IMG/VR virus record: IMGVR_UViG_3300033571_005056
Location: 1-35,791 of that record
Source of the DNA: a virus
Length of the DNA: 35,791 nucleotides
Strand: one strand, 5' to 3'
This document shows positions 1 to 35,791 of the stretch, piece after piece. A program made the position numbers and the translations under genes. The notes beneath the pieces are model-generated. The model did no database searches. It was given only the letters and a program-made list of their open reading frames with translations, and was not told the origin of the DNA. The number at the start of each line of letters is the position of its first letter. Position 1 is the stretch's first letter.

Positions 1-493
1 TGAGTACAAATGTCATCACATCTGACCAATTGTTGAGAATATTATCCGTTCCAAATGCAATAAAAAGTCTATTCCAAGTATTAGCGTAATTACTTATGTT
101 ATCTAAATCAGATTCTTTTACACCAACTCTACCGCCAGTAATTTCAAGAGTTCCATCACCAATTTTAACTGGAGGGTTAGCTTTTGCAGCATCTGATCTA
201 AAAACATTTTGAAGCATCGACTTTCCTATACTAGTCAGATGCATGAAGAAATTCTGCTCAAAGTTCCCGTCAGTATCTAAAAACTCTAGTGTTAGCCCAG
301 GATTGTTGTCGTTGTCGAAATTGACAGAGTATTCTAATGATTGAAGATACTTGTTAGTTTTGCCTGAGATTACTAATGCATTTGAAACATTAGGCAATTC
401 GTCTACGTTTTTGTATACCCCTTTGTTAAAAAATTCATTAGCTAATTCATAATTATTAGTTATAAATACATTAGGGGTTAAAATTTTAGACAT
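1..493 (-). CDS. Virion/baseplate-like protein, 3' end outside window
   Basis: An open frame runs from an ATG at 493 to the window edge, about 164 codons without a stop, starting MSKILTPNVFITNNYELAN. The visible part is soluble, rich in Asn, Asp and Phe, and has no membrane segment or recognisable catalytic motif. It lies 6 nt downstream of a LysM-like baseplate gene in the same orientation, so a tail or baseplate role is inferred from position. The family is not recognised. The C-terminus is missing because the window ends. Confidence 0.75.
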   Translation of the reverse strand, partial: MSKILTPNVFITNNYELANEFFNKGVYKNVDELPNVSNALVISGKTNKYLQSLEYSVNFDNDNNPGLTLEFLDTDGNFEQNFFMHLTSIGKSMLQNVFRSDAAKANPPVKIGDGTLEITGGRVGVKESDLDNISNYANTWNRLFIAFGTDNILNNWSDVMTFVL

Positions 494-499
494 GGCAAC

Positions 500-787
500 T
501 TATATCATAGGTAGAAGGATTTCATCCCCTACGTTTAACTCTTGAAAAGGGTCTTTAATATTGTTGAACATAAGGATCATCCAATCCTTTGTTACTGTGC
601 CGTAGAACAAATCAGATATTAGATCCGGTCGATGTTCGTATCCTGCTGGAATTGTCCCTTTATCTACTTGGTAACTTTCAAGTGACCTCAAGTAATTAAA
701 TAGAGCATTTCTGCTTGCCACAAAGATATCTCTACCTTTATGGTTGATTACCCCACCACCTAATTGATAATGATTAATGTATGCCAT
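500..787 (-). CDS. Small LysM-like baseplate protein, gp53-type
   Basis: A 95-aa protein. Residues ~53-95 contain HRPDLISDLFYGTV, then DWMILMFNNIKDPFQEL and a VGDEILLP ending. This pattern is typical of the short LysM-like baseplate/tail proteins of contractile-tailed phages, including the LysM-like part of T4 gp53, which links baseplate wedges. It is half the length of T4 gp53 and so would be a minimal version. No clear Shine-Dalgarno precedes the ATG, but TATAAC lies 8 nt upstream of it. It sits between a probable tube-initiator gene and a partial virion gene, with 6-9 nt gaps that suggest one transcript. Confidence 0.65.
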   Translation of the reverse strand: MAYINHYQLGGGVINHKGRDIFVASRNALFNYLRSLESYQVDKGTIPAGYEHRPDLISDLFYGTVTKDWMILMFNNIKDPFQELNVGDEILLPMI

Positions 788-796
788 TTAAATTTG

Positions 797-1936
797 TTAT
801 AGTACGTTTCCTTGCAAATCTGTTTCTGGGTAACCTGGGAATCTCAGAACACCGTTTGGAAACTTAAAGCTTGGTGCTCCCCTAGGATTGGGTGTTATAG
901 GCGGTGCTATCGGACCTATAAATTTTCCTTCTGCTGCTTCCCAAGCGTTAAGGTTTGTTAAATCAGAATCTAAATCTCCAAAAGTAGAATTCCAAGGATC
1001 AAGAGTTCTCTCTTCCATAACGGCTTCCCAGCCAGCTAAATTTTCCGCTTGGACATAACTAAAAGGCTTAAACCCTCCAAAATCACCAGTTCTATTTTCT
1101 GATAAGGACATAGTGACTTCAACTCTTTTTGGGTTCATAGTTTTAAGATCATACCCATTTTCAGACACTAGTCTTATATTGTAATTAGTACATACACAGG
1201 GTATGTTGTTGTACATCGTCCCGTGATTAATGTAGATAGTAGGTGGACCAAGGCTAGTATTTTTTGAGTTATTTAATGTTGAAGTTCTAATTACATTTAC
1301 TAATAGCATAAAATAGCTAATAGCATTTTTTAGTTGTCTTGGCCTTTCTCTTTTAAATAAATTTAAAATTTGGGAAACATTTTCAATTACAGGAATTTTA
1401 AATACATTTCTCCCAAATGTATTAAGCTCTTCTAGTATTTGGTCTATTTCACTTTTAGGTGGTAATAAATCACTATAGCGAGAAAGAGCTTTAGTGTAGT
1501 ATCTATTCTTATTAATTTCACCTAATTTAATGTCGTTTGAATTTTCTAAAAACTCTCCTTTTCTTACAGAGCTATAGAATTTCATTTTTTCATCATATCT
1601 TTCGGAGCTAAAATATCTAAAAGAATCTGTAAACTGTTCGTTCATTCCATAATTTACAATATACTCAAATACATGTGGAAGAGTAATGTAAAATCTTAGT
1701 TGAAAATCTCTTGATTTAGCCCCGTGATATGAGAACAAATTTCCCGCTCTCCCTAGAAGATCATAAGTACCTAAATTTGGTCTTTGAGATTCGCTGATGT
1801 CGATATTCTCTAAAAATGGGAAATAAAATTCGACTGAGCGATCAGCACTCTTTTGAGGATATTTGTAATAGAGGTAAGATCTCTCTGGGAGGAGTCTAGT
1901 AAGTGGCTTAGTTTCGTCAGGTCCAAATAATCCCAT
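797..1936 (-). CDS. Baseplate/tail-tube junction protein candidate
   Basis: A 379-aa soluble protein. Its N-terminal third contains LENIDISESQRPNLGTYDLL and a segment at ~70-110 about a Ser-Tyr-His-Gly-Ala turn. The C-terminal third contains INHGTMYNNIPCVCTNYNIR followed by a predicted beta-rich part. Such beta-rich domains occur in tube-initiator and baseplate proteins. It is preceded by a GAGGT ribosome site and follows the tape-measure-like gene by 3 nt. In T4 the gene order 29-48-54 makes this position that of gp48 or gp54 (tail-tube initiation on the baseplate). The assignment rests on synteny and general character; I cannot choose between gp48 and gp54. Confidence 0.55.
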   Translation of the reverse strand: MGLFGPDETKPLTRLLPERSYLYYKYPQKSADRSVEFYFPFLENIDISESQRPNLGTYDLLGRAGNLFSYHGAKSRDFQLRFYITLPHVFEYIVNYGMNEQFTDSFRYFSSERYDEKMKFYSSVRKGEFLENSNDIKLGEINKNRYYTKALSRYSDLLPPKSEIDQILEELNTFGRNVFKIPVIENVSQILNLFKRERPRQLKNAISYFMLLVNVIRTSTLNNSKNTSLGPPTIYINHGTMYNNIPCVCTNYNIRLVSENGYDLKTMNPKRVEVTMSLSENRTGDFGGFKPFSYVQAENLAGWEAVMEERTLDPWNSTFGDLDSDLTNLNAWEAAEGKFIGPIAPPITPNPRGAPSFKFPNGVLRFPGYPETDLQGNVL

Positions 1937-1939
1937 AAA

Positions 1940-3598
1940 TTACCTCGTAAGACCAAAAGTTACAGGCTGTGTCATTGGTCTGGTTGCTACTGTACTATTT
2001 AGCTCTGCTAACCTTTGGGCCATTTGCTTCTGAACCTCTAATGATTCTTTATTCGTCGTATCAGCCTGTGGGCCTAAGGAAGCAACCATAGTTCTAAGTA
2101 CATCTATTAAACCCAAAGATGCTTTTGTTTGTGGAGTTTCTTTACTAGGATCTAATATTTTATTAGTATCGCTTACACCTTTTGCAGTATCTTTAGTGTT
2201 AGTATCCACGCTGCCTAATAAAGATGAGATTGAAGGGATTAGGGTGGCTATTGCCCCGCCAATACCTACTACCCACCCCAAAGGTCCACTTATTAATGCC
2301 CCCATCGCCGCAGGCAACAATCTGCTAGCCAGACTCCTAACCACGAATCCAGTACCTATCGCACCTCCTACGCTAGCGGCAGCACCTCCGACTCCACCCG
2401 CAGCAGCAAATGCGCTCTTAGGCAGCATTTCAACTATCTGTTGCAAAGACACCGCAGACCTTTCCATAGAGTCAGCAAACTTTTCTTCAAGTGTTTTCAT
2501 GTTAGTTAGCTGCTGATTATTCTCATTAGTAGCCTTTGCAGAATCTTGGAATGCTGCTTCTAAAGATTGGAAAGCTCTTACATTTTGCATTCCACCAAAT
2601 TGCTCCGCGTACATAGCGAAAGCTCTTCTACCGGCAAAATCTGTACCTAACCCTTGGGTAAACTTTCTAAAGTTAGCATTGAATGTTCTTACGGCTTCTT
2701 GAGTTAGCTGTACTTGCTGATCCTTGCTAGCCTCTAAGAATTTATTTTGAATATCGAAAATCCCAGCGATCATAGCTTGGGATTCATTTCCAACCCCAGT
2801 AAGGAATTCAGCTACTACACCTAATTGATCTGTAGCCCTATCTCCGATTTGAGCAGCTATCTCTGCAAAGGATTCAGATGTTACTGCTCCTTTGCCCATC
2901 AAAGAAGCTGTCTCTAGCGACGCTGAGAGCTTGCTGACTGCCTGGAACACCTTATCTTGGCTCATGCCATACGATACTGCGGTTTCAGTTAGCCTCTTAG
3001 ACATCTCTTGAACTTGAGTTGAATTCAATCTCAAGCTTAAAGAAGTGTTGGACAGGAAAGCCTTCATGGACTCAGTAGATTGTCCAGTGGCTTTCATAGT
3101 ACTCATCAACTTTAGAGTACTTCCATTTAAATTCTTAAATCCAACGTCTCTAAGATCCATTATCTCGTTTGCAAGCTTGGACATCCTGACATCAAGTACA
3201 GGAATGTTCATCCTTTGCAAAGTCGTATTAGTCTGCATCGCTCTGGATTGCAGATCGTCTATATTCTTAACTTGAGCAAATAGTTTGCTGCTTAAACCAA
3301 TGAAGAAAGCAGCGAGTGGGTTTCTCCTCGCCCCCTCTTCCCCTCCTCCTCCCCCTCCTCCAGTGCCGGAAGTAGTTGGATTAGTAGGAGGTGGGGGCGG
3401 CGGCCCCCCTGCGCCCCCAGGAATGAGCGATCTCCAATTTCGAAAAAAATCTTCTGATCCTGTTGAGAATCTTCTAAAAGAACTAGAAAATCTCATAAGC
3501 GAGGCATACAAAAGTCTTCCATCCCTTAACTGCTGGTTAAGTCTGGTTAATTCATCGGAAACGTCATCCAATGACATGTTTAGGTTAGTGTTGCTCAT
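1940..3598 (-). CDS. Tape-measure-like tail protein (gp29 position)
   Basis: A 552-aa protein. Residues ~1-55 are helical. A low-complexity linker of Pro and Gly runs follows at ~60-90. A long helical, Gln/Thr/Ser-rich body covers ~100-390. Ala/Gly-rich hydrophobic stretches lie at ~395-460, and the tail is Thr/Gln-rich. Long helical segments followed by hydrophobic stretches are usual for tape-measure proteins, which set tail length and occupy the tube lumen. The length is close to T4 gp29 (590 aa), and the neighbours fit the 29-48-54 order. The poly-Pro/poly-Gly linker is unusual. No Shine-Dalgarno is evident before the ATG. Confidence 0.6.
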   Translation of the reverse strand: MSNTNLNMSLDDVSDELTRLNQQLRDGRLLYASLMRFSSSFRRFSTGSEDFFRNWRSLIPGGAGGPPPPPPTNPTTSGTGGGGGGGEEGARRNPLAAFFIGLSSKLFAQVKNIDDLQSRAMQTNTTLQRMNIPVLDVRMSKLANEIMDLRDVGFKNLNGSTLKLMSTMKATGQSTESMKAFLSNTSLSLRLNSTQVQEMSKRLTETAVSYGMSQDKVFQAVSKLSASLETASLMGKGAVTSESFAEIAAQIGDRATDQLGVVAEFLTGVGNESQAMIAGIFDIQNKFLEASKDQQVQLTQEAVRTFNANFRKFTQGLGTDFAGRRAFAMYAEQFGGMQNVRAFQSLEAAFQDSAKATNENNQQLTNMKTLEEKFADSMERSAVSLQQIVEMLPKSAFAAAGGVGGAAASVGGAIGTGFVVRSLASRLLPAAMGALISGPLGWVVGIGGAIATLIPSISSLLGSVDTNTKDTAKGVSDTNKILDPSKETPQTKASLGLIDVLRTMVASLGPQADTTNKESLEVQKQMAQRLAELNSTVATRPMTQPVTFGLTR

Positions 3599-3617
3599 TT
3601 CTAATACTTATTTAGGC

Positions 3618-4106
3618 TTATTGTACATTTTTCTTCTTTAACACGGTGTATACTCTACTTGCATTCTCAATGTTCAAAGTTTTAAATGCATTTAAGCCGA
3701 AAATAAACTTAAGAAAGCTGGGAATAAGCTTATAGTTACATCTGTTTTCTTTTCGATAAAAGAGTTTTAGTACGAGTTTAAATGTGTAAGAATTAGGGTT
3801 TAGATCAAAGCAGCAGACTAGAGTATTATCTCTGGTAGATATAAAGTTACCCATTGGACCCCTCTCTGTAGCTGTCACTAAGACTGTTCTGGTACTAAAC
3901 TTAAGATCTTTAGCGTTCACATAATCAAGCCGTAAAACATAACCAGGGGTAGCTTGAGTAAGCCTTCTCTTAAATGGCTTATAAATATAATTACCAAATT
4001 CCTCTTCGTCATCCTCTGCAAAGGGATCTTGCCTAGCCAGGATTAACTCCTGTTCTTTCTTGGTTAACTCCTTAGCGAAGAAGGGAAGCTTAGTCTTCTG
4101 TACCAT
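3618..4106 (-). CDS. Hypothetical tail-cluster protein, gp28 position
   Basis: A 162-aa basic protein. An acidic patch (FAEDDEEEFGNY) is followed by a predicted beta-rich core (PGYVLRLDYVNAKDLKFSTR, then FISTRDNTLVCCFDLNP) and a Lys/Arg-rich helical C-terminus. It ends 19 nt before the tape-measure-like gene. In T4 the gene before 29 is 28, a hub protein of 177 aa, so position and size would fit a hub-assembly role, but I do not recognise sequence similarity. No membrane segment or enzyme motif is visible. Confidence 0.55.
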   Translation of the reverse strand: MVQKTKLPFFAKELTKKEQELILARQDPFAEDDEEEFGNYIYKPFKRRLTQATPGYVLRLDYVNAKDLKFSTRTVLVTATERGPMGNFISTRDNTLVCCFDLNPNSYTFKLVLKLFYRKENRCNYKLIPSFLKFIFGLNAFKTLNIENASRVYTVLKKKNVQ

Positions 4107-4168
4107 GTTTGTAATATTTAAAAATTCTTCTTAAGTTAAATCTAATCCTCCTTTAATATGTATTATTT

Positions 4169-4462
4169 ATGACTAGCTTTGATACAGATATAGTTGAATT
4201 TATTGACTTAATTAACTTTACGTTAAGTGATGACTTTATTAATAAATGGAAATACAGATTTAGTATAAAGTTTATTAAGGAATTTCAAGGAAAGATAATT
4301 AAATCCTTGAAAGACAGAAAGCCAGTTAAAATAGATTCTTTGGCAAAGCACTTAACCAAGAAGTGCGGTTACTCCTCAGAACAAGTAAAGAATTTTTTCG
4401 AGGCTATAGATATAAGCATTTATCACCCATTGATTTTAGGTGCTTTATCTGCTTCTTTCTGA
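4169..4462 (+). CDS. Hypothetical small helical protein
   Basis: A 97-aa Lys- and Ile-rich protein, predicted all-helical, with a positively charged middle (FIKEFQGKIIKSLKDRKPVK). It is transcribed against the flanking tail genes, and its last 40 nt overlap the end of the convergent nuclease gene. AT-rich codon use matches the phage core. It may be a small DNA- or RNA-polymerase-associated protein, but nothing in the sequence proves this. Confidence 0.5.
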   Translation: MTSFDTDIVEFIDLINFTLSDDFINKWKYRFSIKFIKEFQGKIIKSLKDRKPVKIDSLAKHLTKKCGYSSEQVKNFFEAIDISIYHPLILGALSASF

Positions 4463-5229
4463 GCCTCGACTAAACACTTCTGCTCCTCGATTCTGCGGCT
4501 TACTGTGTCTGCGTCATTAAAGCAAGGGCACATGTCTTTGTACTCGCACCACTCGCAGAACTGATTCTGCATAGCTGGAAATTCGTCCTTCTTCTTCTTA
4601 CGGATCTTCCAGACTTTATTTATTTCCTTTTCCCGCCACATGTTAATGGATGACTGTGGAAACTTAACTGCTACTAAATTACCAGACACCGGGTAGAAGT
4701 GAGCGCAGTAGATATCTTTCAGTGGGATCTTGAACTCCTCTGATACAGCAAAGGCATACCCTATCAATTGCTTGTCCCTGGATAGCTCCAGTTTCGACTT
4801 TTCTCTCTTTGAGGTCTTGTAGTCGAGGATTAGAATTCCGCCTTGTAGGCCCCTCACAATGCGATCTATGAACCCGTTATACTTGATACCGTCTGCCAGA
4901 TCTACTGAGAATTCATGCTCGACTGCAATCGTCTCACCCATGCCCACATTAAACTTAACAAAGTTAGCTATGCATTGGCTAACCTTATCCTTATATTCTT
5001 TAGCAATCTCGTAGTCTTTCTTAATATTTTCGGCTATTTTTTCTAGCTCGGAGATATTATTGTTCCCGTAGCCTAGCTCAAATATACGGTGGATATAGGT
5101 TCCGAAATCCAAGGCGTCCTCGTTTTTAGATGGGAAGCCGGGAAACTTCCTTATGTATCTATAATCGTACTTGAGCAAACACTGATCTATTACGTCACTT
5201 TTTGAATTACTTAGTCGGTCAATAAACAT
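4423..5229 (-). CDS. PD-(D/E)XK nuclease with Fe-S Cys set, Cas4/RecB-like
   Basis: A 268-aa nuclease-fold protein. A conserved His lies in FGTYIHRIFE (~47). The active-site Asp is in FIDRI (~122), D-x-K is in ILDYKTS (136/138), and a Gln lies ~16 residues later (RDKQLIGYAF). Four cysteines suit a 4Fe-4S cluster: Cys17, then Cys225, Cys228 and Cys234 in FCEWCEYKDMC. This is the Cas4/AddB type of RecB-family 5'-3' exonuclease, which processes DNA ends. It is read back-to-back with a primase gene, suggesting a replication/recombination role. The ribosome site AGAGGA lies inside the primase coding region. No Cas genes or CRISPR array are near. Confidence 0.85.
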   Translation of the reverse strand: MFIDRLSNSKSDVIDQCLLKYDYRYIRKFPGFPSKNEDALDFGTYIHRIFELGYGNNNISELEKIAENIKKDYEIAKEYKDKVSQCIANFVKFNVGMGETIAVEHEFSVDLADGIKYNGFIDRIVRGLQGGILILDYKTSKREKSKLELSRDKQLIGYAFAVSEEFKIPLKDIYCAHFYPVSGNLVAVKFPQSSINMWREKEINKVWKIRKKKKDEFPAMQNQFCEWCEYKDMCPCFNDADTVSRRIEEQKCLVEAQKEADKAPKING

Positions 5230-6192
5230 ATGATATCCTCTGAGTATATTAGAGATTATTTACTTAAGAAGTTTGAAAGTAAATATAAATTAATAAGCGG
5301 AGACACCGAGTTAACTGTACCTTCGGTATTTTTGCAGCATGATCCTAAGCGGCACATGTCTGTAAATTTAGATTCAGGTCTGTGGCAGTGCTTTAAAACT
5401 GGAGAAAAGGGTAATTTTCTCCACCTTTATTGCAAGCTGGAGAATTTAAGTTACAAAGAGGGTTACAAGAGATTCTTAATTGAAGAGTTCTTTAACGAAG
5501 GCACTGTTCGCAATGACTATCAAAAAAAGGTAGTTCAGGAACCACTCCCTGTTAATTTTCAGTTAATTGACCCTTCTTTAGTTGAAGTTGTAAATAGCTC
5601 GGCATATCTATTTCTGTTAAATAGAAAAATATATGATTATGGAAAATTCTATTACTGCAAGGAAGGCCAATATGCCGGGAGACTCATTATCCCGTACAAC
5701 AACCACACTGGAATGTTCTTCTTCCAGGCGCGAGCACTTTTCGGCCAAGAGCCAAAATACCTCAACTTCCGTGGCATCAAGTCTTCTACGATCCTTTATC
5801 CGTTCCAGTATGACTCCAAGGCACCTCTCTATATTTGCGAAGGGGCTATAGATGCAATCTCGCTTCAATTGGCTGGCTTCAATGCCACGACTACTATATC
5901 GTGCCATGCGTCGCGTATTCAGCTTGAGCAGCTACGTTATTACCAAGGTCCTATCGTGGTTGCGTATGATAATGACCGTGCTGGCAACGATGGTCTTAGA
6001 GGGTTTGAACTTCTTAGGCGCAAGGTGAGAATGCAGTCTATCCACTACTGCTTCCCTCCTATAAAGTACAAGGATTGGAATGAGGCCCTACAAAAAGATC
6101 CTCAGAGCCTCTCTGACAGCGCACTAAATATCAAGAAGTTTAACCTAGACGAGTGGGATACTATGCAATCGTTAGATACATTGGCTCTGTAA
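5230..6192 (+). CDS. TOPRIM DNA primase
   Basis: A 320-aa primase. The catalytic core is visible: GRLIIPY at ~150-156, the TOPRIM glutamate in YICEGAIDAI (E204) and the metal-binding DxD in VVAYDNDRAG (D247/D249). The N-terminal region LWQCFKTGEKGNF (~51-63) is placed like the zinc-binding domain of DnaG-type primases but keeps only one obvious Cys, so zinc binding may be lost. The product would make RNA primers for lagging-strand synthesis with a phage helicase not in this window. Its ATG directly abuts the ATG of the divergent nuclease gene, and no Shine-Dalgarno precedes it. The 3' end overlaps the next convergent gene by 32 nt. Confidence 0.88.
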   Translation: MISSEYIRDYLLKKFESKYKLISGDTELTVPSVFLQHDPKRHMSVNLDSGLWQCFKTGEKGNFLHLYCKLENLSYKEGYKRFLIEEFFNEGTVRNDYQKKVVQEPLPVNFQLIDPSLVEVVNSSAYLFLLNRKIYDYGKFYYCKEGQYAGRLIIPYNNHTGMFFFQARALFGQEPKYLNFRGIKSSTILYPFQYDSKAPLYICEGAIDAISLQLAGFNATTTISCHASRIQLEQLRYYQGPIVVAYDNDRAGNDGLRGFELLRRKVRMQSIHYCFPPIKYKDWNEALQKDPQSLSDSALNIKKFNLDEWDTMQSLDTLAL

Positions 6193-7108
6193 CGATAATC
6201 TCGTTAAAGACATTGTACTTTGCACGGATAGCATAAACACCACGGGTAGAATCAAAGTTTCCTGCTGCTACTTGAGGGTGCGAGGTTAAATTGTTCGTAT
6301 CCCAAGTAAATATGATGACATTATCTGATGCCATCTGAATCGCGCTAGAGGTATCAGCAAATGACGATACAGTCACTTTAGCTGGGAGATTAGCAGCCTC
6401 GTTAATCTTAACTATCTCAATTGACGCATCGGTTATAACATTATCTCTAAGTAGATTTCTGATGCTTTCGTCAATACCTGTATTCTCTACTACAATACTA
6501 GTAGATATCTTTAGATCAGCTTTTGACCCTAGAGTAATTTTGTTGTTTACTAACCGAGTCTTAGACTTGAGCATTAGCGGCTCAGTAACAGTAGTAAACC
6601 CGCCTTTTCTTAGTGTAAACTCATTGATTACGGACTGAAGCTCAGACCCTTGAGCCATGTTAATCGTCCATACATCAATGTAATCTCCGGTCTGGTCCGC
6701 TGAGTTAGCGATAGTGGTATTCTGACCGTAGAGGTTTCTTGTTCCAGATAAGTTAATCGTGCCGTCGAGGACTACGATATACCTTCCTGTGCTAATACGG
6801 AAGATTCCGCTAGTGCTAGCCCCTCCGGTGTAATTAGATACGTTGAAGGCTACGTTGCTCGTATCTGCGGATGAATTGCAGAAATTCATCTTCATTACGT
6901 TGCTAGCATCAACGGAAATTAATTGAGTAGTCTCATCTAAAATAGAGCTAGGGGATAGGTTGTTAGCCCGTGCAAAAATGCTAACTGCACTTATTTGATA
7001 GGGGTCGGTGTATATCCCATCCGTTAGAAAGAAGACTTGCAATCCGACCTTCTCCAATACAGAAGGTCTATTGTTTCGGTCACTAATTGAGATGTTGTTC
7101 AATTGCAT
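6161..7108 (-). CDS. Virion structural protein candidate, beta-rich
   Basis: A 315-aa protein rich in Ser, Thr, Asn and Val, with alternating predicted strands and no enzymatic motif or membrane segment. The N-terminus (LNNISISDRNNRPSVLEKVG) and the repeated short beta segments look like phage tail or baseplate-associated proteins. It starts inside the end of the frameshifted extension of the gp26-like gene (26-nt overlap), suggesting coupled expression with tail assembly. The C-terminus overlaps the convergent primase. The family is not recognised. Confidence 0.6.
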   Translation of the reverse strand: MQLNNISISDRNNRPSVLEKVGLQVFFLTDGIYTDPYQISAVSIFARANNLSPSSILDETTQLISVDASNVMKMNFCNSSADTSNVAFNVSNYTGGASTSGIFRISTGRYIVVLDGTINLSGTRNLYGQNTTIANSADQTGDYIDVWTINMAQGSELQSVINEFTLRKGGFTTVTEPLMLKSKTRLVNNKITLGSKADLKISTSIVVENTGIDESIRNLLRDNVITDASIEIVKINEAANLPAKVTVSSFADTSSAIQMASDNVIIFTWDTNNLTSHPQVAAGNFDSTRGVYAIRAKYNVFNEIIVTEPMYLTIA

Positions 7109-7271
7109 TTTTCTGGGCTTCCAAATCTTGTGTGTAAAGTTTAATGAAGACGGCTCGCTCTATCTTAGTCATGCTTTTAACGTCCTCATAAGTAAATTTA
7201 CACTTACTTACCAGTATGTAGGCTTCCAGAAGTAGGTCTTCTAAATTTATCTTATCTGTCAGGTCACGGAA
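7083..7271 (-). CDS. Probable -1 frameshift extension of the gp26-like protein
   Basis: The -1 frame stays open for 62 codons after the T run, starting FRDLTDKINLEDLLLEAYIL and ending NAIEQHLN. Its upstream stop (TGA overlapping the zero-frame AAT) and the absence of any ATG before an internal Met at ~34 argue against an independent start. The composition is typical of a real helical protein. A slip would give a 306-aa fusion (244 + 62), like the G/GT tail-chaperone pairs of many phages. In T4, gene 51 follows 26, so an alternative is a small gp51-like gene with a non-ATG start. Confidence 0.6.
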   Translation of the reverse strand, partial: FRDLTDKINLEDLLLEAYILVSKCKFTYEDVKSMTKIERAVFIKLYTQDLEAQKNAIEQHLN

Positions 7272-8002
7272 AAAAAATTTTCATTGATCGGAACAGAAAG
7301 TACTGATTCCCCTCCGCAATTAGTGCAGCGTAAGATAAACTTAGGATCTAACCCTAAATCTAGACGCATAACTTGGTTTAAGATAAACTTAATGTCCATA
7401 ATGTGCATCTTAGGGATGGCTTTAGAGATAAATACTGGGTCAGAAGAGCCATTTAGCTCTGTGACGAATCGCCATAGGTTGTTATAAACCTGCTCGTCGC
7501 TATTTAAATTAGGCTCGTCAGAAACCTTAGGGAATCTGACCTTAGCCTGCTTTTTAAGCTTGGGGAGCGTAATCTCCCTTGGGTCCTGTACCTCAGGAGG
7601 TATGTGCTTAATTAGCAATTGGCTTAAATTAACATTTACGTCACTCTCGTAAGCGCACTTAGGGCACACGCAGGTAACAGGATAATTCTCTCCATACGAG
7701 ATTTCTCGTATCTTTAGGAGTAGAACCAGTTTATCAATCAACAGCAAGGAATTTATATCAATACCTTTAATGCACTTAGAGAGCATTAAATTAATTGGAT
7801 TTATCCCGCTTTTTGCCGAGCTAGCTAATTGCTTTTCGTCCTCAAACTTAATTGGGGATACAAGAACTTCCGGCTTGCCATTTAAATAAAATCTACCTTC
7901 TGATGGCAATGGGACAAGTACCTCAGCTTCTAGTGGGACATCACCAAATAGCTTCTCTAAATTTGATTCTCGATCGGGTTGAAACTTATCTAAATTTGAC
8001 AT
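7259..8002 (-). CDS. gp26-like baseplate/tail chaperone protein (zero frame)
   Basis: A 247-aa protein of the T4_baseplate (gp26) type: N-terminal VPLEAEVLVPLPSEGRFY, a middle FEDEKQLASSAKSGINPINL segment, and two zinc-knuckle pairs (CPKC at 113-116, CTNC at 226-229). T4 gp26 acts in baseplate hub assembly and the group behaves like tail-assembly chaperones. Ribosome site AGAGGA precedes the ATG. Divergent from uvsW, as T4 genes uvsW and 26 lie in the same neighbourhood. The final codons contain a run of eight T on the coding strand, followed after a -1 slip by 62 further sense codons. Confidence 0.8.
   Translation of the reverse strand: MSNLDKFQPDRESNLEKLFGDVPLEAEVLVPLPSEGRFYLNGKPEVLVSPIKFEDEKQLASSAKSGINPINLMLSKCIKGIDINSLLLIDKLVLLLKIREISYGENYPVTCVCPKCAYESDVNVNLSQLLIKHIPPEVQDPREITLPKLKKQAKVRFPKVSDEPNLNSDEQVYNNLWRFVTELNGSSDPVFISKAIPKMHIMDIKFILNQVMRLDLGLDPKFILRCTNCGGESVLSVPINENFFSVT
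7271..7277 (-). promoter_or_regulatory. Candidate slippery heptamer T TTT TTT for -1 frameshifting
   Basis: In the reading direction the zero-frame codons AAT TTT TTT TCC give the heptamer T TTT TTT, which fits the X XXY YYZ rule for tandem -1 slippage. Three sense codons separate the slip site from the zero-frame TGA. No obvious downstream pseudoknot was worked out. Confidence 0.6.
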
Positions 8003-8032
8003 ATAATTCCTCTAACTACTATAATAGTAGGT
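7996..8032 (+). promoter_or_regulatory. Sigma70-type leaderless promoter of uvsW
   Basis: A perfect TTGACA at 7996-8001 is followed after 18 nt by a perfect TATAAT at 8020-8025, and the ATG is 7 nt further on. Transcription should therefore begin at or within 1-2 nt of the start codon. An AGTAGG sequence just before the ATG would be outside the transcript. The -35 overlaps the start codon of the divergent gp26-like gene. Confidence 0.75.
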
Positions 8033-9406
8033 ATGAGAATTCAAGTAGGTATTATAGACTCCCTAATCGAAACGGATAACCCTCAAATTATAAAAGTTTT
8101 GTCCGATAAGTGGTCGTTCCCTATTGATGGGTATCAATTTACCCCCGCGTACAGGCGTGGACATTGGGACGGTAAGAAAAAGTTTGTTACGGCTGGCGGA
8201 AAGTTTAAGACTGGATTGCTTAACGACATATTAGCTGATCTTGCCAAAGTCAACTGTAAGCCTTGGATAGACTACGAGTACCCAGCTAATTTAAAGCTCC
8301 CAAAATGCAGTTTTACGCTGGGGAATTTTAAGTTATTTGATTACCAAACGAATGCAGTGAATGAAGCCCTCGATAAAAAGAGAGCTTTAATAATATCACC
8401 TACGGGGTCGGGAAAGACACTAATTATTGCGTCTCTCGTACAATCTTTAATAGATAAGAAGATTGTAATTTTATTTGACGAGAGAAGTATTCTAACTCAA
8501 ACTTATGAATACCTCACAGCACATCTGACTAGAGACATTGGTATTAACTTCGGTGGAGAATTTAAGCCTGGGAGAATCATGCTCTCTACTGTTCAAAGTA
8601 TTGAAAAGATTTTTGATTCTCATCTGAACGATGCTGAAGTTTTGATTGTCGATGAAGTCCACAAATTCTGTAGAGGAGAAGTAGCAGTGGCTGCTATTCA
8701 GAGCTTCCCGAGGGCTATGTACAGATATGGATTCACAGCTACGATGCCAGACGATAAGATTGGTCAATACACTCTTCGCGGAGCATTTGGGCCTGAGATT
8801 AGAACTCGCACTACTAAAGAGCTAATCGAAGATAATAAACTTGCCAAGCCGATTATCCAGATTTTAGAGAATGCAGCGCAGTTAAAGCCAGAAGATTATG
8901 ATGACACCTATGCTAACCTGTACGAAAAGTATATTGTTAGTTGTGATGAAAGAAATCAAATGATTATAGATTTAGCTAACAAAATTAGCGAATCAAATCC
9001 TTCTGCAAAAGTTTGCATACTTGTGAAGAACTTGTCTCACTTGCAATTACTCAAGGGCAAGATCAAAAATTCCTACTCCCTTGAGGGTGTCAACTCTATT
9101 TCGGAGCGAAAGGAGGCTATCTCTGGCTTCCTACGAGCCGATAAAGCGGCCTTCCTGATCGGGACCAAAGTCCTGCAAACTGGCATTAACATTGAAGAGA
9201 TTACTCACTTAATTAACGCTAGGGGTCTTAAAGATAAGATTCCAACTATCCAAGGCTTAGGTAGAGGATTAAGAAAGATGAAGGACAAGACTACTGTAAT
9301 GGTTTACGACTTTATGGATAAAGTACCTTACTTAGAAGATCACTCAAAGCAGAGAATAAAGCACTACAGAAAAGAAGGCCACGAAATTAATTGGATTAAA
9401 CTATGA
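8033..9406 (+). CDS. uvsW: UvsW-like SF2 DNA/RNA helicase
   Basis: A 457-aa superfamily 2 helicase. The N-terminal ~90 residues form a UvsW-type substrate-binding domain (TPAYRRGHWDGKKKFVT). Walker A is SPTGSGKT (122-129), the DEAD-type box is DEVH (207-210), motif III is FTATM (~234), and motif VI lies in IQGLGRGLRK (~405-414). T4 UvsW unwinds R-loops and branched DNA and switches replication from origin- to recombination-dependent initiation. The length is near that of T4 UvsW (503 aa). It has its own consensus promoter and overlaps the next gene by 4 nt. Confidence 0.92.
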   Translation: MRIQVGIIDSLIETDNPQIIKVLSDKWSFPIDGYQFTPAYRRGHWDGKKKFVTAGGKFKTGLLNDILADLAKVNCKPWIDYEYPANLKLPKCSFTLGNFKLFDYQTNAVNEALDKKRALIISPTGSGKTLIIASLVQSLIDKKIVILFDERSILTQTYEYLTAHLTRDIGINFGGEFKPGRIMLSTVQSIEKIFDSHLNDAEVLIVDEVHKFCRGEVAVAAIQSFPRAMYRYGFTATMPDDKIGQYTLRGAFGPEIRTRTTKELIEDNKLAKPIIQILENAAQLKPEDYDDTYANLYEKYIVSCDERNQMIIDLANKISESNPSAKVCILVKNLSHLQLLKGKIKNSYSLEGVNSISERKEAISGFLRADKAAFLIGTKVLQTGINIEEITHLINARGLKDKIPTIQGLGRGLRKMKDKTTVMVYDFMDKVPYLEDHSKQRIKHYRKEGHEINWIKL

Positions 9407-9627
9407 AACAGGCTCAAGACGTTTTAGACTCAATTTACAATTTTACTCAAACTCAAAAGAATTCTATTGATGTTCTCGCGGCAGAACTAATTGCTCTCAA
9501 AGACAAACGCATAGGGTTAGACACTTTGAATACTTTAACTAATTGCTTTAGAGAGTTAGATGGACTTAGAGAAAATATTATATCACGTTTGATAGCTTCT
9601 ATGAAGCGTGGTGATATGGTTAGTTAA
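9403..9627 (+). CDS. Small protein coupled to uvsW (UvsW.1 position)
   Basis: A 74-aa, mostly helical protein (DVLDSIYNFTQTQKNSIDVL) ending MKRGDMVS. Its ATGA overlap with the helicase stop implies translational coupling. T4 encodes a 76-aa protein, UvsW.1, directly after uvsW, so size and place match, though I cannot prove homology from the sequence. It overlaps the end of the convergent fibre gene by 4 nt. Confidence 0.65.
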   Translation: MKQAQDVLDSIYNFTQTQKNSIDVLAAELIALKDKRIGLDTLNTLTNCFRELDGLRENIISRLIASMKRGDMVS

Positions 9628-11354
9628 ATTTGAGCGTATCTAAGGTAAGATCCAGCATAGACATCAACGTTTTCCCCTGAATTAGTTGTAGCGAAAGTAA
9701 ATTTCAGAGCACCGCTAGCTGATGGGTTTATATTTCCTTTAATATTTATACTTCCTACGCCATCAACGTCTACTGTTCCATCTTTCTTAGATAGATCGCC
9801 AGAACCCCCCAATGATCTTTTATTGCCAAAACCTCCGTTAGTGGGAGGTGTGTAATCTATATTCCAATAATGAGTTGTTATTGAAGGTGAAGATACTGCA
9901 AAACTTATCTTATCTGCTGTGCTAGCTAAAAATAAAATATTAAATTCGTAAGAATAAGTTTCTCCTGAAATTAACGAAGCTGATAAAGAAGAATCCCTAA
10001 GTGTTGTGGTTAACTCTACTTCATCATTTTGCAAAAATACAGTAGTCCAAGTTTCAGATGCACCGGCCAAAGTAGTGGGAGTCCACTTTGAGGTTGCAGT
10101 ATTGTAGGCCAATACTTGATTGTTGGTTGGGGTAGTAGTATCAACATCCGGTATATCTTTTAGATTGAAAGGACTTGTTGGGTTATCAACTCCATTTTCA
10201 ATATAAAGTCCCTTGCTTGGTATCGCAACTCCGCACACAGCAAGTAGTTTAGATGTAGTACCAAGTTTTAAGTTTGGAGACGTTGTTACATTTGTATCAG
10301 AAAAAAGAATACCTCTGGATGTAAAACTAGTTGATCCTGTTCCACCTTGTGCAACACCTAAAGTTTGTCCTGTCAATGGAAAGTAAGTTGCAGCAGCAGT
10401 ACCCGTTGTCAGGAAGTTTCCAGTAGGCTGTAAAGATACTTGACTAGTACCATTCCCAACTAAAAAATTACCGGCTGTTAAAGTGTTTCTGCCAGTTCCA
10501 CCATTAGTAACTGTTATGGGGTTTGTAGCTGCTATTGTATTTGCGCTTAGTGTAGTTCCATTGAAAGTTAGATTAGAGCTACTGCTTACCGCTGTGACAG
10601 CTTGATTGAAGTAAAGAACTGAATTGTTTTGATAAGGCCCTGTGAAGTTTGTTCCACCTCTGTTTATCGGCAAAGATCCACCAAAACTGCTAACATTTAA
10701 ATTACCTAGGGCAGTTACTCCGGTCCCACCATTAGTAACTGTTATGGGGTTTGTAGCTGCTATTGTATTTGCGGTTAAAGTAGTTCCATTGAAAGTTAGA
10801 TTGGTATTAGTTGCGTAGCGTGTACCATTGTAGTAAATTACACCGTTTGTAATTGGAGTTCCAGTTGCATTAGTTCCTCCTAAATTTATTGCAACCGGAG
10901 TTGATATTACTCCCGCTGGCGTTATCCAAGTCGGAGTTAACCCATTGTCTAAAGTTAATACGTCTCCGTTAATACCTGGGGCTGCCCCATTCCATTTACC
11001 ACCATCCCAATAAGGTACTTCCCCTTGAGACGGTGACCCGTAAGGGCCAACATACTGCGCTAATTGGGTGTCTAGTTGATTATTATCAATAAAACTATTA
11101 CTGACATATGAAACAGTAGCGAACACTCCCGTTCCTGCAAATGAAGTTACATTTGTAGCTGTAGTAGCAAAAACTCCAGTTCCAGCTAGCTGATTAATGC
11201 TCGTTACGTTGCCGGGGGGTAACCCAGACCACTCAGTTGCAGTTATTTTATCAACTACAATTTCATTGCTCTCTGCAAGCCGATAGGGAATATTTGTATC
11301 GCTATCGACATGCAAAATTAAAGGTCTTGGATTTACTTTAGGTCCTATTGTCAT
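9624..11354 (-). CDS. Tail fibre protein with GGTG-type repeats
   Basis: A 576-aa Thr/Asn/Gly-rich fibre. The N-terminus (GPKVNPRPLILHVDSDTN) would attach to the tail. Internal units carry NPITVTNGGTG or near copies (~200-330), a motif common in trimeric phage fibre shafts. Residues ~60-85 hold ATTATNVTSFAGTGVFAT, also present in the 1142-aa fibre gene. The C-terminal ~150 residues form a predicted beta domain ending GSYLRYAQI, probably the receptor-facing tip. It starts 1 nt after the stop of a 54-aa gene. It likely binds host surface structures. Confidence 0.75.
   Translation of the reverse strand: MTIGPKVNPRPLILHVDSDTNIPYRLAESNEIVVDKITATEWSGLPPGNVTSINQLAGTGVFATTATNVTSFAGTGVFATVSYVSNSFIDNNQLDTQLAQYVGPYGSPSQGEVPYWDGGKWNGAAPGINGDVLTLDNGLTPTWITPAGVISTPVAINLGGTNATGTPITNGVIYYNGTRYATNTNLTFNGTTLTANTIAATNPITVTNGGTGVTALGNLNVSSFGGSLPINRGGTNFTGPYQNNSVLYFNQAVTAVSSSSNLTFNGTTLSANTIAATNPITVTNGGTGRNTLTAGNFLVGNGTSQVSLQPTGNFLTTGTAAATYFPLTGQTLGVAQGGTGSTSFTSRGILFSDTNVTTSPNLKLGTTSKLLAVCGVAIPSKGLYIENGVDNPTSPFNLKDIPDVDTTTPTNNQVLAYNTATSKWTPTTLAGASETWTTVFLQNDEVELTTTLRDSSLSASLISGETYSYEFNILFLASTADKISFAVSSPSITTHYWNIDYTPPTNGGFGNKRSLGGSGDLSKKDGTVDVDGVGSINIKGNINPSASGALKFTFATTNSGENVDVYAGSYLRYAQI
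10498..10801 (-). repeat. Direct repeat pair inside the fibre gene
   Basis: Two ~76-bp copies at 10498-10573 and 10726-10801 differ at only a few bases and are 228 bp apart, exactly 76 codons, so recombination between them would stay in frame. They encode the shaft units around NPITVTNGGTG. Confidence 0.75.
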
Positions 11355-11355
11355 A

Positions 11356-11520
11356 CTACACTAATGTTTTTAATTGTTGAAGCACAATTTCGCTAGCAAA
11401 AATGTCTTCTTCTACTTTTGATAGTAATTCTAAGTTACCTACAGAAATTAATATTAGTTTTTGGTCATTCAAAAATCTTATTCTGTTTTCAGTTATTTTA
11501 ATGTAATCGATTATATTCAT
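11356..11520 (-). CDS. Hypothetical 54-aa protein between fibre genes
   Basis: The frame runs from ATG at 11520 to TAG at 11356 and encodes MNIIDYIKITENRIRFLNDQ followed by a charged helical half. Both junctions have the same arrangement: the upstream gene ends in TAG, one T follows, then ATG (shared GTGTAGTATG). That tight packing supports a real gene. The protein is helical and lacks membrane segments. A fibre-assembly or chaperone role is possible from position only. Confidence 0.6.
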   Translation of the reverse strand: MNIIDYIKITENRIRFLNDQKLILISVGNLELLSKVEEDIFASEIVLQQLKTLV

Positions 11521-11521
11521 A

Positions 11522-13159
11522 CTACACCAATGGGATTAACTCTTGTGATAAAGTAGATGCATTAGTAACTAATAAAATGCAATCATATAAATCTGTCCCA
11601 TCTATTGCACAGTAACTTACTATTCTATTTCCAATTGCCGCAGTGGTAGTTTGTATAACATCAGTTGAAACATAAGGACTCAATACTCTATTTTTTACAT
11701 CAAATCTATAGATTTGATTGACTAAGCTTGCCCCGTAAATATTTAAGTAAGCAAATCTACCCTCACTTCCAAAAGGAGAATATGATCCGCAGGACCCAGT
11801 ATTTATTGTAGTATGGCCGGATGGGAATCCATCTATTGTTATATTACCTGCCCAAGATCCACCTATAGCACCTGCAATGTCGAAAAGATCTACTACTATA
11901 GAGTTACCTCCTCGAAAAAAATAATTAAATGAATGTCTTGCATTTCTAGCTGGATCTGGCTGAATTCCAAATGATTGCACAAAGATATTTCCAGCACCAT
12001 TGGCAAGCGGTGCCGTAGTTGAAAAATAAGTTGTTGACCACGCATTAGTCAAAATGTTAGCGGTGCCGTTATTTACAGTAGCGTCAGTATAGTTGTAAGT
12101 GTAAACGGTTGTGTTTGCTGTTGTTCTCAATACAATTAAATTTGGATATTCAATTACATATTTCGCGCCTACGCTAGGAGTGAATGCCCAGTTAGATCCT
12201 AGAGTATAAACAGGGCTTGGTCCTGCTGTATGGCTTGCAATTATTCTTCTTTGCCCTACAGCGGTAGTGTTAGTAAGGTCTTCGACAATTCTAATTTGAA
12301 AGTTTCTATATTCATTAGCGACCACTACCGCATCACCTGAAGCAGCTTGCCCTGTTAAAGTTCCCGCCGCAATTCCTGTAGAGCTTAATGCATTTCTAGA
12401 AACTAAATTTGTGTCATAGATGTATGATCCTTTTATAAAACCTTCGCCTGGATTATGGTTGTAAGGTGTATACTGCTCGTCTAACACTAAAGCAGCAGAA
12501 TCAGTACCTACTGTAGCTGGAAGAGTTGTCTGTGATAAAGAACTTAATGTATTAGTTGCTACCTCAAATGATCTGAATGATCCGGCAGTCATAGCCCCTC
12601 CAGTTAGCATCATTACTCTTCCAGATAATATTTCGTATCTGTCCCCAGTAGCCGGTGTAAATGTTAAAGGATTATCTAAAGTAATAGTAGGAGTAGTTCC
12701 TGAAGTGTTTGCTACTATGAATCTTTCTTGAATTCTACCTGAGCCTCCAACAGCATTTCCTATAATTCTAATTTTAAACCCGAAATCACCGGACCCTCCT
12801 CTATTTCCCAACATATTTGTTCCAACTGCTGTGGGTAGAGCAGTGCTCAATACGATGCTGCTAGTTGTATTTCCGCCTGCTAAAGTGCCCACTACAGCAA
12901 AAGAAGGAGCAAATACACACAAAGATCCGGCAACAACTGCTGGCGTTGTAGTAGGGTTAACTGCAAATTGCCAAGCTTTTGTAACAATATTGAATCTGTT
13001 TAATACTGAATTTGATACCATCTGATATGCAAAGGGATTTCTAGAAATATCAGATCTAAGATCGGAGCACATTTGAACTCCCGCAGCGTGTGTGTTTGGT
13101 GTTGGGGGTACTGAAACCCACATCATTCTATCAATTACTTTCTTAAATGTATTAGTCAT
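11522..13159 (-). CDS. Virion structural protein, beta-rich
   Basis: A 545-aa Thr/Ala/Gly/Asn-rich protein with many short predicted beta strands and two related blocks. Each has a phrase like IRIIGNAVGGSGRIQERFIV or IRIVEDLTNTTAVGQRRIIA followed by a short segment ending in a Pro-x-x-Gly-x-x-Tyr pattern, suggesting internal duplication. No enzymatic motif is visible. It lies between a 176-aa virion protein and a fibre gene, with AAGGG before the ATG, so it is probably part of the tail-fibre or head decoration set. The family is not recognised. Confidence 0.65.
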   Translation of the reverse strand: MTNTFKKVIDRMMWVSVPPTPNTHAAGVQMCSDLRSDISRNPFAYQMVSNSVLNRFNIVTKAWQFAVNPTTTPAVVAGSLCVFAPSFAVVGTLAGGNTTSSIVLSTALPTAVGTNMLGNRGGSGDFGFKIRIIGNAVGGSGRIQERFIVANTSGTTPTITLDNPLTFTPATGDRYEILSGRVMMLTGGAMTAGSFRSFEVATNTLSSLSQTTLPATVGTDSAALVLDEQYTPYNHNPGEGFIKGSYIYDTNLVSRNALSSTGIAAGTLTGQAASGDAVVVANEYRNFQIRIVEDLTNTTAVGQRRIIASHTAGPSPVYTLGSNWAFTPSVGAKYVIEYPNLIVLRTTANTTVYTYNYTDATVNNGTANILTNAWSTTYFSTTAPLANGAGNIFVQSFGIQPDPARNARHSFNYFFRGGNSIVVDLFDIAGAIGGSWAGNITIDGFPSGHTTINTGSCGSYSPFGSEGRFAYLNIYGASLVNQIYRFDVKNRVLSPYVSTDVIQTTTAAIGNRIVSYCAIDGTDLYDCILLVTNASTLSQELIPLV

Positions 13160-13170
13160 TTTTTTAACCC

Positions 13171-13701
13171 TTACGTTATTAACGCTCTATGTGAAGCAGT
13201 CCAAGCTGCAATGTTTTGATTTAGCACAAGTCTTTCAGACGATAAAGTTCCTAAGTTAGTTAAAGTAGCCGCTGTGGTAAGAGTAGTTACTGCGGCTACT
13301 GTACTTACTGTACTTACTGTACTTACTGTACCGGATTCTAAAACAACTGTATTTCTATATCTTTGTAGTGATTTATCATACCCTAAAGGCGACATTAATA
13401 GCGCAAACATTCTTCTTAATAAACTAGGATCTTCTCGTTGTACGTCAATATAAATTTGAAGTACGTCTGAATTTTCCATAGCGGCTGTGCTGTAATCAAG
13501 CATTAAGTCTTGACCATTAAAAGATGCTGCACCTTTAGCAGGGTCAGCAAAATTGTATATAATTATATTTCTAGTAGCATTAGTAATTACTAAAAAATTA
13601 CTAAGGTCTAATGGTTGCTCTAATTGAGTAAACACAATTTTGCTATTAGCAGAATCAAAACTGTAATAACCTTTAAAATCACTTCCAAATAATGCTTTCA
13701 T
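13171..13701 (-). CDS. Virion-associated protein with Thr/Val repeat
   Basis: A 176-aa protein: a ~115-residue globular part containing QREDPSLLRRMFALLMSPLG, then a low-complexity Thr-Val-Ser segment (GTVSTVSTVSTVAAVTTL) and a short helical end. The repeat is encoded by tandem 9-bp units at about 13296-13330. The gene lies directly downstream of the long tailspike gene in the same direction, so a fibre-connector or head-fibre role is inferred. TATAAT directly abuts the ATG, too close to serve as a standard -10 for this start. Confidence 0.6.
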   Translation of the reverse strand: MKALFGSDFKGYYSFDSANSKIVFTQLEQPLDLSNFLVITNATRNIIIYNFADPAKGAASFNGQDLMLDYSTAAMENSDVLQIYIDVQREDPSLLRRMFALLMSPLGYDKSLQRYRNTVVLESGTVSTVSTVSTVAAVTTLTTAATLTNLGTLSSERLVLNQNIAAWTASHRALIT

Positions 13702-13708
13702 ATTATAC

Positions 13709-16700
13709 CTAAAGTATGGTTGCCATTGCTATTACGAATTCTTCGGTGACTGTGCCCCCAGGCCCTGTATTATCTAGGGCTGGTGCCCACTTGGACCCGT
13801 CCCATTTTAGCACATATCCAGTTACAGGGGTTGAGGTTACGCTAACATCGGTTAATCCGCTTAAGGCAGTAGCCCCGCCTTCCCCACCCCCACCTCCAGT
13901 TTGATCTGCGGCTGGAACCCATTTAGACCCATTCCATTTCAATACTGAGCTAAGTGCTGGAGATGTTATTTGAGTGTCAGACAGCCCACTTAATGCACTT
14001 GTCGGGAGATTTAAGTAAGTCGTTGCTGATATTGACGGAATTATTGCACTAGCATAACCTACAATATGTTTATCATTGATGTATTTTACGTTAGTAACTT
14101 TTGTTGAATCCCAATTAGTTGGGTCAACTGTAATCCCATTCAGATTGCTTAGGCCAGATAGACAATTCCCATTATTACCGACTAGTGTTATATTATCGAA
14201 TTTTACTTGTGTGCCAATAAATGATGCAAATACAAGATTAGTATGAGCATATATACCCCACACTTGTCCTTGGGCACTCCCATTCCAAGTCCCAGTTAGA
14301 TTTCTATTTTCATTGAATATATTGTTCGCTAATGTAATATTACTACAAGACCCAACAAGACCTATGCCAGCCCTAAAATCTACATTATCATTTAGTAAAT
14401 TGATAGCATTAACGCTATTTAATATGTAACCATTATTGTAGCATACATTTGCGTGGAATACAGTGTTCCTTGTATTTTGCGCCCATATTCCATACCATTG
14501 ATTATCATAACAAATATTTTCTGATACTATAGCGTTAGAAGCATTTATTAAGATTCCACCTTCTGTATTTTGACGAGCTATTACTTTTGAGATTCTATGA
14601 TGTGGGAATATACTTGGAATTGATGCTTCACCTGGAGCATAGTTTGTATTTGCGTCATTACAATAAATTCCATTTGCCCCATAAACATTTGGGAATGGGT
14701 TGGACCCATTAAAGCTGTATGACCCGCCTAGAATGTTTACTCCATTTCCTCTTATAATGGCACCATCAAGACCGTTATTATCACATATACAATTAATTAC
14801 ATTTGTAATAGATCTATATTTGTAATCTTGAGTTGGCTCAATACCCATCCCCGACACCTCCAACCAAATACCAACCCCTTCATTACCATAGTAAGAGGTG
14901 TTATCACTCCTAGTGCATCTATAAACTTCAACATTTTCTAGGTGAGCATTGTATACTTTCTCAAACATTACTCCGTTACCAGATAAGTCTGAGATTAATA
15001 TATCTTTAATAGTTACGGATGAAGCAATACGAGACCAAATTCCAATTGTTCCGAACTCGTCGGTCATCCCAGAAGCACCAATAATTGTAAAGTTACTGCC
15101 AGTTGATGAGGACTCTAAATGAATAACGCAATTTCTATTACTTGTCCCATAACCTCCGGCATATCCCCCTACTTGTGGTTTTTTTATTACAGCACCACGC
15201 TTTGATTCTCCTACTAAATGTACAGTAGAAGATACTCCAATTCTTTGAGCTAGATATGTCCCATCTGGAATGTAAACGATTCCACCACTAGCAGTGTAGG
15301 CTGCGTTAATAGCATTTGTGAATGCAGAAGAATCATTATTCACACCGTCGCCGACTGCTCCGTAATTTTTTATATTAAATACTTTGGCAGATGGAAGATT
15401 TAAATAATTAATTCCATTTATATTTGTAGCACTAAATGTAGTTGAACTTAGGTTAACAAAATTAGCGTTAGTTCCCGAAAGTAAATTTGTTGTAGTATTC
15501 CAATTTAATTGGGCTGCCCCACCAAAAGATCCACCCCCAGCATTAAATTGAATCGAGCTAGTAGCTCCCCCTGGTGACGAGCCTCCCCCTCCACCCCCTG
15601 CAATAGCTGATGGCGACCACTTAGATCCATCCCAGACTAAGCTTTGCCCAGTAGATGGAGTACCAACATTCGTGTCTGATAGTCCACTTAAGGCAGAGAA
15701 AGTATGATTATGGCTTGTTAACGAATAATTATTTCTTGCGTAACCTGTAGTTTCGAATACTCCGGTTCCGGCAAATGAAGTTACGTTTGTAGCCGTAGTA
15801 GCAAAATTAGGGAGATTTTGATACGTTGTTGCGCTTAAAGTAGTTGCACTTAGTGTCTGAAAAAAGAATGCAGCATTAGCACTATCGCCGGATGCATTTA
15901 TGTAATTTGAATTTAGAGTTGCTAAGTCCCAGTGTACCGCTGATGCTAAGTGATTGTTTACGGTAGTGCTTAAAGTATTGTTTACAGAAGTTAATACGAA
16001 GTTAGAATTAACCCAAGCTGATCCAGCGTAGAACCCAGACAGAGATCCCGATGTGAAGTGTACCGATGCCGACGCTAAGTGATTACCAACTACAGAAGAT
16101 AAGTTGCTAGCTGAAGTTTGGATATTTGATACTAATGAGCTTAAATTAGTATTGACAGACGTAAGCACATACTGTGGATGATCGTTAGCATTTAAATTTA
16201 GTAATTGACTATGGGAGCTTACAGGAAGATTTTGGTACGTTGTGGCAGATACAGTTCCGAGTCTGCTAACCCCAGATAGATTTAAAGCTTGAGTATTTTT
16301 AAATGTACTTGTAGCTAGATCGTAAGCAATTAAATCGCCATTAATCAATGTTGAACTTAAGTTAAATCCAACAATATCATTTATTTCAGGCTGATTTTCT
16401 ATCTTTACTAAAATCTTACCGTTATTGCTGTTTGTTCTAATTACAAAGCCAACCGGATGAGATTCATATGGAGGGTTGGGTCTTACATTACTAAGTTGCC
16501 CGTTAGAAGAAACATACAGTGTGTCTCCTACTTGAAATGCATTAGTATTTAATGGGTCAGCCCCGCTACCTTCAATTAGACCCTCTACTACGATGTACCC
16601 AAATCCATCAGCACTTATAGTATCTTTTACTAACCCGGCAACATGATTTGCAAACCCATAAGCTTCTGGGACATGGGTGTTTACTGAAGATAAAGGCTCA

Positions 16701-17137
16701 ACAACGGGGTTGTTCCCAGTAGCACTTACAATTGCTACAGGAGTTCCTTTAGGCAGAGAAAAATTACTTTTGTTCTTTACATAAAGAACTACATCTTGAG
16801 CTTGGTTCCAAACAAGTGTAGAGCTAGGCAGGTTAAAGTAATTTGTAGCACTTAGATTAGTTGCACTTACAGAGCTTAAATAAAATCCTGCGCTCGCACT
16901 ATCTCCTGAAGAATTTAAGTAGTAAGTATTTAGAAGATTGTAATCTACTGAACCCCCACCGCCAGGAAGATTAAAGTAATTTGTAGCACTTATATTAGTT
17001 GCACTTATTGTAATAGCTGAAAAGCTAGTTACATAAAGTGAGCTAGACTCCAACAATTTAGATGGAGTTGTTGGATTTGCTGAATCACTAAATTGTACGA
17101 CTACCGGGAAGGGTGTCGGGCGTGGACCAGGGGGCAT
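13709..17137 (-). CDS. Tailspike/long tail fibre with beta-helix domain
   Basis: A 1142-aa fibre. The N-terminal ~130 residues carry repeats of the type SATNYFNLP. Residues ~120-250 form a beta-rich domain (KNKSNFSLPKGTPVAIVSAT). Shaft repeats with SATTYQNLP and SLTSHNH follow. Around 600 the start of a pectate-lyase-like right-handed beta helix is clear (FNIKNYGAVGDGVNNDSSAF), extending through many Asn/Gly-rich rungs to ~1000. The C-terminus has two units like LSGLSDTQITSPALSSVLKW followed by NGSKWVPA. Such proteins bind or cleave surface polysaccharide. The catalytic residues cannot be fixed from sequence alone. Confidence 0.85.
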   Translation of the reverse strand: MPPGPRPTPFPVVVQFSDSANPTTPSKLLESSSLYVTSFSAITISATNISATNYFNLPGGGGSVDYNLLNTYYLNSSGDSASAGFYLSSVSATNLSATNYFNLPSSTLVWNQAQDVVLYVKNKSNFSLPKGTPVAIVSATGNNPVVEPLSSVNTHVPEAYGFANHVAGLVKDTISADGFGYIVVEGLIEGSGADPLNTNAFQVGDTLYVSSNGQLSNVRPNPPYESHPVGFVIRTNSNNGKILVKIENQPEINDIVGFNLSSTLINGDLIAYDLATSTFKNTQALNLSGVSRLGTVSATTYQNLPVSSHSQLLNLNANDHPQYVLTSVNTNLSSLVSNIQTSASNLSSVVGNHLASASVHFTSGSLSGFYAGSAWVNSNFVLTSVNNTLSTTVNNHLASAVHWDLATLNSNYINASGDSANAAFFFQTLSATTLSATTYQNLPNFATTATNVTSFAGTGVFETTGYARNNYSLTSHNHTFSALSGLSDTNVGTPSTGQSLVWDGSKWSPSAIAGGGGGGSSPGGATSSIQFNAGGGSFGGAAQLNWNTTTNLLSGTNANFVNLSSTTFSATNINGINYLNLPSAKVFNIKNYGAVGDGVNNDSSAFTNAINAAYTASGGIVYIPDGTYLAQRIGVSSTVHLVGESKRGAVIKKPQVGGYAGGYGTSNRNCVIHLESSSTGSNFTIIGASGMTDEFGTIGIWSRIASSVTIKDILISDLSGNGVMFEKVYNAHLENVEVYRCTRSDNTSYYGNEGVGIWLEVSGMGIEPTQDYKYRSITNVINCICDNNGLDGAIIRGNGVNILGGSYSFNGSNPFPNVYGANGIYCNDANTNYAPGEASIPSIFPHHRISKVIARQNTEGGILINASNAIVSENICYDNQWYGIWAQNTRNTVFHANVCYNNGYILNSVNAINLLNDNVDFRAGIGLVGSCSNITLANNIFNENRNLTGTWNGSAQGQVWGIYAHTNLVFASFIGTQVKFDNITLVGNNGNCLSGLSNLNGITVDPTNWDSTKVTNVKYINDKHIVGYASAIIPSISATTYLNLPTSALSGLSDTQITSPALSSVLKWNGSKWVPAADQTGGGGGEGGATALSGLTDVSVTSTPVTGYVLKWDGSKWAPALDNTGPGGTVTEEFVIAMATIL

Positions 17138-17146
17138 AATTTATAT

Positions 17147-19081
17147 TTAGTCTTCAGACTTTCCTTTTTTCTTCTTTGGCTTGGCAGGAGGCTCATCTTC
17201 CTCCTCGTCGCCCATATCTTCTTCTTCCCCTTCACCCTCATTATTATGTGAATCGGTATCAATATGGACTTCATCGTCGCCTTCGCCCGTATTTATTTCA
17301 GGCATTTCGTCGCCGTCGCCATCTCCCATTGGCATACCCTCTTCGCCTTCCATACCCTCACCTTCCATTTCGCCTTCTCCACCCTCGACGCCCATGTCAG
17401 ACTTTAGCATAGAAATGAGTTCCTCTAATTCTCTCATGTTGTCGATTAGCTCATCCTTAGAGGTCATCTCAACCTCATCGTCGTACATTCCACCGGCAAT
17501 CCCTTCTTGTCCTTCTTGCTCGGCGTCCACCTCTTCTCCAGCCTCAGCCGCAGCGTCCTCTGAGTCCATAGCTGGCATAGTATCTCCAGCCTCTCCGTCC
17601 TCATTAGGCATTTCCTCATCAGGAATCATACCAGCAGACTCATCACCACCATCAGCTTCCGCTTGGCCTTCCCCTTGTGGCATTTGGGATGCCATAGCAT
17701 TAGCAGCAGGGGCCGCAGCACCCTGAGCACCTTGGCCTCCGCCTAGAGCAGCAGCTAACCCGCCCGCTGCACCCCCACCCATACCAGATTGAATCATCTT
17801 TAGAACTTGCCCAATCTTGCCGAGATCGTCAGCAACTTTTTCAAAGTTCAGATAATTCATTAGAGACGTTTCATTTAGAATGGAATTATACTCACACTCA
17901 TCAAATACACTTTCTAGGAAATCTGAAACGTCAATGGCTTCTATACCGTTCTTAGTCTTTAGTGTGTCAGCAAAATCTCCGAGAACTTTCTTCATTACAG
18001 AACTCTTTGGAGATAGTCTTGCCAGGGATTCAAAAATAACAACATGAGTCTTTACTAATGAATCGAATGTTGGAACGTCAGTTAGCGTTTGTACATTAAC
18101 GCCATACTTCTCATTCAGAAGATTAACAACGTAATCTTTTACTGGCTTCTTGAATTCATATATCTTCGATACAAAGCTCTTTATATCCTTCTCTGGGACA
18201 GCCTTAGTATCAACTAATAGGTCTAAGTTGTTCTCCACCAGCGAAGAGATTTGCTTCTTCGTAGCCATGGCAAAGTATGGAACGTCTACTATAATTTCAG
18301 CTACGAGAGCCGCAATCTTATCGTCTGATTCATAGATGCTAGTTGGCAGCTTTTGTACCTTCTCGTTAGTTACCCATACAGTCTCAAACTTTGTTTTAGC
18401 CTCAGCTAATTCTTTAGTAATAAGTTCGTGCTTGCAAAGATGATCGTATAGGGTATGGTTTATCGTGCTAGGAATCTGATAAACTTTATCTTCTGCTAGC
18501 TTCTCATACGTTAACTTTGGAAGATTAAATGACTTTGAAATTACCGAAGAGAGTTTAATAGTGTTGCGAATTTCTGGTATATTGATGAAATTCTGTGACT
18601 CCTTAAGCATAGCCACTAAGTCATCCTTTATCTCGACAACTCGGCTAAACTCCTCTGTTGAAACTATTTGAGCAGTCTCATCAAATCTCTCAACTTTTGA
18701 GGCTAGCCGGGACTTAGTGTGGTCAAACTTAAGTCTTGATTCCCATAGATTTAGAATAGAATCAAAACTCTCATTGACAGTATCCAAGTCATTGCTAATA
18801 ATATCCGCAAGGAAGTTATTAACTTTATTGTCAACTAACTTAGAGTAAATCTCTTTATCTTCAAAGATGCTAGCATCCCGAACTTGTACGTCGGTTAATT
18901 TTAATGCCTTTGAATCGAAGTTACCCTGGATAACTGCTCCGCTTTCAGTTAGGTAGGTGGCAAGACTATCTTCTACATTAAAAAGCTCTACGTTCTCTCT
19001 CAAAGAACGCCCAAGGAAATCACCCAGCTTCACTAGGTTAAGAAATGTTTTGTTACGGGACTCAAATAAGTTAGTTAGCAT
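17147..19081 (-). CDS. Head/prohead core protein candidate with acidic tail
   Basis: A 644-aa protein. The first ~430 residues are helical and charged (RNKTFLNLVKLGDFLGRSLR). An Ala/Gly-rich stretch follows at ~430-465. The last ~180 residues are extremely acidic with Gly, Met and Asp/Glu runs, ending in a basic KPKKKKGKSED. Acidic helical proteins encoded next to the portal are typical of prohead cores or scaffolds (T4 genes 67, 68 and 22 lie beside gene 20). Protease and major capsid genes are not in the window. It begins 40 nt after the portal stop, behind a weak AAAGG ribosome site. Confidence 0.55.
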   Translation of the reverse strand: MLTNLFESRNKTFLNLVKLGDFLGRSLRENVELFNVEDSLATYLTESGAVIQGNFDSKALKLTDVQVRDASIFEDKEIYSKLVDNKVNNFLADIISNDLDTVNESFDSILNLWESRLKFDHTKSRLASKVERFDETAQIVSTEEFSRVVEIKDDLVAMLKESQNFINIPEIRNTIKLSSVISKSFNLPKLTYEKLAEDKVYQIPSTINHTLYDHLCKHELITKELAEAKTKFETVWVTNEKVQKLPTSIYESDDKIAALVAEIIVDVPYFAMATKKQISSLVENNLDLLVDTKAVPEKDIKSFVSKIYEFKKPVKDYVVNLLNEKYGVNVQTLTDVPTFDSLVKTHVVIFESLARLSPKSSVMKKVLGDFADTLKTKNGIEAIDVSDFLESVFDECEYNSILNETSLMNYLNFEKVADDLGKIGQVLKMIQSGMGGGAAGGLAAALGGGQGAQGAAAPAANAMASQMPQGEGQAEADGGDESAGMIPDEEMPNEDGEAGDTMPAMDSEDAAAEAGEEVDAEQEGQEGIAGGMYDDEVEMTSKDELIDNMRELEELISMLKSDMGVEGGEGEMEGEGMEGEEGMPMGDGDGDEMPEINTGEGDDEVHIDTDSHNNEGEGEEEDMGDEEEDEPPAKPKKKKGKSED

Positions 19082-19121
19082 ATAAACCTTTTATCAAAAG
19101 TATCTAGGGGATTTTTATTAC

Positions 19122-20951
19122 TTAGTTTTTAATTAATTCTCTTTCCAAGGCTAAATCTTTAACAATTTTAATTGCCTCTTCGCTTAAACCCTCATTTATC
19201 ATTAATTTACTTAACTTTAGGAAATCCAATTGCTCCATTTGCGTGGGAGGAGTGTTCTCAGCAGGCTCTTGGCCGCCTGCTTCACCTGGGCCAGGACCTG
19301 CCATACCGCCGCCAGGGGGAGCACCAGGGGGAGCCATACCACCCATGCCAGGAGCACCACCCATTGCCATTCCGGGAGGCATCCCAGCAGCAATCGCTCC
19401 CATGATTGGATCTTGAGACTGTTCTTCCAATTTCTTTTTGATTTCATCTATTTCCTCATCATTCATTTGATAATAAGTCTTGTAAATGTATTCCATCGGG
19501 AATATGTTTAAACCTTTTACCGCTTGAACAAGTCTGGCTTTTTGCTCATCAATATCTAGCTGTCTCTTAGCCGACATATCGGATGGCTCAGGAAGTTTAA
19601 TCTTAAGTTTTGATACAGTTAAAGGTGGAAATCCCTTAACCAGCAAATGTCGCTTAAGCATTGCTTCTAGGCCAATTTGAATGCATTGCTGTACTCTTAG
19701 GATTACTCTTGCAAACTTAACATCGAGTTGGCTAAGGTTAGCCTTGCGTTCTGGGGATTGATCTTTCTCTACGATGTAATCCTTTGGAATCTTTAGAGTC
19801 GCTAAAAGCTTATCTCTAAAGTACTTAACGTCATCTACTTCACCAAGATTTTCTGCTCCCTTTAGTGTATCAATCTTGGTGCCTGATCCTTTTCCATTCA
19901 CTGATACGAAAAAGTCTTCATCCTGTGCCATTGGATTGAATCTAGCATCAATCTCACCTGTTTGACGATTAAAGTATTTTTCTTTCTTGAATTTGCTTTT
20001 TTGCATCTCAAGATAATGCTCTGCTTTAGATGAAGGTAAATTTCCAGTATCAATATAGAAAATTCTCCTCTCCGGTGCGCGAGTTAACCTATAGATTAAC
20101 ATGGCGTCTTCCATCATTTTCAGTGACTTGTAGACGCTTCTAGCAGCCCCAGCAATTGATTTACCGTAAGGGTAGTAAGTTGGGTCAGACGTAAACATTC
20201 GGAAATGTACAATCTGATTTTTATCGAGAGGAATAACTACACGTTGTGCAGTTGTAGTGCCTACTTTACCAAATATAGTGTTGTCAGTTTGAAGTGGTAT
20301 TTCTTGTAAAAAATCAGTTAATATACCGTAATTGTTTTCAATTCTGTAAATGTAGTTTGGATCTAGAATTTTAATCTTTTGAATACCACGGCGAATATTA
20401 TCAATATCTACAACAAGTTCAACGAAGCAATCTCCATACTTCACGGTATTGCGAACAACATCCCACAGTAAATTCTCAAGAGAAATATCTGTAAAAAATG
20501 TCTCAGCCTCATCTTTAACGAGTTGGTCATCGGTGTCTACTTCCCAACGGCTCCCGTCTAAGTTTAATTGAGTTGAATCGTCTGCATAAATATCAAAAGC
20601 GGCAGCCACCTCTGGATAGTCATCCATATCCTCAAATTCTTGGTATCTGCGTTTGCGCTCAAGTTCTTCTTCGTTTATTGGAATTAATTGAGTAGTCTTC
20701 CCAGGAGCCATGGTGCTCGCAGGAGTTCTCCTAAGCAGTGTATCACCTTCTAAAGGATGGGGTTGCGGAGGTAGAATTTCTAAAGGAGTCGTTCCATTTT
20801 GATCTAAATTAGGCTCTGATCTACCAGATAAAAATTTAGCAAAGAACTTGCCGGTACGACCGATAGGGTAATACCAAGAGCCAAACCAGCTTGAAATGCT
20901 TCCTCTGCTAGGAGCAAATTGTGTGTAATTTTCGTTTAACTTAGTAGCCAT
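19122..20951 (-). CDS. Portal vertex protein, T4 gp20-like
   Basis: A 609-aa portal protein. Recognisable parts are the N-terminal clip/wing entry (EFEDMDDYPEVAAAFDIYAD), PYGKSIAGAARSVYKSLKMM, the stem region LTRAPERRIFYIDTGNLPSS, and YIVEKDQSPERKANLSQLD before the helical crown. These match T4 gp20-type portals in order. The C-terminus has a Gly/Pro/Met-rich linker (~515-570) and a final helix. The dodecamer forms the DNA entry channel and docks terminase. Its first 16 nt overlap the end of the terminase C-half gene, consistent with the terL-portal coupling of T4-type phages. Confidence 0.9.
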   Translation of the reverse strand: MATKLNENYTQFAPSRGSISSWFGSWYYPIGRTGKFFAKFLSGRSEPNLDQNGTTPLEILPPQPHPLEGDTLLRRTPASTMAPGKTTQLIPINEEELERKRRYQEFEDMDDYPEVAAAFDIYADDSTQLNLDGSRWEVDTDDQLVKDEAETFFTDISLENLLWDVVRNTVKYGDCFVELVVDIDNIRRGIQKIKILDPNYIYRIENNYGILTDFLQEIPLQTDNTIFGKVGTTTAQRVVIPLDKNQIVHFRMFTSDPTYYPYGKSIAGAARSVYKSLKMMEDAMLIYRLTRAPERRIFYIDTGNLPSSKAEHYLEMQKSKFKKEKYFNRQTGEIDARFNPMAQDEDFFVSVNGKGSGTKIDTLKGAENLGEVDDVKYFRDKLLATLKIPKDYIVEKDQSPERKANLSQLDVKFARVILRVQQCIQIGLEAMLKRHLLVKGFPPLTVSKLKIKLPEPSDMSAKRQLDIDEQKARLVQAVKGLNIFPMEYIYKTYYQMNDEEIDEIKKKLEEQSQDPIMGAIAAGMPPGMAMGGAPGMGGMAPPGAPPGGGMAGPGPGEAGGQEPAENTPPTQMEQLDFLKLSKLMINEGLSEEAIKIVKDLALERELIKN

Positions 20952-22021
20952 TTAAGATCTTCTTCGTGAATTAAACCACCGGGAGTTCTAATATAGTATT
21001 TAGACTGGGTAATTGGCACATTAAACTTATCTCCATCATTTGGTCGATGTTGGAGCATGGGGGTATTAACTCTTAATTCATTAAATCCATGAACAGCCAA
21101 GGCTAGACCCATAATTAAATCATCGTGGCAGTTAACGTCGGCTTTGTACCTACCAACTTCGTCAATAATAAAGGTTAAAAGCTCATCTACTGTACGGTCA
21201 GAGTTTAGTTTAATTTTATTTAATCTTATTGCCTCATCCATCTGAACTAACATTTGCCTACGATTTGCCTCTGATATTTGTACCCCAGCCTCATGTTTTT
21301 CATCTAAAAATAGGTTTTCGTACTGCTCTACATCTTTTATCTGATAGATTAAATTGTGCCCAATCATGTTACGTTCCGGCACGACATAGGCTGTGTTATA
21401 CTCCCGAGCAATCTGAACTACGATTGTAGCAAACTCATTGATAGGTGTATTAACTGACCTGAATTCAGCTACTTGCTCTCCAGTATAAATATCAATTACT
21501 TGTGCCACGGAGGCATCCAGACCCCTACCAATAGAGGTGTCAACTCCAATAATGTAATCGTGATTAGGGTTTGGGTGATGCCAAATTCTAAATCTGTTGT
21601 TATATCTTGTTGTGTAATTATCGTTTATCTGCTCTTTTAATTGCTTTAGAATTTCACCGTCTACGAAAGTATCACCTGTACCTAAAAACTCACAATTATG
21701 ACTTAGAATTCCATTTGAAAAATAACTATTGTCTGCCCCTGTGTTAACAGGGTCATAAACTGAGACAGGCTGGTTTACAGTGTTTATAGAAAATATTTTT
21801 TCTACGCCCGAATCAGTAAATATTAAATCACCTATTCTTAAATCTTTAGCTTCCTTAAATTTATTTGGGCTAATACCAATTCTATGAGATTCAGAGCATT
21901 TAAGAATTTTTGATTCAGTAATAATTTCAATGTAAGAAGTTATTGTTTTTTTTGTTATGCCTTTAAAAGGTTCAAACCCATTTTTTGTTTTTATAAGATA
22001 TTTATTATTTGCTTTATACAT
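20936..22021 (-). CDS. Large terminase C-half: intein C-fragment plus nuclease domain
   Basis: A 361-aa protein in two parts. Residues 1-109 are an intein C-fragment with block B-like LKCSESHRIG (His46), block F around VSVYDPVNTGADNSYFSNG and block G ILSHN (His108-Asn109). Cys110 is the +1 extein residue. The rest (EFLGTGDTFVDGEILKQLKE onward) is the terminase nuclease domain: Asp161 in IIGVDTSIG, Glu216 in VPERN, Asp300/301 in HDDLIMGLALAV, as in T4 gp17. Trans-splicing with the N-half would rebuild a ~515-aa TerL that cleaves concatemers and packages DNA. The start overlaps the endonuclease gene by 8 nt. Confidence 0.88.
   Translation of the reverse strand: MYKANNKYLIKTKNGFEPFKGITKKTITSYIEIITESKILKCSESHRIGISPNKFKEAKDLRIGDLIFTDSGVEKIFSINTVNQPVSVYDPVNTGADNSYFSNGILSHNCEFLGTGDTFVDGEILKQLKEQINDNYTTRYNNRFRIWHHPNPNHDYIIGVDTSIGRGLDASVAQVIDIYTGEQVAEFRSVNTPINEFATIVVQIAREYNTAYVVPERNMIGHNLIYQIKDVEQYENLFLDEKHEAGVQISEANRRQMLVQMDEAIRLNKIKLNSDRTVDELLTFIIDEVGRYKADVNCHDDLIMGLALAVHGFNELRVNTPMLQHRPNDGDKFNVPITQSKYYIRTPGGLIHEEDLKWLLS
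21695..22021 (-). other. Split intein C-fragment (109 aa) coding segment
   Basis: The segment covers MYKANNKYLI to the terminal HN. It contains blocks B, F and G, so the split lies before block B, giving a long C-fragment. Canonical split inteins such as DnaE split after block B and leave only ~35 aa on the C side. The layout is that of the atypical AceL-TerL intein known from a terminase in Ace Lake metagenomic data. Confidence 0.85.
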
Positions 22022-22640
22022 TTGTCCATGATCTCCCTGAAATTATATGTTTTATGCATTGGGTAGTAACTTTGTAAATCAAAGAATACTTTTTAGAAAA
22101 AGCTTGATCGTAGCTCATTGCTCTTCCATTTTGTTGTACTTCTCCAACTCCATCTAAAATAGGTTTAGATTCATATAAATTTTTTATTTCTTTGATTTGG
22201 ATAATTGAAAGTTTTGAATAAAATACCTTTCCTTTATGGTGTTTTTTTATTTTTTCAATAGTTTCTGGAGATCGTTTTCTTCCTCTTTGATAACTTCGGT
22301 CAACAAGTTTCTGTGATTTGCTCATTTTAAGTTTAGATTCCTCTGAAAATTTATAACCAAGTGTTGTAAATCCTGAGTTATTGGGCCATCCTTTTCCAGT
22401 TTTAGTTTTATTTAATCCAATATTTTTCAAATAACTTTTTTGAGAAGTTATTTCTTTCTCCTCTAACTCTTCTATTAATTTTCTATCTTCTGATTCGTGT
22501 AAAATTTCATAAGTAAACTTAATACCTTTAAATGTTTTTCGTTTGTGACAACTAAGTCTATTAGAAAAACCTTTGTCATAAGTAATTCCAATGTAAATTA
22601 AATTATTCTCACCGATTAATTTATACACTATATGCTTCAT
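22014..22640 (-). CDS. GIY-YIG homing endonuclease in the intein gap
   Basis: A 208-aa endonuclease with the GIY-YIG module at the N-terminus (HIVYKLIGENNLIYIGITYD), conserved Arg in SNRLSCHKR (~27) and Tyr/Glu-rich helices after it. NUMOD3-like DNA-binding repeats follow (SEESKLKMSKSQK and SPETIEKIKKHHKGK), and a helix-turn-helix-like end carries CIKHIISGRSWTNV. It lies between the two terminase halves in the same direction, as expected for a free-standing homing endonuclease that spreads a fractured intein locus by cutting intein-less alleles. Confidence 0.88.
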   Translation of the reverse strand: MKHIVYKLIGENNLIYIGITYDKGFSNRLSCHKRKTFKGIKFTYEILHESEDRKLIEELEEKEITSQKSYLKNIGLNKTKTGKGWPNNSGFTTLGYKFSEESKLKMSKSQKLVDRSYQRGRKRSPETIEKIKKHHKGKVFYSKLSIIQIKEIKNLYESKPILDGVGEVQQNGRAMSYDQAFSKKYSLIYKVTTQCIKHIISGRSWTNV

Positions 22641-22670
22641 ACAGCTATATAGTGTTCCTAGGAAATCAGT

Positions 22671-23555
22671 CTAGCCTAATAAATTAAAAAGATCTTCTAT
22701 TTTTATTAAAGATATTTCATTTGTTTGGCAATTCATTACTTCAATTAAAGTATCCCCGGTTACGCATTCATACTCTTGCAGCCATTCTTTGTGGGATACG
22801 GACCCCCTAGTTTTTTTCTCCCAATCCTCTATACTTAATGGCGGGTCTAATTTAGCCATTGCTTCGTACATTTTTTCATAACCGGGATGCCTGAAATACT
22901 GAGGGTGGTCTTTCCAATTAATATCAATAGCATGAAAAGAGTTCTCGCCTCTTCTAGCCCCCGTGTATTGACGGTGGAACCAATTACCTACACCGTTCAC
23001 TGTGGATAAAGCAATTACCGAACCACCTGTGGAGATAACAGGGAATGCAGCAGCCCAAATAGTATCAATGTTTTCAATAAACGCAGCTTCGTCAAGAATT
23101 AACAATGAAGCAGCAGCAGAACGCCCAGATTGCTTAGAGGAAGATTTAGATTTAATTTCAGATCCATTTACAAATCTTAATGCATGTGCCGAATCTTTAA
23201 TTACTTTTGGCTTCAGCCATTCAGGAAGCTCATCGTAAGCAGTTTTCATTCTGGAAAGAACTTCCATGGAAGCATCATCATCCTTGGACAGAATTACAAC
23301 TTTGTAGTGCTCAGTAAACATGCACTTCCACAGGGAAAAAGCAGCAACAAGAGTAGTACAGCCTGCTTGTCTAAATTTACGAAGAATGTTAAATCTGTTA
23401 GATTTAAACTCATTTATTAGTTTTTTCTGAAATGGATAAAGATCAAATTTAACGAGTCCAAAGATCGGATGTACTACTTTTATGTAATTACAGATAAAGT
23501 ATACCGGATCTTTTCTACATTTATCAAATTCTTGCTTAATTTTATTTATGTCCAT
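22671..23555 (-). CDS. Large terminase N-half: ATPase domain plus intein N-fragment
   Basis: A 294-aa protein. Residues 1-263 are the gp17-type packaging ATPase: a Walker A-like RKFRQAGCTTL (~59-69), Walker B LLILDEAAF (151-159), and the coupling motif ALSTVNGVGNWFHRQY. Residues 264-294 (CVTGDTLIEVMN onward, with IKIEDLFNLLG) are an intein block A N-fragment, after which the frame stops. The extein joint EYE/C lies at the end of the ATPase domain. AGAGATGA precedes the ATG. Active packaging would need protein trans-splicing with the C-half gene 650 bp downstream. Confidence 0.88.
   Translation of the reverse strand: MDINKIKQEFDKCRKDPVYFICNYIKVVHPIFGLVKFDLYPFQKKLINEFKSNRFNILRKFRQAGCTTLVAAFSLWKCMFTEHYKVVILSKDDDASMEVLSRMKTAYDELPEWLKPKVIKDSAHALRFVNGSEIKSKSSSKQSGRSAAASLLILDEAAFIENIDTIWAAAFPVISTGGSVIALSTVNGVGNWFHRQYTGARRGENSFHAIDINWKDHPQYFRHPGYEKMYEAMAKLDPPLSIEDWEKKTRGSVSHKEWLQEYECVTGDTLIEVMNCQTNEISLIKIEDLFNLLG
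22674..22766 (-). other. Split intein N-fragment (31 aa) coding segment
   Basis: The segment begins with the catalytic Cys (codon 22764-22766) of block A, CVTGDTLIE, and ends LFNLLG before TAG. Only block A is present, which is an unusually short N-fragment. Together with the 109-aa C-fragment it makes a 140-aa mini-intein without an internal endonuclease domain. Confidence 0.85.
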
Positions 23556-23573
23556 CTATCATCTCTTTAAATT

Positions 23574-24248
23574 ATGATACACTCAGTAATATGTAGTCGT
23601 AAGGATAAAGTAAGTAAAAGCTTAAATAAGTTATTAGATTACTATCAAAAAGCAGATATTAAAGTTCATATCTCTTATGACGCTAACTCTATCTTTGAAG
23701 GGTATGAAGAAGGAATTAAGGCTTTAAACGCAAGTCCAGAAGACATAATTATTTTGTGTCACGACGATATTGAAGTCTTATCCGATAGAGATGACTTTAA
23801 ACATATTCTTGAAGAAGCTCTCTCCCAGAAGGATGTAGGGTTTGTTGGCCCAGCAGGAACTACATATTTAGACAATAATGCTGTCTGGTGGGAGATGAAG
23901 TACCGTCAAGCAGGACTCCATAGTGGTTTTGTGTTCCAAGGTAATAACTTAAAAACCATGACCCCTAATTACTTTGGTCCATGTAGAAATGTAGTAGTAT
24001 TAGATGGTTTATTTATTGCAGCTAAGAAAAAGACACTAGACCTGATCGGACTAAAAAAACCAAAAGAATTTTCGCAAAATTGGGATTTCTACGATCTATA
24101 CTACACCCTCAAGGCTTACGAGATGGGCTTCTTCAACAAGACAGTCCCAGTACTAATTTTACACAACTCAGATGGGCATACCCGAGAGTCGTGGGAAATT
24201 AACCGTAGAGCATTCATTAAAATGTTTAGATTACCAGTAAAGTGCTAA
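23574..24248 (+). CDS. Glycosyltransferase, family 2-like
   Basis: A 224-aa GT-A-fold-type protein. An N-terminal strand IHSVICSRKDKVSKSLNKLL leads to a nucleotide-sugar site with IIILCHDDIEVLSD (Asp-Asp pair ~63-64). VVVLDGLFIAAKKKTLDLI is typical of StrF-like glycosyltransferases (Glyco_tranf_2_5), and the C-terminal block has NWDFYDLYYTLKAYEMGF. It could glycosylate phage DNA, virion proteins or a host surface component. The acceptor is not evident. It is divergent from terL by 18 nt, followed 1 nt later by a membrane protein gene with which it likely forms an operon. Confidence 0.8.
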   Translation: MIHSVICSRKDKVSKSLNKLLDYYQKADIKVHISYDANSIFEGYEEGIKALNASPEDIIILCHDDIEVLSDRDDFKHILEEALSQKDVGFVGPAGTTYLDNNAVWWEMKYRQAGLHSGFVFQGNNLKTMTPNYFGPCRNVVVLDGLFIAAKKKTLDLIGLKKPKEFSQNWDFYDLYYTLKAYEMGFFNKTVPVLILHNSDGHTRESWEINRRAFIKMFRLPVKC

Positions 24249-24249
24249 A

Positions 24250-24648
24250 ATGACAGAACTATTCCTACTTATTGTGTTTATCTTAAGCTGCTACGGGGGT
24301 GCTGTAGGTATTGCTCACTCAAAGCTATTTCAGCCTTTGCGCTACTTCCTTTCTTACAGCAACTATTACTTAGATGAGAATGATAAGTTAATTTCTGCTG
24401 TGCACAGAACTAATTCTATCTTTAAATTCTTAGCGAAGCTAACTAGCTGCACTCTTTGCCTAGGGTTTTGGTTAGGCATTATTTTTTCTACATTTATTAC
24501 TAGCCCTTGTGGTTTAATTAGGGCTTACTCACCAGAATCATTCACTTTAATGAGCAAAGCCGTCACACTAATTTATGACGGCTTTTTGGGGGCGGCATCA
24601 GCATTTATTACGCACCTTCTATTCCGCTCACGAATGGAAGGTGCTTAA
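24250..24648 (+). CDS. Membrane protein with Cys motif, DUF1360-like
   Basis: A 132-aa protein with three hydrophobic stretches (N-terminal FLLIVFILSCYGGAVGIAH, central LCLGFWLGIIFSTFI, C-terminal ALTLIYD-type helix). The central motif LTSCTLCLGFWLG resembles the conserved Cys-x-x-Cys-x-Gly-x-Trp of DUF1360 membrane proteins. Its ATG is 1 nt after the glycosyltransferase stop. It might place the transferase's substrate at the membrane. Two hairpins lie in its last 100 nt. Confidence 0.6.
   Translation: MTELFLLIVFILSCYGGAVGIAHSKLFQPLRYFLSYSNYYLDENDKLISAVHRTNSIFKFLAKLTSCTLCLGFWLGIIFSTFITSPCGLIRAYSPESFTLMSKAVTLIYDGFLGAASAFITHLLFRSRMEGA
24556..24589 (+). terminator. Hairpin within the end of the membrane-protein gene
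   Basis: A 10-bp perfect stem (AAAGCCGTCA pairs with TGACGGCTTT), a 10-nt loop, then two further T before a G-run. Shape is that of an intrinsic terminator, but it lies inside coding sequence 60 nt before the stop codon and the T-tract is short, so termination would be partial. Confidence 0.45.
24612..24644 (+). terminator. Stem-loop at the stop codon of the membrane-protein gene
   Basis: A 13-bp stem (GCACCTTCTATTC with GAATGGAAGGTGC, one T-G pair) with a 7-nt loop ends 1 nt before the stop codon. No T-run follows. It could be a transcript-stabilising 3' structure. Confidence 0.45.
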
Positions 24649-24751
24649 TACAGCAACCGCTGGAACAATGTGTAACTCTCCTCAGACCACCTCTTAACTT
24701 TAGTAACATAGAATTATCCTCCTACTGTATCTATTATAGCAACATTAAATT

Positions 24752-25105
24752 ATGATTCCTAATACTTATTTTTGTGATATTGACGGCTGCATTCTTGAGC
24801 AGACTGAAAATTTCTTTATGGGGATGACTACTCCAAAATTTTTGCCAGGAACTAGAGAGAAACTTCTTGAATGGCATGTGAAGGGAGCTAAAATCATCCT
24901 CACGACCGGACGCCCTGAGACACAGCGCGAAAGTTTAGAGAAGCTCTTCAAAGATAACCAAGTTTTCTACGATAAGTTAATTATGGATTGCGGTTGTGGA
25001 GTACGAATTTTAATTAACGATATAGACCCTCGGAGGCCACAGCAAGAGAAAGCTCTCTCTGTAAATTTAACTAGAAATAAAGGAATTGGAGTTGCCTATC
25101 AATGA
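24752..25105 (+). CDS. HAD-superfamily phosphatase
   Basis: A 117-aa short HAD protein. Motif I is CDIDGC (Asp9/Asp11), motif II is ILTTGRPE (~49-55), and motif IV is INDIDP (~89-92). Motif III Lys is probably among KLFKDNQ or DKL. Phage proteins of this size are related to the polynucleotide-phosphatase end of T4 Pnk and act on phosphorylated sugars or nucleic-acid ends. No kinase P-loop is present. It begins after a ~100-nt gap and overlaps the next ORF by 4 nt. Confidence 0.8.
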   Translation: MIPNTYFCDIDGCILEQTENFFMGMTTPKFLPGTREKLLEWHVKGAKIILTTGRPETQRESLEKLFKDNQVFYDKLIMDCGCGVRILINDIDPRRPQQEKALSVNLTRNKGIGVAYQ

Positions 25106-25287
25106 TTACCATGATTAGCATGTTCATTTTTATCGTAGTGTTCATAATTTACGATGTAGTGATTTACGGAAGGTACGAAGATCTTGTCGGCAGATTGGAA
25201 GAGCTTAATAGTAAGCTGGATACGAATCACAGGGAAACACTTGAGAAGCTTCAGCAGATAAGAAAGGAAATTAGTGATTACCGATGA
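25102..25287 (+). CDS. Small membrane-anchored coiled-coil protein
   Basis: A 61-aa protein. One N-terminal hydrophobic helix (MFIFIVVFIIYDVVIYG) is followed by a charged helix with heptad-like Leu and Ile (RLEELNSKLDTNHRETLEKL). The arrangement resembles small spanin- or holin-like proteins, but no lysis gene neighbours it. ATGA overlap with the HAD gene and 4-nt overlap with the next gene indicate coupling. Confidence 0.6.
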   Translation: MITMISMFIFIVVFIIYDVVIYGRYEDLVGRLEELNSKLDTNHRETLEKLQQIRKEISDYR

Positions 25288-25523
25288 TGTTTCAAACTTC
25301 TGCTAGTGACTACATTTACGACGGGTCGGATTTAATCCCAATCAATAGAGAAGGGTTTACTTATCTAATCTCTAAAATTAGAGCTATGCAGGAAGATTAT
25401 GATGCTTTAATCGAAGAGATTAGAGAGCTTGAGTCTGCGACTCCAAAGAATAAGAAACCAAAGTTTAATCCTGCTGATTTCTTTATCTTAGATAAAAATG
25501 GGGATAATGATAATGAATCCTGA
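25284..25523 (+). CDS. Hypothetical small acidic protein
   Basis: A 79-aa protein, helical in the middle (ISKIRAMQEDYDALIEEIRE), with an acidic end. It overlaps both neighbours by 4 and 26 nt. Not recognised. Codon use is AT-rich like the phage core. Confidence 0.5.
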   Translation: MMFQTSASDYIYDGSDLIPINREGFTYLISKIRAMQEDYDALIEEIRELESATPKNKKPKFNPADFFILDKNGDNDNES

Positions 25524-25884
25524 AGAAAATATGGACGATCATCACGTTTTCATTCCCATAAGTGAAAAGAATCTATCAGAGCTTTCTTCAATTGACAGCT
25601 ATACAGTATCAAATATGGCTAAGGAATTAATTATGCTACGATCCGAAGTGCTGCGGCTGCGCGACCAACTCGTTGAACTGAACCTCGGCATTGATGCGCT
25701 GATCGGCGAGAAGCAGGCGAAGAACGGTGACTGGGTGTCGATCGACTCGCTGAAATCCCAGGGGGAGGACGGCAAGCGAACAACGATCTCCCCAGCGACT
25801 ACCGCTACGAGAAGTGAGCGAACTCATCCTGACGGAACTGCGCGATCACGGCAAAGTGCTCCAGCGAAAACAAGGCGAAAATGA
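25498..25884 (+). CDS. Hypothetical protein with GC-rich second half, possibly mosaic
   Basis: A 128-aa reading frame. The first ~45 codons are AT-rich and phage-like (EENMDDHHVFIPISEKNLSE). From about 25640 the DNA turns GC-rich and the protein reads VLRLRDQLVELNLGIDALIG, helical and plausible. After SIDSLKSQGED the frame becomes low-quality (Thr/Arg/Ser). In the other two plus frames the same DNA reads NNDLPSDYRYEK followed by a stop, and, from an overlapping GTG, SELILTELRDHGKVLQRKQG. A frameshift in an acquired GC-rich segment, or overlapping small genes, would explain this. The start may instead be the ATG at 25513. Confidence 0.4.
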   Translation: MGIMIMNPEENMDDHHVFIPISEKNLSELSSIDSYTVSNMAKELIMLRSEVLRLRDQLVELNLGIDALIGEKQAKNGDWVSIDSLKSQGEDGKRTTISPATTATRSERTHPDGTARSRQSAPAKTRRK

Positions 25885-25940
25885 AAGCTTCTTTTGATGT
25901 GCTAGAGGATTACTTTAATATTACCCCTGAGAAAAAATAA
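25881..25940 (+). CDS. Possible 19-aa mini-ORF or gene remnant
   Basis: ATG overlaps the stop of the previous frame (ATGA) and encodes MKASFDVLEDYFNITPEKK. Base composition returns to AT-rich exactly here. It could be the detached C-terminal end of the gene interrupted by the GC-rich patch, or a chance ORF. Confidence 0.25.
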   Translation: MKASFDVLEDYFNITPEKK

Positions 25941-25948
25941 GATAAACA

Positions 25949-26254
25949 ATGGAACACGAGGATAATCAACTCTTTGAGTGCGAAGACCATAACCTTTATA
26001 CTGTGCTAGACACATTAAAGGTATACTCAGAACTGTTAAACGCAACTGAGACTGAGGAGCTAGTAAAAGAATACCGAAAGCTATTCCCGCCAGAGAATGG
26101 AATTTGCTTAATTTCAGATGCCAACTTAGACAAGCTTGTTAATCATATCCTAAGTATGACTCTATCAGATCTAGTGGATAAAGGTATGATTAATATGACT
26201 TGGAGCGACGAGAGTAACGATTTCGTATTCTATAGGAACGACAATGGAAACTAA
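25949..26254 (+). CDS. Hypothetical acidic protein
   Basis: A 101-aa acidic protein, helical (YTVLDTLKVYSELLNATETE) with a terminal strand TWSDESNDFVFYRNDNGN. It overlaps the next gene by 11 nt and is part of a tightly packed run of small plus-strand genes. No family recognised. Confidence 0.55.
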   Translation: MEHEDNQLFECEDHNLYTVLDTLKVYSELLNATETEELVKEYRKLFPPENGICLISDANLDKLVNHILSMTLSDLVDKGMINMTWSDESNDFVFYRNDNGN

Positions 26255-26510
26255 TCAACTTAAAGGCACTTATACCTTCTGGTATAGGGTAGACGATAAT
26301 ACTTTCTCAGTTATAATTGAAGGCAATAAACTAAAGATCGGAGAGTTCGTAAGATTGGAGGATGGTTTCTGGAACTTTCTCCCACAAGCTGCAATGGGGG
26401 GTGTTTACCCAGAATATATCCTATATGATCTAGCCGACGCTCTTAAAGACCTTAACAAGAAGGCTAGCGACGAATTAGATAAGAGGTTATTCGACTACCC
26501 GCCGCAATGA
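26244..26510 (+). CDS. Hypothetical small protein
   Basis: An 88-aa mixed alpha/beta protein: beta half GTYTFWYRVDDNTFSVIIEG, helical end YDLADALKDLNKKASDELD. Overlaps the preceding and following genes (11 and 4 nt), so co-translation is likely. Function unknown. Confidence 0.55.
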   Translation: METNQLKGTYTFWYRVDDNTFSVIIEGNKLKIGEFVRLEDGFWNFLPQAAMGGVYPEYILYDLADALKDLNKKASDELDKRLFDYPPQ

Positions 26511-26752
26511 GTCACAAGTATAAGTTTAAGACTTACAACGGTAGAATTAAAGTCTACGTTGATGGATACGTTATGTTCACCTTTAATCAGCTAGACTTTA
26601 AAGGATACTACGCTTACAAGGATGATGTAAATCTATATGGTTTAGATATCTATCTGATGAATGATAAAGGCGGACACACAACCATGGAAGTATACTTCAA
26701 GACTAAGGAAACTTGGTTGCATATCCTTAAACTCTTAGATAAGAACATGTGA
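26507..26752 (+). CDS. Hypothetical small beta-rich protein
   Basis: An 81-aa protein rich in Tyr, Lys and Asp with alternating strands (FKTYNGRIKVYVDGYVMFTF), ending in a short helix (WLHILKLLDKNM). ATGA overlap with the upstream gene. Function unknown. Confidence 0.55.
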   Translation: MSHKYKFKTYNGRIKVYVDGYVMFTFNQLDFKGYYAYKDDVNLYGLDIYLMNDKGGHTTMEVYFKTKETWLHILKLLDKNM

Positions 26753-26754
26753 TT

Positions 26755-26874
26755 ATGGGACACGTTCAAAAAAAATGTGATAAGGATGAGATAAAGTTCG
26801 CTTGCCTTACCTCTTCTATCCCCCTGCTATGTCTTCTCGCAATCTATATCAGAAAATTTTCAGGAGATTTTTAG
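26755..26874 (+). CDS. Possible 39-aa membrane mini-protein
   Basis: ATG 2 nt after the previous stop opens a frame MGHVQKKCDKDEIKFACL followed by a hydrophobic SSIPLLCLLAIYI and a TAG at 26874. The hydrophobic segment is short for a membrane span. The first bases share a repeat with the intergenic region beyond, which weakens the case. Confidence 0.3.
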   Translation: MGHVQKKCDKDEIKFACLTSSIPLLCLLAIYIRKFSGDF

Positions 26875-26968
26875 TACGGTTTGTTCTTTGAATGATTATG
26901 GGACCCGATGGGACCCGCTCGATTTTAATTTTTTTTAAATGGGTTCTTTTAATGCTGGATGGGACCCG
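26756..26968. repeat. TGGGACCCG short repeats
   Basis: TGGGACCCG occurs at 26899-26907, 26909-26917 and 26960-26968, with a variant TGGGACACG at 26756-26764. Two of the copies are preceded by the same GATTA. They mark the edge of the AT-rich core before the GC-rich array and could be iteron-like protein sites. 26875-27175 otherwise holds no gene I would support. Confidence 0.5.
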
Positions 26969-26980
26969 TAGGTACTTAAA

Positions 26981-27026
26981 GATTTTATCAAATTAACTTT
27001 TAAGATTTTATCAAATTAACTTTTAA
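26981..27026. repeat. Tandem 23-bp AT-rich repeat
   Basis: Two exact copies of a 23-bp unit (GATTTTATCAAATT...) are directly adjacent, followed by a degraded third start (GATTTGATTT). AT-rich direct repeats next to the G/C-rich TGGGACCCG sites could be an unwinding region or regulator site. Confidence 0.6.
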
Positions 27027-27175
27027 GATTTGATTTAATTAAAAGTAGGTCCTATGGATATGGGGTAAAACCCAATAATAATGAGGCTCCAACACGCGAT
27101 TTTTTCCGGTGGGACAAACTTGTTACAACTAGGGGTATACGGTGCGACCGAAGCGAAAAATTTCAGCCTTTCTGC

Positions 27176-27210
27176 TTGAGCCTAGAACACCCTAACCTAT
27201 AATCCACAGC
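27176..27210 (+). promoter_or_regulatory. Leaderless cassette promoter 1
   Basis: TTGAGC at 27176-27181, 16-nt spacer, TATAAT at 27198-27203, then 7 nt to the ATG. The preceding bases (AAGCGAAA, TTTCAGCCTTTCT) match the 3' part of the repeated inter-cassette element, so this is a truncated copy at the array's left edge. Confidence 0.75.
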
Positions 27211-27450
27211 ATGGAAACCAACACCGATCGCCCCCAGCCGACCGAACAACTCTCCGCTCGAACCAAGCTCAGATTGCTGCGGGATGCCGCATGGGTGACG
27301 AATCAGGCTGCCGCGTTCACTCATCACATGGCATTCGATCTCCAGGATGACAGCGAAACCATGATTGGGCTGCGCAAGGCTATTCGGGAACTCCACGATC
27401 ATGCCTCCAAGGTGTGGATCAATCTACAGAATGAGTGTCTGAAGAACTAG
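27211..27450 (+). CDS. Hypothetical cassette protein 1
   Basis: A 79-aa protein of GC-rich codon use: a short polar N-terminus (METNTDRPQPTEQLSAR) then helices with His and Ala (DAAWVTNQAAAFTHHMAFDL). The start codon is fixed by the leaderless promoter 7 nt upstream. It is the first unit of the cassette array. Function unknown. Confidence 0.6.
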   Translation: METNTDRPQPTEQLSARTKLRLLRDAAWVTNQAAAFTHHMAFDLQDDSETMIGLRKAIRELHDHASKVWINLQNECLKN

Positions 27451-27460
27451 GGAAAAGAGG

Positions 27461-27495
27461 TTGATTCGATCTGATTCTAACCTATAATCCACAGC
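27461..27495 (+). promoter_or_regulatory. Leaderless cassette promoter 2
   Basis: TTGATT at 27461-27466, 16-nt spacer, TATAAT at 27483-27488, 7 nt to ATG. Here the gap between genes is only the promoter, with no stem-loops. Confidence 0.75.
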
Positions 27496-27714
27496 ATGAA
27501 CATCGAAGAACTGAAGGCAGCCCTCATCGCTCAAGTGCAAAAGAGCAAGGCGCAAGAGGAAGCCTACAAGGCGAGACTGGCGAGCCTTCCGGCCTTCGTC
27601 CCCACTGATTGCAAGAAAGACGGGCATTCTTGGAATGTCCTTGAGTCCTTCCGCCATATCGAAACTTGGGAATGCGCTGTGTGCCGAGAACTCAAGCGAG
27701 TGTACGTCGATTGA
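27496..27714 (+). CDS. Hypothetical protein with C-terminal zinc-knuckle
   Basis: A 72-aa protein: a long charged helix (ELKAALIAQVQKSKAQEEAY) and a C-terminal WECAVCRELKRVYVD, with earlier Cys39 and His44 (TDCKKDGHSW) that could complete a zinc site. Small phage proteins of this type often bind nucleic acid or an RNA polymerase. Leaderless start. Function unknown. Confidence 0.6.
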   Translation: MNIEELKAALIAQVQKSKAQEEAYKARLASLPAFVPTDCKKDGHSWNVLESFRHIETWECAVCRELKRVYVD

Positions 27715-27745
27715 CCTAACCCCTTGAAATATAAGGAGTTCCAAC

Positions 27746-28015
27746 ATGCGAACGATTACCTTCACTTGCGACACTTGCAATAAGAATATTCCATACTATC
27801 CCGAAGTCGGTGCGCCGCGTAGATATATTGTGGAGTTTAGCGAGGTTTGTCTGAGCAAGAAAGATTATCCGATAAATGTCGAAATCGAGATGTGCGAAGA
27901 TTGCGAGGATAATGTCCGCAAGCTTATGTTCAACAGGAACTCAAGCCGGGACGTAGAACCGATGCAGGCGGCACTGAAGAGTTTCTTGGTGTCGATCGCT
28001 ACGAAAAAGCCCTAA
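27746..28015 (+). CDS. Zinc-ribbon-like small protein
   Basis: An 89-aa protein with two Cys pairs, TCDTC (~8-11) and MCEDCEDN (~49-52), suited to one zinc ribbon. It is one of the few array genes preceded by a clear ribosome site (AAGGAG, 8 nt before ATG). That site sits in the right half of a stem-loop-like sequence related to the cassette terminator hairpins. It is co-transcribed with the previous gene. The stop codon lies in the first hairpin of the following element. Confidence 0.6.
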   Translation: MRTITFTCDTCNKNIPYYPEVGAPRRYIVEFSEVCLSKKDYPINVEIEMCEDCEDNVRKLMFNRNSSRDVEPMQAALKSFLVSIATKKP

Positions 28016-28156
28016 CCCCTTGTAAAATAAGGGTTTAGGCCGATCGGGGCAGGCCCGGATTTCGCTAACTCCTTTAATTCCAAGGCCTTAAGTCTTCAGC
28101 GAAAGATTTCAGCCTTTGTTGTTGAGCCGATCGAACCCTAACCTATAATCGAGAGC
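28011..28156 (+). repeat. Inter-cassette element E3 (two stem-loops plus promoter)
   Basis: Stem-loop 1 at 28011-28039 (CCTAACCCCTT, loop GTAAAAT, AAGGGTTTAGG). GC-rich block with GATCGGGGCAGGCCCGG. Stem-loop 2 at 28065-28092 (CTAACTCCTT, loop TAATTCC, AAGGCCTTAAG). CTTCAGCGAAAG. Promoter TTGAGC at 28122-28127 and TATAAT at 28144-28149, 7 nt from ATG. Most complete copy. Confidence 0.85.
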
Positions 28157-28561
28157 ATGGAAGCAAGCAAACTCAAGGTCATTCTCGAACAGCACAAGTT
28201 GTGGTTGCGGTCTGAGGCAAAGGAAGGCCAGCGGGCCGACCTCACCGGGGTCAATCTCTCCTGCACCAATCTCTCTGGGGCCGATCTCTCTAAGGCCGAT
28301 CTCACTGGGGCCGATCTATCCTGCACCAATCTCTCCGGGGCCGATCTCTCTAAGGCCGATCTCTTCTGGGTCAATCTCTCCTGCGCCAATCTCTCTGGGG
28401 CCGATCTCTCCGGGTCCCTTCTGGCCGGGGCCAATCTCTCCTGCGCCAATCTTTCCTGCGCCAATCTTTCCTGCGCCAATCTCTCTGGGGCCGATCTCCC
28501 CCGGGCCAATCTCTCCGGGGCCAATCTCTCCGGGGCTAATCTCTTCAGGACAAAGCTCTAA
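28157..28561 (+). CDS. Pentapeptide-repeat protein
   Basis: A 134-aa protein. After a ~27-residue N-terminal helix (MEASKLKVILEQHKLWLRSE) come about 20 pentapeptides of the A(D/N)LS(x) type, e.g. ADLTGVNLSCTNLSGADLSK, which fold as a right-handed quadrilateral beta helix. Some members mimic DNA and inhibit or protect gyrase (Qnr, MfpA); others have no known role. The DNA is a tandem 15-bp array of GGGGCCGATCTCTCC-like units, prone to slippage. Short for a gyrase-binding member. Leaderless start from a consensus promoter. Confidence 0.88.
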   Translation: MEASKLKVILEQHKLWLRSEAKEGQRADLTGVNLSCTNLSGADLSKADLTGADLSCTNLSGADLSKADLFWVNLSCANLSGADLSGSLLAGANLSCANLSCANLSCANLSGADLPRANLSGANLSGANLFRTKL

Positions 28562-28702
28562 CTCCTTGAAATATAAGGGCTTACGGCGATCGGGGCAGGC
28601 CCGGATTTCGCTAACTCCTTTGTTTTCAAGACCTTAAGTCTTCAGCGAAAGATTCTAGCCTTTCTAGTTGAGCCGATCGAACCCTAACCTATAATCGGGA
28701 GC
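28558..28702 (+). repeat. Inter-cassette element E4
   Basis: Stem-loop 1 at 28558-28586 (loop GAAATAT) overlaps the stop codon of the pentapeptide gene. Middle block is the CCCGGATTTCG type. Stem-loop 2 follows at ~28611-28637 (loop TGTTTTC). Promoter TTGAGC at 28668-28673, 16-nt spacer, TATAAT at 28690-28695, 7 nt to ATG. Confidence 0.85.
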
Positions 28703-28945
28703 ATGGAAAGCAACATCAAGGCGGCAATCGACTCGCGCATCGCGGAACTGTCCTACGTCGAATGCGACGATGCCGTGATCGCGGACATCGTGCAGAAGGA
28801 AATGCCGGGCCTGACGGTTACGGCGAAGTACGTCGCCCAGGTCATCGCGGACTTCATGGCCGACCAGTTCGACGGCGAACGCTACAACGAACCGAGCGAC
28901 GAGGGCTACGACCCCTACATGAACACCTATACGGACGATTGCTAA
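28703..28945 (+). CDS. Hypothetical acidic cassette protein
   Basis: An 80-aa acidic protein: helical N-terminal two-thirds (IKAAIDSRIAELSYVECDDA), then a Tyr/Asp-rich tail (NEPSDEGYDPYMNTYTDDC). The high negative charge might mimic DNA, but this is speculation. Leaderless start. One base separates its stop from the next ATG. Confidence 0.6.
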   Translation: MESNIKAAIDSRIAELSYVECDDAVIADIVQKEMPGLTVTAKYVAQVIADFMADQFDGERYNEPSDEGYDPYMNTYTDDC

Positions 28946-28946
28946 C

Positions 28947-29168
28947 ATGGAAGACCCGAACAAGTTCGCAGTCGAAAGCGTCCGCCAATTCATCAGCGAG
29001 GACACTATGGAAATCCTCCTAATGTCCCCGAAGAGGCAAACTCCAGAACTCGGGAAAATTGCCATTGATGCGATGGTGGACTTGCTTTGCATCCGATACC
29101 ATCGTGAGGCGCAGGAATACGCTCCTGGGTATAACCTCACCTACGAAGAATTGCGGAAGAAGGTATGA
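28947..29168 (+). CDS. Hypothetical helical cassette protein
   Basis: A 73-aa protein, mainly helical (KIAIDAMVDLLCIRYHREAQ), following the previous gene by 1 nt (TAACATGG junction also seen before the gene at 32733). No ribosome site is clear; termination-reinitiation is likely. Overlaps the next ORF by 4 nt. Confidence 0.6.
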   Translation: MEDPNKFAVESVRQFISEDTMEILLMSPKRQTPELGKIAIDAMVDLLCIRYHREAQEYAPGYNLTYEELRKKV

Positions 29169-29341
29169 AGAAAATCAAGGAAATTGCAAAGGCTCTTCAA
29201 CCCCTCGGGCATTCCCAAGAGTTCTACAGGGCGCGGATGTCGGCCTGGAAAGAATTGGACAAAGAGGAAAAGATAGACTGGGAAAGGTTTAAGCGTCTTC
29301 TAACTTCGGAACTTGCAGCCCTTGCGAGTGAAGAGACCTAA
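29165..29341 (+). CDS. Hypothetical 58-aa helical protein
   Basis: ATGA overlap with the preceding gene and AAGAAGG just upstream support translation. The product (MKKIKEIAKALQPLGHSQEF, then a charged helix with WKELDKEEKIDWERFKRLL) is strongly helical and lacks stops in GC-rich DNA. The stop lies inside stem-loop 1 of element E5. Function unknown. Confidence 0.6.
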   Translation: MKKIKEIAKALQPLGHSQEFYRARMSAWKELDKEEKIDWERFKRLLTSELAALASEET

Positions 29342-29482
29342 ACCCTTATATTTCAAGGGTTTAGGTCGATCGGGGCAGGCCGCGACGGCCCTAAGTCCTT
29401 TGTTTTCAAGGCCTTAAGTCTTCAGCGAAAGAAATCAGAGAAAGTGCTAGAGCCTACAGAGTTGGAACCTATAATCCCTCGC
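29337..29482 (+). repeat. Inter-cassette element E5, stem-loop 1 inverted
   Basis: Stem-loop 1 at 29337-29365 has a perfect 11-bp stem (CCTAAACCCTT/AAGGGTTTAGG). Its loop ATATTTC is the exact reverse complement of the GAAATAT loop of E4 and E6. Middle block is the CGCGACGGCC type. Stem-loop 2 is at 29391-29418 (loop TGTTTTC). Promoter: TAGAGC at 29448-29453, 16 nt, TATAAT at 29470-29475, 7 nt to ATG at 29483. Confidence 0.85.
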
Positions 29483-30004
29483 ATGAGCAACCCAAACATG
29501 AGCAACACTCCCCGTAAGCGTCGTTCCCCTGCCGAGATGATCGAGGCGTATGCTGCCAAGCTGGCAGCCGCGCAGGTCAAGTCGGCGGCGGATTCCTTCT
29601 CCGACCACCCCGAGGTCCAGCGTATCGAGGCTGGCCTTGCCGATCTTCGCGGCATGGTCATCGCACAACAGCGAGGGTTCGCCAAGGGCCCGCAGTCGTT
29701 CGAAGCTCGGCGCAATGCCCACCTCGCGTGGCTGGCCGAGATCGAGGCGGCGGAAGCCTATGCCAAGGTGGCAGGCGACCACTGGGCGCAGCAGCGTGAT
29801 GCGCTCACCGTCCAGCGCGACAAGGTGCTCGATCGTCTGGTGAAGGGTGAGGTGGTCGCCCCCGCCGATATCGACAGCATCCTCGCGCAAGCGTTCGAGG
29901 CTTCGGATGCGGTGGCCGATGCGCAATCGGTCCTCAACATCCGGGCGCAGCAGCGCAAGGACAACCGCGTCACCAAGCCGAAGGAAGACGGCGCGGAAGC
30001 CTGA
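29483..30004 (+). CDS. Hypothetical coiled-coil protein
   Basis: A 173-aa Ala/Arg/Glu-rich protein, mostly helical with coiled-coil character (EAYAAKLAAAQVKSAADSFS; RDALTVQRDKVLDRLVKGEV). The start is chosen at 29483 because TATAAT lies 7 nt upstream as in the other cassettes. A longer frame from 29444 would need translation through the promoter. A second ATG (10 nt on) is possible. Function unknown, perhaps a structural or scaffold-type small protein. Confidence 0.65.
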   Translation: MSNPNMSNTPRKRRSPAEMIEAYAAKLAAAQVKSAADSFSDHPEVQRIEAGLADLRGMVIAQQRGFAKGPQSFEARRNAHLAWLAEIEAAEAYAKVAGDHWAQQRDALTVQRDKVLDRLVKGEVVAPADIDSILAQAFEASDAVADAQSVLNIRAQQRKDNRVTKPKEDGAEA

Positions 30005-30010
30005 TACACC

Positions 30011-30060
30011 GGGGCGGGGCGGTTATCATCGTGGCCGTCTCGCCCCACTTTTTCTTTTTC
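30011..30060 (+). terminator. Intrinsic terminator after the coiled-coil gene
   Basis: A 12-bp G/C stem (GGGGCGGGGCGG with CCGTCTCGCCCC, two G-T pairs), a 12-nt loop, and a T-rich tract TTTTTCTTTTTC. Confidence 0.8.
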
Positions 30061-30072
30061 AAGGAAAATCCC

Positions 30073-30090
30073 ATGAGTATTTTAAACTAG
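30073..30090 (+). other. Five-codon ORF with ribosome site
   Basis: ATG AGT ATT TTA AAC TAG, with AAGGA at 30061-30065, 7 nt before the ATG. It ends where a series of stem-loops begins. A leader-peptide role is possible but unproven, and there is no amino-acid run of the usual attenuator kind. Confidence 0.3.
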
Positions 30091-30235
30091 GCTAGCGCGT
30101 TAGCCTGGATACGCCGCATTAAGTTTTCTTACGTTGCAACGTAAAAATGCGGGTCTAAGTATCTTTCGTTGCCCCTTGAGGGGAAACACCGCTGAAGTAA
30201 TTAATCGGCGGCCCTCAAGGGGTTTTTTCTTTTTT
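30089..30235 (+). ncRNA. Structured RNA candidate ending in a strong terminator
   Basis: Three stem-loops in order. AGGCTA/TAGCCT at 30089-30106. CCGCATT/AATGCGG at 30114-30152, enclosing the 16-bp palindrome TTACGTTGCAACGTAA at 30129-30144. Then CCCCTTGAGGG/CCCTCAAGGGG at 30172-30222, with an inner CCGC/GCGG and a T-tract. No long frame crosses it. It may be a small RNA or a leader for the 33-aa gene. No consensus promoter is seen directly upstream. Confidence 0.5.
30172..30235 (+). terminator. Strong intrinsic terminator
   Basis: Perfect 11-bp stem CCCCTTGAGGG/CCCTCAAGGGG plus a 4-bp inner stem, followed by six T, C and six more T. Confidence 0.85.
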
Positions 30236-30246
30236 CAAGCGAAAAC

Positions 30247-30348
30247 ATGGAAAAGCGACAAAAGTACATAACTTTCGCCCTGATTCTGTGCGGCGTACTG
30301 TGGGCGATCTTCTTCTACCTACTGGCCCTCATCATCAATTGGTCCTAA
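30247..30348 (+). CDS. Single-span small membrane protein (33 aa)
   Basis: ATG at 30247 encodes MEKRQKYITFALILCGVL and continues hydrophobic through WAIFFYLLALIINWS: a basic start and one membrane helix. It lies 12 nt after the T-tract of a strong terminator, with no clear ribosome site, so expression would depend on read-through. The stop codon is in stem-loop 1 of E6. Similar one-helix peptides are common in phage early regions. Confidence 0.6.
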   Translation: MEKRQKYITFALILCGVLWAIFFYLLALIINWS

Positions 30349-30489
30349 ACCCTTGAAATATAAGGGCTTAGGCCGATCGGGGCAGGCCGCAACGGCCCTA
30401 ACTCCTTTAATTCCAAGGCCTTAAGTTCGAAGCGAAAGAAAGTCGAGATAATTCTTGAGCCTAACCTAGCCTAACCTATAATCCACGAC
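30344..30489 (+). repeat. Inter-cassette element E6
   Basis: Stem-loop 1 at 30344-30372 (loop GAAATAT), middle block CGCAACGGCC type, stem-loop 2 at 30398-30425 (loop TAATTCC). Promoter TTGAGC at 30455-30460, 16 nt, TATAAT at 30477-30482, 7 nt to ATG. Confidence 0.85.
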
Positions 30490-31251
30490 ATGGAAACCAA
30501 CGCGATCAACCTCCCCGCCATCCTCAACACCACCGCTGCCGCCCCCTACGTCTCGGATCGGTACAAGTTCATTCCGACCCGGGAATACCTCGACGAGTTC
30601 GCTGCTCACGGCTGGACCGTGAAGGATGCGAAGCAAGTGAAGTCTCGCAAGTCGGGCAAGGCCGAGTTCGCCAAGCACATGGTCACGCTGTCGCATGAGA
30701 AGTACGAAGGCGAAGCCTTGGCGCAGCGTCTTGGCGGTCTGTCGCCCCGCGTTCACCTTGTCAACTCGCACGACCACAGCAGCCGCTTCAAGTTGATCGT
30801 GGGCATTTTCCGCCTCCTGTGCAGCAACGGCTTGATGGTCTCGACGGGGGAGGTGCAAGCCTTCTCGTTCCTGCACAACAACAGCGCACGGGATGCCGTG
30901 TCGATCCTCACCGATAAGTTTTTCGCGGATGTCGAAACGAACGTGGAAACTGCGGACAAGTGGTCGGGCATCCGCATGGACCTCGACCAGCAAATGGACT
31001 TCGCCACCAAGGCCCGCAATATCCGGTTCGGTGATGATTCCACGGTCGATCCGGTTTCCCTGCTCGACGCTCGCCGCTCGCAAGATGCCGGGGATGATCT
31101 GTGGCGCGTGTTCAATCGACTGCAAGAAAACACCACGAAGGGCGGCGTTCGGTTCCAGGGCATGCGTCGTGCGTCCCGACAACTCACGAATATCGACGCC
31201 AGCGTGCGCGTGAATCAGGGCCTGTGGTCGCTCGCTGCCACCTACGCCTGA
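30490..31251 (+). CDS. DUF932-like phage/plasmid protein
   Basis: A 253-aa protein of the DUF932 (formerly DUF945) type. Diagnostic stretches are PRVHLVNSHDHSSRFKLIVG and IFRLLCSNGLMVSTGEVQAF, preceded by HMVTLSH. Proteins of this family occur on phages and plasmids. Their function is unknown, though they are often found beside recombination genes. No nuclease motif is visible. GC-rich, leaderless, and alone in its unit between E6 and E7. Confidence 0.82.
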   Translation: METNAINLPAILNTTAAAPYVSDRYKFIPTREYLDEFAAHGWTVKDAKQVKSRKSGKAEFAKHMVTLSHEKYEGEALAQRLGGLSPRVHLVNSHDHSSRFKLIVGIFRLLCSNGLMVSTGEVQAFSFLHNNSARDAVSILTDKFFADVETNVETADKWSGIRMDLDQQMDFATKARNIRFGDDSTVDPVSLLDARRSQDAGDDLWRVFNRLQENTTKGGVRFQGMRRASRQLTNIDASVRVNQGLWSLAATYA

Positions 31252-31263
31252 GCAGCGAAAAGC

Positions 31264-31409
31264 CCTAACCCCTTGTGAAATAAGGACTTAGGGCGGGCGC
31301 GGCAGGCCCGGATCTCGCTAAGTCCTTTAATTCCAAGGGCTTAAGTTTCAAGCGAAAGATTCTAGCCTTTCTTGTTGCACCCATCGCACCCTAACCTATA
31401 ATCCACGAC
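31264..31409 (+). repeat. Inter-cassette element E7
   Basis: Stem-loop 1 at 31264-31293 (loop GTGAAAT), middle block CCCGGATCTCG type, stem-loop 2 at 31318-31345 (loop TAATTCC). Promoter TTGCAC at 31375-31380, 16 nt, TATAAT at 31397-31402, 7 nt to ATG. Confidence 0.85.
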
Positions 31410-32132
31410 ATGAGGCTGACGCTTTATCATCCGGCGGTTGTCGAGTCGCGCACGATCCACACGAAGATGCGGCGCGAAGTTACCGATGCCGTGCAAGTGC
31501 TCAAGCCCGCGTCGGCCAATAGCAAGCTCGGCAAGGGCCTTGCGGTTATCATGAAGGGCAATTGGAGGGGATTCCCTCTCTTCACCCTCACGCTTGAGGA
31601 ACGCGCAACGTGTCCGCCTAACTGCGAGCGTTGGAGGGAATGCTACGGGAACGGCATGGCGTTCGCCCATCGTTTTCAGGCTGGCCCTGCCCTTGAGGAT
31701 AAGATTCGGCGTGAGGTTGCGGCCCTTGCTGCCCTGTATCCGCACGGGTTCGCTATTCGCTTGCATGTTTTGGGCGACTTCTACAGCGTTCCGTATGTTG
31801 AGATGTGGGCGGGACTGATGGAAAACTACCCGATGCTCCACGTTTACGGGTACACCGCTCGCAATACGGGGGCCATTGCCGATTCCCTGCGGATGGTTCG
31901 CACGCGATACGGCAGCCGCTGGTGGGTTCGTATCAGCAGCAGCGAGACCTATTCGGGCCGGGATATTTACGCCTCGCATGATGTCTCCTACGTTCGGGGC
32001 ATTGTTTGTCCCGAGCAGACCGGAAAGACCGCGTCGTGCCTCACTTGCGGCTTGTGCTGGTCAACCAATCTCACGATCAAGTTCATCGACCACGATATTC
32101 TCGCAAAGCAGAGAAAGGAAATGAAAGCCTAA
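31410..32132 (+). CDS. GP88-like phage protein (Cys-rich)
   Basis: A 240-aa protein resembling the gene product 88 family of mycobacteriophage L5/D29. It has NSKLGKGL early, a Cys cluster TCPPNCERWRECYG (~70-83), GFAIRLHVLGDFYS in the middle and a second Cys set CPEQTGKTASCLTCGLCWS near the end. The Cys arrangement suggests a bound metal or Fe-S site, and its biochemical role is unknown. Leaderless start. The stop overlaps the ATG of the next gene (TAATG). Confidence 0.72.
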   Translation: MRLTLYHPAVVESRTIHTKMRREVTDAVQVLKPASANSKLGKGLAVIMKGNWRGFPLFTLTLEERATCPPNCERWRECYGNGMAFAHRFQAGPALEDKIRREVAALAALYPHGFAIRLHVLGDFYSVPYVEMWAGLMENYPMLHVYGYTARNTGAIADSLRMVRTRYGSRWWVRISSSETYSGRDIYASHDVSYVRGIVCPEQTGKTASCLTCGLCWSTNLTIKFIDHDILAKQRKEMKA

Positions 32133-32374
32133 TGGACGCAATGTTTCACCCCACGGTTCACGATCTCACCCTACATGCATTGTCGCTACAAATTGCGGCG
32201 GCATATCATTCCACCTATGAAATGCGCCAGCGAATGACGCAAGAAGAGGCTAAGGAAATGGCCGACGATCTCATTACGGCGTACCGTAGTATCCGCCGCT
32301 ACATCGCAAAGGCTAGCGATGGCAAGCGACACGGTGCGGCGCAAGCCCATGCCATGATGCAGGGAATGGTCTAA
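32132..32374 (+). CDS. Hypothetical helical cassette protein
   Basis: An 80-aa protein starting MDAMFHPTVHDLTLHALSLQ, predicted helical, His/Met/Ala-rich. The start is the ATG overlapping the preceding stop; a longer frame upstream would lie inside the GP88-like gene. Function unknown; co-transcribed with the GP88-like gene. Confidence 0.6.
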   Translation: MDAMFHPTVHDLTLHALSLQIAAAYHSTYEMRQRMTQEEAKEMADDLITAYRSIRRYIAKASDGKRHGAAQAHAMMQGMV

Positions 32375-32515
32375 CCCCTTGTAAAATAAGGGCTTAGGCC
32401 GATCGGGGCAGGCCGCGACGGCCCTAACTCCTTTAATTCCAAGGGCTTAAGTCTTCAGCGAAAGATTTCAGCCTTTCTAGTTGAACGTCAAGGCCTCTAA
32501 CCTATAATCCACCGC
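32371..32515 (+). repeat. Inter-cassette element E8
   Basis: Stem-loop 1 at 32371-32397 (loop GTAAAAT) includes the stop codon. Middle block is the CGCGACGGCC type. Stem-loop 2 is at 32424-32451 (loop TAATTCC). Promoter TTGAAC at 32481-32486, 16 nt, TATAAT at 32503-32508, 7 nt to ATG. Confidence 0.85.
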
Positions 32516-32731
32516 ATGAAGATCACACGCATTTCGATGCTTTCCTTCCGTCACAACGAGATGGAACTTCCCCTGACCGAAGAGCAGTACCTTGTGGGTA
32601 TGCGTCTCCGGGAGAGTGGGGAGCTTATCCAGAATGTGTTCCCGGATCTCTCTCCAGTTCAGCGGGAATTCCTGATAACGGGCATGAGCGAGGCCGAGCA
32701 GGCCGAGTTCTTCTCCGGGGAGGAAAGCTAA
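32516..32731 (+). CDS. Hypothetical small phage protein
   Basis: A 71-aa protein. The second half, LIQNVFPDLSPVQREFLITG, is a pattern I associate with a widespread short phage/plasmid protein of unknown role. Leaderless start. 1 nt separates its stop from the next gene. Confidence 0.6.
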   Translation: MKITRISMLSFRHNEMELPLTEEQYLVGMRLRESGELIQNVFPDLSPVQREFLITGMSEAEQAEFFSGEES

Positions 32732-32732
32732 C

Positions 32733-33131
32733 ATGGAAAAGCCTTTTGAGCCGGAAATTCCGATCGGGCATCCGATTAAGGTTTACCGTAACTTTCGGAC
32801 GAAGCGGTGGTCGATCATGGACGCGAAGACCCGTAGGGTTATCGGCCATGCCGCAAGGGTTCTAGTCACTGACGCTACCTTTCCAGTGAATGCTAAGGGC
32901 GTCCACAAGATCCGAGAAACCCGTAGAAAGCGTGTGGTAGCTTTCGTCGCCGGTAAGTTTCACGGCTACTACGAAACCAACGTAGGTAGGGATACCTGCC
33001 AACAGTCCGTAGGGTTCAACCCCTACAAAGACTTGACTTTTGTGGATTCTCACGGCTATACCGTCAAGGCGGCCGATATGGTAGACTTGACTGGTAGCGG
33101 GTGGGTATGGTGGGCAAATCACCTGAGATGA
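32733..33131 (+). CDS. Hypothetical phage protein
   Basis: A 132-aa basic protein with a beta-rich start IKVYRNFRTKRWSIMDAKTR, VIGHAARVLVTDATFPVNAK and a middle RKRVVAFVAGKFHGYYE. This matches a phage-associated family of unknown role known mainly from its 'wSi...grVigHa' pattern. A ribosome site GGAGG lies 9 nt upstream of the ATG, as expected for the second gene of a unit. C-terminal Trp/Gly-rich end. Confidence 0.6.
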   Translation: MEKPFEPEIPIGHPIKVYRNFRTKRWSIMDAKTRRVIGHAARVLVTDATFPVNAKGVHKIRETRRKRVVAFVAGKFHGYYETNVGRDTCQQSVGFNPYKDLTFVDSHGYTVKAADMVDLTGSGWVWWANHLR

Positions 33132-33134
33132 GGC

Positions 33135-33170
33135 TTGACTTTTTCAGGCCCCTACCTATAACCTACCCCC
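33135..33170 (+). promoter_or_regulatory. Leaderless cassette promoter 9
   Basis: TTGACT at 33135-33140, 16-nt spacer, TATAAC at 33157-33162, 8 nt to ATG. Only the promoter separates the genes. The -10 has C instead of final T. Confidence 0.7.
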
Positions 33171-33305
33171 ATGAGGAAGACCATCGTCTTTGAGTTTACA
33201 GCGGACTGGGACGAAGAAGATATTGAACCTTTCCGTAAGCGGCTAGAGTTACTGCTATCTTACTACTACGGGGACCAGAACAATACCTCTGTTGAGCAGG
33301 CTTGA
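33171..33305 (+). CDS. Hypothetical 44-aa acidic protein
   Basis: MRKTIVFEFTADWDEEDIEP followed by a helix FRKRLELLLSYYYG and an end with VEQA. The start is fixed by the promoter. The stop TGA lies inside a CTTGACTT copy. Not recognised. Confidence 0.55.
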   Translation: MRKTIVFEFTADWDEEDIEPFRKRLELLLSYYYGDQNNTSVEQA

Positions 33306-33312
33306 CTTTTCT

Positions 33313-33513
33313 ATGGCTAAGTTCAAAGTGATTGTCCCCCTCATCGGATCGGATGGTAACGCCTTCCTGATCCTAGGTAAAGTTCAGCGTGCCCTTAAGA
33401 AGGCAGGCGCAACGAAGGAGGATCTTGTTAAGTTTCACGCGGAAGCTACGAGCGGAGACTACGACCAACTGCTTAGAACCGTGGTGGAATGGGTCGAGGT
33501 CGGTTACGAATAG
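33313..33513 (+). CDS. Hypothetical small protein
   Basis: A 66-aa protein (MAKFKVIVPLIGSDGNAFLI, helix VQRALKKAGATKEDLVKFHA). ATG at 33313 is preferred; a TTG at 33292 would add 7 residues from the CTTGACTT element. There is a TTGACT just before the ATG but no -10, so it should be read from the upstream promoter. It resembles a two-layer alpha/beta mini-fold. Function unknown. Confidence 0.55.
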   Translation: MAKFKVIVPLIGSDGNAFLILGKVQRALKKAGATKEDLVKFHAEATSGDYDQLLRTVVEWVEVGYE

Positions 33514-33516
33514 ACC

Positions 33517-33551
33517 TTGACTTTCTCTACCCCTAACCTATAATAGCCCCC
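33517..33551 (+). promoter_or_regulatory. Leaderless cassette promoter 10
   Basis: TTGACT at 33517-33522, 16-nt spacer ending CCCCTAACC, TATAAT at 33539-33544, 7 nt to ATG. Confidence 0.78.
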
Positions 33552-33767
33552 ATGATCTGGCCCGAGATTTGGCCCTTTGTGCTGGCAGTTGTCCTAACTA
33601 AGAAGCGGTGGAGGAACCAAGTGAACCGCATACTTAGCACCTCCGAAAAGAGGAAGTGGCAGAACCAGCACGATCTGCTAAGTTGCAAGCCTGACGGGTG
33701 GGGCTGCACCTGTTCCCAATGCCTGTCCGATCTTGGGCATTTCGACCAATGGGTCCGAATCGCCTGA
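33552..33767 (+). CDS. Hypothetical small protein with Cys-rich end
   Basis: A 71-aa protein: N-terminal hydrophobic MIWPEIWPFVLAVVLTKKRW, a basic middle, and a Cys cluster CKPDGWGCTCSQC (~45-57) that could hold a metal. A membrane anchor plus metal site is plausible. Leaderless start. Function unknown. Confidence 0.55.
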   Translation: MIWPEIWPFVLAVVLTKKRWRNQVNRILSTSEKRKWQNQHDLLSCKPDGWGCTCSQCLSDLGHFDQWVRIA

Positions 33768-33774
33768 ACAAGCC

Positions 33775-33809
33775 TTGACTTTCTCTACCCCTAACCTATA
33801 ATCGCTCCC
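33775..33809 (+). promoter_or_regulatory. Leaderless cassette promoter 11
   Basis: TTGACT at 33775-33780, 16-nt spacer ending CCCCTAACC, TATAAT at 33797-33802, 7 nt to ATG. Nearly identical to promoter 10. Confidence 0.78.
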
Positions 33810-33962
33810 ATGAGTTACATCGTAATCTCTGGAAATCCCTTAGATGGCTATAAGTATTATGGCCCATTTGAGACTTTTGCTGATGCTGTAATTGCTGCTA
33901 TTGAGAGAATGCACCCTCACACTTGGGTGGCCGAGATGTTGCCCCCTCTGAATAAGCCTTGA
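33810..33962 (+). CDS. Hypothetical 50-aa protein
   Basis: The frame is MSYIVISGNPLDGYKYYGPF, a helix ETFADAVIAAIERMHPHTWV and the end AEMLPPLNKP. The pattern (beta-hairpin then helix) is that of small phage proteins of unknown role often found in early regions. Start fixed by the promoter. The stop codon lies in another CTTGACTT copy. Confidence 0.6.
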   Translation: MSYIVISGNPLDGYKYYGPFETFADAVIAAIERMHPHTWVAEMLPPLNKP

Positions 33963-34030
33963 CTTTTATAGGGATATAACTACGCACTAAGACCCGCCCT
34001 ATACTTCGCACTTCGGCGTGCATAGATAGC

Positions 34031-34055
34031 AACCTCCTTAATCGGAGGTTTTTTT
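34031..34055 (+). terminator. Terminator closing the cassette array
   Basis: A 7-bp stem AACCTCC/GGAGGTT with a 6-nt loop, followed by a T-tract. The stop codon of the opposing 58-aa gene lies in the loop. A second small hairpin (GCAC/GTGC) precedes it at about 34005-34020. Confidence 0.8.
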
Positions 34056-34214
34056 ATGCCTTGACTTCTGGAGATAATCCTTAAAAAGGTTTTCCAAGTC
34101 TACTAAAGGAATATCATGTTCTTCGGATATTACCTTCAAGAGATCTTGGATTATTTTAATTAAGTTCTTGGCCTGATCTTTCCAATTTAATTTGGATTTT
34201 TTATTTGATGACAT
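34038..34214 (-). CDS. Hypothetical 58-aa basic helical protein
   Basis: ATG at 34214 opens a frame MSSNKKSKLNWKDQAKNLIK, then IIQDLLKVISEEHDIPLVDL, ending KSRHKKTSD. Coding character is good (amphipathic helices, AT-rich core codon use), unlike the GC-rich cassettes. No Shine-Dalgarno is evident. It marks the return to the phage's minus-strand, AT-rich DNA. Confidence 0.55.
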   Translation of the reverse strand: MSSNKKSKLNWKDQAKNLIKIIQDLLKVISEEHDIPLVDLENLFKDYLQKSRHKKTSD

Positions 34215-34253
34215 TGGAGATTTTATTAAAATGTGCCTAGTTTAAATGAATCT

Positions 34254-34293
34254 ATGAAACTTAATGAGCTTTAATGAAACTTAATGAGCTTTA
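34254..34293. repeat. Tandem 20-bp repeat
   Basis: Two exact adjacent copies of ATGAAACTTAATGAGCTTTA. The surrounding 34215-34546 is AT-rich, carries two CTTGACTT copies and holds no supported gene. Confidence 0.7.
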
Positions 34294-34546
34294 ATCTATA
34301 AACTTTAACCAGACTCATAAACTTCAAATAAGCTTCCTTGACTTTATTAATAGGCTTATTTATTCACCTTGACTTTGTATATCATAGGGTGATTTTAAAT
34401 AAAGCTGCACAAAGATAAACTTTTAATTTACCCTTGTGCAATATGATTTAAAATGGTATTGAGTGGTTTAGTGTGGGCTACCAGTCTATTTGTATACCTT
34501 ACACTATACTATTTTACTACTTCAGTGTCCTCTAACCTTTATATCT

Positions 34547-34825
34547 CTATTGCTTTTTCTTTGGGAATCCATGCTGGGCAACATATTGTCTACCTAATGC
34601 TTTATTCCTAGCAACTTTCTCATTTTGGCCGGGTTGAGGAGCAAGAATAGCCTCTACGCCTGACCAATGGCTTCTAGACGTATCTACCCCCTTCCTAGCG
34701 GCAAAAACTTTCTTTCCCACACCAGCAATAAGTTCATTTTTAGCTGCTTGATTAGCTTTATTGCGCTCATTTAACCGATTAAATAAAATGTTAACTACTC
34801 TCTCCACTAAAGTTTGTTTGTTCAT
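34547..34825 (-). CDS. Hypothetical small basic protein
   Basis: A 92-aa protein: helical N-terminus (LVERVVNILFNRLNERNKAN), a Lys/Ala-rich middle with VGKKVFAARKGVD, and a C-terminal QHGFPKKKQ. AAAGGA precedes the ATG. The basic, Gln/Asn-rich character suits a small DNA-associated or virion protein. Not recognised. Confidence 0.6.
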   Translation of the reverse strand: MNKQTLVERVVNILFNRLNERNKANQAAKNELIAGVGKKVFAARKGVDTSRSHWSGVEAILAPQPGQNEKVARNKALGRQYVAQHGFPKKKQ

Positions 34826-34859
34826 AAGTTAATCCTTTCACTTTTATTTAGAGGGGTTT

Positions 34860-34897
34860 TAGCTAATAATGTTAACTAAACTTAGAATTATTAGCTA
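34860..34897. repeat. 11-bp inverted repeat
   Basis: TAGCTAATAAT at 34860-34870 and its complement ATTATTAGCTA at 34887-34897 with a 16-nt loop. It lies between the basic-protein gene and the hexamer array and could be a transcript-end hairpin or protein site. Confidence 0.55.
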
Positions 34898-35039
34898 TCA
34901 CTACCAATGTTATTATTCTGGGTAGACCAAGACACAGACCTAGACCAAGACCCAGACCTAGACCAAGACCCAGACCAAGACAAAGACCTATACCAAGACC
35001 TATACCAAGACCTAGACCCAGAACTAGACCTAGACCCAG

Positions 35040-35095
35040 CCCAAAACCTTTGAAGATGATTCATGTTTATTTACTCCCTGAATTCCCGTTTTGGG
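35040..35095. repeat. Array spacer S1 (type A)
   Basis: Starts CCCAAAAC and ends GTTTTGGG, an 8-bp inverted pair. Core AAAACCTTTGAAGATGATTC is shared with S2. The GAATTCCCG end is shared with S3. Confidence 0.75.
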
Positions 35096-35231
35096 TAGAA
35101 TAATACGAATACCCAGACCAATACCAAGGCCCAGACCTAGACCTATACCAAGGCCCAGACCTAGACCTATACCAAGGCCCAGACCTAGACCAATACCTAG
35201 ACCCATGCCTAGACCCAGACCCAGACCCAAT

Positions 35232-35286
35232 GCAAAACCTTTGAAGATGATTCATGTTTAATTACTCCATAGTCTCCCGTTTTGGG
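35232..35286. repeat. Array spacer S2 (type B)
   Basis: Begins GCAAAACC, ends TCTCCCGTTTTGGG. Shares the GAAGATGATTCATG core with S1 and the B-type ends with S4. Confidence 0.75.
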
Positions 35287-35445
35287 CAGACCTAGACAAA
35301 TACCAAGACCAAGACATAGACATAGACATAGACCAAGACCAATACCCAGGCCTAGACCCATGCCTAGACCCAGACCTAGACACAGCCCAAGACCTAGACC
35401 TAGACACAGCCCAAGACCTAGACCCAGAACTAGAGCTAGACCCAG

Positions 35446-35507
35446 CCCAAAACCTTTGAATATGATTCATGTTTATTTTTATTTACTGCGTGAATTCCCG
35501 TTTTGGG
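35446..35507. repeat. Array spacer S3 (type A)
   Basis: As S1 but with GAATATGATTCATG and a 6-bp insertion also seen in S4. Ends GAATTCCCGTTTTGGG. Confidence 0.75.
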
Positions 35508-35601
35508 CAGACCTAGACAAATACCAAGACCCAGAACTAGACCAAGACCTATACCAAGACCCAGACCTAGACCTAGGCCCAGACCCAGACCCAGACCCAA
35601 T

Positions 35602-35662
35602 GCAAAACCTTTGAATATGATTCATGTTTATTTTTAATTACTCGCTACTCTCCCGGTTTGGG
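35602..35662. repeat. Array spacer S4 (type B)
   Basis: As S2 but with the GAATATGATTCATG core and the 6-bp insertion. The end is CTCTCCCGGTTTGGG, one base off the others. Confidence 0.75.
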
Positions 35663-35791
35663 AAGACCAAAGCCAAGACCCAAACCTAGACCCAGACCTA
35701 GACCAAGCCGAAAACCCATACCTAGACCGAAACCTAAACCAAGACAAAGTCCTAGACCAAGAGTCAGAACTAGACCCAGACCCAGCCCAAA

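What the first reader, a model, noticed from the sequence alone, without database searches (positions are those of the whole stretch)
20936..23555. Large terminase broken by an atypical split intein with a GIY-YIG gene in the gap
Sequence: the ATPase half ends in a 31-aa block A fragment and a stop; a GIY-YIG/NUMOD3 gene follows; then a 109-aa fragment with blocks B, F and G fuses to the nuclease half with Cys at +1. Knowledge: the short-N/long-C layout is that of AceL-TerL, found in a terminase, and fractured loci with endonucleases between split inteins are described in phages. Inference: trans-splicing makes a ~515-aa TerL and the endonuclease spreads the locus. The full locus with a GIY-YIG gene in a genomic context is valuable.
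Basis: partly seen in the sequence, partly recalled or inferred. Interest (0 to 1): 0.85.

Follow-up and report, generated by a model that had tools for sequence, protein, structure and literature searches.

The report
Mobile split intein in phage terminase
In this phage the gene for the DNA-packaging motor is cut in two by a self-removing protein element that carries its own DNA-cutting enzyme; the arrangement itself is known, but here nearly identical phages without the element show the scar of its recent jump, and a conserved copy of its target site sits just in front of the cutting enzyme's gene.

Summary
On the minus strand lie a TerL ATPase half ending in a 31-aa intein N-fragment, a GIY-YIG/NUMOD3 gene, and a 109-aa intein C-fragment fused to the TerL nuclease half. 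The C-fragment is nearest to the AceL-TerL-derived Cat intein by sequence and fold. The layout is not new: GenBank phage PX29 is annotated with it, and VP-1, K469, PSTRCR_127 and contig L004 share it.

New here: (1) Intein-free sister contigs are 98.4% identical to the window across terL, except for a 126-nt tract around the insertion (32% different), a co-conversion scar of recent homing. All 31 intein-free members of the terL clade in the tree have Ala at +1; the scar brought in the Cys needed for splicing. (2) The 30-nt spacer before the nuclease gene copies the homing site's downstream half, in exact register. A pattern-only scan with its conserved core hit three viral contigs: the window's twin, L004 and a far relative (TerL 30% identical). 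All are split-intein terL gaps; the third has an HNH-like nuclease sharing only the C-terminal region. This resembles the I-TevI autorepressor operator.

Splicing, cleavage and repression are inferred, not tested.

The parts
22767..23555 (-). TerL N-extein, ATPase half, 263 aa
   Evidence: Terminase_6N, phrog_5989
22671..22766 (-). Intein N-fragment, 31 aa, Cys1 = Cys264, with stop 22671-22673
   Evidence: alignment to CatN 6dsl_A; 53% identical in L004
22641..22670 (-). 30-nt spacer: homing-site mimic ACTGATTTCCTAGGAACACTATATAGCTGT; TTCCTAGGAA at 22664-22655 and CTATATA at 22652-22646 conserved in L004 and L132
   Evidence: register test and pattern scans
22014..22640 (-). Free-standing GIY-YIG/NUMOD3 homing endonuclease gene, 208 aa, overlapping the C half by 8 nt
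   Evidence: phrog_314, NUMOD3; 64% identical homologue in L004
21695..22021 (-). Intein C-fragment, 109 aa (block B CSESH, block G ILSHN)
   Evidence: CatC 6dsl_B E 6e-12; Foldseek top hit 6dsl_B; H46, H108, N109 invariant in a 10-sequence alignment
20936..21694 (-). TerL C-extein, nuclease half, 252 aa plus stop; +1 Cys codon TGT at 21694-21692
   Evidence: phrog_24361, phrog_2
22767..22868 (-). Upstream part of the co-conversion tract (-102 to -1)
   Evidence: valley of identity to L005-L007
21671..21694 (-). Downstream part of the co-conversion tract (+1 to +24), holding the Ala-to-Cys change at +1

Best explanation
terL is interrupted by a mobile element made of an atypical split intein and a GIY-YIG homing endonuclease gene lying between its halves. 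Inferred: the two TerL halves are made separately and trans-splice through Cys1, Asn109 and Cys+1 to a 515-aa TerL. Inferred: the endonuclease binds the start of the C-extein coding sequence (codons E-F-L-G-T) in intein-free phages, cuts upstream in the N-extein, and break repair copies the element in. Shown: in this lineage the element arrived recently with about 100 nt of donor DNA upstream and 21-83 nt downstream, which replaced the recipient's +1 Ala codon by Cys. Shown: a copy of the downstream half of the target lies directly before the nuclease gene and is conserved. Inferred: the nuclease binds this copy and represses its own gene, as I-TevI does; with no N-extein sequence beside it, the copy would not be cut.
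For: Layout and families. Fold: IntC model top hits Cat 6dsl and VidaL. Purifying selection on nuclease and IntC. Empty sister alleles L005-L007, with 96-97% DNA identity over about 8 kb and +1 Ala. Tract: 40/126 differences against 22/1419 in the rest of terL, Fisher P 4e-31, permutation maximum 18. The tract is foreign in the window, not in the sisters: L005 keeps its normal distance to other empties there, the window does not. L004 shares the window's tract alleles at 15 of 23 sites in -66..+24, against 4-8 in the empty controls. Tree: window and L004 are nested in a clade whose 31 intein-free members all have Ala at +1. Spacer: offset 0 is the best of 1450 offsets in both loci (12.8 and 12.2 of 18 against at most 9.0), 0 of 1000 shuffles. 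Its core picks out only split-intein terL gaps in viral contigs.
Against: No splicing, cleavage or binding was tested. The GIY-YIG Pfam score is below its cut-off, and the fold model of the nuclease gave no significant match. The mimic is absent from the other split-terL loci examined, so it marks one sub-lineage. CTATATA occurs only there in the window, so its role as a promoter is not supported by recurrence. Chance hits of the 17-base core are expected at a low rate (7 unrelated hits in 257 Gb of genomes).
Confidence: 0.88

Rival explanations
1. Ordinary homologous recombination with a relative, not endonuclease-driven homing, moved the element into this lineage.
For: Phage terL genes recombine (general knowledge); cleavage is not shown.
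Against: The foreign DNA is limited to about 100 nt and 21-83 nt on the two sides and centred on the insert, with 1.6% difference elsewhere in terL; L004 shows a short tract of shared alleles at the same place.
Confidence: 0.1
2. The sister phages lost the element by conversion from an empty allele and the window is ancestral.
For: L004, sister to the window group, also carries the element.
Against: Inside the tract the sisters sit at normal distance from other empty alleles while the window does not; the window nests inside the empty sisters (support 92/80), so loss would need more steps.
Confidence: 0.07
3. The spacer before the nuclease gene is a decayed duplicate of the C-extein start left by the insertion, without function.
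For: In the window and L004 it begins exactly at the first base after the IntN stop, in codon register with +1.
Against: The 10-nt and 7-nt blocks are unchanged while fourfold sites are 43% identical (P about 6e-7, but blocks were chosen after seeing them); the core is kept in L132, where the register against the stop differs and TerL is 30% identical.
Confidence: 0.35
4. The split locus is a dying, non-splicing wreck of an intein.
For: Two separate reading frames and a stop in the intein.
Against: Catalytic residues intact in the window and L004; dN/dS 0.23-0.24 with intervals below 1; terL is essential for tailed phages (general knowledge).
Confidence: 0.03

Closest known systems
AceL-TerL / GOS-TerL split inteins and their consensus Cat (PDB 6dsl)
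   Same: Atypical split with a short IntN (25-37 aa) and a long IntC (about 104 aa), in TerL (PMC11766414); Cat is the nearest solved structure by sequence and by fold
   Different: About one third identical (33% in the Foldseek alignment); those were characterised as splicing tools, without the population evidence shown here
Aeromonas phage PX29 genes 17A/17B
   Same: TerL split by N- and C-intein with a GIY-YIG endonuclease, annotated so in RefSeq NC_023688
   Different: Endonuclease fused to the C half; insertion one codon upstream; no homing-site mimic found
Fractured genes with split inteins (Dassa et al. 2009, paper not held here)
   Same: Split intein halves with an endonuclease gene between them
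   Different: That paper's title names a new endonuclease family; here GIY-YIG. Other nuclease types sit in the gap in Va1 (DUF559) and L132 (HNH-like), and by eye in L125 and L131
I-TevI autorepressor operator in the T4 td intron (PMC2988022)
   Same: A copy of the endonuclease's homing site directly upstream of its own ORF (15/20 nt there; on average 12 to 13 of 18 here)
   Different: Group I intron there, split intein here; promoter overlap and binding not shown here
MCM-d inteins of haloarchaea (PMC10643990)
   Same: Residue at +1 that blocks splicing (Pro there, Ala here) replaced by a nucleophile through co-conversion during homing
   Different: Contiguous LAGLIDADG intein in archaea there; split intein with a free GIY-YIG gene in a phage here, with the tract mapped base by base

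Membership tests
Class 1 split intein, atypical TerL type | Cys/Ser 1, block B His, penultimate His, terminal Asn, nucleophile at +1 | tested here: met
   Cys264, H46, H108, N109, Cys110; H46/H108/N109 invariant in 10 sequences
Class 1 split intein, atypical TerL type | HINT fold, nearest to Cat/VidaL | tested here: met
   Foldseek of the IntC model: 6dsl rank 1, E 4e-5; VidaL rank 2; model confidence moderate (pLDDT 67)
Class 1 split intein, atypical TerL type | Trans-splicing activity | not testable with these tools
   Needs expression
GIY-YIG homing endonuclease | GIY-YIG catalytic domain plus DNA-binding motifs | tested here: met
   phrog_314 E 3e-13 and NUMOD3 E 7e-7; Pfam GIY-YIG only E 0.036 for the window but 4e-7 and 1.5e-6 for the VP-1 and K469 relatives; fold search not significant
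GIY-YIG homing endonuclease | Spread into empty alleles with co-conversion | tested here: met
   Presence/absence between terL genes 98.4% identical outside a 126-nt tract
GIY-YIG homing endonuclease | Site-specific DNA cleavage | not testable with these tools
   Needs purified protein
Fractured gene (split intein with endonuclease gene in the gap) | Conserved gene broken at an intein site, separate endonuclease ORF between the intein halves | tested here: met
I-TevI-like autorepression | Homing-site copy upstream of the endonuclease ORF | tested here: met
I-TevI-like autorepression | Copy overlaps a promoter | tested here: inconclusive
   CTATATA conserved beside it but not repeated elsewhere in the window
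I-TevI-like autorepression | Endonuclease binds the copy and represses | not testable with these tools
   Needs binding and reporter assays
Group I/II intron | Rfam intron match in the gap | tested here: not met
   No Rfam match in the window

The most novel reading that the evidence does not exclude
Split-intein homing endonucleases of this sub-lineage regulate themselves: each carries, before its own gene, a conserved half homing site that its C-terminal DNA-binding region recognises but that cannot be cut. The catalytic domain (GIY-YIG or HNH) is exchanged while binding domain and operator stay together, and homing overcomes splice-blocking Ala at +1 by co-converting it to Cys.
Probability: 0.5. 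Interest if true: 0.75.

Novelty: new variant of a known kind. Interest (0 to 1): 0.6.

Why it matters
How split inteins spread is inferred mostly from their layout. Here one phage group holds empty and occupied alleles that are nearly identical, so the homing event can be read base by base, down to the replacement of the residue that would have blocked splicing. The conserved target copy before the nuclease gene makes a specific, cheap prediction about self-regulation and gives a 19-base tag that found a new, distant split terminase by itself. It also pairs a binding domain with its DNA site across a swap of the cutting domain.

Tried and rejected
Group I/II intron: no Rfam match. Assembly artefact: separate contig L003 carries the same locus and L004 a diverged one. 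Search for the donor of the tract: none found; L004 is not the donor, as it is only 52% identical to the window at -102..-60. Independent acquisition of the element in window and L004 judged from silent divergence: silent sites differ by about 0.6 in both element and exteins, so undecided. T4-type late promoter TATAAATA: at chance level in the window. Homing-site mimic in other split terL loci: not found. Fold of the nuclease: no significant match. Solved-structure searches with IntN or the nuclease alone gave a weak hit and none. Genome-contig scan with the spacer core: 7 hits, none a split terL.

Full report
The observation. The window is a 35.8-kb IMG/VR virus record. On its minus strand lie three reading frames where relatives have one terL: an ATPase half (23555-22671), a 208-aa GIY-YIG/NUMOD3 gene (22640-22014) and a nuclease half (22021-20936). 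The first half ends in a 31-aa intein block A fragment starting at Cys264. The second starts with 109 aa that hold blocks B, F and G and end in Asn, followed by Cys. The spliced product would be 515 aa. TerL, intein and nuclease identities rest. The AlphaFold model of the C-fragment has the Cat intein (6dsl, the AceL/GOS-TerL consensus) as its top structural match and VidaL second.

It is a known kind. Aeromonas phage PX29 (NC_023688) is annotated with an N-intein in gene 17A and with a GIY-YIG endonuclease plus C-intein in 17B. Vibrio phages VP-1, K469 and 1.244.A have the GIY-YIG domain fused behind IntN; Providencia PSTRCR_127 and Serratia 92A1 have it free; Va1 has a DUF559 domain; L125 has an HNH-like ORF and L130 a GIY-YIG-like domain fused to the C half, both by eye. 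The window's insertion codon is shared with VP-1, K469, Va1 and EniLVp02, and lies one codon downstream of that in PX29 and PSTRCR_127. A review describes AceL-TerL and GOS-TerL (PMC11766414). The endonuclease-in-the-gap arrangement is cited to Dassa et al. 2009, which is not held here, so its content is known to me only by title and memory.

The element is intact and selected. Contig L003 carries the same locus with no difference over terL. L004 is a full homologue: exteins 82-87%, intein 53-60%, nuclease 63% identical. Between window and L004, dN/dS is 0.24 for the nuclease (95% 0.15-0.38) and 0.23 for IntC (0.00-0.42).

A homing scar. Contigs L005, L006 and L007 are the same phage type without the element (DNA identity 96-97% over about 8 kb for L005 and L007). 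Along terL the window differs from L005 at 22 of 1419 positions, but at 40 of 126 from -102 to +24 around the insertion (map). The differences start at -100 and run to +21; a small further cluster lies at +84 to +99. In this tract L005 keeps its usual distance to other empty alleles, whereas the window is unusually far from nearly all of them at -102..-60 and closest to L004 at -60..0, so the window received foreign DNA. L004 shares the window's alleles at 15 of 23 sites in -66..+24; empty controls share 4-8. On a tree of terL without the flanks, the window sits among L005-L007 and L004 is their sister; in this 33-member clade only these two carry the element. All 31 intein-free members of the clade have Ala at +1 and both occupied ones have Cys; more distant TerLs mostly have Cys. 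Ala at +1 cannot complete standard splicing (established intein chemistry), so co-conversion supplied the nucleophile. The same logic was reported for Pro-to-Ser in haloarchaeal MCM-d inteins (PMC10643990).

A homing-site mimic. The 30-nt spacer between the IntN stop and the nuclease ATG reads ACTGATTTCCTAGGAACACTATATAGCTGT; L004 has CCCGAATTCCTAGGAAGTCTATATACTTTAT. Both resemble the first codons of the C-extein (x-E/D-F-L-G-T) in exact register from the first base after the stop. Of 1450 offsets along terL, offset 0 scores best in both loci: 12.8 and 12.2 of 18 against at most 9.0 elsewhere (shuffles 0 of 1000). TTCCTAGGAA and CTATATA are unchanged between window and L004, although fourfold sites of the element are only 43% identical. 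A pattern-only scan of viral contigs for TTCCTAGGAANNCTATATA gave three contigs: L004, the window's twin, and L132. L132 is a split-intein terL whose N-extein is 30% identical, inserted at the corresponding place (LQEME/C) with Cys at +1; its gap nuclease starts with an HNH-like motif and shares only its C-terminal region with the window's enzyme (28% over residues 85-205). In L132 the mimic includes the TGT codon and its register to the IntN stop differs, which favours function over passive relic. In the genome collection the same pattern gave seven hits, none a split terL. I-TevI of phage T4 has the same arrangement: a homing-site copy before its own gene serves as an operator that is bound but hardly cut (PMC2988022). 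My paper searches found no report of such an operator for a split-intein endonuclease, but the library is partial.

Mechanism. The parts agree: a binding half-site downstream of the insertion (what the mimic copies), the missing cleavage half upstream (N-extein, absent beside the mimic), and a tract longer upstream than downstream. I infer that the C-terminal region binds the E-F-L-G-T codons, the nuclease domain cuts upstream, repair copies the element in, the two TerL halves trans-splice, and the nuclease limits its own expression through the mimic. Shown: anatomy, selection, presence/absence, tract, Ala-to-Cys, mimic and its conservation. Not shown: splicing, cutting, binding, repression.

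Verdict. As first framed, the finding is a new member of a known kind. The homing scar with the +1 change and the operator-like target copy make it an informative variant.

Noticed in passing
L035:3004-4332 and L123:1411-2127 (Campylobacter phage NCTC12673): TerL halves lie about 26 kb apart on opposite strands; the N half ends in an IntN (IDEC..., Walker B site) and the C half starts with an IntC, so the split-intein halves are unlinked. An intein plus intron/HNH in terL was reported for phage IBB_35 (PMC3322345), not this unlinked split as far as I read.
   Followed up: partly
L125 (IMGVR_UViG_3300044951_000964): terL appears broken by two split inteins: a fragment begins with its own IntC before the Walker B motif and ends in IntN at the QEYE site, followed by an HNH-like ORF and the C half.
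   Followed up: partly
L026 (Vibrio phage VP-1): terL holds a contiguous intein at the Walker A motif as well as the split one at QEYD/C.
   Followed up: partly
L121 (IMGVR_UViG_3300020048_000114): Split intein at the Walker B site with a free 367-aa ORF in the gap; the IntC ends in Ser-Asn, not His-Asn (GILSSN/C).
   Followed up: no
L132:1806-4385: Split-intein terL found only through the spacer core; HNH-like N-terminus with a C-terminal region shared with GIY-YIG enzymes of the same niche.
   Followed up: yes
L004:1455-2171: An extra 238-aa ORF that looks HNH-like by eye lies near terL in L004; no counterpart of this size is listed in the window's terL neighbourhood.
   Followed up: no
L127, L129, L131: A gene close to terL shows an intein-like start after REYE (CISGDTIIPL...), reading on in frame.
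   Followed up: no
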